DNA from: Carboxylicivirga marina
GTDB lineage: Bacteria; Bacteroidota; Bacteroidia; Bacteroidales; Marinilabiliaceae
Length of the DNA stretch: 64,000 nucleotides
NCBI RefSeq assembly: GCF_016612505.1
Contig: NZ_JAENRR010000001.1
Location: forward strand, 1 to 64,000
Direction of reading: 5' to 3'
The notes under the pieces are model-generated. The model did not search any database, had not been told where the DNA came from, and saw only the letters and a program-made list of their open reading frames with translations. Shown one piece after another: positions 1-64,000 of the stretch. A program made the position numbers and the translations under genes. Numbering within the stretch: position 1 is the stretch's first letter; each line of letters opens with the position of its first letter.

Positions 1-1
1 C

Positions 2-595
2 CATAACAACACTTTGGCACGTTCTTTATGGTTGGCCTATGGCTGTAGGTTACCCTACAAAAAATCAATCGTTAGATTAATAAAAGGCAAAGAGGTTCCA
101 TTTGACCTGCGCTTTGGGTTTTTACCAGTGTTGCTGCCAGGGTACGACACTCCTTTAAATATGATAGTTGTTAAAGGATTCGGCACTAAACCAATGATGT
201 TATTGACAACTTTGCCAATTGAATCTAAAGAGAAAGACATTTGGTTCGTTATACAGGCCTATATTAAGCGGTGGTGTATCGAAGAAACCATTCGATTTAT
301 CAAGCAGACTTATGACCTTGAGAACGTAAGATTATTGAAATACACACGGCTACAAAACATGATGGCTCTATTACTGGCTGTGTTTTACTTTATTTCGGTA
401 ATACTTGATCAATCACAAAAGCTAACAATAATGGCTGGGTATATCATCAAAAGTGCCAAGCGTGTATTTGGGGTTCCTGATTTTAAATTTTATGCCCTTG
501 GTGATGGTTTGTACAATATCTTTTCTCGTCACCCAGGTAAACCCAAGGCATATAAGCAAAGAAAGGAATCTCAGCTAACTTTTGGATTTACTTAA
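2..595 (+). CDS. IS4-type transposase, C-terminal part (cut by window edge)
   Basis: The reading frame is open to the left edge, so the visible 190-odd residues are only the C-terminal part of a transposase and the apparent first residue is not a real start. The segment YIKRWCIEETIRFIK fits the Y-(2)-R-(3)-E-(6)-K signature that holds the last catalytic glutamate of IS4-family DDE transposases. The protein ends in a basic tail typical of insertion-sequence transposases. I cannot see a convincing terminal inverted repeat in the 190 bp after the stop, so the right end of the element is not fixed. Whether the gene is intact depends on sequence outside the window. Confidence 0.8.
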   Translation, partial: HNNTLARSLWLAYGCRLPYKKSIVRLIKGKEVPFDLRFGFLPVLLPGYDTPLNMIVVKGFGTKPMMLLTTLPIESKEKDIWFVIQAYIKRWCIEETIRFIKQTYDLENVRLLKYTRLQNMMALLLAVFYFISVILDQSQKLTIMAGYIIKSAKRVFGVPDFKFYALGDGLYNIFSRHPGKPKAYKQRKESQLTFGFT

Positions 596-726
596 AAAAA
601 TGGGGTAACTCCAACATATAAGACTCATAATAAACAAAATACACATAAATCACACCACTTACTACAAATACCATATCTGATTTAACGAATAATTTATTTT
701 TAATCTCAATTCCAAGATAGATAACC

Positions 727-755
727 TTGTTCATTGGCAATTTTATTTACTTTTG
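727..755 (+). promoter_or_regulatory. Bacteroidota-type promoter for the MFS gene
   Basis: TTG at 727-729 is followed after 18 bp by TACTTTTG at 748-755, which fits the TAnnTTTG -7 element of the Bacteroidota housekeeping sigma factor. The start codon at 789 lies about 33 bp downstream. Predicted from sequence only. Confidence 0.55.
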
Positions 756-788
756 AACTGTCACAATTATCTAAAAAACACCCAATAG

Positions 789-2147
789 ATGGAACAAATT
801 AAAAAAGCTCTCAACGAATCACCTGCCATGCGATGGGGAATATTACTCTTAGTGGGCTTCGTCCTGTCGGTTAATTATTATTTCTACGACGCATTCTCTA
901 CTCTTAAAGATGATATGAGAACTGTCTTCGGATTCACCGGAACAGACTATGGTCTCTTCTCAGCCTTTTACTCTGTACCCAATACATTTTTGATGATGGC
1001 CGTTATTGGCGGCATCATTTTAGATAAAATTGGCATCAGGCGTACAGGTTTTCTATTTGTGTTTTTTATGACTATTGGTGCACTATTAACCGGATATGGA
1101 GCATCAGACTACTTTAACAACGGTGGCTTTGGCTATGAATTCATGGGATCTTTTTTACCTCGTTTCTCACCTGAACTAAAAGTGATGTTACTTGGTCGAT
1201 TCTTTTTTGGATTGGGTGCCGAAACAACCATTGTTGTAGTGAGCAAAATACTGGTAAAATGGTTTAAAGGAAAGGACCTAGCACTTGCTTTTGGCTTAAA
1301 AGTTGGATTTGGCCGACTTGGCTCATTTGCAGCTCTACGCTTATCTCCCTTAATTTCAAATGAAGGAACCAACTTAAGCAGCGCCATATGGTTAGGTGCG
1401 ATCCTGGTATCAATAGGGCTATTAGCCTTTCTTGTTTATATGCTTTTTGATGCCAAATTGGATAGTCAAATACAAGAAAATACAAGTGAAAAATCTGAGA
1501 ATAAGTTCTCTTTCAAAGACATTACTGGTTTAATTAGTAACCGAGCATATTTGTATATCGCATTACTATGTGTGACCTTTTATTCTGCCGTCTTTCCATT
1601 TATCCAGTATGCTCCCGATTTCTTTTCTGATAAATTTGGGCTGACATCTGTTGAAAGTGGCAACTTAACATCCTATTTGCCAGTTGGAACGCTCATATTT
1701 ACACCAGTTTTTGGCGCTTTAATTGATCGAAAAGGGAAAAGTGCAAGCGCCATGATTTTTGGTGCCATCACATTATTAGTTACGCACTTACTTTTTGCAC
1801 TAACAAATACGCCACCAATTATACCACTCATTTTATTAGGAATTTCTTTTGCCTTGGTGCCTGCAGCTATGTGGCCAACAATGGTTAAACTAGTTGACGA
1901 AAATAAAATAGGTACAGCTTACGGTTTAATGTATTCCATTCAGAACCTTGGACTATTTATCTTCCCGCTGTTAGCCGGCACTATATTAGATGCTACTAAT
2001 CCGGGTAATCCTGCGGTATCGGATTACACAGCTACCATATTAATGTTTGCAGCAGTTAGTTTAATAGGTTTGATTTTTGCTCTGCTATTAAAATACGAGG
2101 ATAAGAAAAAGCACTTTGGCGTTGAATTGCCATTGAATAAAAAATAA
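789..2147 (+). CDS. MFS transporter, 12 membrane segments
   Basis: This 452-residue inner-membrane protein has the alternating hydrophobic segments of the major facilitator superfamily. Family signs are the loop-2 motif GGIILDKIGIRRTG and a second-half counterpart GALIDRKGKSAS. The loop GRFFFGLGAETTIVV with the following KWFKGK resembles MFSD1-like transporters, several of which move dipeptides; the substrate here is unknown. It has its own upstream promoter and a hairpin directly after the stop, so it is probably monocistronic. The neighbouring convergent Crp/Fnr regulator need not control it. Family assignment is firm, substrate is open. Confidence 0.85.
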   Translation: MEQIKKALNESPAMRWGILLLVGFVLSVNYYFYDAFSTLKDDMRTVFGFTGTDYGLFSAFYSVPNTFLMMAVIGGIILDKIGIRRTGFLFVFFMTIGALLTGYGASDYFNNGGFGYEFMGSFLPRFSPELKVMLLGRFFFGLGAETTIVVVSKILVKWFKGKDLALAFGLKVGFGRLGSFAALRLSPLISNEGTNLSSAIWLGAILVSIGLLAFLVYMLFDAKLDSQIQENTSEKSENKFSFKDITGLISNRAYLYIALLCVTFYSAVFPFIQYAPDFFSDKFGLTSVESGNLTSYLPVGTLIFTPVFGALIDRKGKSASAMIFGAITLLVTHLLFALTNTPPIIPLILLGISFALVPAAMWPTMVKLVDENKIGTAYGLMYSIQNLGLFIFPLLAGTILDATNPGNPAVSDYTATILMFAAVSLIGLIFALLLKYEDKKKHFGVELPLNKK

Positions 2148-2153
2148 GAAAAA

Positions 2154-2179
2154 GGCTGGATACCATGTGGAATCCAGCC
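2154..2179. terminator. Bidirectional terminator between convergent genes
   Basis: GGCTGGAT (2154-2161) pairs with ATCCAGCC (2172-2179). An A-rich run precedes it and a T-rich stretch follows, so it can end both the MFS transcript and the convergent regulator transcript. Confidence 0.7.
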
Positions 2180-2202
2180 CTTATTTCATTTTTCAAATAT
2201 TG

Positions 2203-2865
2203 TTAGGACAACATAATTATACGCTCAAGCTTTTCTTTGTTGGTGATGATTAATTCTCGTCGGTCGAAGCGGATAACACCATCATTTTTGAACTCAGTAA
2301 TCAATCGACTTACCGACTCTTTTGAAGTGCCAATCCAACGCGCCATATCCAGTCGTGAAATTACCAAAGGAATAGCCTCGTCAGCTGTAGTATTGAACAA
2401 ATCCTGCAATTTCAATAGCAGATTAGCCAAACGTCCGCGTACGGTACGCTGCGACAACTCAACCAATGAACTATATGAGTTTTTCAACTCATCGCACGTT
2501 TTTTTAATGAGCAAATCAGTTAACTCTTTATTAGCACTGATAGTCTTTTTAAAAGCCTCGCCCGGAATCTGACAAACCTCACTATCTGTTAAACTCTCGC
2601 ATGCCGTTACCTCAGGCTCATCACCCAATAAGGAATGAAAACCAAATAAATCACCTTCTTTAACTAGTCGCACAATTTGCTGCTCACCTTTTGAACCAAT
2701 CCGATATATTTTTAATAAACCTTTATTTACAAAAAAGGCGTGTTTCATATTGGTATCCTGCTCATAAACAATTTCACCACTTTTGTAATATGCACATTGC
2801 TCAATCGCCTGATTCCATAACTGTTCATCAGCTTGAATATGTTTTAGTATACTGCTTAATGGCAT
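2203..2865 (-). CDS. Crp/Fnr-family transcriptional regulator
   Basis: This 220-residue protein has the two-part Crp/Fnr layout. The N-terminal cyclic-nucleotide-binding-like barrel (about residues 20-120) includes GEIVYEQD, VNKGLLKIYR and VKEGDLFGFHSLLG. A long dimer helix follows (about 120-150), then a winged helix-turn-helix whose recognition segment is MARWIGTSKESVSRLITEFK (about 170-190). No N-terminal cysteine cluster like that of FNR is seen, so it is not an obvious iron-sulfur oxygen sensor. Such regulators in Bacteroidota often act in redox or nitrosative responses. Its targets cannot be read from the window; the pfl and cbb3 genes are candidates by inference only. Confidence 0.88.
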   Translation of the reverse strand: MPLSSILKHIQADEQLWNQAIEQCAYYKSGEIVYEQDTNMKHAFFVNKGLLKIYRIGSKGEQQIVRLVKEGDLFGFHSLLGDEPEVTACESLTDSEVCQIPGEAFKKTISANKELTDLLIKKTCDELKNSYSSLVELSQRTVRGRLANLLLKLQDLFNTTADEAIPLVISRLDMARWIGTSKESVSRLITEFKNDGVIRFDRRELIITNKEKLERIIMLS

Positions 2866-3138
2866 GTTCTGCTTTTTTTATCAATCAATCATGGCAACAT
2901 ACAAATTTCTTTTAAGAAACGACAAATCCCAGTGTAAAAAATCGCAGCTTATTTCTTCTTTGTATAAAGATAAAACTGCAAATGCTGATAATTAAGTTGA
3001 TTTTTGACTTCTCAATTCTCGGCAAGATTGACTTTTTAACCTGCAATCAGGATGAACGAATAAGATGAATCGATACAGATATGCCGTTTTTCGTTTAATT
3101 AAAGAACCTCAAAAAGCAGACCGGATTGAGTTTGAGCA

Positions 3139-3235
3139 TAAAAAAACCTCTATAGTGTCTCTTGGGTTAGATTGGCTATAGAGGTAAAGGATGTTGAATA
3201 GTGTTGGGGTTGTAACCGTCCGTTTCAGTTACGTG
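3139..3235 (-). ncRNA. Candidate small RNA, tandem copy A
   Basis: Read on the minus strand, the unit starts with a hairpin (GTAAC 212-216 with GTTAC 228-232 of the 3,000s block, 11-nt loop). A conserved single-stranded stretch of about 28 nt follows, then a 10-bp stem (3146-3155 with 3176-3185) ended by a run of seven T, which is an intrinsic terminator. Copy B repeats this order with base changes that keep the pairs. I do not recognise a known RNA family. No clear minus-strand promoter was found, so transcription is inferred. Confidence 0.5.
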
Positions 3236-3349
3236 TGTTTAATTTTTGAAATCACTTACATTTACCGGAAATCAAGCGAAAGGTTGTTTTATTTTGACAA
3301 ACAGCGTCTTTTTGTTGATAAACGGAGTTTTACTCTTGATTGGCAGACA

Positions 3350-3450
3350 TAAAAAAACCTCTGCAATTCTATTGGGTTAGAATTTATTACAGAGGTAAAG
3401 GATGTTGAATAGTGTTGGGTGTTTTAAGAAACCGTCCGTTTCAGTTTCTT
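3350..3450 (-). ncRNA. Candidate small RNA, tandem copy B
   Basis: Second copy of the unit about 200 bp away. The 11-nt loop CGTCCGTTTCA (plus-strand reading) and the stretch AAAGGATGTTGAATAGTG are identical to copy A. The stem around the loop is AAGAAAC (3426-3432) with GTTTCTT (3444-3450). The terminator stem ACCTCTG (3357-3363) with CAGAGGT (3390-3396) is followed on the minus strand by seven T. At least three paired positions differ from copy A with both partners changed, which argues for selection on RNA structure. Confidence 0.5.
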
Positions 3451-3774
3451 TGAGTGTTTAAATGAATTGTGAATTCAGACGAGTTTACTGCCTTAACGGG
3501 CGTATTGTTATTGAGAATTGACGAATGCCTTCTTTTTGGTGATAAACAACCACATTTGTGTGATTAAATAATTTCAGTCATTACACTAATTGATATAATT
3601 TCGATTAAAACATAGATTCGAACATTAGTCGCCCATATTCAAATAAACACAAACAACTGAATACACAACACTTACACCAGACTCATTTTAAGACTTAATT
3701 ATCTCATTTACACCAAGCTAATTATTATTGTTTAATTAATTTCATAACATTTGCCGTTCGTCAAATTAAAGCAA

Positions 3775-4560
3775 CTATCGTTTTTTGGCCTCCTCCCAAA
3801 TCTCGTCCATCTCAGCCAAAGACATCTGCTTTAAATCCCTCCCAACCTTCAAGGTTCTTTCCTCCAAATAGTTAAATCGCTTAATGAATTTTCGATTAGT
3901 ACGTTCTAAGGCATTTTCGGGATTAACGCCATACAAGCGAGCTGCATTGATGATTGAAAATAACAAATCTCCGAATTCAGCTTCAGTCTTATCTTCATCG
4001 TGGGCGTCTATTTCGGTTTTTAGCTCTTCTAATTCTTCCTTTACCTTTTCCCAAACCTGCTCTTTATGCTCCCAATCAAAACCTACCCCACGTGCTTTAT
4101 CCTGAATACGATTTGCCTTAACCATAGCTGGCAACGACATTGGAACTCCCTCCAGAACTGACTTATTCCCATCTTTTTCTTTCAGCTTTAATTTCTCCCA
4201 ATTCTCTTCAACTGTTTTGGCATCATTGGCTTCTACATCAGAAAATATATGCGGATGGCGGTAAATTAGTTTTTCATTCAAGGAGTGAATCACATCAACC
4301 ATGGAAAACTCCGATTGCTCTGAGCCAATTTTGGCATAAAAAACAATGTGCAGCAACAAATCACCAAGCTCCTTTTTAATCAATGAGGCATCTTTCTTTA
4401 TAATGGCATCGGCCAATTCATATGTCTCTTCAATAGTAAGCGTTCTTAATGATTCATTGGTTTGCTTTTTATCCCAGGGGCAATTCGCCCTAAGTTCATC
4501 CATGATATTTAATAACTCTTTAAAAACTTTTAAAGTTGGTTCATGATGGTTTTGACTCAT
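3775..4560 (-). CDS. mazG: MazG nucleoside triphosphate pyrophosphohydrolase
   Basis: The 261-residue product hydrolyses (d)NTPs to the monophosphate and pyrophosphate, a house-cleaning role in the cytosol. Two MazG domains are visible. The first holds NCPWDKKQTNESLRTLTIEE and EETYELADAI with GDLLLHIVFYA. The second holds EELEELKTEI and EFGDLLFSIINAARL. The paired acidic EExxE/D helices are the magnesium-binding sites. Length matches full-length two-domain MazG of the E. coli type. It ends about 325 bp before small-RNA copy B on the same strand and is divergent from phoH. Confidence 0.95.
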   Translation of the reverse strand: MSQNHHEPTLKVFKELLNIMDELRANCPWDKKQTNESLRTLTIEETYELADAIIKKDASLIKKELGDLLLHIVFYAKIGSEQSEFSMVDVIHSLNEKLIYRHPHIFSDVEANDAKTVEENWEKLKLKEKDGNKSVLEGVPMSLPAMVKANRIQDKARGVGFDWEHKEQVWEKVKEELEELKTEIDAHDEDKTEAEFGDLLFSIINAARLYGVNPENALERTNRKFIKRFNYLEERTLKVGRDLKQMSLAEMDEIWEEAKKR

Positions 4561-4709
4561 AATTTGATATTGCTAAAAATTTGAATTACTATCGAATGCC
4601 TTCTTTGTTTTTTCAAAAAAGATGGTAATGAATACCACTTTTGTCAGCTTACAAATGCAAAAAATATTGTTACTTTGCAAAATACAAAATTAAGGATTTA
4701 AACCACTTT

Positions 4710-5642
4710 ATGATAGAAAAGTTAATCTACCTGGAATCGGTTGATCTAGTTGAATTTCTGGGCATAAAAAACGCCAAACTGGAATTGATAAAAAATCGTT
4801 TCCCAAAGTTGAATATTGTAGCCAGAGGCAATTGGTTAAAAGCCATAGGCGAAGCTGATGAAGTGGCTGACTTTGAAGAAAAGGTAAATTTACTACTCAA
4901 TCACTACAACAACTATAACGTACTAACTGAAAAATCGCTGAATGAGTTACTAGGTGGTGATCGTTTGTCGGATGCCAGTAGTAATAGTGATGTGATTCTA
5001 TTTAGTACAAGCGGTAAACCCATTAAAGCACGCACTAAGAATCAGGAAAAACTGGTCAAAGGTTTTAAAAAGAATGATTTGCTTTTTGCAGTTGGTCCTG
5101 CTGGTTCGGGCAAAACATATGTAGCTATTGCTTTAGCAGTAGCAGCATTGAAAAACAGGCAGGTAAGAAGAATCATACTGAGCCGTCCGGCCGTTGAGGC
5201 TGGTGAAAAATTAGGCTTCCTACCTGGCGATATGAAGGAAAAGATTGATCCCTACCTGCAGCCGCTTTATGATGCTTTACAAGACATGATTCCCGGTGCT
5301 AAACTCAAAGAGTTCATGGAGAATGGCACTATCCAGATAGCTCCACTGGCTTTTATGCGGGGTCGTACCCTCAATGATGCCTGTGTCATTTTGGATGAAG
5401 CACAAAACACCACCAACAACCAAATGAAAATGTTTCTCACACGAATGGGGGAATATGCAAAGTTCATTATTACAGGTGATGTGACTCAAATTGACCTGCC
5501 CAACAAGCAACAATCAGGCCTGGTGCAATCGATGCGTATTTTAAAAGGGATAAAAAGAATTGAACGTGTGAACTTTACAGTAAAAGACATTGTTCGTCAT
5601 AAGCTGGTACAGGACATTGTTGATGCCTACGATAAAGAATAA
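4710..5642 (+). CDS. phoH: PhoH-family ATPase
   Basis: The frame opens at a TTG at 4641, but the ATG at 4710 gives the usual N-terminus (MIEKLIYLESVDLVEFLG), so I start there (310 residues). An N-terminal KH-like part is followed by the PhoH P-loop domain with Walker A VGPAGSGKTYVAIA and Walker B VILDEAQN. The segment LSRPAVEAGEKLGFLPGDM is typical of the family. The protein is a cytosolic ATPase linked to RNA metabolism and, in relatives, to YbeY. The biochemical role is known only in outline. A TTACTTTGC box at about 4672-4680 may be its -7 promoter element. Confidence 0.92.
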   Translation: MIEKLIYLESVDLVEFLGIKNAKLELIKNRFPKLNIVARGNWLKAIGEADEVADFEEKVNLLLNHYNNYNVLTEKSLNELLGGDRLSDASSNSDVILFSTSGKPIKARTKNQEKLVKGFKKNDLLFAVGPAGSGKTYVAIALAVAALKNRQVRRIILSRPAVEAGEKLGFLPGDMKEKIDPYLQPLYDALQDMIPGAKLKEFMENGTIQIAPLAFMRGRTLNDACVILDEAQNTTNNQMKMFLTRMGEYAKFIITGDVTQIDLPNKQQSGLVQSMRILKGIKRIERVNFTVKDIVRHKLVQDIVDAYDKE

Positions 5643-5711
5643 CAGAAACAACACTTAAAAAGCACATAAACGAAACTAAAGGAAAATAAATATTGATATA
5701 AACTAATAATT

Positions 5712-6662
5712 ATGAGCAAAGCAATTGTTAAGACGGATTATAATTTTCCGGGACAAAAGAGCGTATACAAAGGAAAAGTACGCGACGTTTACAACATTAA
5801 TGATGATTATCTTGTAATGGTTGTTTCTGACCGCATCTCTGCATTTGATGTGGTTTTACCTAAAGGTATTCCTTTCAAAGGACAAGTGTTAAACCAGATT
5901 GCTGAAAAATTCTTGGATGCAACTGCTGATATCGTTCCTAACTGGAAAATAGCTACGCCAGACCCAACGGTAACTGTTGGTCATTTTTGCGAAACCTACC
6001 CGGTTGAAATGATTGTGCGTGGATACTTAACTGGTAGCTCGTGGCGCTTGTACAAAGATGGCGGTCGCGACATTTGTGGTGTACCTATTCCTGATGGCAT
6101 GAAGGAGCACGAAGCATTTCCTGAGCCAATTCTTACTCCAACCACAAAAGCTGAGCAGGGTGAGCACGATGAAAACATCACTCGTGAAGAAATCATCAAG
6201 CAAGGTTTGGTTTCAGAAGAAGAATACCTGGAATTAGAGCGTATTTCACTTGAGTTATTTAAGCGCGGAAGCGAAATCGCTAAAGAAATGGGCTTAATCC
6301 TGGTTGATACAAAATATGAATTTGGTAGAAAAGATGGTCAGATATACTTAATCGACGAAATTCACACACCTGATTCTTCACGTTACTTCTATGCTGACGG
6401 TTACCAGGAGCGTTTCGACAAAGGTGAGAACCAAAAGCAGTTGTCGAAAGAATTTGTGCGCGAATGGCTAATGGACAATAATTTCCAGGGTCGTGAAGGC
6501 GAAGTTGTTCCAGAAATGTCTGATGAGTTTGTAACTGAAGTATCGGATCGCTACATTGAACTTTACGAAAGCATCACGGGTGATAAATTTGAAAAAGCTG
6601 ATGTATCTGAAGTTATTGGCCGCGTTGAAAAGAATGTGACTGACTACTTGAATTCGTTGTAA
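5712..6662 (+). CDS. purC: SAICAR synthetase (purine synthesis)
   Basis: This 316-residue enzyme joins CAIR and aspartate at the cost of ATP to make SAICAR, a late step of de novo IMP synthesis. Family motifs include [23 protein letters not shown] cut here to its first part [38 protein letters not shown] and DTKYEFGRK followed by [13 protein letters not shown]. The length matches the longer PurC form of Bacteroidota and eukaryotic-like branches. It lies 69 bp after phoH and may share its transcript, but the two are functionally unrelated. A terminator hairpin follows at 6724-6757. Confidence 0.96.
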
Positions 6663-6723
6663 ACTATAGTTTGTTAGTTTTGAGTCAGTAGACAGTAGCT
6701 AACATTTAGAACAATATAAAAGT

Positions 6724-6757
6724 AAAACCCGCCAAGTTCGATACCTGGCGGTTTTTT
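6724..6757. terminator. Terminator between purC and oligopeptidase gene
   Basis: AAAACCCGCCA pairs with TGGCGGTTTT around a short loop with one bulged C, followed by TTTTTT. The A-rich left arm makes it usable from both sides for the two convergent genes. Confidence 0.8.
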
Positions 6758-6802
6758 AGTTCCTATTGGCTTCTGCCTTTCTATTTCTGCCAAATTACCC
6801 AA

Positions 6803-8947
6803 TTACTCATCAATCCCTTCCAGCATCAGCATAAAAGCATAATCCAATGCCGTTTCACGATAACGCTTAAAACGCCCTGAGGCTCCGCCGTGACCAGCTT
6901 CCATATTCGTGTGCATAATGAGAATGTTATCGTCTGTTTTTTGATCGCGTAGCTTTGCTAACCATTTGGCAGGTTCCCAATATTGCACTTGCGAATCAAA
7001 CAATCCGGTTGTGATCAGCATGTTTGGATAAGCTTTAGCCGCTACATTGTCATAAGGCGAATAACTCAACATATAATCATAGTACTCTTTGTTCTTCGGA
7101 TTACCCCATTCATCAAACTCATTGGTTGTTAACGGAATGGTTTCATCTAACATCGTTGAAACAACATCAACAAATGGAACTGCTGCCACCATCCCATTAT
7201 ATAACTCAGGAGCCATATTCGCCACAGCTCCCATAAGCAATCCACCAGCACTACCACCCATGGCGTATAAATGCTCAGGTGATGTATAATTATTATCGAT
7301 TAAATACTTGCTACAATCAATGTAATCATTGAAGGTGTTCATTTTATTCAACATTTTGCCGTCATCATACCAATGACGCCCCATTGCCTGACTTCCTCTA
7401 ATGTGAGCTAACACATAAACGAAACCTCTATCAAGAAGACTTAATCGTGTTGAGCTAAACCAAGGATCCATGGTTGAGCCATATGAACCATAAGCGTATA
7501 ATAATAATGGTGCCTTGCCATCTTTTGCAACTCCTTTTTTATATACAACAGACATCGGTACTTTTTTACCATCACGAGCGGTCGCCCATAAACGTTCTGT
7601 TACATATTCATCCGGATTGTGACCGCCAATAACCTCTTGTATTTTTTTAACGACCTTAACTTTAGCATCCATATCATAATCAATAGTAGATGTCGGGGTA
7701 GTCATCGAGCTATAACCAAAACGCAAACTGCTTGTGTTGAATTCAGGATTGGTAGATATATAAGCAACGTATACATCTTCGCCAAAATCCAGATAATGCT
7801 CTTCCTTTGTTTTCTGATTGATTATGCGCAAGTGTGTTAAAGCATCTTTGCGTTCACTCACTACTAAATGGCCATTAAATACTTCGATCTCATCAAGCAA
7901 TACATCTTCACGATGCGGAATAACTTCTTTCCAATTACTCATCTCTGTAGCAGTCACCGGTGTTTCCATTAAGCGAAAATTAGTCGCCTCATGATTGGTT
8001 GTAATAAACCACTTATCATCAAAATGCTCAATATAATACTGATGCTTCGTTCCTCTCGGTGTAAATTGCTTAAATTCACCAGTCGGATTATCAGCGTCTA
8101 ATATCCAGTAATCACTAACCAGTGTGGCATCTTCATCAATAACAATATATTTATCCGATTTGGTCTTACTCACACCAATATAAAATGATGGATCTTTTTC
8201 ATGATAAACCATTACATCTTTAGAAACTTCGGTACCAAGTTTGTGTCGCCATATCTTTTCACTCAATAGCGACACTTCATTTTTGCTTGTATAAAAATAG
8301 GTTTGATTATCATTGGCCCATGCACCACCTGCTTGAGCATTACTTAGCTCTTCAGCTAATATCTCGCCTGTCTCCAGGTTTTTAAAGCGAATGGTATAAA
8401 TACGACGACTAACAAAATCCTCACCAAACGCCAGCATTTTATTGTCTTTACTAATACTTAAACTTCCAAGTCCATAGTAAGACTGACCTTCGGCCCGCTC
8501 ATTTTCATCAAAAAAAACTTCCTCCTCAGCATCGAGTGTTCCTTTTTTACGACAATGAATACGATACTCCTTTCCTTTTTCGAAACGAGAATAATACCAA
8601 TAACCGTTTGAAAAATAAGGAACCGATTCATCGTCTTTCTTTATACGTCCAACGATTTCATCAAATAGCTTTTCCTGTAACGGTTCCGTATTTATAAGTA
8701 CAGATTTGGTATATTTATTTTCAGCATTCAAATAGTCAAGTACTTTTTGCGTCTGTTCATCGGCTTGTTCAGCATTTTTTTGTGCATCCGTTAAGCGCAT
8801 CCAAAAGTAAGGATCGGTGCGGGTGTGTTCATGAATGGTTAATACCGAGTCTTTCTTCTCAGCAATTGGAGCATTCGGTAATTTTTCGGGTATCATAGAA
8901 ACTTTCTTACTTGGTGAATTACATGCTGCTACAAAAAGTACAGCCAA
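6803..8947 (-). CDS. Oligopeptidase B-like S9 peptidase (lipoprotein; damaged start)
   Basis: A prolyl-oligopeptidase-family serine peptidase with an N-terminal beta-propeller and C-terminal alpha/beta-hydrolase domain. Counting from the TTG at 8947, the triad is Ser566 (GGSAGG), Asp651 (GLFDSQ) and His686 (EAGHGG). The LSTKR-like region and length (714) fit oligopeptidase B, which cleaves after basic residues in short peptides. The N-terminus reads AVLFVAACNSPS, a lipobox with Cys9. An upstream ATG at 8966-8968 would complete a normal lipoprotein signal, but a TAA at codon 6 (8951-8953) interrupts it. Either the TTG is used, the stop is a sequencing error, or the gene is mildly broken. Confidence 0.85.
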   Translation of the reverse strand: MAVLFVAACNSPSKKVSMIPEKLPNAPIAEKKDSVLTIHEHTRTDPYFWMRLTDAQKNAEQADEQTQKVLDYLNAENKYTKSVLINTEPLQEKLFDEIVGRIKKDDESVPYFSNGYWYYSRFEKGKEYRIHCRKKGTLDAEEEVFFDENERAEGQSYYGLGSLSISKDNKMLAFGEDFVSRRIYTIRFKNLETGEILAEELSNAQAGGAWANDNQTYFYTSKNEVSLLSEKIWRHKLGTEVSKDVMVYHEKDPSFYIGVSKTKSDKYIVIDEDATLVSDYWILDADNPTGEFKQFTPRGTKHQYYIEHFDDKWFITTNHEATNFRLMETPVTATEMSNWKEVIPHREDVLLDEIEVFNGHLVVSERKDALTHLRIINQKTKEEHYLDFGEDVYVAYISTNPEFNTSSLRFGYSSMTTPTSTIDYDMDAKVKVVKKIQEVIGGHNPDEYVTERLWATARDGKKVPMSVVYKKGVAKDGKAPLLLYAYGSYGSTMDPWFSSTRLSLLDRGFVYVLAHIRGSQAMGRHWYDDGKMLNKMNTFNDYIDCSKYLIDNNYTSPEHLYAMGGSAGGLLMGAVANMAPELYNGMVAAVPFVDVVSTMLDETIPLTTNEFDEWGNPKNKEYYDYMLSYSPYDNVAAKAYPNMLITTGLFDSQVQYWEPAKWLAKLRDQKTDDNILIMHTNMEAGHGGASGRFKRYRETALDYAFMLMLEGIDE

Positions 8948-8968
8948 AAGTTAGATTGATTTATACAT

Positions 8969-9397
8969 ACGTGAATAGTATTTAGGTTTAAATTGATTTA
9001 AAGGTACCAAATCCAATTAAATGATACTCCTTTTTCATTTTTTATCTGCCTATCTGTCCAAACAAATCTACCTAACTGTTAAAAATATTTAAATCTTACT
9101 CCACCCCTCATACTATCAAAAATATTTAAATCGATAGTTAGCGAACAATTAAAGTATTTGTCGCTCTCAAATTACACTCATCAATTTCTTTTGTAATCTG
9201 CACATTACAATTTCCATTCGAATTTATTACTTCTATATTCTACCATATAAATACTTAAAGGTCTTTTTATCACATTGTAATACTCTGTATTATACCCAAC
9301 AAAGGTGATTGCACAGTAAAATAAAAGAGCTTTTCTTTGCAGTGCAAATACGATTTTAACGCACAAATAATAATTAGTACAGGTTAATAAGCGAATT
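8969..9397. promoter_or_regulatory. Divergent regulatory region upstream of pflB
   Basis: This AT-rich 429-bp region between divergent genes holds no protein gene. A 15-bp direct repeat AAAAATATTTAAATC occurs at about 9081 and 9117. A possible promoter for pflB is TTG at about 9312-9314 followed after 20 bp by TTTCTTTG, one mismatch from TAnnTTTG. I looked for an FNR-type TTGAT-N4-ATCAA palindrome and saw none. Confidence 0.35.
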
Positions 9398-11629
9398 ATG
9401 AGTAAAATTAATGAAGCGTTCGTAAAAGGTTCTTGGAACGAACAGGTAAACGTTAGAGATTTTGTTCAAAAAAACATCACCCCTTTTGATGGTGATAGTT
9501 CTTTCCTAAGTGGAGCGACTGAAAGAACAAAAAAACTTTGGGACATTTGTCTTGAAGCTATTAAAGAAGAAAGAGCTAACAATGGCGTTCGTTCAATCGA
9601 CACGGAAGCGGTTTCTTCAATTGTATCTCACGAAGCAGGATACATCCAGAAAGATTTAGAATTAATCGTAGGTCTACAAACAGATGAGCTACTAAAGCGC
9701 GCTATGAAGCCTTATGGTGGTATTGCTGTAGTAGAGAAAGCTTGCGAAGAGCAAGGTTTAGAGGTTTCTGACCGCGTTAAAGATATTTTCCGCAACTACG
9801 CTAAAACACACAACGACGGTGTTTTTGACGTATACACAGACGAAATTCGTAAGTACCGTTCATTAGGTTTCTTAACTGGCTTACCTGATAACTACGCTCG
9901 TGGTCGTATCATTGGTGACTACCGTCGTTTAGCATTATACGGAATTGACACCTTGGTTGCTGCTAAAAAAGCTGACATGCAGGGATTAGTTGGACCAATG
10001 TCTGACGACAAAATCCGTTTGCGTGAAGAAGTTGCTGAGCAAATCAAAGCCTTACTTCAGATTAAAGAGTTAGGTAACAAATATGGTTTAGACCTTAGCC
10101 GTCCGGCTGAATCAGCACAAGAAGCTGTACAGTGGGTTTACATGGCTTACCTTTCAGCTGTAAAAGAGCAAGATGGTGCTGCTATGTCATTAGGTAACGT
10201 ATCTTCGTTCATCGACATTTACATGGAGTACGATTTGGCTAACGGTAACATTACTGAGGAGTTAGCTCAGGAATTTATTGACCAGTTCGTAATGAAGTTA
10301 CGTGTTGTACGTCACCTGCGTATGAACGCTTATAATGAGATTTTTGCGGGTGACCCAACTTGGGTAACTGAAGCAATTGGTGGTAAATTAATGGATGGCC
10401 GTCACAAAATTACAAAGACATCATACCGTTTCTTACAAACACTATATAACCTAGGTCCTTCTCCTGAGCCAAACATGACTGTTCTTTGGTCGCAGACGCT
10501 TCCTGAAGGATTCAAGAAATTCTGTGCTCAGGTTTCTATCGACACTTCATCTATCCAGTATGAGAATGATGACTTGATGACAAGCACACGTGACTCTGAT
10601 GATTATGGTATTGCTTGTTGTGTATCATTCCAGGAAATTGGTAAGCAAATCCAGTTCTTTGGAGCACGTACCAACCTAGCTAAAACTTTATTGTTAGCAA
10701 TCAACGGTGGTCGTTGTGAGATGAGTGGAAAAGTAATCGTAGAAGGTATTCCTGAGTTAAAAAGCGACAAGCTTGACTTTGACGAAGTAATGGCTAACTA
10801 CAAATTAGCGATGAAAGATGTTGCTCGCGTTTACAACGAGTCAATGAACATCATCCATTACATGCACGATAAGTACTACTACGAAAAAGCTCAGATGGCA
10901 TTTGTTGATACCAACCCGGCTATTAACTTAGCTTATGGTATGGCTGGTCTTTCAATTGTAGCTGACTCGTTATCTGCTATCAAGCATGCTGATGTAACTG
11001 TAGTTCGTAACGACGAAGGTTTATCATCTCAATTCCTAATCAATGGTGAATTCCCTTGCTATGGTAACGATGATGATCGTGTTGACAACTTAGCAGTTGA
11101 GATTTCTAACCACTTCAACCAGTTGCTATGTGGTTTAGATACTTACAAAAAAGCTGATCCTACAATGTCTATCCTAACAATTACATCAAATGTAGTATAT
11201 GGATTAAAGACTGGTGCTACGCCTGACGGGCGTGAGCAAGGTGTACCTTTCGCTCCTGGTGCTAACCCAATGCACGGACGTGATAAGAACGGTGCGATTG
11301 CTTCACTAAACTCAGTAGCAAAATTAGATTATAAAAATGCATTGGATGGTATCTCAAACACATTCAGCATCATCCCTAAATCATTAGGTGCCGACGCTGA
11401 AATTCGTAACGAGAACCTTGTAACCATGATGGATGCATACTTCTCTAAAGAAGCTCACCACTTGAACGTAAACGTTCTTAACCGTGAGTTATTAGAAGAT
11501 GCCATGGAAAATCCAAATGAGTATCCTCAGTTAACTATCCGCGTATCGGGTTATGCTGTAAACTTTGTTCGCTTAACACGCGAGCAGCAGCTTGAGGTTA
11601 TCTCACGTAGCTTCCATAGCAATATGTAA
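9398..11629 (+). CDS. pflB: Pyruvate formate-lyase
   Basis: The 743-residue glycyl-radical enzyme converts pyruvate and CoA to acetyl-CoA and formate in anaerobic fermentation. The C-terminal radical loop [13 protein letters not shown] places the radical on Gly718. The two active-site cysteines are Cys407-Cys408 in YGIACCVSF. Length and both motifs match true PflB rather than diol dehydratase relatives. The activase gene pflA follows on the same strand after a 10-bp-stem hairpin, and an OFA transporter follows that. Codon use (many GCT, GGT, CGT) suggests high expression. The radical form is destroyed by oxygen. Confidence 0.97.
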
Positions 11630-11656
11630 GAACACAACATAAAAAGGATAAAGTAA

Positions 11657-11686
11657 GGCAGAAGTTGTATGAACAAAACTTCTGCC
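11657..11686 (+). terminator. Hairpin between pflB and pflA
   Basis: GGCAGAAGTT (11657-11666) pairs with AACTTCTGCC (11677-11686) around a 10-nt loop, followed by the weak T-run TTTGCCTTATT. It probably ends most pflB transcripts and lets a fraction read on into pflA, which would give much more lyase than activase. It could also protect the pflB 3' end. Confidence 0.65.
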
Positions 11687-11718
11687 TTTGCCTTATTAAT
11701 AAAATTAACAAATTACAT

Positions 11719-12444
11719 ATGCTAAGAGTACATTCATTTGAGTCATTAGGCACCTACGATGGTCCTGGAATTCGCCTTGTAGCGTTTTTACAAGGGTGTA
11801 ATTTTAAATGCCTTTATTGCGCCAATGCCGATACGATTGAATTAAAAGGAGGTAACAAAACTTCTGTTGAAGAAATCGTTGGCATGGCTGAGAATCAACG
11901 TCCTTTCTTTGGTAAAAAAGGTGGATTAACATTTTCAGGAGGTGAGCCTTTGGTGCAGGCAAAACAGTTATTACCGGTTGTTAAGGCACTTAAAGAAAAA
12001 GGCTTCCACATTTGCATCGATACCAATGGCAGCATTTTGAATGATGATGTAAAAGAGGTATTACAATACACTGATATTGTACTACTCGACATTAAACACA
12101 TTAATAAAGAACAGCATCAATTACTAACCGGGAAGGGTAATGAAAAAACCTTTGCGTTTGTTGAATACCTTTCTGAGATACAGAAACCTATTTGGTTACG
12201 CTACGTATTGGTGCCAGGATACAGTGATGCAACAGAGCATTTACATCAGTTAGGTGAGCACTTCAAAGCTTTTGAGAACATCGAGAAGATTGAGATTCAA
12301 CCTTATCATGAATTAGGAGCGCACAAGTATGAACACCTTGGGTGGGAATACAAGCTCAAAGGGGTAAAAGCTAATACTGATGAACAACTAAATGCGGCTC
12401 ACGATATACTAAGCAATTACTTTAAAGAAGTCGTAATCAACTAA
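11719..12444 (+). CDS. pflA: Pyruvate formate-lyase activating enzyme
   Basis: A radical-SAM activase of 241 residues that installs the glycyl radical on PflB. The cluster motif is CNFKCLYCAN (CxxxCxxC), preceded by SFESLGTYDGPGIRLVAFLQ. Later motifs GGLTFSGGEPLVQ and DIVLLDIKHI are typical. The frame continues upstream to 11665, but the ATG at 11719 gives the normal PflA N-terminus MLRVHSFESLGT, so I start there. The usual CHN after the cluster is CAN here, a tolerated variation. It sits 89 bp after pflB on the same strand. Confidence 0.95.
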   Translation: MLRVHSFESLGTYDGPGIRLVAFLQGCNFKCLYCANADTIELKGGNKTSVEEIVGMAENQRPFFGKKGGLTFSGGEPLVQAKQLLPVVKALKEKGFHICIDTNGSILNDDVKEVLQYTDIVLLDIKHINKEQHQLLTGKGNEKTFAFVEYLSEIQKPIWLRYVLVPGYSDATEHLHQLGEHFKAFENIEKIEIQPYHELGAHKYEHLGWEYKLKGVKANTDEQLNAAHDILSNYFKEVVIN

Positions 12445-12514
12445 ACAACACAAAACTGCTTTAAAGTAAACTCTCCGATTGGGAGAAAAAATTAATTGAG
12501 AATAAAACTAGAAA

Positions 12515-13834
12515 ATGACAACTTCAACAAAAAAAATTAAAAATCGTTGGCTAATAGCATTGGCTGGTGTGAGCGTTCACATGTCAATCGGTTCTATCTA
12601 CGCATGGAGTAAGTTGGGTTCCATGGTGGAAAAACAAGTAAGTGCAGGCTGGTCTTTGCAGCAAATTACAACTGTTTTCAGTATTGCTATCTTCTTTTTA
12701 GGAGTATCTGCTGCTTTTATGGGTAAAGTTGTTGAGCGCAAAGGGCCACGTTTCACGGGTACAGTGGCAGGTATCTTTTTTGGTGCAGGTGTTACGCTTG
12801 GTGGTTTGGCATTAATGCTCGAAAATCTATACTTGTTGTATGCTACTTACGGTATGATTGGTGGAATTGGTCTCGGAATGGGATATGTAACACCAGTATC
12901 AACCATGGTAAAATGGTTCCCTGACAGACGTGGCTTAGCAACCGGTCTGGCTATTATGGGATTTGGTTTGGGAGCAGCTATTCAAATATATTTGATTAAA
13001 AATGTATTTCCTGCATTCGGCATTGAGTCTATCTCAACTATCTTATTAATCTTAGGCCCTGTATATGGATTAATCATGCTAGGAGCAGCTCAATACCTTG
13101 AAAAGCCACCTGTTGACTGGTTACCTGAAGGCTACAACCCTGAGGAATTAGCTAAAGCTGGTAAAGCAGTAAAGAAAGATTTGTCTAACATTACTGCTAA
13201 CCAATCATTGAAAACAGCTCGTTTTTATTTCTTATGGGCCATCTTGTTTATCAATGTTACAAGTGGTATTGCTTTAATTTCAGTAGCTAACTCAATGGGC
13301 CGCGAGATTGTGATGCTATCGGTTGAAGCTGCAGCTGTGTTAGTAATGTTAATGAGTATGTTTAATGCCTTTGGTCGTTTAGGTTGGTCTACTTTATCAG
13401 ATTACATCGGACGCCCTGCCACATACATCTCATTCTTTGTTATTCAAATAGGAGCATTCTTTTACATCACCACCTTCTTCGGTGGTGATGTATCAGCTGC
13501 CGGTAAAATTGGATTCCAGGTAGCATTCTTAATCATCCTAACGTGTTATGGTGGTGGTTTTGCCACTGTACCAGCCTTTATTGGTGATTTATTCGGCACA
13601 AAAGAGTTGGGTGCTATTCATGGATACATTCTTACTGCCTGGGCATTGGCAGGTATTGCAGGTCCTCAAATCATCTCCTATTTAAAAGATACAACTGGTT
13701 CGTATCAGGAAGCCCTATATTACTTGATTGGCTTTTTATTCTTAGGATTGGTTTCATCCATCCTATTAATCCTTAACACCAAAAAGTTAAGAAAAAAGCA
13801 GGAAGAGCAAACTGATTTAAAGATGGCAGCATAG
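12515..13834 (+). CDS. OFA-family MFS transporter
   Basis: A 439-residue, 12-segment transporter of the oxalate/formate antiporter (OFA) branch of the MFS. Signs are the N-terminal RWLIALAGVSVHMSIGSIYAWS, GLGMGYVTPVSTMVKWFPDR with GLATGLAIMGFGLGA, and CYGGGFATVPAFIGDLFG. It starts 70 bp after pflA, so export of formate, lactate or another fermentation acid is a reasonable inference from context. The family also includes oxalate and lactate carriers, so the substrate is not fixed. A strong terminator follows at 13860-13889. Confidence 0.88.
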   Translation: MTTSTKKIKNRWLIALAGVSVHMSIGSIYAWSKLGSMVEKQVSAGWSLQQITTVFSIAIFFLGVSAAFMGKVVERKGPRFTGTVAGIFFGAGVTLGGLALMLENLYLLYATYGMIGGIGLGMGYVTPVSTMVKWFPDRRGLATGLAIMGFGLGAAIQIYLIKNVFPAFGIESISTILLILGPVYGLIMLGAAQYLEKPPVDWLPEGYNPEELAKAGKAVKKDLSNITANQSLKTARFYFLWAILFINVTSGIALISVANSMGREIVMLSVEAAAVLVMLMSMFNAFGRLGWSTLSDYIGRPATYISFFVIQIGAFFYITTFFGGDVSAAGKIGFQVAFLIILTCYGGGFATVPAFIGDLFGTKELGAIHGYILTAWALAGIAGPQIISYLKDTTGSYQEALYYLIGFLFLGLVSSILLILNTKKLRKKQEEQTDLKMAA

Positions 13835-13859
13835 ATTAGCTGAATCAATAAAAACTTAT

Positions 13860-13889
13860 AAAAAGAGCATTCGAAAGGATGCTCTTTTT
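13860..13889 (+). terminator. Terminator after OFA transporter
   Basis: AAAAAGAGCAT pairs with ATGCTCTTTTT around an 8-nt loop; the A and T runs are part of the stem. It closes the pflB-pflA-transporter block. Confidence 0.85.
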
Positions 13890-13966
13890 CGTATTAAGCA
13901 GTGTGCTAGATCCAATAACATTAAGATTCATTATATTTGAACCAACGAGATTCTTAAAAATTCCAG

Positions 13967-15121
13967 ATGAACAAGAAAGTATTTGTATCAGGTTGTTATG
14001 ATATGCTCCATAGCGGACATGTGGCTTTTTTCAAAGAAGCAGCGCAATATGGTGATGTATTTGTTGGTATAGGCTCCGATCAAACAATTAGTGAGCTCAA
14101 AGGAAGAGAGACTATAAACTGTGAAGCCGAACGTCTTTATATGATCAATGCCATTAGGCATGTAAAAGAAGCATTTGTCAATTCTGGCTCAGGCATCATG
14201 GATTTTGAAAAAGAAGTGAGAGAATTAAAGCCCGATTACTTTGTGGTCAACGAAGATGGTTTTTCACCAGCAAAAGAGACGTTTTGCAAAGAGCTTGGCA
14301 TAGAATTGAAAGTACTCGAGCGAATTCCTGAAATTGGTTTACCTAAACGTTCGACAACTGATATACGCACTTCGGACAATTGCCAGCTACCTTATCGCAT
14401 TGATTTGGCCGGCACCTGGATCGATCAACCTTATGTATCGAAGCATCATCCGGGATGGGCCATTACATTGTCACTAGAGCCTGTTATTGAATACAACGAG
14501 CGCTGTGGTATGTCAACTTCCACACGCAACGCAGCAAAAAAGATTTGGCCACATTATCTACCTATTGACAGGCCTGAAAAATTAGCTGAAATACTGTTTA
14601 AATATGAAAATTCGCCCGGCTCAGAACTCGTATCCGGTGCACAGGATGCCATCGGCATTTGTATGCCTGGCCTAGTGCGTCATTATTATGATGCACAATA
14701 CTGGCCAACTCAGTTTGAATCTATCCACGATGAGGACATTCTTAATTGGCTGGAGGAACATATTTACATGGTACTATTGTGGCCTCGCAAGAATGGTCTT
14801 GACCTATTAAAAGAGACCTATCTTAATTTAGAGAACACCAAAAGACTGGCGAATGCATCAGAAAATGCATGGCAAGCCATCAAAGAGAAGGATCTCAAAG
14901 CTTTTGCCAGTGCTTTTGGCAATTCATTCAATGCACAAAAAACTATGTTTCCGGCAATGGTTGATGACGAAGTAAATGCTGCCATTGACAAATACAAAAA
15001 TGATGCATTGGCATGGAAACTAGCTGGTGCCGGAGGTGGTGGTTACCTTATACTTGTTTCAGAGAATCCGATTAAGGATGCTATGCGGATTAAAATCAGA
15101 CGAAAAAACTCAGTAGTTTAA
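13967..15121 (+). CDS. Nucleotidyltransferase-GHMP kinase fusion
   Basis: Two domains are visible in 384 residues. Residues 1-130 form a cytidylyltransferase-like fold with the GCYDMLHSGHVAFF nucleotide-binding motif (HxGH type) and a later KRSTTDIR, in place of the usual ISSTxIR. From about residue 140 the sequence LPYRIDLAGTWIDQPYVS resembles the GHMP sugar-kinase N-terminal strand, and AWKLAGAGGGGYLILV near the C-terminus resembles the GHMP C-terminal glycine loop. The central GHMP ATP loop (GLGSS type) is not obvious; SPGSELVSGAQDAIG may stand in for it. A role in making a CDP- or ADP-activated sugar from a sugar phosphate is plausible but unproven. Confidence 0.75.
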   Translation: MNKKVFVSGCYDMLHSGHVAFFKEAAQYGDVFVGIGSDQTISELKGRETINCEAERLYMINAIRHVKEAFVNSGSGIMDFEKEVRELKPDYFVVNEDGFSPAKETFCKELGIELKVLERIPEIGLPKRSTTDIRTSDNCQLPYRIDLAGTWIDQPYVSKHHPGWAITLSLEPVIEYNERCGMSTSTRNAAKKIWPHYLPIDRPEKLAEILFKYENSPGSELVSGAQDAIGICMPGLVRHYYDAQYWPTQFESIHDEDILNWLEEHIYMVLLWPRKNGLDLLKETYLNLENTKRLANASENAWQAIKEKDLKAFASAFGNSFNAQKTMFPAMVDDEVNAAIDKYKNDALAWKLAGAGGGGYLILVSENPIKDAMRIKIRRKNSVV

Positions 15122-15179
15122 ACAATTGTTTGACAAATTTAGAAAGCAGGTAATTAAAATACCTGCTTTTCTTATACTA

Positions 15180-16025
15180 TTACGCTTCAGCTATGGCAAC
15201 TTCCTGCCATTTACCCTCAACTAACTCCACAAAGTGAGTAAAGCCAGCTTTTAAAAGCATCTCTTCCACCTCTTCAAAAGCATTTACGAGTTTATCAGGA
15301 TGATGAGCATCACTATTGATGGTAATCGGAATATTCAATTCTTTTATTTTTGCAAAATGCTCAGGCCCTGGAAAAAGATGACCATCGCGATAATAGGCTT
15401 TGGTATTAACTTCAACAATCACCCCTTTTGCTTTAATTACCGCAAGGGTTTTATTCACTTCATCAAGATACCATTGCTCATTTTCATCAAATAAACCAAA
15501 GGTCAAATTATGCATCTTTATCTTATCCATATGACCTATAATATCCGGCGTTGCTTGTTCCAACATCTCACGCTGCAATTCGTAATACCTGCAAGCTGCC
15601 CGCTTAATATCACCATTGAAGGTTTCGTTCAAACCTTTATTAAATTCATCGGCTGGCGCATCAACAGCCCAATGAGTTCCGTCATTCATTTGTCCAATAT
15701 AGTGAACAGAACCAACACAATAGTCCAGATTAGCAGCTACAATCTTCTCATGTTTAGGCGATGCCAAACCTGGTATATAATCAACTTCAAGGGCTTTGTA
15801 TACATCAATCTGATCGGCATATTTCGCCTTCAGCTCTTCAATCTCTTTTAAGTAATTATCTAGTTTATAAGCAGGCATTGTCCAATCGGTAGGAAATGGT
15901 ACAGGTGCATGTGAAGATATGCCTATCCCATCCATCTTTAATTCAATTGCTTTCTTTATGCAATCTTCAATCGTTCCTTGTCCATCACAATAATCACAAT
16001 GTCCATGATAATTTGTCCAACCCAT
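15180..16025 (-). CDS. PHP-family histidinol-phosphatase-like hydrolase
   Basis: A PHP phosphoesterase of 281 residues. Metal-binding motifs visible in order are NYHGHCDYCDG (HxH), GISSHAP, the glutamate in ALEVDYIPG, VGSVHYIG, IIGHMDKIKMH and ITINSDAHHPD near the C-terminus. The pattern is that of HisK-type histidinol-phosphatases, which release phosphate from L-histidinol phosphate, though PHP proteins also act on other substrates and no his genes lie nearby. The frame begins at a TTG at 16037; the ATG at 16025 (MGWTNYHGH) is the better start. Confidence 0.82.
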   Translation of the reverse strand: MGWTNYHGHCDYCDGQGTIEDCIKKAIELKMDGIGISSHAPVPFPTDWTMPAYKLDNYLKEIEELKAKYADQIDVYKALEVDYIPGLASPKHEKIVAANLDYCVGSVHYIGQMNDGTHWAVDAPADEFNKGLNETFNGDIKRAACRYYELQREMLEQATPDIIGHMDKIKMHNLTFGLFDENEQWYLDEVNKTLAVIKAKGVIVEVNTKAYYRDGHLFPGPEHFAKIKELNIPITINSDAHHPDKLVNAFEEVEEMLLKAGFTHFVELVEGKWQEVAIAEA

Positions 16026-16180
16026 ATTAATGTCCAACTTTAAAGGTTTAATCTCTTTTTAAAATACGCTTTTAAATCAGAAGCAAAAATTAAAAAACAT
16101 CTTCAAACTAATGCAAAACTGACCTTTTTTTTTAATCAAACAATTCTTCAACAAGAAAACATGAATTGCGTCTTATTGTT

Positions 16181-16188
16181 TACCTTTG
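16181..16188 (+). promoter_or_regulatory. -7 promoter element of prfC
   Basis: TACCTTTG fits TAnnTTTG exactly and lies 21 bp before the prfC ATG. No well-spaced TTG at -33 was found, so the match is partial. Confidence 0.4.
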
Positions 16189-16209
16189 CAGCTCGAAAAA
16201 TTGAAGGAC

Positions 16210-17787
16210 ATGGGTTTTATCGATGAAATAAACAGAAGACGTACGTTTGCTATTATCAGTCACCCCGATGCAGGAAAAACAACGCTGACCGAAAAGCTAC
16301 TGCTATTTGGTGGTGCTATTCATGTGGCTGGAGCAGTAAAGTCGAATAAAATAAAAAAGACAGCCACTTCCGATTTCATGGAAATTGAGAAGCAAAGGGG
16401 TATCTCAGTGGCAACCTCTGTAATGGGATTCGAGTATGATGGCTACAAAGTAAACATCCTGGACACACCTGGTCACCAAGATTTTGCCGAAGATACATTT
16501 CGCACCTTAACAGCTGTTGACAGCGTAATTATTGTTGTAGATGCAGCAAAAGGAGTTGAGGCGCAAACGCGTAAGCTAATGGAAGTGTGTCGCATGCGTA
16601 ATACGCCTGTAATTGTTTTTATAAACAAACTCGACCGTCCGAGTAAAGATCCATTTGATCTGCTTGATGAAGTTGAAGAAGAATTAAAAATTAAGGTGCG
16701 TCCATTGAGTTGGCCAATTGGCAATGGTCCTCAGTTTAAAGGAGTATATAATCTGTTTGATGAAAGTTTATACCTATTCGAACCAAGCAAACAAGTGCTG
16801 GAAGATGGTATATCCATTAAAGACTTAAGTGATTCGGCACTGGAAGAACAAATCGGCACAGATTCAGCTGAATTGGCCCGTGAAGAGTTAGAGTTGGTGA
16901 CTGGTGTTTATCCTGAATTTGAGTCGGAGACATATATGAATGCAGAAGTAGCGCCTGTATTTTTTGGTAGTGCACTGAATAATTTCGGCGTTAAGGAATT
17001 ATTGGAATGTTTCTTAAAAATTGCCCCCTCACCTCAACCTGCACAAGCAGAAGAGCGTTTGGTAACGGCAGAAGAGGAAAAAATGACTGGTTTTGTGTTT
17101 AAGATTCATGCGAATATGGATCCGAATCACCGCAACCGATTAGCTTTCTTAAAGATTTGCTCGGGTAAATTTCAACGAAATACCAACTACCACCATGTGC
17201 GTATTGGAAAAAACATGAAATTCTCGAGCCCTACTGCTTTTATGGCAGAAAAGAAATCAATTATTGATGAAGCATATCCCGGCGATATTGTTGGTATTCC
17301 TGATACTGGCAACTTCAAGATTGGCGATACTGTTACCTCGGGCGAAAAACTAAACTACAAAGGTTTACCAAGCTTTTCACCTGAGTTATTCCGTTATATT
17401 GAAAATGCCGATCCGATGAAATCGAAACAGTTGGCGAAAGGCATTGACCAGCTAATGGATGAAGGTGTTGCTCAGCTTTTTACAAGCCAGTTTAATGGTC
17501 GCAAAGTAATTGGAACAGTTGGAGCACTTCAGTTTGAAGTAATTGAATACCGCCTATTGCATGAATATGGGGCTAAATGTCGCTACGAGCCTATTAATTT
17601 ATACAAAGCATGCTGGTTAGAAAGTGATGACCAGGCTGAATTAGATGATTTCAAGAAGCGTAAGTTACAATACATGGCAAAAGATAAGTTTGGACGTGAT
17701 GTATTTATGGCCGATTCAGCTTATATGTTACAAATGGCTGAAAGCAATTTTAAAAACATCAAATTTCACTTTAAATCAGAGTTTTAA
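16210..17787 (+). CDS. prfC: Peptide chain release factor 3
   Basis: A 525-residue translational GTPase that removes RF1/RF2 from the ribosome after termination. The G1 loop is [16 protein letters not shown], the G3 motif [12 protein letters not shown] and the G4 motif [20 protein letters not shown] cut to its start FINKLDRP. The switch-1 segment [11 protein letters not shown] is RF3-specific. The frame opens earlier at a TTG (16186), but ATG 16210 gives the standard N-terminus [15 protein letters not shown]. Length and motifs match RF3 rather than EF-G or TypA. A terminator follows. Confidence 0.96.
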
Positions 17788-17807
17788 AAGACTAAATATC
17801 CATTATT

Positions 17808-17841
17808 AAGGTGAGCCTCAACTGAAGCTCACCTTTTTTAT
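17808..17841 (+). terminator. Terminator after prfC
   Basis: AAGGTGAGC pairs with GCTCACCTT around a 10-nt loop, followed by TTTTT. Strong intrinsic terminator. Confidence 0.85.
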
Positions 17842-17902
17842 TGCCCAAGGGTTTATTAACTAATAAAAAAGGGTTATTTTTAATAGAAACAACCCTTGCA
17901 AT

Positions 17903-18334
17903 ATGACTACCGACTGCGATAAAAAATACAAAGGAGCACCACCGAGTAATTACCATCTTTCGGTTGGAAGCCAAACAGAAAAAAACATCATCGTTAAAAA
18001 GGAAGATTTGGCGACCCATCTTAAAACAGGGCAGGTTCCTTTTATATCTACTGCGGCAATGATTGTGTATATGGAACAGTGCTGTGTTGCACTCATCGAC
18101 CCTAATTTACCCGTAGGTTATGATACGGTAAGCACAGAGATGAATGTAAGACACCTACACACAGCCAAACGCAATGAAGAAATCATTTGCCGGGCACACC
18201 TTAAATACATGGAAGGTAAAAAGCTATTTTTTGACGTTGCGATGTTAAACAAACAGGGTGATTCCATCGGAATAGGTGCTCATGAAAGGTATATTGTTTG
18301 TCACAAAACATTTGTTGACGAACATGGCGGATAA
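17903..18334 (+). CDS. Hotdog-fold thioesterase (FlK-like)
   Basis: A 143-residue single-domain hotdog protein. The core helix VPFISTAAMIVYMEQCC, the strand TVSTEMNVRHLHTA and the end motif GIGAHERYIV match the thioesterase branch that includes fluoroacetyl-CoA thioesterase FlK. It most likely cleaves an acyl-CoA in the cytosol. The true substrate cannot be told from sequence; these proteins are widespread in organisms that never meet fluoroacetate. It lies between two terminators and is probably transcribed alone. Confidence 0.75.
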   Translation: MTTDCDKKYKGAPPSNYHLSVGSQTEKNIIVKKEDLATHLKTGQVPFISTAAMIVYMEQCCVALIDPNLPVGYDTVSTEMNVRHLHTAKRNEEIICRAHLKYMEGKKLFFDVAMLNKQGDSIGIGAHERYIVCHKTFVDEHGG

Positions 18335-18339
18335 TAAAA

Positions 18340-18363
18340 AAGGCTGACGATTACGTCAGCCTT
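18340..18363. terminator. Bidirectional terminator
   Basis: AAGGCTGACG pairs with CGTCAGCCTT around ATTA; an A-run precedes it. It separates the thioesterase gene from the convergent B12-locus lipoprotein gene. Confidence 0.85.
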
Positions 18364-18386
18364 AAATATCTTACTCTGCTATAATA

Positions 18387-19484
18387 TTAAAAGTTAAACG
18401 AAGTCATAAACGGATTTTCACCAACTTCATAGAATTCTTCATCATTCCAGACATCATCATAATTACGTAATACAACGAGCTTACCATCTGATGTTAAAGC
18501 AGTAATTCTTCTTGTTCGTGGATCGTAATCAATACCATTGAAAGCAACATCTTTATAATCTCCGGAAACAATAGATACATCCTGGTTTAAATCATCTTCA
18601 GTCTCAATATAAACCGAATTGGCACAAAGCTTACCATAAACGTAATACAAAATACGTCCGTCGTTAGAGATAGTTAATGGATTAGCTGAATCAGACATTC
18701 TGGCACCCAGAGAAAAGTTAATAGGCTCATTGGTCAGATAAGTCGTATCACGCTCATTAGGCGTATCCTCTTCTAGAGTTTCAGTTACAAACTGACGGTC
18801 TAATTTAACCAATACCTGCTCAGTATCATCGCAATAAACCCATACCTTTCGGTCGATATCAACCACCATATCAATCGGATTGTTATAAGCGAAATCAACA
18901 GTATCAACTTTTACCTCGTTACTCATATCAATCACAAACACCTTTGCTCCTGTTCCATCACCTGCACATGCTGCATATAAAAACTTTCCTGAAGAAATAA
19001 GCTTTTGGGGATTTGTTCCAATGGTGAATTCTTTTATTACCTCATGCGTGCTCGTATTATATGAAGATACTTTGTTTCCGCCATGACACACATATATAAC
19101 TCCCTCTTCACCTTGCAGAACATCCGTTGGCGATGTAAAGTCATCAATGGAACTAATACTTGTAAAACCATCAACATTAATCATTTCAACGGCATTTTCA
19201 GAAGGAAGCGTTACAAAAGCAACACCTTTAGCATATTCTGAACTCTTACGAATGACCATTGAACTGGCTCCACTTCCAATTGTATTTCCGTTGTTCTTCT
19301 TTTGGTAATAATCATTGGTGCATTCTTCACGCTCATAATTATAGTAACTAACGGTACTTTCATTAGTTCCTTTATTTAAAACATAAGCGCCCTGATGAGC
19401 TTCCAGCTTATATATATTTACATCACCACAGCCTGAAAAGCCGATGGTAGCAGCAACGCTGGCTGCTAATAACAATTTCTTCAT
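18387..19484 (-). CDS. Surface beta-propeller lipoprotein, third gene of the B12 locus
   Basis: From the ATG at 19484 the product starts MKKLLLAASVAATIGFSGCG, a lipoprotein signal with the modified Cys at position 20 (an ATG seven codons upstream is also possible). The body consists of repeated beta-blade segments such as SGKFLYAACAGDGTGAKVFV, in the YncE/DUF5074 style. It follows btuG on the same strand, separated by about 240 bp with a terminator hairpin. I infer an accessory surface protein that binds B12 or a related corrinoid; a BtuG paralogue is the simplest reading. Blade sequence is quite diverged from the btuG neighbour. Confidence 0.7.
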   Translation of the reverse strand: MKKLLLAASVAATIGFSGCGDVNIYKLEAHQGAYVLNKGTNESTVSYYNYEREECTNDYYQKKNNGNTIGSGASSMVIRKSSEYAKGVAFVTLPSENAVEMINVDGFTSISSIDDFTSPTDVLQGEEGVIYVCHGGNKVSSYNTSTHEVIKEFTIGTNPQKLISSGKFLYAACAGDGTGAKVFVIDMSNEVKVDTVDFAYNNPIDMVVDIDRKVWVYCDDTEQVLVKLDRQFVTETLEEDTPNERDTTYLTNEPINFSLGARMSDSANPLTISNDGRILYYVYGKLCANSVYIETEDDLNQDVSIVSGDYKDVAFNGIDYDPRTRRITALTSDGKLVVLRNYDDVWNDEEFYEVGENPFMTSFNF

Positions 19485-19655
19485 ATTCCGTTTCAATATA
19501 ACCATTATAGTATAAGGCTCATTTTCTTAATAAGCAATCAAAGATATTATTCCTTTTTTAATTATTATTCAATAGACCATTAGATTTTTAGATATAAGAC
19601 AAAAGACTTATGAATGACATATTTTAATCTTGTTTATAGTACAAACTAATTCATA

Positions 19656-19683
19656 TAAAAAAGGCCGACTTACGCCGACCTTT
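19656..19683 (-). terminator. Terminator after btuG
   Basis: On the minus strand AAAGGTCGGCGTAAGTCGGC folds on itself and is followed by CTTTTTT. It ends or attenuates the btuB-btuG transcript before the third gene. Confidence 0.75.
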
Positions 19684-19727
19684 AAGGAAACTTTCCTCAG
19701 AAACGAGGGATATGTTAGGGGTTGAAA

Positions 19728-20798
19728 TTAATACGCAAATACTGTTGAATTTGGCATTGAACCAACAGTGTATTTCTTCAATTCAGTTCCTTCTGTTGAG
19801 TATACATATACAGAACCAGGTGTTGTTGCATCTACCTCTTTACACAACCACAACTCACCACTTACGGGATGTACATCTAATCCATAATAAGTTGCATCTA
19901 TTAGCTTTGTAGTCGGCAGTTCTGTTGCACTAATACTCATTGAGTAAACAGCATCTGAGATGTAATACACATCTTTTTTATTCTTACTTATGCCTATATT
20001 TTTTGTTCCACCTTTGGTATCAGGAAAACCAAATGATACTACTTCACTATTTGACACGTCAATTTTAGAAATTCCGGCATCAACAAAAGTAGTATTAGGC
20101 CAGTTTGAATAGTCAGGAGTTCCTCCACAGTAAACCCAAACATCTCCGTTAGCATCAACCGCCATATCTTTAGGACATGATTTTACAGTAATTGTTTCCA
20201 ATACTTGATCGTTTGATGTATCAATAACTGTTACCGTTTTATCGTCGTTAGACCATCCGCCACTATTAGCCACATATAGTTTACCTTTTGACACAACCAT
20301 CTTTTCAGGTCCAGCGCCAACAGCTATTTTGGCACCTACCTCATAAGTCGAGAGGTTAATTGGATAGATTTCATTGTTTTTCTTGGCATAACTATCATCG
20401 GCACCTGTTCCGTTAGAAACATATGCCTTACCATCCATAAGTACTATTTCGCGTGGGTATGAAAACCCGGTAATGGCGGCAACATGCTTAAATGTATTCT
20501 TATCAACTACTTCAACATATCCTGCTCCGGTTGTGGTTGTTACCACTATAAAAACGTGAGTATCGTTAGCAGCCATTGATTGTGGAAATTTTCCAAGAGG
20601 CAGCCCATTAATAGCCTCATAATAATTATTGGTTACTTCATCATTTTCGTCGATAATAGAAACAGAACCATTCTCATTTCCTTCATTCAAAATGTAAATC
20701 TGACTCACCTTTGGTGTTACATCATCGTCATCAGAACAAGCTGTGAACATCACAAGGGCCATCAGAAAAAATGGTAAAAGTCTTAAAACTTTTTTCAT
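19728..20798 (-). CDS. btuG: BtuG-like vitamin B12-binding surface lipoprotein
   Basis: A 356-residue lipoprotein with lipobox LVMFTACSDDDD (Cys21), followed by an acidic run typical of the Bacteroidota surface-export signal. The body is a seven-bladed-propeller-like series of repeats (GKLYVANSGGWSNDDKTVTV, GDVWVYCGGTPDYS) of the DUF5074/YncE kind. BtuG proteins of Bacteroides sit on BtuB as a lid and capture cobalamin with very high affinity. Here the gene starts 12 bp after btuB behind a cobalamin riboswitch, which strongly supports that role. Identification rests on fold pattern and context. Confidence 0.85.
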   Translation of the reverse strand: MKKVLRLLPFFLMALVMFTACSDDDDVTPKVSQIYILNEGNENGSVSIIDENDEVTNNYYEAINGLPLGKFPQSMAANDTHVFIVVTTTTGAGYVEVVDKNTFKHVAAITGFSYPREIVLMDGKAYVSNGTGADDSYAKKNNEIYPINLSTYEVGAKIAVGAGPEKMVVSKGKLYVANSGGWSNDDKTVTVIDTSNDQVLETITVKSCPKDMAVDANGDVWVYCGGTPDYSNWPNTTFVDAGISKIDVSNSEVVSFGFPDTKGGTKNIGISKNKKDVYYISDAVYSMSISATELPTTKLIDATYYGLDVHPVSGELWLCKEVDATTPGSVYVYSTEGTELKKYTVGSMPNSTVFAY

Positions 20799-20810
20799 AG
20801 CGTATATTTG

Positions 20811-22787
20811 TTAGAAATTAATATTTACAGTTAAGTAATATGCCCTTCCAGGCATCGGATAAGCTCGTACAAGCTGATAAGATGTATTTAATACGTTTTC
20901 TACTCGCCCCAATAAATCAACATCTACTTTTGAAATTACCATATGGTATCCGGCACTGATATCAAACAAGGCATAGGCATCAACTTGCCTGCCTTCCCAA
21001 GTGAAGCATTTTGAACGCGAATAGAAGTTAATTCCCGCATTCCATTTTTCACCAACAATATCACAGTTTGCCTTAAAAATATGTTTAGGTCGATACCCCA
21101 AAGCTTCTTTATAAGATGCACTTTCTTCACTATTGTCGTATGTATCGTTGTAACCGTAGAGTAGCTTGTTTATAAGTTGAAATTTGTTGAAACTAAGTTG
21201 GTGATTAACATCAATATCGAAGCCATGTGAAATAACAGCACCCGTATTGATTGGCTGCCAGATACTACCAGCTGGCTTCCATGCTATCGACTCGTTGTTA
21301 TCCGACCGATAATAAGCAACATCACCAGAGAAGAATCCTACCTTTGTTTGCTGCTCAAAAATTTCTGCACCCAACTCAAAATTAAACCCCTCTTCAGCTT
21401 TCAGATTAAGGTTACCACCTGGTACCCAATAACGATCATTAAATGTTGGACGACGAAAATGTGTGGCTACCCTTCCGCGTAAAGCCAGCCAGGTGGGGCG
21501 AATTATTACTTTTGAACTTAATGAAAACATTAATGGAGGGTTGGGTAATTCATTCGCGTTTAATATTGAACCATCAGAATCGACTCCCTCACCTATAGCT
21601 GTCAGTTGATTAGCCTCTGTCGTATTCCAATCTTTTCCAATAGTACCAATAAAAACTCCAATGTCATTTGTATACTTAATAGCAGTATTAAAACGCCATT
21701 CATGTTCTATAATATTCTCGGCATAATTTGATGTGATACCTTCCAGTCGACTGTAGCGTCCGTTTAAGTCAATACTCAAATTTTGAATCAGGTACCACCG
21801 CGAACTAAGATCTGATAACCAACGTTTCGCAGCTATCTCTGAAAAAATCTTATAGGATTCACTATCCGCTGTTTCCTTATCGGTGTATCGTAAGAAATCA
21901 TAAGAATAAGCAGTTTTTGCATCCAAACGGCAATTACCAATCAATCGCCTCCAACCAACATATATCTTTAAAGTTGAATCTTTCTGTGTTTGATGACTAA
22001 CAGGCTCACCAACACCCATTAAGCCAGGTATGTTTTTTTCTTTTACCTGATACCAGGCACCAAAATCAAATAGGTTCTTACCTGCCTTCCAGTACAAATT
22101 ATGAATGGTTCCTATAAGAGCATTCTCATTATGCGTTAATTTTTCAGTTGGATGGCCATGATCAAACTCATCGGTATAGGCGAAATTATTTTTACTATCC
22201 TGGTATTGCAGTTGAGCTTGATAAGAAAGTACACTACTCGAAGCAGCGAAAGACATATTGCCTTTATAATTAGAAAAACTTCCTATTTCAGCTCTCACAT
22301 TGGCAGATAATCCATTATTCCATGATGGTTCATTTGTCAACTCAATGGTTCCTCCCATTGTACCACTACCATATAGTGAGCCAGCTGCCCCATAGGTTAT
22401 ACTTATATCATTAAAAGAGCCAGCATGAATTAAAGATAAGTCTGCCGAACCCGTTGTTAATGAATTAACTGGCAGCCCATTCCATGTCACTAAAGTTTGA
22501 TTAGATGAAGCTCCTCGAATACTTGCTGTTGTTAATCCTCCAAGTCCACCATTTGACTGAATATTAACCAATAAGCTCTTCTGAAGTAAGGTTCCTAAAT
22601 CCTGATTAGCATATTTCTGCAAAGTCAATGTATCTAACCTGTCTTCGCGCTCTGTTGATGCAAAATGTGACAAACGCGAAGCCGTAATCTCCACCTCCTG
22701 AACCTTTACAGAATCACGCACTTCGTCATCGGCCAAAACAGGCCATGCGAGCACTAGTAATAATATCAACAGTCTATACCTCATCAA
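20811..22787 (-). CDS. btuB: BtuB-type TonB-dependent cobalamin receptor
   Basis: A 658-residue outer-membrane TonB-dependent transporter. After a signal peptide (MMRYRLLILLLVLAWPVLA) comes a TonB-box-like VQEVEITASR and the plug domain with SIRGASSNQTLVTWNGLPVN. The 22-stranded barrel follows and ends in an aromatic residue (YYLTVNINF). Its size matches BtuB rather than the much larger SusC-type receptors, and there is no carboxypeptidase-like N-terminal extension. A cobalamin riboswitch lies directly upstream, so it is repressed when B12 is plentiful. It imports cobalamin with the btuG lipoprotein. Confidence 0.92.
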   Translation of the reverse strand: MMRYRLLILLLVLAWPVLADDEVRDSVKVQEVEITASRLSHFASTEREDRLDTLTLQKYANQDLGTLLQKSLLVNIQSNGGLGGLTTASIRGASSNQTLVTWNGLPVNSLTTGSADLSLIHAGSFNDISITYGAAGSLYGSGTMGGTIELTNEPSWNNGLSANVRAEIGSFSNYKGNMSFAASSSVLSYQAQLQYQDSKNNFAYTDEFDHGHPTEKLTHNENALIGTIHNLYWKAGKNLFDFGAWYQVKEKNIPGLMGVGEPVSHQTQKDSTLKIYVGWRRLIGNCRLDAKTAYSYDFLRYTDKETADSESYKIFSEIAAKRWLSDLSSRWYLIQNLSIDLNGRYSRLEGITSNYAENIIEHEWRFNTAIKYTNDIGVFIGTIGKDWNTTEANQLTAIGEGVDSDGSILNANELPNPPLMFSLSSKVIIRPTWLALRGRVATHFRRPTFNDRYWVPGGNLNLKAEEGFNFELGAEIFEQQTKVGFFSGDVAYYRSDNNESIAWKPAGSIWQPINTGAVISHGFDIDVNHQLSFNKFQLINKLLYGYNDTYDNSEESASYKEALGYRPKHIFKANCDIVGEKWNAGINFYSRSKCFTWEGRQVDAYALFDISAGYHMVISKVDVDLLGRVENVLNTSYQLVRAYPMPGRAYYLTVNINF

Positions 22788-22887
22788 CTAAATAGGTTAA
22801 TTAAACTGCTCTGACAAAACGGATATTGAATACAAAAAGATGTATCGTCATGCATTTATTCCGAATGACACGAACAATTGAATCTCT

Positions 22888-23090
22888 TTGGCAGGTCTTC
22901 TGACTTATCCCACTGTAATCGCCTTCCCGTTCCCCAGAACAGTGGCTTTGTTGATTACAGCTTTACTTCGGTTTCACCGAATGGGACTTACAGCAGCGGA
23001 TACTGTCGCCGACTTTCACGGCGTTCCCTTTTCATCACTTAGCATTGAAAGATGCCTCGTGAACCAAATCGTTGGCAAAAGTAGTTGAAT
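22888..23090 (-). promoter_or_regulatory. Cobalamin (AdoCbl-type) riboswitch
   Basis: On the minus strand the hallmarks occur in order: GGGAACGCCGTGAAAGTCGG, the B12-box region CCGCTGCTGTAAG, GCCACTG, GGGAACGGGAAGGCG and the terminal GTCAGAAGACCTGCC. This matches the conserved core of cobalamin riboswitches. It ends about 100 nt before the btuB start and should shut off btuB and the two propeller genes when cobalamin binds. I see no clear terminator after it, so control is probably at translation initiation. Confidence 0.95.
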
Positions 23091-23239
23091 TGTGCTAACT
23101 AAAAAATTATTTTCCAAAGAAAAGTCTTCTTCTTTAGACTTAGTTTAAACAAACTTGAGAGACCTCTATTAAAGCTATACACTAAGGGTAAGATATCTGA
23201 GAATTATGAAAGATAAACTCTTCCCTATCAATATGGCAT

Positions 23240-23941
23240 CTAATGACAACACTTCACTTCTTGTGTTTCTTCCTGAAATTCAGGACTAATATAAGGAATG
23301 CCCAAATTCATCCCTCTCAGAATAAATAATAAACCTAGAATGATGATAAATACAGGAATTGCTTTTCGTAACTGATAAAGAAAGCGACTCTTTATAATAT
23401 TGGCAAAATATGCTACTGCAAACATTAATGGCAGTGTACCCAAGCCAAAAAAGAACATAAATATCACACTATCATTAACTGTTTGTGACGTCACAGCTCT
23501 AGAAATGGCTACATATACCAGGCCGCATGGCAGAAAGCCATTTAGCACACCTATAATTAATAGGTTACTCAGTTTTTTTCGATTGAGCGAATCACCAATC
23601 TTCTTTTTGAGGGAGGAATATATGGAAGATGAGACTTTATTGGTCGATTTTGGCATTTTTATAACGCCAGGCAGTACCACTGAAAGAATCATTAAAACAC
23701 CACAGGCTATTGATACCCATTGCTGTATTCCAGATAATTTAAGGCCGGCTCCTAATAAGCCAAAGATAAGTCCTAATAAGCCATAAGTTAAAGCCCGACC
23801 CACATTGTATAATACAGCTCCAGTTGCTTTTTGCGCAGCTGATTTAGTTGGTAAAGGTAATGCTAACGCAAGCGGACCACACATTCCAACACAGTGCAAA
23901 CTTCCTAAAAATCCAAAGATAAATCCTTCAATTATATTCAT
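23240..23941 (-). CDS. SafE/TauE-like membrane protein of the cbb3 locus
   Basis: From the ATG at 23941 the 233-residue protein starts MNIIEGFIFGFLGSLHCVGM and continues CGPLALALP, the signature of the small six-helix membrane proteins (sulfite exporter TauE/SafE-like, DUF-type) found at the end of cbb3 oxidase operons. A second half shows GFLPCGLVYVAI. Cys and His in these motifs suggest metal handling, probably copper supply for oxidase assembly. It begins 8 bp after ccoH. The longer frame upstream overlaps ccoH and is less likely. Function is inferred from context. Confidence 0.8.
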   Translation of the reverse strand: MNIIEGFIFGFLGSLHCVGMCGPLALALPLPTKSAAQKATGAVLYNVGRALTYGLLGLIFGLLGAGLKLSGIQQWVSIACGVLMILSVVLPGVIKMPKSTNKVSSSIYSSLKKKIGDSLNRKKLSNLLIIGVLNGFLPCGLVYVAISRAVTSQTVNDSVIFMFFFGLGTLPLMFAVAYFANIIKSRFLYQLRKAIPVFIIILGLLFILRGMNLGIPYISPEFQEETQEVKCCH

Positions 23942-23949
23942 TTCGGTGC

Positions 23950-24393
23950 CTAATCTATATAAATATCTTGTTTTGTCAGGTAAGGCTGACCATTGGCTTC
24001 CCACTCAATTATTAGCTCGTATTTTCCACTTTGAAATTTGTGAAGTGGAATACTCATGGTGAATTGCTCATTGAGCTTAATTTCTTCCTCCACATCAAAC
24101 TCCTTGTTAGAAGGCCGGTATATATGAACCAATCCTTTAATCATATTGGCATCAGCAATGTTATCTGGAAAGGTGATTTCAAAAGCATTACCGACATTAA
24201 CTACCACCTTTTTATCCAATGCGTTATAATTCTTCATTTTATCCATCTGAGCATCATATTTCAACTCTTTAGGATAATAATCTTCAGTTACCATATCAAC
24301 GCGCTCTCTGGTGGTTATAAAAACCAGACTTATAAAGAAAATAACACCAGTTACTATCACCAGAGCGATACCGTGTCCCCAATTAAACTTCAT
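23950..24393 (-). CDS. ccoH: CcoH/FixH-type oxidase assembly protein
   Basis: A 147-residue protein with one N-terminal membrane helix (HGIALVIVTGVIFFISLVFI) and a periplasmic beta-rich domain. FixH/CcoH proteins are needed for assembly of cbb3 oxidase, possibly with the copper ATPase CcoI. Sequence conservation in this family is low, so the call leans on position: directly after ccoG and before the SafE-like gene on the same strand, with 33 bp and 8 bp gaps. Confidence 0.85.
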   Translation of the reverse strand: MKFNWGHGIALVIVTGVIFFISLVFITTRERVDMVTEDYYPKELKYDAQMDKMKNYNALDKKVVVNVGNAFEITFPDNIADANMIKGLVHIYRPSNKEFDVEEEIKLNEQFTMSIPLHKFQSGKYELIIEWEANGQPYLTKQDIYID

Positions 24394-24426
24394 GTGTCAA
24401 TTATTAAAGGTTAAGATAATATCGTA

Positions 24427-25824
24427 TTAAGGCCCTACAAAAGTTGTGTGAATTGTTTCTATTAAGTCATCTCCATTATAGACCCCAAGCACCACTTTTG
24501 TACTTCCTCCGGTTAACTGTTCCTCATGGAGTTTAATTAAGAAAACACCTTGAATCTTTTCCTGTTTCTTAACCACCATATTACTACCAGCCAACTCAAC
24601 TCGTCCATCCGGAGAAACCAACTTAAAGCTTAAGTCTCCTTCATTCTCCGTTTTATTCACAATCTTATAATTATAAATATTTGAATAAACCCCTTCATCT
24701 ACTTTTTGATACAAGGAACCTTGTACGCGTAAAATGGTTGTTTCGTAACTTGAACGAAGGGTAAATAGTACTACCAACACGCCAATCAAGGCCGTGGTTA
24801 GTACAGTATATGCAATAATACGTGGCGTCCATTTAAAACTGGAGCCATTGGAAATATTATTTTGCGAAGTGATACGTATAAGGCCTTCAGGTAGTTTGTA
24901 ACGACGCATTGTACTATCACATGCATCCATACAAGCGGTACAGTTGATACATTCCAGCTGAATGCCATTTCGAATATCAATTCCCGTTGGGCAAACACTC
25001 ACACATTTGTTACAATTAACACAATCGCCAATACCGGCAGCCATTCTATCTTCTCCTTTTCGCATGGGAGAACGTCCTTCGCCACGCTTGTAATCGTAGC
25101 TTACCATTAAGGTGTTATTATCGAGTAATGCACCTTGCAAACGACCATATGGACAGACCAAAGAGCAAACCTGCTCTCTAAAATAGGCAAACACAAAATA
25201 AAATGCTCCGGTAAAAACCATAATAGCAATAAAAACACTCAGGTTGTCGGAAGGCGAACTTATAATGTATCGATGTACCGTTTCGGCACCAACAATATAA
25301 GCCATCATAGTGTGAGTAATACCCCATGATATAATGATAAAGATGAAGTGCTTGAGCATAGAGCGCCATACACGGTCAAAAGTATCTTCTCCCTTTGCTC
25401 GTATGCGCTGTTGATCACCACTACCTTCTATCCAGTATTCAATACGACGAAACACCATTTCCATAAAAATGGTTTGCGGACAAGCCCATCCGCACCATAT
25501 TCGCCCATATACAACAGTAAATGTGATGATGGAAACAATAATGGTTATCAAGCCAATAACAAACAAATGAAAATCCTGCGGCCAAAAAACAACACCAAAC
25601 AATACAAACTTACGTTGAAGTATATTGAATAATAACAATGATTCACCACTCGCTACTTTAATGTGGGGTGCAGCAAAGAGGAATGCCAGTAGAATAAGCC
25701 CAACAATGGTACGGGCATTATAATATTTACCCTTAGGCTGGTTAGCGTATATCCAATTGCGCTTACCTTCCTCATTCATTGTTACAATGCGATCGCGAAA
25801 ATTATTTTCAGGTATGTTGTTCAT
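24427..25824 (-). CDS. ccoG: Cytochrome c oxidase accessory protein CcoG
   Basis: This 465-residue polyferredoxin-like membrane protein (RdxA/FixG family) has a NapH-like helix bundle with WCGWACPQTIFME and two 4Fe-4S cluster motifs, CVNCNKCVSVCPTG and CINCTACMDACD. A C-terminal Ig-like periplasmic domain (about 350-465) carries RVELAGSNMVVKKQEKIQG. CcoG acts in copper reduction or delivery to the cbb3 oxidase. It is separated from ccoP by a 120-residue four-helix-bundle gene, an unusual insertion in the operon. Confidence 0.94.
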   Translation of the reverse strand: MNNIPENNFRDRIVTMNEEGKRNWIYANQPKGKYYNARTIVGLILLAFLFAAPHIKVASGESLLLFNILQRKFVLFGVVFWPQDFHLFVIGLITIIVSIITFTVVYGRIWCGWACPQTIFMEMVFRRIEYWIEGSGDQQRIRAKGEDTFDRVWRSMLKHFIFIIISWGITHTMMAYIVGAETVHRYIISSPSDNLSVFIAIMVFTGAFYFVFAYFREQVCSLVCPYGRLQGALLDNNTLMVSYDYKRGEGRSPMRKGEDRMAAGIGDCVNCNKCVSVCPTGIDIRNGIQLECINCTACMDACDSTMRRYKLPEGLIRITSQNNISNGSSFKWTPRIIAYTVLTTALIGVLVVLFTLRSSYETTILRVQGSLYQKVDEGVYSNIYNYKIVNKTENEGDLSFKLVSPDGRVELAGSNMVVKKQEKIQGVFLIKLHEEQLTGGSTKVVLGVYNGDDLIETIHTTFVGP

Positions 25825-25905
25825 AGTTCGGTTGTTATCTGGATATTAAAAAAGAAGTTGATGAGTTAAGAAGTTTAATCGTTTAGACTTATTACTCTCA
25901 AAACA

Positions 25906-26268
25906 TCACTTAGTAATTAATGATTTGACTAATCCATTAATCACCTTACTTAGTTCATTTCCATCTTTACGTAATTCGACCAACTCTTCATCAGAAATAA
26001 AATTCATATCCGAAGATATAATAATCTGATTAATTACTTCCATTAAACTGGAGTATGAATATTGATAAAACCTTTTCTGATCAACTGCAGATAAGCGAGA
26101 ACTTCCTTCAGCAAGATTAGATGATATTGATATAGAAGCTCTCCTTAACTGGCTAACCAATCCATATTTTTCTTCTATGGGAAAATTAGAAGTTAACTGA
26201 TATATCTTTTTAACAAAAACTCTACTTAATTGCCATGCAGTTAATCGTTCAAATGAAAATTGATGCAT
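25906..26268 (-). CDS. Four-helix-bundle protein (23S IVS-type family)
   Basis: A 120-residue protein with the pattern of the S23/four-helix-bundle family: FERLTAWQLSRVFVKKIYQL, then LVSQLRRASISISSNLAEGS and FYQYSYSSLMEV. Members were first found in intervening sequences of 23S rRNA genes and are now seen scattered in Bacteroidota genomes; their function is unknown. It sits inside the cbb3 operon between ccoP and ccoG, on the same strand, and looks like an insertion. Whether it is cotranscribed is not known. Confidence 0.85.
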   Translation of the reverse strand: MHQFSFERLTAWQLSRVFVKKIYQLTSNFPIEEKYGLVSQLRRASISISSNLAEGSSRLSAVDQKRFYQYSYSSLMEVINQIIISSDMNFISDEELVELRKDGNELSKVINGLVKSLITK

Positions 26269-26336
26269 AAATAAATCGTTTATATCAAATGCAAGATAAC
26301 AATCAATAAACCTTTAAACGTTTAACTACTCAACTA

Positions 26337-26951
26337 TCATGGCACATACTTCTCTCCCTCGGGAGCCTTAGGATTTGGAGGATTCGTTCCTTGCAAAGTG
26401 GTAATGTAACTTGCTACCTGATGAATTTGCTTTTTGGATAACTGACCTTTCCAGGCAATCATCCCTTTTTCAACAACACCGTTATTTATTATCAATGTAA
26501 TATCTTCAAAGCTTCCGCCATGAATCCAATATTCATCGGTCAGGTTAGGACCTACAAGCCCCTGCCCTTCAGCCAGGTGACATACAGCACAATTGGTTTT
26601 AAAAACCTTGGCTCCTTTATCTAAACCAGATGCATCAGCCAATGGCACTGAATAATCAATATCCTCGGCTTCGATAACAATACCGCCTGCCGCCTCTTCT
26701 TCCTCTTCAGGGTTGGCAGCTAACATCTCACTTTCATACTCCTGAATCTGTAATTCTCCATCTCCATAAAAATGATATTTGGCCAAATAGAAATAGGCAA
26801 ACAACATTGAAAAGATAAAGATAAATGTGAGCCACCAAGGCGGGTTATTTGCTAATTCACGGATACCATCAAACTCATGCTCGGGCACAAACTTGTCATT
26901 AGTTAAAGGATCTATCTCCGGTAATTGCTCTTTGTTCATATTCTCTTCCAT
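26337..26951 (-). CDS. ccoP: cbb3 oxidase subunit III, mono-haem cytochrome c
   Basis: A 204-residue membrane-anchored cytochrome. An N-terminal CcoP domain (PPWWLTFIFIFSMLFAYFYL) gives the anchor. A glutamate-rich linker (about residues 80-90) leads to one cytochrome c domain with Cys121-Ala-Val-Cys124-His125 and a Met ligand probably in EKGMIAWKG. Proteobacterial CcoP carries two haems; only one CxxCH is present here, as in other Bacteroidota. It donates electrons to the CcoNO core in the inner membrane. Confidence 0.93.
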   Translation of the reverse strand: MEENMNKEQLPEIDPLTNDKFVPEHEFDGIRELANNPPWWLTFIFIFSMLFAYFYLAKYHFYGDGELQIQEYESEMLAANPEEEEEAAGGIVIEAEDIDYSVPLADASGLDKGAKVFKTNCAVCHLAEGQGLVGPNLTDEYWIHGGSFEDITLIINNGVVEKGMIAWKGQLSKKQIHQVASYITTLQGTNPPNPKAPEGEKYVP

Positions 26952-27054
26952 AGATAAATATAGTAGATTAGTTATTTGGCAGAAGGCAGTAGTTAACGCT
27001 TATAAAGAATTACCATTGCAATTCTTCCGCCATAATCACTTAATTACTTTAAAC

Positions 27055-27252
27055 TCATTCACTCTCATTTATTGATGGCAGCTCGTCAGCCTTATCGGTG
27101 GCATAATTTGCCACCTCATCAATGTATTCTTTTTTCATGCGGATAACCATATAAGTCACCACCAAAAAAAAGCTAAAAAAGATAATGAAGGATATAATCG
27201 GGTATATCTCCACCCCTGAAATTGACTCCAAATAATGTCTTACTAATTTCAT
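27055..27252 (-). CDS. ccoQ: CcoQ-like small oxidase subunit
   Basis: A 65-residue protein with one membrane helix (YPIISFIIFFSFFLVVTYMV) followed by a charged cytosolic tail, as in CcoQ/FixQ subunits that stabilise cbb3 oxidase. It starts 11 bp after ccoNO and precedes ccoP by about 100 bp. Such small proteins have little sequence signature, so position is the main evidence. Confidence 0.82.
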   Translation of the reverse strand: MKLVRHYLESISGVEIYPIISFIIFFSFFLVVTYMVIRMKKEYIDEVANYATDKADELPSINESE

Positions 27253-27263
27253 ATTAAACCTCC

Positions 27264-29411
27264 TTATTCAGTTGTTTCAGGCTCAGGTGCCACTTTGTAA
27301 ATATCGGTACCTAAACGCTGTAAATAGGCTATCAAAGCAATTATCTCTTTCTCACGAGCTGTTTCAATGCCAGCTGCCTTAAGGTTGCTGACTATTTTAT
27401 CTGCTTGCTTATTATATTCCTCAACAGCCAATTCATCAAAGCCTTCAGGATACGGAACTCCCAGTGTTTGCATCGCACGAATCTTAGCCGGCAAATCAGA
27501 AATATCCAGATCGTCAGAAATCAACCAAGGGTACTTCGGCATAATAGAATTCTCATTCAGCAATTGAGGATCCAACATGTGGTTATAATGCCAGGCATCA
27601 GGCTTGTAAATCTTACCAGTCATCACACCTTCACGAGCCAAATCCGGTCCTGTACGTTTAGAGCCCCATTGGAATGGATGATCATAAACAAATTCACCAG
27701 CTTTAGAATATTCGCCATAGCGCTCAGTTTCAGATCTAAATGGTCGAATCATCTGTGAGTGACAGTTATAACAACCTTCTCGGATGTATATATCACGTCC
27801 TTCCAACTCTAGCGGTGTATATGGTTGTACACTCGATATGGTAGGAACATTAGATTTTATTAAGAAGGTTGGAATCAGCTCAATAAAAGTACCAATCAAA
27901 ACAGTAATCAAAGAAATAACCATGAACTGAACAGGCTTGCGCTCTAACCAACCATGTGCTTTCTCTCCTTTTTTACCTTTATGAATATCCTCAACCATAG
28001 CTGAAGTCTCCTCATTGGCAGTCACCTTACCCATTGAAGCCGTTTTGAACAGGTTATACCCCATTAACATGGCTCCTATCAAATAGATTAAACCACCAAA
28101 GGCACGCATATAATACATCGGACGAATCTGAGTGACTGTCTCCAGAAAGTTCGGATAAGCCAATAATCCTTCTTCGGTAAACTCTTTCCACATTAAACTT
28201 TGTGCCAAGCCGGCCCAATACATTGGGATAGCATAAAACAAGATACCTAAAGTGCCAATCCAGAAGTGCGCATTTGCCAACTTCTCAGAATATAATTTTG
28301 TTTTGAATATTTGCGGAACTAACCAGTATAATACTCCAAAGGTTAAGAATCCATTCCACCCTAATGTTCCAATGTGAACGTGCGCCACAGTCCAGTCGGT
28401 AAAATGGCTGATGGCATTTACATTTTTCAATGATAAGAGCGGTCCTTCGAATGTGGCCATACCATATGCGGTAACCGCCACCACCATAAATTTAAGCGTA
28501 GCACTTTCGCGAACTTTATCCCAGGCTCCGCGAAGCGTTAATAAGCCGTTAAGCATACCACCCCATGAAGGTGCCAATAGCATAATCGAAAAAACAGTTC
28601 CTAATGACTGTGCCCAATCAGGCAAAGCTGTATATAACAAGTGGTGAGGACCTGCCCATATGTAAATGAACAAGAACGACCAGAAGTGTACAATTGATAA
28701 TCGGTACGAATAAACCGGACGGTTAGACGCTTTAGGGATGTAATAGTACATCAGACCCAAGTATGGCGTAGTAAGGAAGAAGGCCACAGCATTGTGTCCA
28801 TACCACCATTGTACAAGAGCATCTTGTACACCAGCGTACCACGAATAACTCTTAAAAAGTGTAACAGGTAGTTCAACAGAGTTAACCACATGTAGCACAG
28901 TAACGGTGATAAAAGTTGCCAGATAAAACCAAATAGCTACATACAAGTGTTTTACTCGACGCTTAACAATGGTACCAAACATGTTCCAACCAAAGATAAG
29001 CCAAACAACGGCTATCATTATATCAATTGGCCATTCCAATTCGGCATATTCTTTACCTGTGGTAAAACCCAATGCTAAGGTCAGAGCTGCTAATACTATA
29101 ATTAACTGCCATAACCAGAAATGCAAATAACTCAAGACATCGCTATACATTCGAGCCTTTAGTAATCGCTGCATGGAGTAATAAACCCCCATAAAAATAC
29201 CATTTCCGACAAATGCGAAAATGGCTGCATTGGTGTGAATAGGTCTAACCCTACCAAAAGTTGTGTATTCCAAATCAAAATTAAAGATTGGCATAGCCAT
29301 TTGAAGAGCTGCCAGCACACCGGCGGCCATACCTACCAATCCCCAAATAATTGTGGCATACATAAAATATTTGACAATTTTATTGTCGTAATAAAACGTC
29401 TCTTGCTTCAT
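27264..29411 (-). CDS. ccoNO: cbb3 oxidase CcoN-CcoO fusion
   Basis: A 715-residue fusion of catalytic subunit I and the mono-haem subunit II. Residues 1-470 form the 12-helix CcoN with haem and copper ligands in WWYGHNAVAFFLTTPYLG, the WAGPHHLLYTALPDW segment and the low-spin haem region HVHIGTLGWNGFLTFG. From about residue 500 an anchor helix is followed by the CcoO cytochrome with Cys547-Tyr-Asn-Cys550-His551 (GCYNCHSQMIRPFRSE). Such fusions are usual in Bacteroidota. The enzyme reduces oxygen with high affinity and pumps protons. Confidence 0.96.
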   Translation of the reverse strand: MKQETFYYDNKIVKYFMYATIIWGLVGMAAGVLAALQMAMPIFNFDLEYTTFGRVRPIHTNAAIFAFVGNGIFMGVYYSMQRLLKARMYSDVLSYLHFWLWQLIIVLAALTLALGFTTGKEYAELEWPIDIMIAVVWLIFGWNMFGTIVKRRVKHLYVAIWFYLATFITVTVLHVVNSVELPVTLFKSYSWYAGVQDALVQWWYGHNAVAFFLTTPYLGLMYYYIPKASNRPVYSYRLSIVHFWSFLFIYIWAGPHHLLYTALPDWAQSLGTVFSIMLLAPSWGGMLNGLLTLRGAWDKVRESATLKFMVVAVTAYGMATFEGPLLSLKNVNAISHFTDWTVAHVHIGTLGWNGFLTFGVLYWLVPQIFKTKLYSEKLANAHFWIGTLGILFYAIPMYWAGLAQSLMWKEFTEEGLLAYPNFLETVTQIRPMYYMRAFGGLIYLIGAMLMGYNLFKTASMGKVTANEETSAMVEDIHKGKKGEKAHGWLERKPVQFMVISLITVLIGTFIELIPTFLIKSNVPTISSVQPYTPLELEGRDIYIREGCYNCHSQMIRPFRSETERYGEYSKAGEFVYDHPFQWGSKRTGPDLAREGVMTGKIYKPDAWHYNHMLDPQLLNENSIMPKYPWLISDDLDISDLPAKIRAMQTLGVPYPEGFDELAVEEYNKQADKIVSNLKAAGIETAREKEIIALIAYLQRLGTDIYKVAPEPETTE

Positions 29412-29450
29412 GTGTTCAACATTTTTTCAATAATCAGTAAAGCATATCAA

Positions 29451-29657
29451 CTAGGCCTTTGCCTCACGACGCACCTTACCAAGATTTTGGATTTTATTAT
29501 TACTTTCTTTCTTTTCTTCTTTCTGATCAAATAAAATGCGGACCGAAGGCGAATAATCATCGTCGTATTGTCCTGATTTAACAGCCCAGATAAATAAGCC
29601 CAAAAACACAAGGGCAACACATAAACTGGCAACAACAAGTACAATTATAATCTCCAT
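29451..29657 (-). CDS. ccoS: CcoS oxidase assembly protein
   Basis: A 68-residue membrane protein with one N-terminal helix (EIIIVLVVASLCVALVFLGL), then FIWAVKSGQYDDDYSPSVRI, which is the conserved CcoS motif (W-SGQ-DD). CcoS is needed for cofactor insertion into cbb3 oxidase. It lies between ccoI and ccoNO, 39 bp before the latter. Confidence 0.9.
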   Translation of the reverse strand: MEIIIVLVVASLCVALVFLGLFIWAVKSGQYDDDYSPSVRILFDQKEEKKESNNKIQNLGKVRREAKA

Positions 29658-29866
29658 TCCAATGCATCCTTTTTAAAGTGTAGCAAAAGTAGAAATAAAT
29701 TAAGATTTTAAGGTCTTATTATTTAATTTAATTCTCTAACTTTTGTCGCCTTTAATGACAATCAGGCTTATACGATTGTTTAACATTTATTAGATTTTTT
29801 GCCCCTTTAAATATATATCACTCATTATCAAGCCACAACTTTTACAATCATAAACTGATGTAAACT

Positions 29867-32236
29867 TTAAAGCCCTCTGCGCTTTCCACTAATCATGACA
29901 CTCACACTGGTAAATACAACCACTGACACACTGCTTAAGGGCATTAATATGGCAGCAAACAAGGGACTCAACTGCCCTGAAACAGCAAATGACAAACCAA
30001 GCACATTGTATAGAAATGAAATGAAGATGGCAGCATATACAATTTTTAATACCGATTTTGAAAAACGCATAAATCTTGGCAGATACATGAGTTCTGACGC
30101 ACTAATAATGGCATCACTCGATGGAGAAAACTGATGCACATCATCGGCCACAGCGATACCAACGTGTGCTTCTTTCAAAGCACCAACATCATTTAATCCA
30201 TCACCCACCATCATTACTGTTTTACCTTCGTACTTTAATTGTGATACATAATCCTGCTTATCCTTTGGGGTTTGATAAAAATGCACCTTATTACTGTCAT
30301 TAACAATCCTATTTAAGGCCTCCTGTTCGGCATCATTATCCCCCGAAAGAATATGCACATCGGTATATTGCATAACCGCTTTCAGCATTTCCTGCCAGTT
30401 TTCGCGGTAATAGTTCTTGATGGTGTAATAACCTATCACCTCATCATCGAAGCTAACATGCACCTGAGCCGAGGCATTGCCAGGTTGTTGTTCAGTCCCT
30501 ACAAATCGAGCTGAACCCAATTTTATACGATGATTCATTATTTGCGCCTCTACACCAGCTCCTTCGTGCTCAGTAAAACCTTGCACTTCAAACAAGTCGG
30601 CACTATTAAGATGCGTTGCCAATGCCCGACTCAATGGATGACGCGATTGATAAGCAGCTGATTTAATAATGGATAATACAAAATGCTCGGGCTGCTCGCC
30701 ATTAAACTCTACCTCAAAATGCTCAGAATCGGTGAGCGTACCTGTTTTATCAAAAATAATGGCATCCACCTTCGTTAGTTTTTCGATGATGGATGTTAAC
30801 TTCAGATACAGCTTATTTTTACCTAATATTCGGCCAGCATGCCCAAAAGCAAAAGGTACAGATAAGGCTAAGGCACACGGACAAGCGATAATTAAAACAG
30901 ATGTAAAAGCCATGACTGCCTTGGTGCTATCGTACCAGGCCCAATAAAAACCTGTTAATGTACTGATAAGTATAATGGCTATGGTAAAGTATTTACTCAC
31001 CACATTGAGGGTATGCGATATCATCGACTCCTGCTCATCGGCATCGCTGCGCTCTTTCCACAGTTCGGCCAGATAACCCGTCTCGGCTTTCTTTTCCACT
31101 TCTAGCAGAAGGGCATTCCCAATAACCCGACCACCGGCATAAATCAATTCTTCTTTTTCTTTACGTAAAGGTACCGATTCACCAGTGATAAAACTATAAT
31201 CGATGGAGGCACCTATGGATATTAACCTGGCATCTGCCGGAATAATTTCACCATTACGCACTTGAATCTTATCACCAGACTGCAATTGGCTAATGGGTAC
31301 AATCTCTTCGTTGTTATCTGTTATTCGGGTTATGCCCAAAGGGAAATAAGAGCTGTAATCATTATCGAAGCTCAGCGCTTCGTAGGTTTTGGCCTGGTAC
31401 CATTTCCCAATCAGTAAGAAGAAAACCAGTCCGGTAAGAGAATCCAGGTAGCCCGAGCCAGCATCGGTAATAATCTCAAACAGGCTACGAATGAATATGG
31501 CAATGATACCCAATACAATGGGCATGTCAATGGACACAATGCCTCGTTTGATATTTTTCCAGGCAGTTATAAAATACTCATTGCCCGAAAAGATCATGGC
31601 CGGAATGGATAGCAAAATACTTATCCACTTAAACCAGGAAATTATTTCGGGGTTTAATGCGATATCATCTGACAAATAATCAGGGAAACTCAGGAGCATC
31701 ACATTACCAAAAATAAAGCCTGCCACGCCCAATTTAACAAGTAGCCGCTTGCTTCGTTTAGCTGTCTTTTTTTGCTCCTCTGTTTTGATGTGAGGTTTAT
31801 AATTAATGGATGCCAACAGGCCCATCAGTTCACTCAGCTTAATTTCTTCTTCGTTAAAGGTGATGGCCGCTTCGCGGCGATTAAAATTTACTGATGAAGC
31901 CACAACCCCCTGATGTAAGCGATGTAAATTCTCTATCAGCCAAATGCATGAGCTACAATGAATCGATGGAATGTATAGTTTAATTCGTCCAATGGAGCCA
32001 TCATAAAAATCAAGAACAGACCGCTTAATATCCTCCTGATCGAGATAATCATAGTAGTCAATGCTGGCCTTTTTATCGCGTATACCAGGTGCCTTTTCAA
32101 TATCATAGTAGGCACCCATATCGTTGTCTTTCAATATATCATATACCATGACGCAGCCTTCGCAACAAAAATCTTTATCGTCGTGGCGCACCCATGATTG
32201 TGAGGGACTCCCGCAATGGTAGCATGTTTTGGACAT
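29867..32236 (-). CDS. ccoI: Copper-transporting P-type ATPase CcoI
   Basis: A 789-residue P1B-type ATPase. An N-terminal Cys-rich stretch (CYHCGSPSQ ... FCCEGC) precedes a heavy-metal-associated domain with CSSC (PSIHCSSCIWLIENL). The membrane metal site is Cys452-Pro-Cys454 (IIACPCALALSVP), the phosphorylated residue Asp496 in DKTGTLT, and the hinge MMVGDGLNDVGAL. The N-terminal zinc-ribbon-like part and the position at the head of the cco genes identify the FixI/CcoI branch, which supplies copper for cbb3 oxidase, rather than the detoxifying CopA branch. Confidence 0.94.
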   Translation of the reverse strand: MSKTCYHCGSPSQSWVRHDDKDFCCEGCVMVYDILKDNDMGAYYDIEKAPGIRDKKASIDYYDYLDQEDIKRSVLDFYDGSIGRIKLYIPSIHCSSCIWLIENLHRLHQGVVASSVNFNRREAAITFNEEEIKLSELMGLLASINYKPHIKTEEQKKTAKRSKRLLVKLGVAGFIFGNVMLLSFPDYLSDDIALNPEIISWFKWISILLSIPAMIFSGNEYFITAWKNIKRGIVSIDMPIVLGIIAIFIRSLFEIITDAGSGYLDSLTGLVFFLLIGKWYQAKTYEALSFDNDYSSYFPLGITRITDNNEEIVPISQLQSGDKIQVRNGEIIPADARLISIGASIDYSFITGESVPLRKEKEELIYAGGRVIGNALLLEVEKKAETGYLAELWKERSDADEQESMISHTLNVVSKYFTIAIILISTLTGFYWAWYDSTKAVMAFTSVLIIACPCALALSVPFAFGHAGRILGKNKLYLKLTSIIEKLTKVDAIIFDKTGTLTDSEHFEVEFNGEQPEHFVLSIIKSAAYQSRHPLSRALATHLNSADLFEVQGFTEHEGAGVEAQIMNHRIKLGSARFVGTEQQPGNASAQVHVSFDDEVIGYYTIKNYYRENWQEMLKAVMQYTDVHILSGDNDAEQEALNRIVNDSNKVHFYQTPKDKQDYVSQLKYEGKTVMMVGDGLNDVGALKEAHVGIAVADDVHQFSPSSDAIISASELMYLPRFMRFSKSVLKIVYAAIFISFLYNVLGLSFAVSGQLSPLFAAILMPLSSVSVVVFTSVSVMISGKRRGL

Positions 32237-32490
32237 GTTGTGTGTTTATGTGAGTTCGGTAATATAAAACAACAAACCGTGATTTTGTTTCAATAGATGT
32301 CTAAAAACAATACCATAGACAATTAGCGACAGGTACATTCATCAAAACATAATCCGTTCTCTCATTAATTATAGATAACATAAACCAGATACTTATACTA
32401 TTAACACAAATACTTACGATATTCAAATACCACAAATAACTTGCATAAACTGTTAATTTTCTTATATTTATAACCCTAAATCAAACACAC

Positions 32491-32904
32491 ATGAAAACCT
32501 CAGCACTAAAACAACTCTGCTTTTTGAGCTTGTTTATGTTATCTGCATTTGACTCTCCAATAACATTGACAATTAAAATCAATGGCTTAAAAAGTAACGA
32601 AGGCCATATACTGATACAGATATCAGACGTCAATGAGAAAGCCATAAATGAAGTCAAACAAACGATAAACCAACACTTATGCACCATCGTAATAAATGAC
32701 CTAAAACCTGGCACTTATTCTTACAAATACTTTCACGATGCCAACGACAACCAAGAGTTGGACACCAACTTCATTGGAATGCCAAAAGAAGGCTTTGGTT
32801 TTTCGAACAATGCCAAAGGCACATTTGGCCCACCCGGGTTTGAGAAGACAGTTTTTACCCTCGAAACAGACACCACACACATTTGCACTATTGAATACTT
32901 ATAA
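32491..32904 (+). CDS. DUF2141 exported protein
   Basis: A 137-residue protein with an N-terminal export signal and a DUF2141 domain: LTIKINGLKSNEGHILIQI at the start of the mature part, LKPGTYSYKYFHDANDNQEL and NFIGMPKEGFGFSNNAKG. Function of the family is unknown. It heads a rightward cluster of five genes with short gaps (22-78 bp), so it is probably the first gene of an operon. In other bacteria DUF2141 genes sit beside similar NTF2-like and dehydrogenase genes (recalled, not checked). Confidence 0.85.
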   Translation: MKTSALKQLCFLSLFMLSAFDSPITLTIKINGLKSNEGHILIQISDVNEKAINEVKQTINQHLCTIVINDLKPGTYSYKYFHDANDNQELDTNFIGMPKEGFGFSNNAKGTFGPPGFEKTVFTLETDTTHICTIEYL

Positions 32905-32926
32905 ACAATAACCAATTTTCTACCAA

Positions 32927-33400
32927 ATGGAAATCACTCAAAGCATTGAGCAAGATATACAAAACCAATCCATTAGCAGCATTGACACTGTAAAGTTACT
33001 TTGGTCGCAAACCTATAACACCAAAGGCAAACCGGATTGGTCACACATTTTGCCCTTTTATCATGATAATATTGTATTCCGCGACTCCATACAGGAGCTA
33101 CGTGGCATGAATGATTTCAAAGCCATGACCGAACGATTAACCAAACGCTCTTCGGATTTAAAAATGAAGTTAACCCACTCATTACTGCAGGATAGCATTG
33201 TGTTTATTGAATGGGAAATGACCATTGCATACAAAAAATACCCCAATTCGATTTTGTATGGAGCTTCACGACTAAGTTTAAACGAGGCGGGCAAAATAAT
33301 CGAACAACGTGATTATTACGACTTATGGGGAGATATTTTTGATAACATACCTCGCTTTGGTAAGGCATATCGTCGTTTTTTGAAAAAGAAATTTGGTTAA
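32927..33400 (+). CDS. NTF2/SnoaL-like protein
   Basis: A 157-residue protein with no signal peptide and the cone-shaped NTF2/SnoaL-like pattern: a helical start, then HILPFYHDNIVFRDSIQELR, a helix DFKAMTERLTKR, and the strands IVFIEWEMTIAY and SILYGASRLSLNEAGKIIEQ. Proteins of this fold can be isomerases, cyclases or binding proteins. Its place beside SDR and FAD oxidoreductase genes suggests a role in modifying a lipid or polyketide-like molecule, which is inference. Confidence 0.75.
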   Translation: MEITQSIEQDIQNQSISSIDTVKLLWSQTYNTKGKPDWSHILPFYHDNIVFRDSIQELRGMNDFKAMTERLTKRSSDLKMKLTHSLLQDSIVFIEWEMTIAYKKYPNSILYGASRLSLNEAGKIIEQRDYYDLWGDIFDNIPRFGKAYRRFLKKKFG

Positions 33401-33478
33401 TACCATACGTAATTTATCCAGAATATAACTCACAAACATTATCCCAACAGCACCAATAGTGCTTTAAAATCATTAACA

Positions 33479-34219
33479 ATGAAAAAACTACTCACCTCCA
33501 TTTGCCTCATCACCACTGTATTTCTAACAAGCCAAGGTCAAGATAAAACAGGTATACGCTTCGGCATTAAAGGAGGGTACAACATTGCTACCCAATATGG
33601 CATTACCCCCGAAGATTTAACCTATGATGTAAGCTCTGAATCACTGAATGGTTTCAGTGGCGGTATCATGTTACTATTTCCTATCACCAATGCCTTTGCT
33701 GTTCAGCAGGAATATATCTACAGTAACAAAGGCTCTGTCCAAAATGTGAGCATGACCCTACCGCCTGAAATGGGTAACACCTTCGTCTCTACCTCTACTG
33801 AATATCAAATTAACTATTTTGAAATGCCCATCGTCTTTCGATATACCTTTGCCAAGATTGGTAACGTAGGCATATATGGCTGCAGTGGCTTTGCACTATC
33901 CATGTTACTTGATGGTGAATACACATACAAACAAAGCATACAGCCGCTTATTACTACTGACGGCATTAACTTTGAACCAGGGCCAGTTGTCGCATCGGAA
34001 AAATCAACACAAGACATTAAAGAATTGGATGAGTTTGATTACAGTTTTGTATATGGACTGGGCGCTCATTTCAAATTACTTAAACAAACCTTTTTTGTTG
34101 ATTATCGACAAGTGATTGGCTGGAACACCTTACAATTGCCGGTATCACCAAATAGTGAAGATACAGCTCCTTTACGTAACCAAAACTACACCATTTCCTT
34201 GGGTATGTATTTTTGGTAG
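33479..34219 (+). CDS. Outer-membrane beta-barrel protein (PorT-like)
   Basis: A 246-residue exported protein (signal MKKLLTSICLITTVFLTSQG). It shows alternating strands and glycine/aromatic pairs such as IRFGIKGGYNIA, FSGGIMLLFPIT and EMPIVFRYTF, ending in YTISLGMYFW with an aromatic C-terminal residue. This is the outer-membrane protein beta-barrel family common in Bacteroidota. Its role in the cluster is not evident; transport or anchoring of the product is possible. Confidence 0.82.
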   Translation: MKKLLTSICLITTVFLTSQGQDKTGIRFGIKGGYNIATQYGITPEDLTYDVSSESLNGFSGGIMLLFPITNAFAVQQEYIYSNKGSVQNVSMTLPPEMGNTFVSTSTEYQINYFEMPIVFRYTFAKIGNVGIYGCSGFALSMLLDGEYTYKQSIQPLITTDGINFEPGPVVASEKSTQDIKELDEFDYSFVYGLGAHFKLLKQTFFVDYRQVIGWNTLQLPVSPNSEDTAPLRNQNYTISLGMYFW

Positions 34220-34272
34220 TTAGCCTTCCTGTGCTTTTCAAAACAATTAAATAGTAACCGTTAAGCGGACCA

Positions 34273-35256
34273 ATGAAAAACCAAAACTTTAAAAAATATT
34301 TTAAGCAATACGAGTTTGCTAATGTGTGGGCCATGCTTAAAAACAACCAGCGCGACCCGCTTATCTGTCATCAAAATTTCACAGATAAATTAGTGGTGAT
34401 AACAGGTGCCACATCGGGCATAGGGCGAATAACGGCACATAAATATGCCTCGCGTGGAGCCCATTTACTTTGTATTAATCGTAACCCACAAAAGTCGGAG
34501 CAGCTCAAGCGCGAGATTGAAGAACAACATCAAGTTACCTGTAACTACAAAATTGCCGACCTCAGTATTCTTGCAGACATCCACCGGGTGGCCGATGAAT
34601 TGGCTCAGCTTAAGACCCCCATTGATGTACTCATTCATAACGCAGGGGTTTATTTAACCCAAAAAGAATCAACGATTGATGGACTTGAAAAAGTATTGGT
34701 TGTGCACTACCTCTCTTCCTTCATCATTAATTATAAGCTAAGGCATAAGTTAATGCAGCAAAAGCAGGCTCGCATTATTTTAATCAACTCAGAAGGGCAT
34801 CGCTTTGCAGCCTGGGGGCTCCAACTCACGGATTTAAACTGGGATAAACGTCGCTATTCAGGCCTCAAAAGTTATGGCTCTGCTAAGTTAGCTCAACTGC
34901 AGACCATGCTCCTGTTCAACGAGCAATTCAAAAACTCAGGTGTCAGTATCGTGGCCATGCATCCTGGGGCTGTTAAGTCTGAAACGGGTCAGGAGAATGG
35001 GCCTATATACAAATGGTTTAAACGAAATGTGCTCAACAAAACACTTAAACCAGCCGATATATCGGCCGAAGCCATCTATTATTTGGGAGTATCTGATGAA
35101 CTCAATGATATGGGCGGACAGTTCTTCAACCTCACCACACAAGAAGAGCCTGCTCCTCCTGCATTGGATTATGAGGCAGCCAAACACCTATGGCCAATTA
35201 GTTTAAAACTGGCACAATTAGATGAAGACAAAACTGAAAGTAATATTCGAAAGTAA
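34273..35256 (+). CDS. Short-chain dehydrogenase/reductase
   Basis: A 327-residue SDR oxidoreductase. The cofactor loop is TGATSGIG (KLVVITGATSGIGRITAHKY), the NAG motif is LIHNAGVYL, the catalytic Ser is in ILINSEGHRFA and the Tyr/Lys pair is in SYGSAKLAQ. The arrangement resembles retinol dehydrogenase/WWOX-like SDRs acting on lipid alcohols. The stop is only 6 bp before the next start, so it is translationally linked with the FAD oxidoreductase. Substrate unknown. Confidence 0.88.
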   Translation: MKNQNFKKYFKQYEFANVWAMLKNNQRDPLICHQNFTDKLVVITGATSGIGRITAHKYASRGAHLLCINRNPQKSEQLKREIEEQHQVTCNYKIADLSILADIHRVADELAQLKTPIDVLIHNAGVYLTQKESTIDGLEKVLVVHYLSSFIINYKLRHKLMQQKQARIILINSEGHRFAAWGLQLTDLNWDKRRYSGLKSYGSAKLAQLQTMLLFNEQFKNSGVSIVAMHPGAVKSETGQENGPIYKWFKRNVLNKTLKPADISAEAIYYLGVSDELNDMGGQFFNLTTQEEPAPPALDYEAAKHLWPISLKLAQLDEDKTESNIRK

Positions 35257-35262
35257 AAAAAG

Positions 35263-36906
35263 ATGACACAAAACAGATATGATAGCATAGTAGTTGGCGG
35301 TGGCATAGCTGGCTTAACATCGGCCACCTACTTAGCACGTGCAGGACAGAAGGTATTGCTCATTGAAAAGAATAAAGAAGTTGGTGGCTTGGTTAACACC
35401 TTTTCACGCGATGGCTTTCAGTTTGAAGCAGGCGTGAGAGCCCTTGAAGATGCAGGTATTATTTTTCCTATGCTGAAAGAATTAGGCATTGAGCTCGATT
35501 TTGTAAGAAGCCCGGTATCGGTGGGGGTTGAAAATGAAATCATCAACATCAAAGACATCAATAGCCTCAAGGACTACCAACAAATGCTTATCAGACTCTT
35601 TCCCGACAATGAAGATGAGATTGACAATTTGATGGTCATCATACGCAAAATAATGAAGCACATGGAAGTGCTGTATGGGCTGGAAAACCCAGCCTTTAAA
35701 GATCTCAAGAACGACACCAACTATCTCTTTAAACAACTGCTACCGTGGCTACCTAAATTTTTATTCACCATGGGTAAAATCAACCGCATGAACATGCCTG
35801 TTGAAGATTACCTAAAAAACATTCTCACCAATGCATCGTTGAGAGATGTGGTGGCCCAACATTTTTTTAAGAACACACCCACATTTTTTGCCCTTAGCTA
35901 TTTCGCTTTATACCTCGATTATTTTTACCCCATTGGTGGCGTGGGCAAACTAGCCGAAGCAATGCATGCCAAGTTTCATGAATATGGAGGTGTATTATTA
36001 ACACAAACGAGTGTGATAAGCATTGATGCCGGAGCCAATGAAATAACAGATAATACAGGAGCATGCCATACCTACCAAAATATGGTGTGGGCGGCCGATC
36101 TAAAAACGTTTTACCAACAGACAATCACTAAACAGCTTACACCGAAAATAGCTCTCGCCTTTGAAAAACAGAAAAAACCAATTTTAGAAAGCCGCGGAGG
36201 CGATTCCGTATTTAGTTTATACCTGCAAATTGATGAACCTCTCGATAGCTTTTGTAAAATAGCCCATGGTCACTTCTTTTACACACCGTCAAAAGAGGGT
36301 CTTGGTGAAACCCATTGGGGAGAATTAAAAACGATGCTCAAGTGCTGGACCAAAACCAGCAAGCAAGACGTATATAAATGGCTGGATAAATTCACTGCCT
36401 TAAACACCTATGAAATTTCGATTCCGGGATTAAAGGATAAAAGCTTAGTGCCAACAGGCAAAACAGGTATGATTATTAGCATCTTAGCTGATTACGACTT
36501 ATTTGAACAGATAAAAGAAGATGGCTGGTACGATGAATTTAAGAAAGAGTTAGAGGACAGAATGATACAAGTATTAAGTAATAGCATTTACCCCATGCTG
36601 GCTAACAAGGTGATGAAACAATTTTCCTTTACTCCACTTGGCATCAAAGAACGTGTAGGTAGCTCGGAAGGTGCCATTACCGGATGGTCGTTTCAGGAGA
36701 CCATTCCTGTGATGCATAAAATCCAATATTCCGACCGTTCAACCCTTACGCCCATCCCAAATATATTTCAGGCAGGTCAATGGTGCTTTAGTCCGGCCGG
36801 TGTACCCATGTCTATTCTTACAGGACGACTGGCTGCCGATAAGGTGATTAAAAACACCAGAAGAAAGGGCACTGTCAATCAGACAAAAGAAGATGCACGA
36901 AAATAA
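35263..36906 (+). CDS. FAD-dependent oxidoreductase (phytoene desaturase/retinol saturase type)
   Basis: A 547-residue flavoprotein. The N-terminal dinucleotide loop is VVGGGIAGLTSATYLARAG, continued by LLIEKNKEVGGLVNTF as in the CrtI-like amine-oxidase superfamily. A C-terminal FAD segment IFQAGQWCFSPAGVPMS closes the fold. Family members desaturate, saturate or isomerise carotenoids and related polyenes. With the SDR next to it, an isoprenoid or lipid pathway is a fair guess, but no carotenoid synthesis gene (crtB, crtE) is in the window. Last gene of the rightward cluster. Confidence 0.85.
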   Translation: MTQNRYDSIVVGGGIAGLTSATYLARAGQKVLLIEKNKEVGGLVNTFSRDGFQFEAGVRALEDAGIIFPMLKELGIELDFVRSPVSVGVENEIINIKDINSLKDYQQMLIRLFPDNEDEIDNLMVIIRKIMKHMEVLYGLENPAFKDLKNDTNYLFKQLLPWLPKFLFTMGKINRMNMPVEDYLKNILTNASLRDVVAQHFFKNTPTFFALSYFALYLDYFYPIGGVGKLAEAMHAKFHEYGGVLLTQTSVISIDAGANEITDNTGACHTYQNMVWAADLKTFYQQTITKQLTPKIALAFEKQKKPILESRGGDSVFSLYLQIDEPLDSFCKIAHGHFFYTPSKEGLGETHWGELKTMLKCWTKTSKQDVYKWLDKFTALNTYEISIPGLKDKSLVPTGKTGMIISILADYDLFEQIKEDGWYDEFKKELEDRMIQVLSNSIYPMLANKVMKQFSFTPLGIKERVGSSEGAITGWSFQETIPVMHKIQYSDRSTLTPIPNIFQAGQWCFSPAGVPMSILTGRLAADKVIKNTRRKGTVNQTKEDARK

Positions 36907-36947
36907 AGTTTCACGCGAAGAACACTAAGGATTTCGCACAGGTCGCA

Positions 36948-36983
36948 AAGTGCAGAATGGAACTTTTCAACACTTTGCGTTCT
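36948..36983. repeat. Inverted repeat in a TTTGCG-rich intergenic element
   Basis: CGCAAAGTG and CACTTTGCG form a 9-bp inverted repeat with an 18-nt loop. The surrounding 36911-37020 repeats CTTTGCG/CGCAAAG motifs several times. It lies after the FAD oxidoreductase stop and has no T-run, so it is more like an interspersed repeat than a terminator. Confidence 0.4.
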
Positions 36984-37070
36984 TTGTGATTTTAGTTCTT
37001 TGCGCCATTTGCGAGAAATAGTAATATTCTTGGACAGCCTCTTAAAACTCCTGTTTCAATAAGGATACTC

Positions 37071-37967
37071 TTACCTCCTAAACACATATTTATAAGTATT
37101 ATCCTTCTGACCATCCTCGCCAAAAAAAGTGCCTTCCAATGTAATACTTCCTTTATTATCAAAAGTGTAAACCTCTTTACGGGCTGCCCAATCGGGCTTG
37201 TCAACCACATGGTAACTAATGTGCAGCTGCCCATCTTTAAATGTTGCTTTGCCTATGGCGGCATCCAACCAGTTACCTCCACCCGCTTTTACAAACACGG
37301 GTAAGAAGTTTTTATTTTGATCAATATTCAGCTCTTTAACCTCCCACATATGCCATTGGCCATCATTTTGGTTATTGGTAAATACCGACTTGATTTTAAA
37401 ACCTGTTGGTGTTTTGATAAAATGACAGCTTTGCTTTGCCACTGAATCGGCCCACGGCATGTCAACCGACGATTGCGAGGCATCCATATTCCAGGTGCCG
37501 AGTGCCCAGCTAAGCAAGTTCATATCGCTTTGTTTCTTAAATGCGGCCGCTTTCACCACTGTCATCTGCATTATTTTCCATGTATTGCCATCTTTAATCA
37601 GCAAACGGGTACCTGAATCATCCCCCTCTTTAAACGTCACCAATGCCGAACTCTTACCCACCTGGAACTTATAATCCTGCTTCTCTGGAAACTTTGCAAT
37701 TGGTTCAGGATTATTTTTATAATTCTCTTTTACCATCGCACTCAAAGCCTCCCATGAGGTATGTTCCATATGCATATTAGGCCCCACCACCGACCAATAA
37801 ATGGTAGGCGTTTGAGCCCATGTACTTTGCCACTTATCAAAATCGCGCTGCATAAAATACTTTGTTTCATTTTCGATGACCTCCTTAATTGCGGCCTCAT
37901 CCTTGCTTAACTGCGCCATTATTGCAGGTGCTACCAACATCAACAATACCATTGTAATTGTTTTCAT
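37071..37967 (-). CDS. Secreted NTF2-like protein, two domains
   Basis: A 298-residue exported protein (signal MKTITMVLLMLVAPAIMAQ). Residues 20-145 look like an NTF2/SnoaL-like domain (DEAAIKEVIENETKYFMQRD, and the closing RLLIKDGNTWKIMQMTVV). Residues 150-298 form a second beta-rich domain (LGTWNMDASQSS ... KVYTFDNKGSITLEGTFFGE type). The second half resembles lipocalin-like domains found after NTF2-like ones, but I do not recognise it firmly. Its function is unknown. It reads toward the FAD oxidoreductase gene. Confidence 0.75.
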   Translation of the reverse strand: MKTITMVLLMLVAPAIMAQLSKDEAAIKEVIENETKYFMQRDFDKWQSTWAQTPTIYWSVVGPNMHMEHTSWEALSAMVKENYKNNPEPIAKFPEKQDYKFQVGKSSALVTFKEGDDSGTRLLIKDGNTWKIMQMTVVKAAAFKKQSDMNLLSWALGTWNMDASQSSVDMPWADSVAKQSCHFIKTPTGFKIKSVFTNNQNDGQWHMWEVKELNIDQNKNFLPVFVKAGGGNWLDAAIGKATFKDGQLHISYHVVDKPDWAARKEVYTFDNKGSITLEGTFFGEDGQKDNTYKYVFRR

Positions 37968-38055
37968 CTTCCCAACGTTTAATTAATACCCTGTTTCAAA
38001 GGGCTTTAATATAAAGGATGAATGTGGCTTTGTCAATTGAAGAAAAAATTGAGCT

Positions 38056-38083
38056 AAAAAAGAAACTCCCACCGAGGCGGGAG
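38056..38083 (-). terminator. Intrinsic terminator of tracrRNA
   Basis: CTCCCGCC pairs with GGTGGGAG (one G-U pair) in 38066-38083, followed on the minus strand by TTTCTTTTTT. Confidence 0.9.
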
Positions 38084-38151
38084 TATAGGATAAATTTCCT
38101 TCGGCATATAGCCTTATTGTGATAAGAATCTAATAAGCATTTTTTAAATTC
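38056..38151 (-). ncRNA. tracrRNA of the type II-C CRISPR system
   Basis: Read on the minus strand, the anti-repeat (38117-38139) contains TGCTTATTAGATTC, complementary to GAATCTAATAAGCA of the array repeat. After a 4/4 bulge (TTAT against GTTT) comes CACAA, complementary to TTGTG at the repeat's start. The nexus-like hairpin GGCTATATGCC (38103-38113) follows, then a final stem CTCCCGCCTCGGTGGGAG and a T-rich run. This gives lower stem, bulge, upper stem, nexus and terminator in the standard order. The 5' end at about 38151 is inferred from the promoter. Transcribed divergently from cas9. Confidence 0.93.
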
Positions 38152-38157
38152 TTATGT

Positions 38158-38188
38158 CAAAAATAAGAAAAGAAATTTAATATACAAA
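38158..38188 (-). promoter_or_regulatory. tracrRNA promoter
   Basis: On the minus strand TTTG (38188-38185) is followed after exactly 19 bp by TATTTTTG (38165-38158), a full match to TTTG-N19-TAnnTTTG. Transcription would start a few bases before the anti-repeat. Confidence 0.75.
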
Positions 38189-38309
38189 TCCCACTTACCA
38201 CAACTAAAGTCATTAACTTTGGAAAAGGGTAGCAAAATACCTACTTTTAGGTTTGATACTTATGACAAATAAAACTAGCACTCTTTAGCGTTATTAAAAC
38301 CCTAAGTAA

Positions 38310-41300
38310 ATGAGCAAAATACTAGGACTTGACCTTGGCACAAATAGTATTGGTTGGGCTGTGGTGGAAACAGAAGACAAATTAACTTTCAATCCCGTAG
38401 ATAAAGGCGTTAGGATATTCCAGGAAGGTGTTAAAATTGAAAAAGGCATTGAAGGGTCAAAAGCGGCAGAACGAACTGGCTATAGAAGCGCCAGACGTAT
38501 TAAATACAGACGAAAACTAAGGAAGTTAACAACGCTAAAAGCTTTAGTTAAATATCAGCTTTGCCCTACCCTCACCGAGCAAGAATTAAATACTTGGCGA
38601 TACGATAAAAAATACCCCAACAATGAAGCATTCAAGCATTGGTGGATGACGGATAATGAAGGGGATGAAAATGAGAAAAAAGCTCAAAAAAAGAATCCAT
38701 ATTACTTCCGTAATTTAGCAGCTACAGAAAAACTGGACTTAAACTGTGAAAATAATCGATTTGCACTTGGCCGTGCTTTCTACCACATGGCACAGCGCAG
38801 AGGTTTTTTAAGCAACCGCCTCGAAACAACAAAAGAAAATGAAAATGGTGCTGTGCTCTCTGGCATTAAAGAAATAGACGAGGCAAAAGGCAAAAAAACA
38901 CTCGGGCAATATTTTTACGAGCGATATACCAAAGGTGAAAAGATACGTGACCATTATCCACATCGCGACACCCATTACTTGGCAGAATTTAACCACATCT
39001 GTCAATTACAAGAATTAACTCAAGAACAAATTGATACGATACGCAAAGCTATCTTTTACCAACGACCGCTGAAATCGCAAAAAGGCCTAATCGGTAAATG
39101 CCCGTTTGAAACCAACAAACCACGTTGTGCTGTTTCACATCCCTTGTTTGAAGAGTATAGAATGCTTTGCTTTTTGAATAATATTAAAATTAAAACACCC
39201 AAAGATGAAAAGCTTCGCTTTTTAAATGAAGGCGAACGTGAAAAGGTTATACCTATGTTTTTCAGAAAAAGCAAAGAGCATTTTGACTTTGAGGACATAG
39301 CCAAACAGTTGGCACCTAAAAAACAATACAAATACTACAAATCGAGAGATAAAAATCCTGAAGACTCGTTGTTTAATTACAGCATGAAATCCACTGTTAG
39401 TGGCTGTCCTGTGTCAGCCAGGTTTAAATCTGTTTTTGGTGATAATTGGCTAAAACTATCTATTACGCATACCCGTTCTTCAGACAAGCAATTATCAACT
39501 ATTGACATTAGCGATGTTTGGCATGTATTAATGACCTTTGATTCGGATGACAAACTATTCGACTTTGCTAAAAACAAGCTTAATTTAAACGATGAGCAAA
39601 CCAAAGAGTTTGTCAACATTAAGTTAAAACAAGATTTTGCTTCATTGAGCCTTAAAGCAATTAAAAAGACGCTTCCCTATCTGCGTATGAATTTAATCTA
39701 TTCACACGCCATCTTTTTAGCTAATATGGGCGAAGTAGTTCCCCAAAGTATATGGCAAGACGATGAAAACAAAGCTATCATACGCAAAGCTATACATGAT
39801 ATAATTATTACTCAAAATGAGGAAAAGCAAATAATTGATATTGTTAATGGCTTTGTTAAGATTAACCATGAGAATGAATCAACGTGGAGCGAAGAGGCCA
39901 TTGATGCCTATAAAGCGGACTTGATTGACCGGATAAAAAACTATTATGGTGCAAATCGCTTTGCCACATTTAACGAAGAAAAAAAGCAACGAATTGAAAA
40001 ACATGCTTTTGAACTTTTAAAAAAGCAAATGCAACTTAATATGGGACGCGGCCAGTTTGCGCCTGTACAACGAATAGACGACCGAATAATCCAATTTCTG
40101 AACGACAATTTTGGAATAGTAAATAAGGAAAAACTATATCATCCTTCGGCTCTAGAGACGTATAAACCTGCTCAAAAAGGCAAAGATGGTAAATTGTATC
40201 TGGGCAGTCCTATGACCTCATCGGTGCGTAACCCGATGGCTATGCGAGCACTACACCAGCTTCGTAAGGTGATGAATGAGTTAATCAAAAATGACACCAT
40301 TGACGCCAATACAATCGTGCATATTGAAATGGCGCGCGACCTTATGAATGCCAACGAACGCAAGGCATTACAAAATTGGCAACGTAAACGCGAAAATGAA
40401 CGCAAAAAATATATTGCGGAGATTAAAACTCATTTTTCTTCTCAGGGTATTAATTCCGAACCAAATGACAGCGAAATACTCAAATACCAACTATGGGAAG
40501 AGCAGAAACATGTTTGTATCTACACCGGACAAACCATTGGTTTAAGTGATTTTTTAGGAGCTAATCCAAAATTTGACATCGAACACACCATCCCACAAAG
40601 TCTTTCGTTTGACAACTCACAAGCCAACCTTACTTTATGCTACAATGATTATAATCGTTCAGTAAAACGAAATAAAATACCATGCGAATTACCCGAACAT
40701 GAAGTGTTTACTGAGCGCATTGAACACTGGAAAAAGGCATACGAAGACCTGGATAAAAAAATACGTAAAGAAGTACGCAATGCCAGAGGTGCCTCAACCA
40801 AAGAAGCAAAAGATGGTGCTATAAAGCGTAGACACGAAGCTACTATTGAACGTGACTATTGGCGCGAAAAATACCAGCGTTTTATAATGAAAGATGTGCC
40901 AAGTGGGTTTAAAAACAGCCAACTGGTTGATATAGGAATTATAACTAAATACTCGCGCCTATACCTACAAACACTTTTCTCAAAAGTGTTTACTGTAAAA
41001 GGTGCTACAGTGGCGGATTTCAGAAAATTCTGGGGACTGCAGGATATTTATGAGAAAAAGGCACGAGTTAACCACGTGCACCATTGCATTGATGCCATGA
41101 CCATTGCATGTATGACAAAGCCTCAATACGATAAACTAGCCAAGTTTTATCACGACTGGGAAGGCTTAAGAGAAGATGGCCACGATAAAAAGCCAACCTT
41201 CGAAAAACCATGGCCAACTTTTACTGAAGATGTTAAGAATATAGAACATGAATTGTTTGTATCGCACTACACACCTGACAATCTGCCCAAAAATAATAAA

Positions 41301-42371
41301 AAGACACTGCGCAAAAGAGGCGTAATACAACGAGATAAAAACGGCAATCCTATTATCCAAACAGGTGACTCGGTTAGAGGCAGCCTACATAAAGAAACTT
41401 TTTACGGAGCAATCAAACAGAAGGTAGAAAATAAAAAAACAGGCCAGATTGAGGAAGTATGTAAATATGTTGTTCGCAAGAAGGTGGTCGATTTATCAGA
41501 TACTGACCTTAAAAATGTGGTGGATGAAAAGGTGCGTAACATACTAATTGAAGCACGTAAAGCTGAAAAAACACTGCAAAAAGAGATTGACAAGCTTGTT
41601 AAGCAAAAACAAAAAGCCGAAGAGCATGAAGAGCCACAGATAGAGCAAAATATTGCTAAGTTGAAAAAAGAGATTGAAAATCTTTATGCATTCCCTGCCA
41701 GCGGGGTACCAATTAAGAAAGTACGTTTACTGCAACCAACTGTTACCAACCCACTTGAAATAAAAGTGCAACGCGATAAGAGTACTAAAGCAATTCGTCC
41801 TCATAAGGAGAAGTACTATACGGCTAACGATGGGAATTACCTAATGGCCGTTTATGAGGGGAAAGATGTTAAGGGAAAGATTAAACGTGACTTTGAATTA
41901 ATTAATAACCTAACAGCAGCTGAATACTTTAAAAACTCCGTTCAATCAGTACTAAAACCACAAGGCATAGGGGTACTTGAAGGATTAATTCCTAAAGTCA
42001 AACAAAATGGCAAACTAGAGCTACTACACAAGGCGACAATAAAAATTGGCACAATGGTCATTCTTTGGGAGAAAACACCGGATGAAATTTGGGAATTGGA
42101 TAATGAACAAGTCAAAAAAAGATTGTATAAATTAGTGGGCTTAACAATTAATAGAATTAAATCAGGTCAGAAGTTTTATGAATTTGGCATGTGCATATTA
42201 AGACATCATCAAGAAGCTAACTCTGCAAGTGATCTTAAAACTCAGGATGGGATTTATAAATCTGATGAAGAATATGTTGCACAAAGGAAATTAAGTCACA
42301 ATCAATTCAACGCCCTTGTCGAAGGCATTGACTTCACCCTCTCCCCTCTCGGCAAAATTCAAAAACTATAA
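38310..42371 (+). CDS. cas9: Cas9, type II-C RNA-guided nuclease
   Basis: A 1,353-residue Cas9. RuvC-I is ILGLDLGTNSIGWAVV with Asp8. The arginine-rich bridge helix is RSARRIKYRRKLRKLT. RuvC-II is IVHIEMARDLM with Glu673. The HNH domain holds FDIEHTIPQSLSFDNSQANL with His759 and a later Asn-rich YNDYNRS. RuvC-III is VHHCIDAMTIACM with His925 and Asp928. All catalytic residues are present, so it should cut both strands. A coiled-coil-like stretch lies near residues 1075-1130. There is no csn2 or cas4, and the repeat and tracrRNA fit subtype II-C. Possible promoter: TTTG 38218-38221, 20 bp, TACTTTTA 38242-38249. Confidence 0.98.
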   Translation: MSKILGLDLGTNSIGWAVVETEDKLTFNPVDKGVRIFQEGVKIEKGIEGSKAAERTGYRSARRIKYRRKLRKLTTLKALVKYQLCPTLTEQELNTWRYDKKYPNNEAFKHWWMTDNEGDENEKKAQKKNPYYFRNLAATEKLDLNCENNRFALGRAFYHMAQRRGFLSNRLETTKENENGAVLSGIKEIDEAKGKKTLGQYFYERYTKGEKIRDHYPHRDTHYLAEFNHICQLQELTQEQIDTIRKAIFYQRPLKSQKGLIGKCPFETNKPRCAVSHPLFEEYRMLCFLNNIKIKTPKDEKLRFLNEGEREKVIPMFFRKSKEHFDFEDIAKQLAPKKQYKYYKSRDKNPEDSLFNYSMKSTVSGCPVSARFKSVFGDNWLKLSITHTRSSDKQLSTIDISDVWHVLMTFDSDDKLFDFAKNKLNLNDEQTKEFVNIKLKQDFASLSLKAIKKTLPYLRMNLIYSHAIFLANMGEVVPQSIWQDDENKAIIRKAIHDIIITQNEEKQIIDIVNGFVKINHENESTWSEEAIDAYKADLIDRIKNYYGANRFATFNEEKKQRIEKHAFELLKKQMQLNMGRGQFAPVQRIDDRIIQFLNDNFGIVNKEKLYHPSALETYKPAQKGKDGKLYLGSPMTSSVRNPMAMRALHQLRKVMNELIKNDTIDANTIVHIEMARDLMNANERKALQNWQRKRENERKKYIAEIKTHFSSQGINSEPNDSEILKYQLWEEQKHVCIYTGQTIGLSDFLGANPKFDIEHTIPQSLSFDNSQANLTLCYNDYNRSVKRNKIPCELPEHEVFTERIEHWKKAYEDLDKKIRKEVRNARGASTKEAKDGAIKRRHEATIERDYWREKYQRFIMKDVPSGFKNSQLVDIGIITKYSRLYLQTLFSKVFTVKGATVADFRKFWGLQDIYEKKARVNHVHHCIDAMTIACMTKPQYDKLAKFYHDWEGLREDGHDKKPTFEKPWPTFTEDVKNIEHELFVSHYTPDNLPKNNKKTLRKRGVIQRDKNGNPIIQTGDSVRGSLHKETFYGAIKQKVENKKTGQIEEVCKYVVRKKVVDLSDTDLKNVVDEKVRNILIEARKAEKTLQKEIDKLVKQKQKAEEHEEPQIEQNIAKLKKEIENLYAFPASGVPIKKVRLLQPTVTNPLEIKVQRDKSTKAIRPHKEKYYTANDGNYLMAVYEGKDVKGKIKRDFELINNLTAAEYFKNSVQSVLKPQGIGVLEGLIPKVKQNGKLELLHKATIKIGTMVILWEKTPDEIWELDNEQVKKRLYKLVGLTINRIKSGQKFYEFGMCILRHHQEANSASDLKTQDGIYKSDEEYVAQRKLSHNQFNALVEGIDFTLSPLGKIQKL

Positions 42372-42376
42372 ACTTT

Positions 42377-42413
42377 CATTCCACCACCTAATAAAGCCTT
42401 AGGTGGTGGAATG
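42377..42413. terminator. Hairpin between cas9 and the convergent gene
   Basis: CATTCCACCACCTAA (42377-42391) pairs perfectly with TTAGGTGGTGGAATG (42399-42413), 15 bp with a 7-nt loop. There is no strong T-run on either side, but the position between convergent stops suggests a bidirectional terminator. It would separate cas9 transcription from cas1. Confidence 0.7.
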
Positions 42414-42418
42414 ATAAA

Positions 42419-43072
42419 TTATTTAACCACAATACCCAGTTTTTCTAATAACTGAGGCTTTTCATTCAATGCAATTTTAGCAATTGATTCATAATCGTTA
42501 ACCCATTCGTTGAGTTCTTCTAATTTAGCATCACGTTCTTTGGTGGCATTTTGCGCATCACCCTTTTCTCGCATTATCACATCCGAATAATTTTCAACAC
42601 CCTGAATATCGGCTAAAACACTCTTTAGCATTTCTTCACCAGCATTATAATCGGCCATGGCCGCCAACCACTCGGCATTGGACAGTAAGTTGTTGTAAAA
42701 GGCACGCGAACGGGTAAACCATTCACTGTTGGTACGAGGCAAAGGTTTATTTAAAGCCAGTGCGGTTGATGCAGAAGGATTGCTTTTAAATACAATGCGT
42801 GCAACAGCCAGGTGCCCCTGAAATTTAAAGTTGGCCAAATCCTTGGCCTCATTGCGCTGTTCGTAGGCAGCATCAAGTTCTCCATACTCTTTAACAAATG
42901 TTTCATTCAGCGCGTTTGAGGCGTCTAAAATATTACGCCCCGCTTCAAGCCTCTCAGCTGTATAGCCAAACACTGAGACGGCCTCTTGAACTTTAGAGTC
43001 ATTTAATGAGTTGTTGATGCGTAAACCACATTGAAAAAGAAACTCTGCAATCGTTAATTTACTTCTGTTCAT
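42419..43072 (-). CDS. Unrecognised protein inserted between cas9 and cas1
   Basis: A 217-residue, mostly helical, soluble protein without signal or membrane segment. It starts MNRSKLTIAEFLFQCGLRIN and ends LLEKLGIVVK. I do not recognise a known domain; the style (alpha-helical, AEWLAAMADYNAGEEMLKSV) is like uncharacterised Bacteroidota proteins sometimes found in several copies per genome. It is read against the cas genes, so it is not part of the cas operon, and it is followed by 0.8 kb of non-coding DNA before cas1. An insertion is likely; an accessory or anti-CRISPR role is only speculation. Confidence 0.7.
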   Translation of the reverse strand: MNRSKLTIAEFLFQCGLRINNSLNDSKVQEAVSVFGYTAERLEAGRNILDASNALNETFVKEYGELDAAYEQRNEAKDLANFKFQGHLAVARIVFKSNPSASTALALNKPLPRTNSEWFTRSRAFYNNLLSNAEWLAAMADYNAGEEMLKSVLADIQGVENYSDVIMREKGDAQNATKERDAKLEELNEWVNDYESIAKIALNEKPQLLEKLGIVVK

Positions 43073-43890
43073 GGTAAAATGGTATAAAAGTTAAAAGTAT
43101 AATTGAATGCAACCGTTGCTGCATGATAGTAGTCAGATAACTGTAATCATTAAAATAAATAGCTTTTTGTAGGTAGCGAAATGCTATTACTAAAGGCGAA
43201 ACCCAATGTTTGGCAGCAGAAGTACGGATGTTTTCATACATAAGCTATTCGCTCTGAAACATTGGTGTTTCGCTGTAAAATCGAATCGTTCACTCAATCC
43301 CCGATCCCTTTTACAGGTGTCATATACTTTGGAAATTGCAAATAGTAGATTTCGCAGGCTGCAACCGTGGTTCGAAAGTTATAATTGGCTGTTCGCTATA
43401 TAAATTGCAAGGATAATTCTCATTCATATCTTTTCGCTTAATTCGACTTAAATAAGCGCTGACAAAACAACTGTTTTGTTGAATAAAATAGAATTTCGAC
43501 ATTACTAATGGGACTTTTTAGGTTAACTGGTTATTTTTTATCATCAGCAATAATAATATTTTAGTATGACTTACCCAAATTCAATTCGAATAAAGTTATA
43601 TGCGTATCAGTATGTAGTTTTCAAAAAAGATACAGCAAATCATACATCCCGAAACACAACCTAATTAGATAATTAACGAATAACCATGGAAGAATTACAT
43701 CGAAACAAGCAGAGATGAGTTAAACTTTAAAAGTTAAATTCAAAATAAAGGCATATGATTCAAATTCACTTACTGCACTTTTAAAACCTGTTAAATGATG
43801 TTCGCCCTCGTTTTCATCGCGTTCATCAACATAAGTAAACCCATCAACTACTTCCATCGAATAAGATAGTAATTACAAAACCTGCTAATC
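43073..43890. other. 818-bp non-coding stretch between cas9 side and cas1
   Basis: No credible gene is found. An imperfect inverted repeat, CGAAACCCAATGTTT (43197-43211) and AAACATTGGTGTTTCG (43257-43272), has a 45-nt loop and one bulge. The rest is AT-rich with many stops in all frames. It presumably holds the cas1-cas2 promoter and the promoter of the reversed gene, but I cannot place either with confidence. Confidence 0.5.
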
Positions 43891-44787
43891 ATGTTAAAAC
43901 GCACCCTGTTTTTTACTAATCCGGCTTACCTGTCTGTTCGCCAAAAACAACTTGTGGTTAAAACTAAAGATAGCGACACGGAGCGCTCTGTACCCATTGA
44001 AGACATTGGCATTGTAATATTAGAACATCCACAAATATCAATGACAATGCCTACACTACAGCAACTCAATACTAATAACGTGGCCGTTATTTTTTGCGAC
44101 GAAAAACACATGCCCGCATCTATGCTGCTCAACCTGGATGGGCACCATCTGCAGAACGAGATATTTCGTAAGCAGATTAATAGTAGCCAACCACTTAAAA
44201 AGCAATTGTGGCAGCAAACCATTGTAGCCAAAATAAAAAATCAGGCGGCTCTACTCAAATCAAAAAGCATTGACAGTGGCTCTTTAGTGTCTTTGGCATC
44301 ATCGGTTAAAAGTGATGACAGTACCAATCGCGAAGGTACAGCTGCCCGTGAATATTGGGGACGTTTATTTGACAATGACTTCACACGCGACCGTTATGGC
44401 GCCTATCCTAACAACCTGCTTAACTATGGCTACATCGTTTTGCGCTCAGCCGTAGCCCGCGCCTTAGTTGGTTCGGGGCTGCTACCTACACTGGGCATTC
44501 ACCATAGCAACCGTTACAATGCCTATTGCCTGGCTGATGATATTATGGAACCGTATCGCCCCTACGTGGATGATGTAATCTATGAAATGTGGCAATCAGG
44601 TAACGGTGAACTCATACTAGAAAAGGAAACCAAGGCTCACTTGTTGCAAGTGTTGAGTTGTGATGTTTCAATTGGTGAAGTTAAACGCCCGCTACTGCTA
44701 GCACTTTCGCACACAACTGCATCGTTGGCTCGCTGTTTTAATGGGGAAGGTAAAAAAATTCTTTACCCCACTTTTTTCAAAGAATAA
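43891..44787 (+). CDS. cas1: Cas1 integrase of type II-C system
   Basis: A 298-residue Cas1 that joins new spacers into the array together with Cas2. The N-terminal beta domain is followed by the all-helical catalytic domain. Metal ligands appear as Glu154 (AAREYWGRLF), His205 (LGIHHSNRYN) and Asp217 with Glu220 (LADDIMEPYRP). Length and motifs match type II Cas1. It is 11 bp before cas2, so the two are translated from one transcript, but it is separated from cas9 by an unrelated gene. Confidence 0.97.
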   Translation: MLKRTLFFTNPAYLSVRQKQLVVKTKDSDTERSVPIEDIGIVILEHPQISMTMPTLQQLNTNNVAVIFCDEKHMPASMLLNLDGHHLQNEIFRKQINSSQPLKKQLWQQTIVAKIKNQAALLKSKSIDSGSLVSLASSVKSDDSTNREGTAAREYWGRLFDNDFTRDRYGAYPNNLLNYGYIVLRSAVARALVGSGLLPTLGIHHSNRYNAYCLADDIMEPYRPYVDDVIYEMWQSGNGELILEKETKAHLLQVLSCDVSIGEVKRPLLLALSHTTASLARCFNGEGKKILYPTFFKE

Positions 44788-44798
44788 AAGCTCACTTA

Positions 44799-45137
44799 AT
44801 GGAACATTCCCGACTAAACGCTTATCAAATTATGTGGCTATTTGTATTTTTCGACTTGCCGGTTTCATCTAAAAAAGAACGTAAGCTGGCTACCCGTTTT
44901 CGAAAGGAGCTCATTAAAGATGGTTTTAATATGATGCAATGGAGTGTGTATACACGTCATTGTGCCAGTCGTGAAAGTGCCGATGTACATGAAAAACGCG
45001 TGAGGAGTTTTGTGCCCGACAAAGGGCAGATAACTATACTGCGTATCACCGATAAGCAATATGGCGGTATGATTAATATTTGGGGCGCTCAAATACAAGC
45101 TTCGGAAGAGACTCCTCAACAATTGGAACTGTTTTAA
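44799..45137 (+). CDS. cas2: Cas2, spacer acquisition protein
   Basis: A 112-residue Cas2 with the ferredoxin-like start MWLFVFFDLPVSSKKERKLA, where the Asp in FFDLP is the conserved acidic residue. Later come FRKELIKDGFNMMQWSVYTR and GQITILRITDKQYGGM, as in the longer Cas2 of type II systems. It bridges two Cas1 dimers. It lies 178 bp before the first repeat. Confidence 0.96.
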   Translation: MEHSRLNAYQIMWLFVFFDLPVSSKKERKLATRFRKELIKDGFNMMQWSVYTRHCASRESADVHEKRVRSFVPDKGQITILRITDKQYGGMINIWGAQIQASEETPQQLELF

Positions 45138-45315
45138 TAAGCACATCCATTTACGCAAAAGATTATACTCAAAAAAGATTAGTACATTTACATCTCGCTC
45201 TTTGACGTCCTGAAAAAAATACCACATAATTTAGGTTCGAACACTCTTCCGTGTTAATTTTTTCAATAGAAAAACAAGCTACATACACCGTAAATACTGA
45301 GCTGTATGGCGCGCG
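45138..45315 (+). promoter_or_regulatory. CRISPR leader
   Basis: This AT-rich 178-bp stretch between cas2 and the first repeat is the probable leader, because crRNA reads rightward. A loose promoter match is TTTG at about 45205-45208 and TAATTTAG after 22 bp, which is longer than the usual spacing. New spacers would be expected at this end. Confidence 0.55.
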
Positions 45316-46800
45316 GTTGTGGTTTGAATCTAATAAGCAATAAGATATACCTCATCAAATCTGGCTAGTCTTATTACATTGTTGTGGTTTGAATCTAATA
45401 AGCAATAAGATATACCCAAGTATGGCATCACCTAAAGTTGCACCTGTTGTGGTTTGAATCTAATAAGCAATAAGATATACCAATCCCTATCGTAAAGCCT
45501 TCACTTGTCGTGTTGTGGTTTGAATCTAATAAGCAATAAGATATACCATATAACAGGCGATACAACCGTAAGAAGAAGTTGTGGTTTGAATCTAATAAGC
45601 AATAAGATATACCGCACAATGAAATGAAAAGGCTAACTGGAGAGTTGTGGTTTGAATCTAATAAGCAATAAGATATACCTCAATGAAGATACTAAATTCC
45701 TGCCGCTAAGTTGTGGTTTGAATCTAATAAGCAATAAGATATACCTCCATTCTGCACCGTGTCCATCATCATCAAGTTGTGGTTTGAATCTAATAAGCAA
45801 TAAGATATACCGTATTATCTTTTTTCAATTTACAAACTTTAGTTGTGGTTTGAATCTAATAAGCAATAAGATATACCAAACAACTTTAGGATTATAGATA
45901 TGTCCGAGTTGTGGTTTGAATCTAATAAGCAATAAGATATACCATGATTATGACAGAACTAGAGGGATGGCTAGTTGTGGTTTGAATCTAATAAGCAATA
46001 AGATATACCTAAGTATCTTGAAAAAGATTTGGAAATTCAGTTGTGGTTTGAATCTAATAAGCAATAAGATATACCAAATTGACACGACATCTTTACCTCA
46101 TGACCGTTGTGGTTTGAATCTAATAAGCAATAAGATATACCCTATAGGAACTATTATATATCACAGGGTAAGTTGTGGTTTGAATCTAATAAGCAATAAG
46201 ATATACCCTTTTCTTTACTTTCTACAAGTATTTCATGGTTGTGGTTTGAATCTAATAAGCAATAAGATATACCCTATAGGAACTATTATATATCACAGGG
46301 TAAGTTGTGGTTTGAATCTAATAAGCAATAAGATATACCTTGTGGTTGAGCCATCGGTACGCCACGAAGTTGTGGTTTGAATCTAATAAGCAATAAGATA
46401 TACCGACAACAGCGAACTCTCTCGTCGACTCAGGGTTGTGGTTTGAATCTAATAAGCAATAAGATATACCCCATCGTCGCTGCTAGTGGATTAACACTAA
46501 GTTGTGGTTTGAATCTAATAAGCAATAAGATATACCGATGACAAAAAAAAGAAGCCGATCAAAGAAGTTGTGGTTTGAATCTAATAAGCAATAAGATATA
46601 CCTTCCCAATTCCCCCCAAAGAAGCCACCACAGTTGTGGTTTGAATCTAATAAGCAATAAGATATACCGGTCGTAACATTGAAGTGAACACCATATCAGT
46701 TGTGGTTTGAATCTAATAAGCAATAAGATATACCGACTTCTCAATGGTGAAAGTGGTGTTTACAGTTGTGGTTTGAATCTAATAAGCAATAAGATATACC
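45316..46800 (+). CRISPR. CRISPR array, 23 repeats of 36 bp, 22 spacers
   Basis: The repeat begins GTTGTGGTTTGAATCTAATA and ends AGCAATAAGATATACC. I placed 23 copies, first at 45316, last at 46765, all apparently identical. Spacers are 29 or 30 bp. Complementarity with the tracrRNA fixes the crRNA strand as plus (spacer then repeat). Spacers 13 (46142-46171) and 15 (46274-46303) are identical. The absence of a degenerate terminal repeat suggests the distal end was trimmed by recombination; the array runs straight into a gene stump. Several open frames drawn across this region are repeat artefacts. Confidence 0.99.
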
Positions 46801-47051
46801 AAGCAGTTGGCAACACCATCGGTTTGGCATACGGTTCTGCGGTGATGTTACAAAAAGTAGAAGAAGGGCACCTCAAGCCCAAGGAATGTGACTTACTTAA
46901 TCACCACCTGGCTATTTCCCATTCACAGCTGGAAGACCCATTGCTATTTGTCAGCCTGGGCTATTCGATGCCCGTATTAATCATTCCAAGGGTATTATTT
47001 GCCATTGTGGTGGTATGGATCAGGCGTATTGAGTATCACATTAAAGATTAA
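46801..47051 (+). pseudogene. 3' stump of a nucleoside-recognition (Gate) membrane protein gene
   Basis: Immediately after the last repeat, about 83 codons read AVGNTIGLAYGSAVMLQKVE and later NHHLAISHSQLEDPLLFV, then a hydrophobic segment (VLIIPRVLFAIVVVWIRRI) and a stop. The HH-x-SHS-LEDPLL segment is the kind seen in nucleoside-recognition/Gate-domain membrane proteins of about 300 residues. No start codon or upstream part exists, since the CRISPR repeat takes its place. I read it as the C-terminal remnant of a gene cut by the array or by a deletion that joined the two. Confidence 0.7.
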
Positions 47052-47098
47052 CACAATACTCTACATCACTCTACAGGTATCAATCACCCATTGAGATT

Positions 47099-47821
47099 TT
47101 ATTCTCTTCTTTTAGCAATAATCTCAGGATACAGCCATTCGAACATATTCCACGGGGTTTTATTATTACCACCAAACTCTATCGTAAAAATCGACTTGTT
47201 AGCCGGAATATGGACAATCTGATCCTCACTAAATCGTTTTAGCTTCGGATTATAGAAGAAAATCCAGAGCAAATATTCATCCATATAATGCTTATCAAAT
47301 AAACTGACATTACAATGACCATCTGGTCGCAGAGCAGCGTTTAGATTCCATTCCCAATAGCCGTGTGTAAGGTTGCGTAGCACCCAAATAACGCGTGACT
47401 GAACATCCGATAGGGCAGTCAAATTCCCCGGGTGCCATTCGAGCCTGAAATGACCGCTACTTCGCCTGACAGTAACAGAAGCGACTCCGGCCCTTTCACC
47501 TCTCGACCAGTGCAAGTTCTCATATACCTTTTCAGAATCCAGTCTGGCTTTGCGCATAAACTGCTTATGCAAGCCAATAAAGGCATTGTGTGAATTGTTA
47601 TACGTGGGCACTTCTTTGTAGCAAAACTGCCGTAAGGCTTTAGTTTGAGCACTTATTAAAGTAAGTTCGGCATGTAAATTGCGGTTTTTAATCTGCTTTT
47701 CGGTTTTTGGGTCCTTAGGACAAGCATAACTCTTCAGGCGCATTTGCTCACCTACCAAATAGTATACTACATTGCCATCGCGTCCCACATTAATGTGAGG
47801 TAAATTCTTGTGCTTTCTCAT
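47099..47821 (-). CDS. Unrecognised 240-residue protein
   Basis: A soluble, basic, aromatic-rich protein without signal peptide. It starts MRKHKNLPHINVGRDGNVVY and has GEQMRLKSYACPKDPKTEKQ, which resembles the beginning of a family of Bacteroidota proteins of unknown function of the DUF6266 kind (weak, from memory). The remainder looks beta-rich. It lies convergent to the gene stump and shares no strand with cas genes. No function is proposed. Confidence 0.6.
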   Translation of the reverse strand: MRKHKNLPHINVGRDGNVVYYLVGEQMRLKSYACPKDPKTEKQIKNRNLHAELTLISAQTKALRQFCYKEVPTYNNSHNAFIGLHKQFMRKARLDSEKVYENLHWSRGERAGVASVTVRRSSGHFRLEWHPGNLTALSDVQSRVIWVLRNLTHGYWEWNLNAALRPDGHCNVSLFDKHYMDEYLLWIFFYNPKLKRFSEDQIVHIPANKSIFTIEFGGNNKTPWNMFEWLYPEIIAKRRE

Positions 47822-48120
47822 AGTTTTATTTTAAGAAATTTCACTCTACAAGTTACCATCCCAAACAAGCGATTCAAAACCACTGATTAGCAATAGAAGA
47901 TACCTGATTCGATACGTCCGATTTTCGTTCGGAAACGTTCGGAAAGATTTTTAATCAAAAAACTTTTGTAACAACTGTATCGCTCTGAAAAAAACAGAGC
48001 CTTAAACCATGCTTAAATACAATATTCAGGAATACGCTTGTTTCCCCCTGTTGTAGGCGAAGAATAAGAAAGTACATTCTTTTGACTTTTATAGCTCCCC
48101 GCTTCGTACCAACAAAGGGT

Positions 48121-48168
48121 CTGCTTCGGGATCAACCTCGCTTGGGAGCGAGGTTGATCCCGAAGCAG
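48121..48168. repeat. Perfect palindrome, 22-bp stem and 4-nt loop
   Basis: The arm 48121-48142 (starting CTGCTTCGGGATCAACC) is the exact reverse complement of 48147-48168, with loop TGGG. Flanks continue in part (CGTACC to the left, GGTACG to the right). No T-run follows. It is more GC-rich than its surroundings and may be an interspersed palindromic element. Confidence 0.85.
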
Positions 48169-48248
48169 GTACGATGAAGACCCGAAGAAAGGACGAAGGT
48201 GAGCCGAAGAAAGCGCAAAGTATTAATAACGAAACCTAAGAGATGTTC

Positions 48249-48295
48249 GTTGTGAATTGCTTTCAAATTGTATATTTAATGCGGTCTTTGAAATG
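48249..48295 (+). repeat. Solitary sequence like a 47-bp II-C CRISPR repeat
   Basis: The stretch begins GTTGTGAATTGCTTTCAAAT and continues TGTATATTTAATGCGG, then TCTTTGAAAT. From memory, 46-47-bp repeats of other Bacteroidota type II-C systems start GTTGTGATTTGCTTTCAAAT followed by GTATCTTTG. It does not match the 36-bp repeat of this locus beyond GTTGTG. Only one copy is present. Confidence 0.5.
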
Positions 48296-48343
48296 AGAAA
48301 CCCCACCCCCACTATCAGGCACTAGTTGCGAAAACATTTAAAG

Positions 48344-48375
48344 CGGCACCTTTGGTGTCGTTTTTGTTATTTTTA
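48344..48375 (+). terminator. Terminator-like hairpin after the repeat relic
   Basis: CGGCACC pairs with GGTGTCG (one G-U) around TTT, followed by TTTTTG and a further T-run. The preceding GCGAAAACATTTAAAGCGG resembles the 3' end of tracrRNAs from the 47-bp-repeat II-C systems as I remember them. Confidence 0.5.
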
Positions 48376-48430
48376 GGCCATGGTACCAAAGAATATATTC
48401 CTATACGCCCGTTTTAGTGTAAGTATCTTT

Positions 48431-49018
48431 TTAACACTTAAGTTTTCTTATTTTACCTTCCAGAACAAACACCTCATCTGAAAAATCGTTATAAGCTGTT
48501 GTAAATAAATAACTATCAAGTATCCTTAAATATTTACTGTCCAAAGATAATATCAAGTCTTCATAATACTTAACCAACACTTCTTTCATTTTAGAATAGG
48601 CCTTATAAATAAACCATTCTCTTTTTTGCTCTTGTTCAAAACTCTCCCAGAATATTTCGGCGAACACCTCTTCATCACAATTGGGTATCTTTGCTATTTC
48701 CGCTTTAAGTTTTAATTCAGCTTCTTGTTTCGTTTTGGGTTTACGCACACCTGAATATTCATCCACATTCATCTTATTGGAGTTAATGGACAATGCCAAA
48801 TCAAAATCGTCAAAAACCTGGTGTGCCGTTTTGTCTGAGATCTCAATCAGTTGCTCTGCAACTTCTGCATAATATTGCTTAACCAGAGGGCGCTCGTCCA
48901 ATACATACAGAATAAGATCAGCCTTAAGCTGACTTAAAAAAGCTTTCCCAATCCGCTCGTGCTCATCCATTCTGTCAAAAATCTTTTGCATCCGCCAGGG
49001 CAATCCACTTTCTTCCAT
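48431..49018 (-). CDS. Unrecognised helical protein
   Basis: A 195-residue acidic, mostly helical soluble protein. It starts MEESGLPWRMQKIFDRMDEH and ends LEGKIRKLKC. No catalytic motif, signal or membrane helix is seen. The segment YSGVRKPKTKQEAELKLKAE is charged and may be a flexible linker. Position in the island beside the nuclease gene is the only context. No function is proposed. Confidence 0.65.
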   Translation of the reverse strand: MEESGLPWRMQKIFDRMDEHERIGKAFLSQLKADLILYVLDERPLVKQYYAEVAEQLIEISDKTAHQVFDDFDLALSINSNKMNVDEYSGVRKPKTKQEAELKLKAEIAKIPNCDEEVFAEIFWESFEQEQKREWFIYKAYSKMKEVLVKYYEDLILSLDSKYLRILDSYLFTTAYNDFSDEVFVLEGKIRKLKC

Positions 49019-49205
49019 AATAATTGCATGTATTAATGAATAACTAAACTACAAAAAAAAGATGAAGGTATCAGTCATCAAATAAATCACTTCCTACTAT
49101 CAGCTATTAGGAGTTCATCAACTCTTAAACTTTCAACTTTGATTTCTCCACTTCGACATTTATGCAGTTCAACAATTTCTAATATCTTTACTCAAAACGC
49201 ACAGC

Positions 49206-50054
49206 ATGCATACTAAGCCTATTTCTAATTATCTGATACAAAAAGCTTCGGGCGAACAAGTTTATTTCGAAGGCCATAAACTAGTGGATTCACTAATCCG
49301 TTCAGGTGCAAAAGAGGAATTGGCAAAACAAATACTACAGGCCATCAGTATGGAATTGCACGATGGCATGCTGACCAGCGACATCTATACCAAGGCCTAC
49401 CGCATGCTACAAAAACAAGAGCGAAAAACGGCGGTTAACTACCGACTAAAGCAGGCTGTGTTGCAGCTGGGACCTTCTGGCTATCCCTTTGAACATTTTA
49501 TAGGTGAATTATTTAAAGCACGTGGTTTTAGTGTTGAAGTGGGCAAGCTGGTAAACGGTTATAGTGTACGCCATGAAATTGACGTGCTTGCAAAAACGGA
49601 GCATAAACACATCTTTGTCGAGTGTAAATTTCATAATTATCAGGGTACCAAGACCAATGTAAAAGTACCCATGTATATCCGTTCGCGATTTGACGATCTA
49701 AACCGGGTTCGTCATTTTGACGATGAATTAAAAAATACCAATACCCAAGGCTGGATTGTCACCAACACTCGCTTTACCGAGGATGCCATTAAATTTGGTC
49801 GCGATTACGGCTTAACACTTTTAAGCTGGGATTATCCCGAGAAAGGGAACCTCAAAAACTGGATTGAATTGGAAAACCTTCACCCCATTACCTGTTTGTC
49901 ATCCATCACCCTTAAGGAGAAAAAAGCGTTATTGGGCAAAGGCATTGTGATGTGTCATGATCTTTACAAAAAAGCAACGCAAAAAGAATCACTTCCTATT
50001 AAACCACGGAACCTGAGAGCAGTAAAAAGAGAGCTTAGGGATTTTATTGAATAG
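49206..50054 (+). CDS. ATP-cone/Mrr-type restriction endonuclease-like protein
   Basis: A 282-residue protein with two parts. Residues 1-90 form an ATP-cone-like domain (YLIQKASGEQVYFEGHKLVD, SDIYTKAYRMLQKQE). From about 95 an Mrr-like PD-(D/E)XK nuclease fold follows: GYPFEHFIGELFKARGFSVE, then the active-site series RHEIDVLAKTEHKHIFVECK with Asp and Glu-x-Lys. Such fusions are seen in Bacteroidota and may be nucleotide-sensing nucleases. It lies beyond the CRISPR array in the accessory stretch, so a defence role is possible. The ATP-cone is otherwise best known from ribonucleotide reductases. Confidence 0.83.
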   Translation: MHTKPISNYLIQKASGEQVYFEGHKLVDSLIRSGAKEELAKQILQAISMELHDGMLTSDIYTKAYRMLQKQERKTAVNYRLKQAVLQLGPSGYPFEHFIGELFKARGFSVEVGKLVNGYSVRHEIDVLAKTEHKHIFVECKFHNYQGTKTNVKVPMYIRSRFDDLNRVRHFDDELKNTNTQGWIVTNTRFTEDAIKFGRDYGLTLLSWDYPEKGNLKNWIELENLHPITCLSSITLKEKKALLGKGIVMCHDLYKKATQKESLPIKPRNLRAVKRELRDFIE

Positions 50055-50281
50055 GCCAATTCTACATTATCAAACAACACTTCTATTACGCTCCAGACTT
50101 TATTTGTCAGTCAATACGAATATTCCATCAATTTCTTATGAATACAACTTGACAATTCTGTTGTAAAACAAGAACTTTTATCTCCGACAAAATAACAAGA
50201 CAAGTATAGTTTCTGCTATTCTGGATGCTTCCAAGGAGGCATGTTTTTTTTGCATTTAATGATGAACCAATCCCATTTGTT

Positions 50282-53200
50282 ATGAGAGATGTATCGAATT
50301 GTCTGTTAGTATTACTTATTCTTATATTTACCCAAAACCTTAAAGCGCAATCAACCTACACTATCAGCTCCAGTGGAGGCAACTATTCCTCCTTTCAGGA
50401 AGCTTTGCTTAGCGACCTAGTAATTGACGGAGATACTTTAAGGCTAGGTGATGCTGTACACAATGAAAGTAATATATTGATAACAAAGGACGTTGCAATT
50501 ACCGGAATAGATAAAAACAGTTCCACTATACAAGCAGCGCCAAGTATTGAAGAGGCAAATGATCGAATCTTTGTTATCCCAGAGGGCAAAACAGTGAGTA
50601 TTCATCACCTTACCATGCAACATGGTAATGCCAGTGGTGAGGGTGGTGCCATTTACAATGAAGGAAACCTTTCTGTCTATAATTGTTTATTAACGAATAA
50701 TCATCTTGATGCCTCAGCAGCTAATTTTGAAGGTGGTGGTGCTATAGCCAACAAAAACTGGTTAGGATTATATTTTACCGAAGTTCGCAGCAACTACTCA
50801 AGCGGACATGGTGGTGGTATCTGGTCGTCAAAGAGCGGCAGCTATCTGGAGGTATATAATTGTATAATCGATAATAATGAAACGGTAGAATCCGGTGGAG
50901 GTATTGGATCTAAATTTGATGCCAATATTTACATTGAAAATACACTGATCACGAACAATAAGAGTCGAAATAAAGGAGGAGGTGTGGCATTCAATGGTTT
51001 CCCACTCCCCCTGCAACCATTCAACAACATCACGATTAACAGCACCACCATTTCTAAAAACGCCTCTAATGAAAAAGGTGGGGGATTATATATGGTAGGA
51101 GGCGACTTAACGATCGCTAATTCAATCATTGCTGAAAATACAGATGCTTTCGATCCTGAAACATCGGATTTTTCAATCAGAGCCATCACTCTATCTAAAG
51201 GGCGAAACATAATAGGGATAAACCCATCAGGTGAGTCCAATTTTGAAATGTATGGAGAAGGCTTTGAAGGCAATTCAACAGAACCGTTTGATCCGGAATT
51301 GGATGATTCGTTTACACCGCTACCCTCTTCATTTGCCATCAATTATGGTGAAAATTTGGAATACATCAACGAATCAAGTGTGGATGTATATAAGAATCCA
51401 AGAATATTTGTAGGGGAATACAATGTGACTGACATTGGTGCTGTTGAATTTCAGGGTGATCCACTACCAAAGTACATTATAGAAGTTTCGGATACCATCA
51501 TTAACTACGGAGAAGTATCTCTCAATGCAACTACCAATAAAAGGCTGTCTATCACCAACTTTGGAAATATAGCCTTAACAATTGACTCCATTAGATCAAC
51601 AGGTGGATTTTTAGTGAATACCGATGGCGAGCCCGCAGACTCCATTAGCTCATTCGCCATTCCTGCACTAGCATCAGTTGATTTGATAGTTTCAATTACA
51701 CCTAGCAGACTGGGCGCATTTACTGGCGAAGCAACCGTTTATAGTAACGCCGATAACACTTCTACAGTTAGCATTGAATTATCAGCAACCAGTGTAGATA
51801 ATAGTGACTTAATAACAGGTGATATAACCGAAGATACGGAATGGTGTACTGACACCATTCGTATTGGTGCAAGCATAACCATTACAAATGATGCGACCTT
51901 AACCATTTGCCCAGGTACGACCGTTGAATTTATGGATTATTTTGATATTACGGTTAAGGGGCAGATAATAGCTTTGGGAACAGTTACAGACAGCATCGTT
52001 TTCACGTCAAAAGGTAAGCGATGGGCCGGCCTGCAAATTGACACAGAAGCTCAATTCGACAGCGTCAATATATCAAAATTTGAATATGCGCGCTTTGATC
52101 ATACCGATGCCTACCCTTTCCTATTAAAAGATTCGTACCACTTTAGACGAGGTGGAGCCATTTTCATTGACGAATTTGGCACTGTCGAACTCAATAATTG
52201 TGTGTTCTATGATAATAATGCTGAAGACATTGCAGGAGCTGTCTATAATGAAGGCGTAGTAATTATTAATGATTGTTTATTTACAAATAATACGACTACT
52301 AAAGTAGAACCAGATGATCATTATGGCGGCGGTGCATTAGCTAATCGCCAGGCTGGGTATATGAAAGTGGCTAACTCAAGCATTGAAAACAATACAACCG
52401 TTAATGAAGGAGGAGCAATTCTAATTGAATATGAAGATACCTATACACTTATACAAAATTCGTATATCACCAACAATACTGCCGGAACAGATGGTGGTGC
52501 CATACTTGTACGCAAGGCTAAAGCTGTAGAAATTGTGGGCTGTTTAATTGCAGACAATCAAGCCCTGGATGATGATGGTGGAGCTTTGCACAGCAGAACT
52601 AACTCCAAAGTCAAACTTATTAACACAACCATTGTGAATAATCAAGCTGCAGACGATGGTGGTGCTATATACATTTATGACTCTACTGTTGATTTACAAA
52701 GTAACTTGTTTAGTAATAATAACGCCGGTGGTGACGATCCATTTATCAAAGCGGATGACAAGGAAATAAAATCTAAAGGCTACAACCTGGTTGACAACAC
52801 GGCTAATTTTGATTTCCCGGACAAGAACGGTGATATTATTGGTACAAGCGATAATCCAATCAACCCACAGCTTGATGTTGACTACAGTCCATTAAGCAAT
52901 TCCATTGCCATTAATAATGGTAAAGCCGATACAACAGGCATTAACCTTCTGCCAGTTGATATAAAAGGCAACCGAAGAATATACACAGACGATGGCATTG
53001 GCATTATAGATATTGGTGCTTTTGAATACCTCGATGCACCCGATGAAGAAATATTCTTGGCTATTAGTGAAGATACTGTCCGTTTTTTACCTACTGAAAT
53101 TGGTAACGTTAGACTAGATTCTATATTGTTAACCAATATTGGTACGAGCATCGTTGAGGTAACAGGTATTACAGCGCCAACCGGATTCCGTGTTAAAAAG

Positions 53201-56200
53201 GATGATGAACCATTTACCAACCTCATTGCCGCTTTCTCAATGCCTTTAAAGGATACAGTTATCATTACCATTGAGTTCGCTCCTGCTCTAGCCACACATT
53301 ATGATAACGAAATTATCATCCTAAGTAATGATAATTTTGCACCTATCAAGACCGTTAATTTGCAAGGTTTAGGAAGTGATTTGACCATACTGGAAGGTGA
53401 AATTGGTGATAATATCACTTTATGTACCGATAGAGCATTAGTTGTTGATACCTTAACTGTTATGCCGGGTGTCACATATACCATTTGTGAAGGAACAATT
53501 CTTGAGTTTTTACCTGATGCCGCACTCATCGTCCAAGGAATGCTTATAAGCAATGGCCTGGAGACTGATAATGTTGTATTTATTGAATCAATAGCTGATG
53601 AAGGATGGAAAGGTATTCATTTCATATATAATGACCTAAATACTCAATCCTCCATTTTAAATTATACCAGGATATCAGATGGTCAAGGTACCGAATTCGG
53701 TGCTGTTAATGTGGACATAGCCGCTAATTTAGAAATGAATAATTGTGAGTTATCTAATAATCTAAGTAACAACCGTGGTGGTGCCATACACAACGAAGGT
53801 AATACCACACTTAACAACTGCCTTATTGACAACAACAGTGTTAACACTCTTAACGTTACCGATGGAGGTGGTGCAGTTAGCAATTCCTTTATGCTTGAAT
53901 TAAATAACACTACAATATCTAACAACAGTTCAACTACTAATGCTGGAGCCATACTGATTGATGGCGGTTTATCAACAACATTTATAAATAACTGCAGAAT
54001 AATTGATAATACTGCCGAATTGAGTGGAGCTGGTATTGCGGTAGTTGACGGAGATAGCATAGCAATTGTCAATTCACTAATAGCTAACAATATCAGTGTA
54101 CAGCAGCGAGCAGGTGGTGTAGTAACAGGACAATCATTTAGCGGTAACCTGGTCTTATACAACACCAGTATTGTTGCGAACCAATCAAACATGGCAGCCG
54201 GTGGTTTATATATGGGTAGTGGCATGTTAACTATCTGGCATTCGATAATTGCGGATAATACTATCATTGATGAATCCAATTTCAGACCCGACTTCTTTAT
54301 TAATGGCGAAACCAATTCATTAGGCTATAACCTTATTGGTAATATAGGCCGCTCGTATTGGAATGCTGGCCCTAACGATATCTTCGGCTCAGCAGAATTT
54401 CCGGAGGATCCAGAGCTGGATGCCGGTTACAAGCCTAGCTCTACTTCCCTGTTTGTAAATATGGGGGATTCGGATGGTATGTTCCCTCCCACTGATTTGG
54501 CTGGAAACCCACGTATATTTGATGGCACAGTTGATATTATTGACATGGGTGCTTATGAATTACAAGCCGAAAAAGTGTTACAAGACCTGATAATGGGTAT
54601 TGATACTTCTGCGATCAATTTTTATGCACAACCCATTGGCTTCCAATCTGAGCCATACAACATGCAACTGTCAAACTATTTTGCCAATGATTATATAAAT
54701 ATTACATCTATTAGTGTACCTAGCGGTTTCCGATTCTCAGTGAATGGCAGTGAATTGGCTGAATCGCTGACTGGCGACCTTCTGATACCAATCAATCAAT
54801 CGGCTTATCTCGATATTGTTTTTGAACCAAGCGATGCGATAGATTATGATGGTGAATTAGTCATCGAAAGCAATGACCAGAATTTCCCAACTTACAGGAT
54901 TCCGATTTCAGGCGTTGGTGCGAATATTAAGCCATCATTTACCTATACTAACACACCATTTACTATTGATGGGGCTCTGGAGTCTGATTGGAATTCTTAT
55001 GCCTTTGACTATATCGCCCAACCGGTTTCTCCAGTTGAAAAACTATCAACCTTTGTGGCAGATCTTGTCGCAGGATACCGGGCTTCATGGGATGATGAAT
55101 TCTTATACCTATTAGTAACAGTTGCCGATGATTCATTGCACAATGTTGGCGGCGATGTGGCTACACTTGATAATGTAGAGTTGTACCTCGACTTTAATAA
55201 TTCAAAAGGCACGAATTATGATGCAGATGACTATTTCATCCGTTTTGTATGGGACAATGGCAACTATATTATTGCAAATGGGACAAACATTGATGACATC
55301 GTTTTTGCACAAACAACAACTACAGACTCTGTCGAATATGTATTTGAAATGGCCATTCCATGGAGTTCAGCTACAAGCATTATTCCTGCTGCAGGTACAG
55401 AGATTGGAATAGACCTGAATATTATTGATAATGATGGTGATGGTGTAGAACAGATTTTGGGCTGGCATTCAGGTGCTATTGATAAAGCCACCAATCCGTC
55501 AGTTCTGGGAACAGCCATTCTATTAGACGATGCTGGTGTTGATCCATTGGTTCCTGTGATGAATATTTCGACTGATATCACCGATTTTGTGGTCAGTTGC
55601 GAAGAGTCTGTTACAGTAAGTACTTCTATCAGCAACAATGGAGTGGGAAGAGATTTAGAATTGTATTCATCTAACCAGGCGACATTAACCGATGTATTAG
55701 ACAACTTAAATACCAATTTTGCTGAAGTAACGGCACTGATTCCGAACAGATATAATTTCACTGAAGCCGTCGAAGGCTTTTTCATCGAAAATGGTGGTAA
55801 CGACATGTATGATTTTGGTAATTACCTCAACACCAACTTCAACGATCAAATACCATATTCGGATAATGTGATCACACAAAGCTCCGATTTTGGTAACAAG
55901 AGTGAGTACTTTACCAGAAAAGTTGAAGGCTTATTTGTATTGGCTATGGATGCACACGACCTCGACTTCTTTGAAATAAACGGTGTGGCTGGTGCAAAAG
56001 ATGATGCCACCCATACTGAAGATATGATCACACAGATATTCAATGGAAATGCCTATAATGGTTATATCAGACGTGTACATGGTTCTTCTCAGCCTTCTAT
56101 TAATCACTTAATCATTACAAAGCCAAACGATGATGTTGTTCAGAAGGTTGATAAAAATCCAGAGTTTAACAGACACAAACTTGATAGCATCAATTCGGTA

Positions 56201-57286
56201 ACCCGGATTTATTACTTACTGTTTGCAAGTTCAAATGGTGCTTTTATTGATAATGAAGATTTCGAGAAAATAATGTACAGTTTCCTCGAAAACGTGGCAA
56301 CAACAACGGTTTCTGATGCCATTACAGCTGGTGAAACGAAGCAGGTATCATATGTGGTACCGACTGCTAATTTACCAAATGGTTCTTATCAGGATATTGT
56401 TGCCATATTCTCAAATGATCCGGCTAATCCAACTGATTCAATAGTGTTTAACCTGGACAAAATGGGTGTGCCTGACATTGGAGTTTCAGAAAGTACAATA
56501 GACTTTGGTGCTGTATTGGAAGATCATTACACTGTAGACACTTTAGTTATTTCGAATCAGGGATGTATACCATTGGAAATAACAGACATTACATCATCTG
56601 AGCAGGCTTTCTTTGTTCTTAACACTGTATTTTTGGTTAATCCAAACGAACAAGTGAAAGTACCAATATACTTCTATCCTCAGGCTATCGATACGTATTC
56701 AGGTGACTTAAGCATTATGAGTAACGATGAGACAACGATTGTATCGCTTACAGGAGAAACATTAATTCTTTCCTCCGATGCAACATTGCAAGGCATCACA
56801 GTTAATGGAAATGCTATACCAGATTTTAGTCCTGCTGTTTATATATACAACTACGAATTAGCTCCGGGTGACTTTACTGTTCCTACTGTTGTTGGTACAC
56901 CAACTGACCCGAGTGCATCGGTAAACGTTATCGATCCAGCTCAGGTACCTGGTGCAGCTGAAATTAACGTATTAGCTGAAGACCAGTTGACTTCGCTGCA
57001 ATACATCGTTAACATTGATATTGCTACTGGATTGGATGAAACAGTAATTAACTCTCATAAGGTATATCCAAATCCTGTATCAGGTAAATTATTTATTGAG
57101 TTTTACAACAACGAGATATATGAACTAGAGTTGTATGATTCAAGAGGTAGGAAAATAATCAAATTGGAAAAAGAGCAGGATATTGATGAAACCTTCATTA
57201 ATGTATCAGGCTATGAACCTGGTGTGTACTATCTTAATGTCAAAACAAATGACAGAACCCACACACATAAGGTAATAAAAATGTAG
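50282..57286 (+). CDS. Giant T9SS-exported beta-helix/multi-domain surface protein
   Basis: From the ATG at 50282 the protein has 2,334 residues and a signal peptide (CLLVLLILIFTQNLKAQS). The layout is threefold: right-handed beta-helix with GGAIYNEG-type coils, then an Ig-like choice-of-anchor D domain, repeated three times (about 50.3-51.8, 51.8-53.4 and 53.4-54.9 kb). A CBM9-like domain (FTIDGALESDWNSYAFD) follows, then an unassigned 300-residue part, another anchor-D domain (IDFGAVLEDHYTVDTLVI), a cadherin-like segment, and the C-terminal T9SS type A sorting domain (KVYPNPVSGKLFIEF ... GVYYLNVKT). It is secreted and probably surface-bound; a carbohydrate or adhesion role is inferred. The longer frame from 50225 lacks a good signal. 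Confidence 0.88.
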   Translation: MRDVSNCLLVLLILIFTQNLKAQSTYTISSSGGNYSSFQEALLSDLVIDGDTLRLGDAVHNESNILITKDVAITGIDKNSSTIQAAPSIEEANDRIFVIPEGKTVSIHHLTMQHGNASGEGGAIYNEGNLSVYNCLLTNNHLDASAANFEGGGAIANKNWLGLYFTEVRSNYSSGHGGGIWSSKSGSYLEVYNCIIDNNETVESGGGIGSKFDANIYIENTLITNNKSRNKGGGVAFNGFPLPLQPFNNITINSTTISKNASNEKGGGLYMVGGDLTIANSIIAENTDAFDPETSDFSIRAITLSKGRNIIGINPSGESNFEMYGEGFEGNSTEPFDPELDDSFTPLPSSFAINYGENLEYINESSVDVYKNPRIFVGEYNVTDIGAVEFQGDPLPKYIIEVSDTIINYGEVSLNATTNKRLSITNFGNIALTIDSIRSTGGFLVNTDGEPADSISSFAIPALASVDLIVSITPSRLGAFTGEATVYSNADNTSTVSIELSATSVDNSDLITGDITEDTEWCTDTIRIGASITITNDATLTICPGTTVEFMDYFDITVKGQIIALGTVTDSIVFTSKGKRWAGLQIDTEAQFDSVNISKFEYARFDHTDAYPFLLKDSYHFRRGGAIFIDEFGTVELNNCVFYDNNAEDIAGAVYNEGVVIINDCLFTNNTTTKVEPDDHYGGGALANRQAGYMKVANSSIENNTTVNEGGAILIEYEDTYTLIQNSYITNNTAGTDGGAILVRKAKAVEIVGCLIADNQALDDDGGALHSRTNSKVKLINTTIVNNQAADDGGAIYIYDSTVDLQSNLFSNNNAGGDDPFIKADDKEIKSKGYNLVDNTANFDFPDKNGDIIGTSDNPINPQLDVDYSPLSNSIAINNGKADTTGINLLPVDIKGNRRIYTDDGIGIIDIGAFEYLDAPDEEIFLAISEDTVRFLPTEIGNVRLDSILLTNIGTSIVEVTGITAPTGFRVKKDDEPFTNLIAAFSMPLKDTVIITIEFAPALATHYDNEIIILSNDNFAPIKTVNLQGLGSDLTILEGEIGDNITLCTDRALVVDTLTVMPGVTYTICEGTILEFLPDAALIVQGMLISNGLETDNVVFIESIADEGWKGIHFIYNDLNTQSSILNYTRISDGQGTEFGAVNVDIAANLEMNNCELSNNLSNNRGGAIHNEGNTTLNNCLIDNNSVNTLNVTDGGGAVSNSFMLELNNTTISNNSSTTNAGAILIDGGLSTTFINNCRIIDNTAELSGAGIAVVDGDSIAIVNSLIANNISVQQRAGGVVTGQSFSGNLVLYNTSIVANQSNMAAGGLYMGSGMLTIWHSIIADNTIIDESNFRPDFFINGETNSLGYNLIGNIGRSYWNAGPNDIFGSAEFPEDPELDAGYKPSSTSLFVNMGDSDGMFPPTDLAGNPRIFDGTVDIIDMGAYELQAEKVLQDLIMGIDTSAINFYAQPIGFQSEPYNMQLSNYFANDYINITSISVPSGFRFSVNGSELAESLTGDLLIPINQSAYLDIVFEPSDAIDYDGELVIESNDQNFPTYRIPISGVGANIKPSFTYTNTPFTIDGALESDWNSYAFDYIAQPVSPVEKLSTFVADLVAGYRASWDDEFLYLLVTVADDSLHNVGGDVATLDNVELYLDFNNSKGTNYDADDYFIRFVWDNGNYIIANGTNIDDIVFAQTTTTDSVEYVFEMAIPWSSATSIIPAAGTEIGIDLNIIDNDGDGVEQILGWHSGAIDKATNPSVLGTAILLDDAGVDPLVPVMNISTDITDFVVSCEESVTVSTSISNNGVGRDLELYSSNQATLTDVLDNLNTNFAEVTALIPNRYNFTEAVEGFFIENGGNDMYDFGNYLNTNFNDQIPYSDNVITQSSDFGNKSEYFTRKVEGLFVLAMDAHDLDFFEINGVAGAKDDATHTEDMITQIFNGNAYNGYIRRVHGSSQPSINHLIITKPNDDVVQKVDKNPEFNRHKLDSINSVTRIYYLLFASSNGAFIDNEDFEKIMYSFLENVATTTVSDAITAGETKQVSYVVPTANLPNGSYQDIVAIFSNDPANPTDSIVFNLDKMGVPDIGVSESTIDFGAVLEDHYTVDTLVISNQGCIPLEITDITSSEQAFFVLNTVFLVNPNEQVKVPIYFYPQAIDTYSGDLSIMSNDETTIVSLTGETLILSSDATLQGITVNGNAIPDFSPAVYIYNYELAPGDFTVPTVVGTPTDPSASVNVIDPAQVPGAAEINVLAEDQLTSLQYIVNIDIATGLDETVINSHKVYPNPVSGKLFIEFYNNEIYELELYDSRGRKIIKLEKEQDIDETFINVSGYEPGVYYLNVKTNDRTHTHKVIKM

Positions 57287-57314
57287 GTAGAATAAATGTA
57301 AGAATCGTCATTTG

Positions 57315-57363
57315 CAACAGCCCGAATAATAAGTAAAATAAGCACTTATTATTCGGGCTGTTG
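57315..57363. terminator. Long hairpin after the giant gene
   Basis: CAACAGCCCGAATAATAAGT (57315-57334) pairs perfectly with 57344-57363 around a 9-nt loop. It has no T-run, but it lies between convergent genes and could stop transcription both ways or stabilise 3' ends. Confidence 0.7.
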
Positions 57364-57401
57364 ATGATATCAAATTATTGTAGCGCTGTATTTTAAGCAA
57401 A

Positions 57402-58049
57402 CTAATCAGCTCTATTGTTAAGGTTTAACACATAACTTTCACCTTCTAAACGATACCCCATACGCTGAAAATATTTTGAATGCAAAGGATTCAGCTCCGA
57501 ATAATACAGCGAGTTTACCCCTTCATTTAATAATTGTTGCTTAAACCTTCTTAAGAGGTATTTGCCTGTTTTGTAATCACGATACTGTGGTGTTACATAG
57601 TCTAAGATTACTTCGGCAGTTCCGTTTTTATTATCAGATAACAACATGACTCCAGCTACATTCATATCACGCACCGCCATTAATATCTTAGAGGATTCGG
57701 CTTGTTCAATCTTAAATTCGGGAAAGAAACGTTGAACATCATCTTTGTGATAGTTTAAAAACAGCCGGAGATACTTATCGGGTTTATCAATGCAAATACC
57801 TTCAAACACTTCTTTTTTAAACAACAAAGTTCGCAGATAATACATATTAAACAGGCAAATAATCAGATTCATGATACCTACAGGCAAAGCATCAATATAA
57901 AAGCCATAAAATGAGAAGATAGCTGCACCTATCAGGTTAAAAATCCTTAGCTTAACAATAGATGAAAGACTTAGCGAAACTAACACGAGGGTTGATGCCA
58001 TATAACCAACCCACTCGATGAGCGGTAATTCAAAATAGAGCGTATCCAT
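57402..58049 (-). CDS. Membrane protein with C-terminal GNAT acetyltransferase
   Basis: A 215-residue fusion. Residues 1-80 hold three membrane helices of the YgjV-like type (EWVGYMASTLVLVSLSLSS, NLIGAAIFSFYGFYIDALPV). Residues 90-210 form a GNAT domain with the acetyl-CoA site YVTPQYRDYKTGKYLLRR and ending YFQRMGYRLEGESYVL. It presumably acetylates a small molecule or protein at the membrane; the acceptor is unknown. This pairing of domains recurs in Bacteroidota (from memory). Convergent with the giant gene. Confidence 0.8.
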   Translation of the reverse strand: MDTLYFELPLIEWVGYMASTLVLVSLSLSSIVKLRIFNLIGAAIFSFYGFYIDALPVGIMNLIICLFNMYYLRTLLFKKEVFEGICIDKPDKYLRLFLNYHKDDVQRFFPEFKIEQAESSKILMAVRDMNVAGVMLLSDNKNGTAEVILDYVTPQYRDYKTGKYLLRRFKQQLLNEGVNSLYYSELNPLHSKYFQRMGYRLEGESYVLNLNNRAD

Positions 58050-58460
58050 AAAATTAGGTTTTGTGCACTGTGCACTATTAAAAAGGGTAACGAATTTAAT
58101 GAAATTATTGAGTATTGAAAGTTATGAGCCTGAATTAGATACAAATAAGCTTAGCTTTCATCAGTATTATCTAAGATATATATGTTGATGCTAAACAATC
58201 CTAATAATGACTCGTTAATGCACAATATATTCTATCTTTCAATGAACCTTGAAGCTATCAGGAAAGAAGGAAGAAAACTAATGCTAATTATTAGCTAGAG
58301 CTCAATTAGGGGTATAACCAACTAATTCTCTATAAGATGTATCTGCAATACAAACATTAGAGAAAGTAAGCCTACAAAGCATTTCATAAATATGAAATCT
58401 TTAGCAAATCACCATTGAGTGCCTATTTAATTTTGGATACATCCCTTGGCTGATGAGGAT
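58050..58460. other. 411-bp intergenic stretch
   Basis: AT-rich DNA between two minus-strand genes. No gene, clear repeat or strong hairpin was seen. It presumably contains the promoter of the acetyltransferase gene at its left end. Confidence 0.5.
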
Positions 58461-60653
58461 CTATCCCAGAGCATATTGGATATCTACTTCATTTAAATAG
58501 CTCCTTGAAAAATTGACTTTGTAAGAATCTTTAATATCAGGTGGGCCTTCGTAAGTATTTATTAAATGACGGGCATGCGATGAAAGACTTTTTGTCAGCT
58601 GTTCGAGCTCGACTTCACTACTATAAATATCATGCACAACTCTTCTCTTATTAGTTGTGAGAATTCCACAAGAGTTCACTGATATCCGTTGATCATCTAA
58701 CCGTTCTTTGTTTAACCAAAGTAAGTAATTGTCTTTTGCCAGAATAGAATTTGATAATCTATGCTTGCTTCTACGATTCTTTTCACCCAGACTCTTCTGA
58801 CGACCTATATTATGATAGCTTAATTCTTTATTAACTTTAACATTCAAACTACCTGCTAATAACTTAAACGCCCGAGCTGTCCAGAAATTAGAATTATATG
58901 ACTTTTTATTTTTACACTTAATGCCCTCCGGATAAACGCTAACAAAATCAATTTGTTCACCTAAATTTTGATTAACATATTTAATACGATCTGAAGACGG
59001 TATTCCAGAAGCATTCACATCTTTTACAGAAACATTAAAACCCTCAGGATAGTCAAACGCAAATGAACACACATCACTATTAGTCAAATACTTAAGAGAC
59101 TTTCTGTATTTCAAATCATTGTTTTTAACAATCAGATTTGATTTTTGATTTCTTTGTGAAACAAGCTTTAATTCTTGTAATGCATAAAAATTATTCGGAA
59201 CAGCTTTCCAATTAAGTTCGTATACAAATTTCTTAAATAATTTTTCAGCAGTGAAGTTATTAGCTGAATTTTTCAAGTTATTTTCTAATTCAGTTTCTTG
59301 ATCTTCATTTGTAGAAACTGAATTTGAAGGTAAACCAAACTTAGCATTATCAGCTAAATGCTTATTAACATAATTAACCCCATTTAATTCCCATCCTTTG
59401 TTCAAAACAAACAGTGTACTATATACTGCTCTTTCATCCTTTCTTAAGAAATAGAATTTACAGTTATTATTTTCTGGAACACTTTCATGTTCAGAAATAT
59501 TACCAAAGAAACTCACTACAGAGTTGTATTTTTTGCCATAGGTTAGTACAACACTTTGACCGGAAGTCAACCAGTAATCATCTGAAATGAAAGAGTTTCC
59601 ATCTTCCGAAACTGAATCAATACAATCTTGATTTGACCATAAACCTCGAGCTTCCTCTTTAGCAAACTCGAATCGAGATAACTCCTTCCTTTCACTTACA
59701 AATTCCAAAGGTGATCCTTCGACATACTTATGGGATTCTGTATACAATTCTTTCTTCTCACCATCCAACAAGCTGACTAATTTGTGCTCATCCCTTGCAA
59801 GTAATTTCAGATTGTTTACTTCAATTTCCTTTTGTGCAAACTCAATATTATTCTTAATCGAAATCAACTTGGCAGGTTTCCACAACCTTACCTGCTTAAC
59901 CTTTCCAGCGAAGTTCTTTCCAATAAGTAAGGGAGAAGAACTCATCAACAAATCTCCTCCTACATTTATACTTGCTAATTCATCTTCCTGATAAGCTATT
60001 TTTATAATTTCGTCACCATGTTTCTTGAAAGGCTTTCTGCCTAAAGTTTTTCTAAGTGCTTTTCTAAAGGCTGACAGTTCTGTGAACATTTCACCTTTTA
60101 AGAGGGAAAGTTTATTGGAGACATTCGGATTGAATTTATTCGAGTCGAACTCTGAGATGTTTACATCATCTATTTGATAAAAGCGGTTCACTGGCTTTTT
60201 TCCATTTATGGTAATACCAATATGCCCATCTTTATAATGAGTACTAACCAATACTTTTTCGCCTCTTTCTAAAACATTAGTTGCAATGAACTGGTGGCTG
60301 ATTCCGTTTACCTTTACTTCAAACACAATGTTTTGCCCATCTTGCCCTAAACGATAACCGTTTGCACCATCATATTTCTCAGCAATTGTACTCTGTTTTT
60401 TTATAGAACGAGGCTTTATTATAACATCAAGAACTATATTGTTAGCATCAATTGTATGCAATTCTTCGATTACTGACTTACCTCTTCCTTCGAAATAGTA
60501 GCTGACCTTTTTAAAGCCATCCATCATATCCGGCTTATAATCGTCTGCAGAAATTGCAAAGGTTAATACATTAGAAGTAGCGAACAATACCAACACAACC
60601 ATTATTTTGGTCATCATCTTCTGAATTCTGTATGTCGTTGACTTCATATGCAT
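58461..60653 (-). CDS. Unrecognised exported protein, LamG-like N-terminal domain
   Basis: A 730-residue protein with an N-terminal signal (TKIMVVLVLFATSNVLTFA). The first part (about residues 40-250) resembles a concanavalin/LamG-like fold (YYFEGRGKSVIEELHTIDAN, then GHIGITINGKKPVNRFYQID and KNFAGKVKQVRLW). The rest is rich in Lys, Asn and Ser with no motif I know. There is no T9SS sorting domain at the C-terminus (ends VDIQYALG), so it may be periplasmic or secreted another way. Function unknown; codon use is AT-rich compared with neighbours. Confidence 0.65.
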   Translation of the reverse strand: MHMKSTTYRIQKMMTKIMVVLVLFATSNVLTFAISADDYKPDMMDGFKKVSYYFEGRGKSVIEELHTIDANNIVLDVIIKPRSIKKQSTIAEKYDGANGYRLGQDGQNIVFEVKVNGISHQFIATNVLERGEKVLVSTHYKDGHIGITINGKKPVNRFYQIDDVNISEFDSNKFNPNVSNKLSLLKGEMFTELSAFRKALRKTLGRKPFKKHGDEIIKIAYQEDELASINVGGDLLMSSSPLLIGKNFAGKVKQVRLWKPAKLISIKNNIEFAQKEIEVNNLKLLARDEHKLVSLLDGEKKELYTESHKYVEGSPLEFVSERKELSRFEFAKEEARGLWSNQDCIDSVSEDGNSFISDDYWLTSGQSVVLTYGKKYNSVVSFFGNISEHESVPENNNCKFYFLRKDERAVYSTLFVLNKGWELNGVNYVNKHLADNAKFGLPSNSVSTNEDQETELENNLKNSANNFTAEKLFKKFVYELNWKAVPNNFYALQELKLVSQRNQKSNLIVKNNDLKYRKSLKYLTNSDVCSFAFDYPEGFNVSVKDVNASGIPSSDRIKYVNQNLGEQIDFVSVYPEGIKCKNKKSYNSNFWTARAFKLLAGSLNVKVNKELSYHNIGRQKSLGEKNRRSKHRLSNSILAKDNYLLWLNKERLDDQRISVNSCGILTTNKRRVVHDIYSSEVELEQLTKSLSSHARHLINTYEGPPDIKDSYKVNFSRSYLNEVDIQYALG

Positions 60654-61090
60654 TTCTTCTGTACTCTTTCTTATCCTAATATTTAAATAACTGTTATCAA
60701 TTTTTATTCAGCATATATTGCAAACAATACAAGGTCGAATAATATATATTATCACTTTTCCATTAACAATTAAACACTTAGCACAAGTCAATAAATACAA
60801 TGGATACAGCGCTTCAAACACAAATATTATAAAAATACATAATTCTTCCAATAGCAATATTATAATTCACCTACTCCAATGAACTTGCACGATTTACTAT
60901 ACATTGGTAAACACACTATTAGATCGAAGAAAAAGTTATCAACATGCATCATTTATTTTTTGAAAGCTAAAGAAGACAGGGCTTAGCAAGTATCAACTTC
61001 CAATTTTGATATTGGCGATATCTATTTTCCAAACCTCCCCTTTAATTGGAAAAAACCTGAAGAAGAATCTCATGGAAACCATAAAAAAGG
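60654..61090. other. 437-bp intergenic stretch
   Basis: Very AT-rich DNA between two minus-strand genes. No gene or convincing hairpin is seen. Part of it is expected to be the promoter of the 730-residue protein. Confidence 0.5.
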
Positions 61091-62266
61091 CTATTTCCTA
61101 TCCTTCTCCAATGAGCGTAGGAATAAAAAGATGCTTGAACCCGTCAGCACCATAAAGATGACACCAATAATAACAAAAGCCTGACTGAGTGATAGGCGGT
61201 CGGTCATATATCCAAACAACGGTGCTAATATTGAAAAGTTGGCACGAATTATCAGGCTTCGTAATGACAATACTGTCGCTCTGATATCCGACGATGTTAT
61301 GCGGTTGATATAATCCTTAAGCACTGGTGTCGCAATGCCTCTTGAGAAATAAAAGAACATCAGCACAGGTAGAACATATAAAGAGTGTAACAATCCGGCA
61401 GCAATAAAAGCTCCGGTTATCACCAGCGTGGTGCCCCATACAGTTGATTTAGGTCGTAACTTCCGCTCTATTTTGTAAGCAAATAAGGTGGTCATGCCAA
61501 CCACCAGATTTAATACTGTACTAGCAGAGCCAATATGAATTTCTCTGAATCCGATCTCCTTGAGGTAGAGTGGATACACCCATGCCATGGATAAGGTAGC
61601 AGAGCCAATAATGGATGAATAGATAATATTGTAACGAAGGCTTTTATTTTCCACCATGGCATATTTAACCACATTCCAAATATCTTTCCAGGTAGCCTTT
61701 TGAGTGCGTGTATACAATTGAGGTTCCACCAGCATAAAGGCAGCCGGCACAGCCAGAAAAGCAATACCTGTTTGAAAAAAGAAGGGTGTACGTAAGCTTA
61801 TCTCGGCCAATGCACCTCCCATAAATCCAGCAATGGCTTCGCTAAAGTTGCCGACAGAAAAGTTTCGCCCTTCGTATTTCATGTAACTATTCTCCCTACC
61901 ATCGGCTTTTAAGCTATCGTACAACATCGCCGAGTCGGCACCACTAATAAAGCTTTGACCAACACCCAATATCAATTCAGCCGCTAAAAAAGCATAAAAA
62001 CCAGAAGTAAAGGAGTAGATGGCAAAACCCAGTGTACCAAGAATACTACCAATGATTAAAGTTCGCTTTCGCCCGAGCACATCCGCAGCATAACCTGAGG
62101 GAATTTCGAAGATAACAATGGCAATGCTATATATCGCTTTTAACTGAAATGATTCCTCAACCGTAAAACCTAGATCCTGAAAGAAAAGCATCAGAATTGG
62201 CATCGTGAGCATAAACCATTTGGCTATTTTAATGAGATAAAGCTTCGTTATATTGCCGGAGTACAT
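61091..62266 (-). CDS. MFS transporter
   Basis: A 391-residue, 12-helix transporter. The loop motif GYAADVLGRKRTLIIGSILG is the standard MFS signature between helices 2 and 3. GLGQSF-like ILGVGQSFISGADSAMLYDS with DSL and ENSYMKYEGR following is typical of an MFS subgroup annotated as drug or sugar efflux-like. It is 55 bp downstream of a second MFS gene on the same strand, so the two are probably cotranscribed. The substrate is unknown. Confidence 0.87.
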   Translation of the reverse strand: MYSGNITKLYLIKIAKWFMLTMPILMLFFQDLGFTVEESFQLKAIYSIAIVIFEIPSGYAADVLGRKRTLIIGSILGTLGFAIYSFTSGFYAFLAAELILGVGQSFISGADSAMLYDSLKADGRENSYMKYEGRNFSVGNFSEAIAGFMGGALAEISLRTPFFFQTGIAFLAVPAAFMLVEPQLYTRTQKATWKDIWNVVKYAMVENKSLRYNIIYSSIIGSATLSMAWVYPLYLKEIGFREIHIGSASTVLNLVVGMTTLFAYKIERKLRPKSTVWGTTLVITGAFIAAGLLHSLYVLPVLMFFYFSRGIATPVLKDYINRITSSDIRATVLSLRSLIIRANFSILAPLFGYMTDRLSLSQAFVIIGVIFMVLTGSSIFLFLRSLEKDRK

Positions 62267-62321
62267 ATTGTTTTATTCGTTTAATCGTTGATAGTTCTAA
62301 AATTTATATCAGTGGTTTGCA

Positions 62322-63608
62322 TTACACCTCATTCTTTGAAAACCGTTTTTCAGAATAAATCATTAACAGGATAGCCAGAACAAGCAATACCACTCCTACC
62401 CCATAGGTAAAGCTAAAACCATACAACTCATACAATTGAATGCCAATGATTGGCGCAAATAAAGCTCTGAATCCTGTTAGAAACAAATGAACAGATTGGT
62501 AATCGGCTGCTTCATGCGGCTTGCAAAAATAACTACTACCAATGCCCCAGAGAATAGGCATACTGCCCATAAATACGCCGTTAAAAAAGAGTGCCACTAA
62601 AAACAGAAAGTATATTTTATAATTTCCAATTTCGAAATAATAAGGAAAATACTCGGTTAACGCTGTAAAGACAATAAACAACATTAATGAGCCAAAGGTA
62701 AGGATACCAAATCGCCTGGGATCACGACTACCAATTAACTTACCAAACAAAGGTAAAAGTAAAATAGCCACAAGGTTAAAAAGGATATTGTACAAAGCCA
62801 CTGTTGGGTAGTTCACATCCAGTGCTTCCTTATAAAAAATGGTTACCACAGCATGTGTACTCATCCAGGCAAAACCATATAGTATAAAACCGATCTCCAG
62901 GTGACGAAAAGGCTTATTCTTCTTCAGTATTTCAAGAATGCGTTTGAATGAATCGCCCAATGCACTCCAAACAGGTTTTGTTATGTTCTCTGCTTTCTGT
63001 ATAAAATCAATCTTCGTAAGCTGATAGACAGATATCACTCCAAGAATGCCAACGACAGGATAAAACACCTTGTATGAATTTGGGTTAAGGTGCAATAACT
63101 CACCCACTAAGAAGGTGGATACCAACACACATACCTTGTTTATGGTAGTGGCATATCCAAAGAGTTTACCAAATATTTCGTGTCGATAGTTACCTTTTAA
63201 ATACTGGTTGATAGACGGGACTACAGCAATTTTTGAAGTGTGAAACAGCAAAAAAACAGTTAAGAATATCAAGTGATAAACAGGTGCCAATCCTTCTTCG
63301 CCCATCACATTTGGAAAAAAGGCAAAACCAACCAATGGAAGTCGTGTGATGATACCTGTAATACGTAAAAAACGCTTTCGATTGGAAAGACGTCGCATTA
63401 TTTCATTGGCCAGCATGGCAAACAAAAATACCACCATGCTAAACTGAAATAAAAAGGCAAGCTGAACATTCGAACCTTTCAAAGACTTTATGAAGATAAA
63501 CTCATTGAGAATCAACGCTCCACTGGCAATACCATCGATACTACTATAAAAAAGATGCAAGCGAAGTGTTCGTGCCTCTTGAGTGTTGAGCCCTTTGAAA
63601 ATATTCAT
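62322..63608 (-). CDS. MFS-like transporter, ATG start 63608
   Basis: A 428-residue, 12-helix protein of the MFS. It begins MNIFKGLNTQEARTLRLHLF and has the loop LANEIMRRLSNRKRFLRITG in place of the usual GxxxDRxGRR. A frame opens at a TTG at 63617, but the ATG at 63608 is preferred. The -7 promoter box TACCTTTG lies only 6 bp before it, so the message may be leaderless. First gene of a two-gene unit with the other MFS gene. Substrate unknown. Confidence 0.82.
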   Translation of the reverse strand: MNIFKGLNTQEARTLRLHLFYSSIDGIASGALILNEFIFIKSLKGSNVQLAFLFQFSMVVFLFAMLANEIMRRLSNRKRFLRITGIITRLPLVGFAFFPNVMGEEGLAPVYHLIFLTVFLLFHTSKIAVVPSINQYLKGNYRHEIFGKLFGYATTINKVCVLVSTFLVGELLHLNPNSYKVFYPVVGILGVISVYQLTKIDFIQKAENITKPVWSALGDSFKRILEILKKNKPFRHLEIGFILYGFAWMSTHAVVTIFYKEALDVNYPTVALYNILFNLVAILLLPLFGKLIGSRDPRRFGILTFGSLMLFIVFTALTEYFPYYFEIGNYKIYFLFLVALFFNGVFMGSMPILWGIGSSYFCKPHEAADYQSVHLFLTGFRALFAPIIGIQLYELYGFSFTYGVGVVLLVLAILLMIYSEKRFSKNEV

Positions 63609-63614
63609 AGCGCG

Positions 63615-63622
63615 CAAAGGTA
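63615..63622 (-). promoter_or_regulatory. -7 promoter box close to the start codon
   Basis: On the minus strand TACCTTTG fits TAnnTTTG and ends 6 bp before the ATG at 63608. Transcription would begin at or beside the A of ATG. No ideal -33 TTG was found at 19 bp. Confidence 0.4.
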
Positions 63623-64000
63623 AGGGTTTTTAGCAAATTAGCGCATGCGGAGTGTTTGCTCGTCACGGCAATCGCATTTAAGAAATTGTATTTCAACTAA
63701 AGCCGTTGAGGCTTCCCCTTTTTGCCTTCAGCCCAAAAAGGGGAGAAAAAGGCCGCCGACTAAAGCACTCGTTTACCCATTATGACATCACTACGGGAAA
63801 AATTTAATAATTGACAGCTTGGCATCAAATTTTTCTCCCCTCCGTTTATGTCAATGGGTCCCAAACTGCGTTGCTTATGTCGGTATAACGCAAGGTAAAA
63901 TTATATTAAAAGTTAAATGCGAATTGCCGTGGTTTGCTCGTCAGAAATTTAGAATACCCTGATCTATCGTGGAGCATTCTCTGTTCCCAAAGTCAGCATA
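63623..64000. repeat. Right-end non-coding region with inverted-repeat-bounded block
   Basis: No gene is seen. ACGGCAATCGCATTTA (63665-63680) is inverted at 63914-63930 with one extra base, and TTTGCTCGTCA occurs next to each in direct orientation. Between them a hairpin of CCCCTTTTT and AAAAAGGGG (63717-63745) looks like a terminator. The block may be a small non-autonomous mobile element. The window ends before its surroundings can be judged. Confidence 0.45.

Follow-up and report, generated by a model that had tools for sequence, protein, structure and literature searches.

A complete type II-C CRISPR-Cas locus of Carboxylicivirga marina with a candidate accessory gene and an array that seems to grow at its 5′ end

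The window analysed here is the whole 64,000-nucleotide stretch of Carboxylicivirga marina DNA. Between positions 38,055 and 46,800 it carries cas9, cas1, cas2, a CRISPR array and a tracrRNA with promoter and terminator, arranged as follows:

38,055-38,151, minus strand (ends approximate): tracrRNA, with anti-repeat, nexus hairpin, second hairpin, terminator stem and T-rich tail
38,188-38,158, minus strand: tracrRNA promoter of the Bacteroidota type, TTTG-N19-TATTTTTG
38,310-42,371, plus strand: cas9, 1353 aa (TIGR01865, E 7e-137)
42,376-42,414, no strand: 16-bp inverted repeat without mismatches, in the gap between cas9 and the convergent PQLLE-family gene
42,419-43,072, minus strand: PQLLE-family gene (NF052641), 217 aa (230.9 bits against a cut-off of 80)
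43,891-44,787, plus strand: cas1, 298 aa (type II model TIGR03639, E 8e-91)
44,799-45,137, plus strand: cas2, 112 aa (curated model, E 3e-21)
45,187-45,315, plus strand: putative leader, conserved in six aligned loci and adjoining the first repeat at its 5′ end
45,316-46,800, plus strand: CRISPR array, 23 repeats of 36 bp and 22 spacers of 29-30 bp

Cas9 carries D8, E673, E758, H759, N782, H925 and D928, which we take to be its catalytic positions from the motifs of SpCas9, and the RuvC and HNH nuclease positions show no variation in a six-sequence alignment of relatives. The inverted repeat behind cas9 is probably a two-way terminator. Eight open reading frames scanned between 37,071 and 50,054 gave no match to csn2 or cas4, and an RNase III gene lies elsewhere in the 5.65-Mb genome. 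The cas9 residues, the type II cas1 and cas2, the anti-repeat pairing and the lack of csn2 and cas4 matches bear out the original prediction of a complete type II-C system. Judged from its sequence, this is probably a working CRISPR-Cas9 immune locus with all its parts. By established type II biology, the tracrRNA would pair with the repeats, RNase III would cut the resulting duplex and Cas9 would cleave matching DNA.

All 23 repeat copies are exact, including both end copies (chance expectation 0), and the first 23 bases of the repeat, with up to two mismatches allowed, have no further copy in the 5.65-Mb genome. Spacers 13 and 15 are identical, which leaves 21 different spacers. Matching these to phage genomes had been proposed as a way to derive the PAM, but no credible target, and hence no PAM, was obtained. 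The whole array gave one chance-level match against 50,697 phage records (E 2) and one against 72,556 plasmid records (E 1), and the 3′ 19-20 bases of four of the 21 different spacers had no exact match in IMG/VR.

A genome scan yielded 475 confirmed stretches with relatives of this Cas9, and the best 80 of these, down to about 39% Cas9 identity, were analysed. The nearest Cas9 proteins are those of Carboxylicivirga sediminis (78% identical), a Saccharicrinis MAG (73%) and Plebeiobacterium marinum (67%). The locus of C. sediminis JR1 (L051), which groups with those of other Marinilabiliaceae as the closest type II-C systems, shares with the window not only Cas9 but also repeat type, tracrRNA, leader, gene order and the PQLLE gene. 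Among the best 80 of the 475, 48 named loci have an array with five or more copies, and the repeat is 36 bp long in 45 of them; since the 80 were selected by likeness to the window Cas9, this count applies to this branch and not to all Bacteroidota. The remaining three repeats (26, 27 and 37 bp in L073, L084 and L112) are probably products of trimming or over-extension by the repeat finder. The suggestion that an unusual repeat length marks a less sampled branch is therefore not upheld here: the window Cas9 groups with homologues that have 36-bp repeats, most of them sequenced rather than well studied. The 46-47-bp repeats first attributed to most Bacteroidota II-C systems do fit another set of loci, though not this branch. 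A 46-bp repeat occurs in L050, of the same family, a passage of PMC5608340 gives 47 bp for Prevotella intermedia, and according to PMC8092290, II-C repeats outside F. columnare average 11 bp longer than VI-B repeats.

Located upstream of cas9, the tracrRNA is encoded on the opposite strand and read away from that gene. Its anti-repeat (38,117-38,139, minus strand) pairs with the repeat over 14 bp, an internal loop and 5 bp, as first described; if G-U pairs are allowed, the fold consists of 14 bp, a 2x2 loop and 8 bp. The terminator stem at 38,084-38,065 was found once, against a mean of 0.1 in shuffled sequences. Taken alone, the promoter pattern TTTG-N19-TATTTTTG is not rare, with three matches in the window against 2.66 expected. 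The Bacteroidota -7 box TAnnTTTG, at most 70 nt before the anti-repeat, is however present in nine of 11 loci and in none of 2000 mononucleotide shuffles. These 11 loci are the window and ten others, picked for a clear anti-repeat from 18 that were searched; the remaining searched loci gave no convincing anti-repeat, often for want of a known repeat of their own. All 11 share the same tail, consisting of AAGGC, a loop, GCCG, a second hairpin and a ACTCCCGC-type terminator, with changes on both sides at five of 15 predicted pairs. The tail is almost unchanged in Flavobacterium (L095), in Gelidibacter (L087) and in L048, whose Cas9 is 34% identical to that of the window. The Flavobacterium locus resembles the window further in its cas9, cas1 and cas2, in a tracrRNA upstream of cas9 and in a 36-bp repeat, which starts with GTTGTGGTTTGA. 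Rfam returned no tracrRNA match at its gathering cut-offs. Given the conserved tail and the -7 box in nine of 11 loci, this is a standard tracrRNA of its group, and the label 'divergent' cannot be kept.

The anti-repeat also fixes the strand of the crRNA, which reads spacer and then the GTTGTG end of the repeat. Because it does so independently of repeat decay, array polarity is directly testable in these loci. Once the strand is set, the arrays fall into two kinds, with cas2 either at the 5′ end (in the crRNA sense), as in the window, or at the 3′ end. In a tally that pools the window with named and unnamed loci and leaves out L050, whose array is cut at one end, 24 arrays of the 5′ kind are complete at both ends. 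The more degenerate copy is the 3′ one in 16 of them and the 5′ one in none; the other eight are ties, among them the window array, which has no degenerate end copy. The 3′ kind, found in Flavobacteriaceae and several others, shows the opposite bias (19 arrays; 3′ copy degenerate in one, 5′ copy in eight, ten ties). The association between the degenerate end and the side of cas2 has a Fisher p of 8e-6 with the ties left out; the arrays, being related, are not independent. On a Cas1 tree of 67 rows, 52 of them labelled (the label of L050 by hand), the side of cas2 needs three changes, against a mean of 17.2 when shuffled. A grouping of all 3′ loci in one clade is rejected, as expected, because L085 and L092 group with loci of the 5′ kind. 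L092 is also an exception in its repeats, with both cas2 and the degenerate copy on the 3′ side. The arrays have no spacers in common whose order could serve as a direct test of polarity.

The sequences flanking the arrays provide a second line of evidence. Across 200 bp, mean identity is 59.3% on the cas2 side (six loci) and 41.5% on the other side (four uncut loci). Between the window and C. sediminis, the local score is 116 on the cas2 side and 15 on the other, with the shuffled 99% point at 21. For pairs of the 5′ kind that share no locus, the 5′ flank is better conserved in eight of 11, the 3′ flank in two and one is a tie, several of these scores falling below the shuffled 99% point of 21. 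For the 3′ kind, the 3′ flank is better conserved in six of eight such pairs, and in 77 against 15 of all 92. When all 179 pairs of the 5′ kind whose Cas1 proteins are at least 55% alike are compared, the 5′ flank is better in 86, the 3′ flank in 81 and 12 are ties; within this kind the signal of flank conservation is carried only by close pairs. These comparisons suggest a leader next to cas2 in both kinds, with the repeats pointing in opposite directions.

For the window itself, whose array has no degenerate end copy, the polarity rests on its relatives and on the putative leader. The array of C. sediminis ends with a degenerate repeat, unlike that of the window. The window array seems to grow at the end opposite to that of the best-studied relatives, and we consider it likely that the locus is both type II-C and of 5′ polarity. 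Acquisition at the 3′ end has been reported for II-C systems of several species, in passages of PMC8092290, PMC12814883 and PMC12638026. If the window array obeyed this rule, the 3′ degeneracy of its relatives would have to be caused otherwise. The perfect repeats at both ends of the window array and the nearly even flank comparison over all pairs of the 5′ kind would fit such a scenario. It is nevertheless improbable, given degenerate copies at the 3′ end in 16 arrays and at the 5′ end in none, the reversed bias of the other group, the roughly 130 bp that are conserved next to cas2, and the nature of the window array's 3′ side, which is the remainder of a truncated gene.

Among Flavobacterium II-C systems, those of F. 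columnare and F. psychrophilum have been studied. For F. columnare, unlike the polarity proposed for the window, the relevant passages of PMC8092290 describe transcription toward the leader, with acquisition at the variable end and repeat base 36 proximal to the leader. Two later papers, PMC12814883 and PMC12638026, treat 3′-end acquisition as a II-C trait and mention disagreement among the programs that assign orientation; subgroups with different acquisition ends are suggested in one of them. In a brief search of the open-licence literature, no paper naming these two polarity groups turned up.

We prefer 5′ entry for the window array. Cas1-Cas2 would then insert new spacers next to cas2, at the end of the array that is 5′ in the crRNA sense, so that crRNAs would be read away from the leader and not toward it as reported for Flavobacterium II-C. 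The crRNAs of type II-A systems are likewise read away from the leader. Polarity matters here, as it decides the order of spacers, the side of the PAM and which spacers are read as old or new.

The second feature that sets this locus apart is the PQLLE-family gene between cas9 and cas1. The 217-aa gene is absent from the original prediction. The same position, or the position after cas9 at a contig end, holds a PQLLE gene in ten further loci (L047, L048, L049, L051, L052, L053, L054, L064, L073 and L074, of which L047 and L064 belong to one genome). In all ten the gene is on the cas9 strand; only in the window is it opposed to cas9. Its structure is confidently predicted to be all-helical (pLDDT 93). 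A fold search gave no match at E 0.001 in the PDB or among viral models, and none below E 0.07 in the PDB. No Pfam family matched up to E 1, and hence no PIN domain. The name of the NF052641 model holds no function, and no paper mentioning a 'PQLLE family' was found in the open-licence literature. The gene has no match as a phage or plasmid gene, and it shows no profile similarity to the DUF6261 protein that replaces it in L057 and L082 (one side of that comparison having two rows).

A PQLLE tree was built from 62 copies, namely those located at CRISPR loci and those in 40 chosen regions. Thirteen lie near cas genes and 49 do not. Eleven of the CRISPR-located copies form one clade with two solitary ones (SH-aLRT 98), those of L050 and L055 branch elsewhere, and CRISPR location needs four changes on the tree against 12.1 in shuffles. 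Among the copies examined, this clade alone sits regularly in CRISPR loci. Its two solitary members (G011 and G013) have no cas gene nearby, and their genomes lack a Cas9 match at E 1e-20. In 71 genomes of the family, each of the nine copies at E ≤ 1e-100 has cas9 as a neighbour, and the seven that rank next have no cas gene within 1.5 kb; this split is circular, since those nine served, or probably served, to build the model, and the association with CRISPR was therefore made to rest on the tree. Among 393 genomes sampled from the order, only that of the window gave a match at 1e-60.

Such a distribution could arise if a member of a dispersed multi-copy family landed once between cas9 and cas1 as a passenger with no CRISPR role. 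The six PQLLE matches in the window genome, the 49 of 62 tree copies away from cas genes, the solitary members of the clade and the reversed gene in the window are all in line with a passenger, to which we give slightly less than an even chance. The reading frame is, however, intact in 11 CRISPR loci of ten genomes, in the company of two far-apart kinds of Cas9, and 41 residues are invariant across the 11 sequences. A resident accessory of the locus is a tentative reading, somewhat short of even.

If the gene is a resident accessory, it is more likely linked to the cas1-cas2 adaptation module than to one Cas9. In L048, the near-identical repeat, the tracrRNA, the leader, the PQLLE gene and Cas1 (75% identical) are all of the window's type, and Cas9 (1524 aa) belongs to another lineage. 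This suggests that an exchange of cas9 left PQLLE in place next to cas1, in agreement with the shuffling of Cas9 in situ reported for Flavobacteriales in a passage of PMC12669027. The Cas9 proteins of PQLLE loci are scattered on the Cas9 tree (six changes on a FastTree phylogeny with long branches; five when 12 rows with a contig end just behind cas9 are left out), and of the seven Cas1 proteins with sufficient length for the tree, six group in a single clade. Over seven loci, PQLLE distances follow those of Cas1 (r 0.59; 11 of 5040 permutations) and not those of Cas9 (r -0.21; 3425 of 5040). Without L048 the values are 0.66 for PQLLE-cas1, 0.51 for PQLLE-cas9 and 0.85 for cas1-cas9, and the contrast is largely due to that locus.

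The gene might instead encode a Cas9 partner that boosts cutting, by analogy with CbCas9 of Chryseobacterium, whose II-C locus likewise has an additional gene, that of the pro-CRISPR factor PcrIIC1. Passages of PMC13153721 and PMC12669027 give precedent for accessory genes in some II-C loci. PQLLE, however, accompanies two kinds of Cas9 that are about 34% alike, tracks cas1 better than cas9 in the seven loci compared, and, with its all-helical prediction and lack of Pfam and fold matches, differs from PcrIIC1, which the consulted part of PMC13153721 annotates as a PIN-domain protein. We regard such a partner as unlikely. A link to the adaptation module remains our preferred form of an accessory, although a role in adaptation is a guess, with a passenger about as likely.

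The two features may be joined in one model, in which II-C systems comprise two lineages of opposite polarity, set by Cas1-Cas2, and PQLLE serves acquisition in part of the window's lineage. If so, the leader would lie beside cas2 in both lineages, repeats would be inserted in opposite orientation, and new spacers would enter at the 5′ end of the crRNA transcript in the window's lineage and at its 3′ end in the other. PQLLE would then play the part of Csn2 in II-A or Cas4 in II-B. As a whole, this model is doubtful. The locus is a genuine representative of a known kind that shows an under-described polarity and carries a gene with a possible accessory role. The first annotation was sound and its interpretation over-read; what deserves follow-up is the polarity class and the PQLLE gene, a named and testable accessory candidate in a subtype defined by cas9, cas1 and cas2 alone.

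Genes similar to REP-associated tyrosine transposases, with scores under the NCBIfam cut-off, occur in many relatives next to cas9 or ahead of cas1. The window locus has no such gene, and its gap between cas9 and cas1 holds no remnant of one beyond chance; in C. sediminis, unlike the window, the PQLLE gene on the cas9 strand is followed by such a gene. Across the 80 named loci there are 15 matches in 189 kb near cas genes against one in 801 kb of flanks, a contrast that may be inflated, as the search model was built from cas-adjacent copies. The single flank match probably represents the second fragment of a gene that is split in L054.

REP-associated tyrosine transposase-like genes recur in II-C loci of the window's branch, either adjoining cas9 or directly before cas1. 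Across 80 named loci, 15 of these REP-type genes lie in the 189 kb around the cas genes versus one in the 801 kb of flanks, a contrast that may be inflated, as the search model was built from such copies. They sit at the boundary of cas9 and the adaptation genes, where they might conceivably assist the exchange of cas9. Coordinates are given for six stretches from relatives' genomes (L051 is Carboxylicivirga sediminis JR1); further loci also carry such genes.

REP-type genes
L051: 15336-15935
L048: 3339-3962
L052: 13814-14431
L055: 14058-14666
L057: 5577-6230
L080: 4556-5191

Within the window, the ~800 bp from the PQLLE gene to cas1 (43073-43890) hold no open reading frame of at least 80 codons and no transposase remnant above chance. 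In two relatives, the slot between cas9 and cas1 that the PQLLE gene holds in the window is occupied by a DUF6261 gene.

DUF6261 genes between cas9 and cas1
L057: 4861-5559
L082: 14844-15530

PQLLE genes of the CRISPR clade are also found in two genomes of the same genus without a Cas9 match, and no cas genes lie close to them. These solitary genes may be remains of lost loci or independent copies.

Solitary PQLLE genes, CRISPR clade
L154: 9945-10685
L155: 4602-5267

The far end of the array directly abuts the final 83 codons of a gene (46800-47051, + strand), whose open frames in relatives span 310-328 codons. Because the 5' part is missing in the window, the sequence suggests a deletion or rearrangement here. 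Spacers 13 (46142-46171) and 15 (46274-46303), separated by one different spacer, are identical, possibly a sign of recombination inside the array.

Two further features lie in the window; the first, judged from its domain match, may be a second defence gene close to the array.

Other features
49206-50054, + strand: Mrr-type restriction endonuclease domain (PF04471)
22873-23083, - strand: cobalamin riboswitch (88.1 bits)
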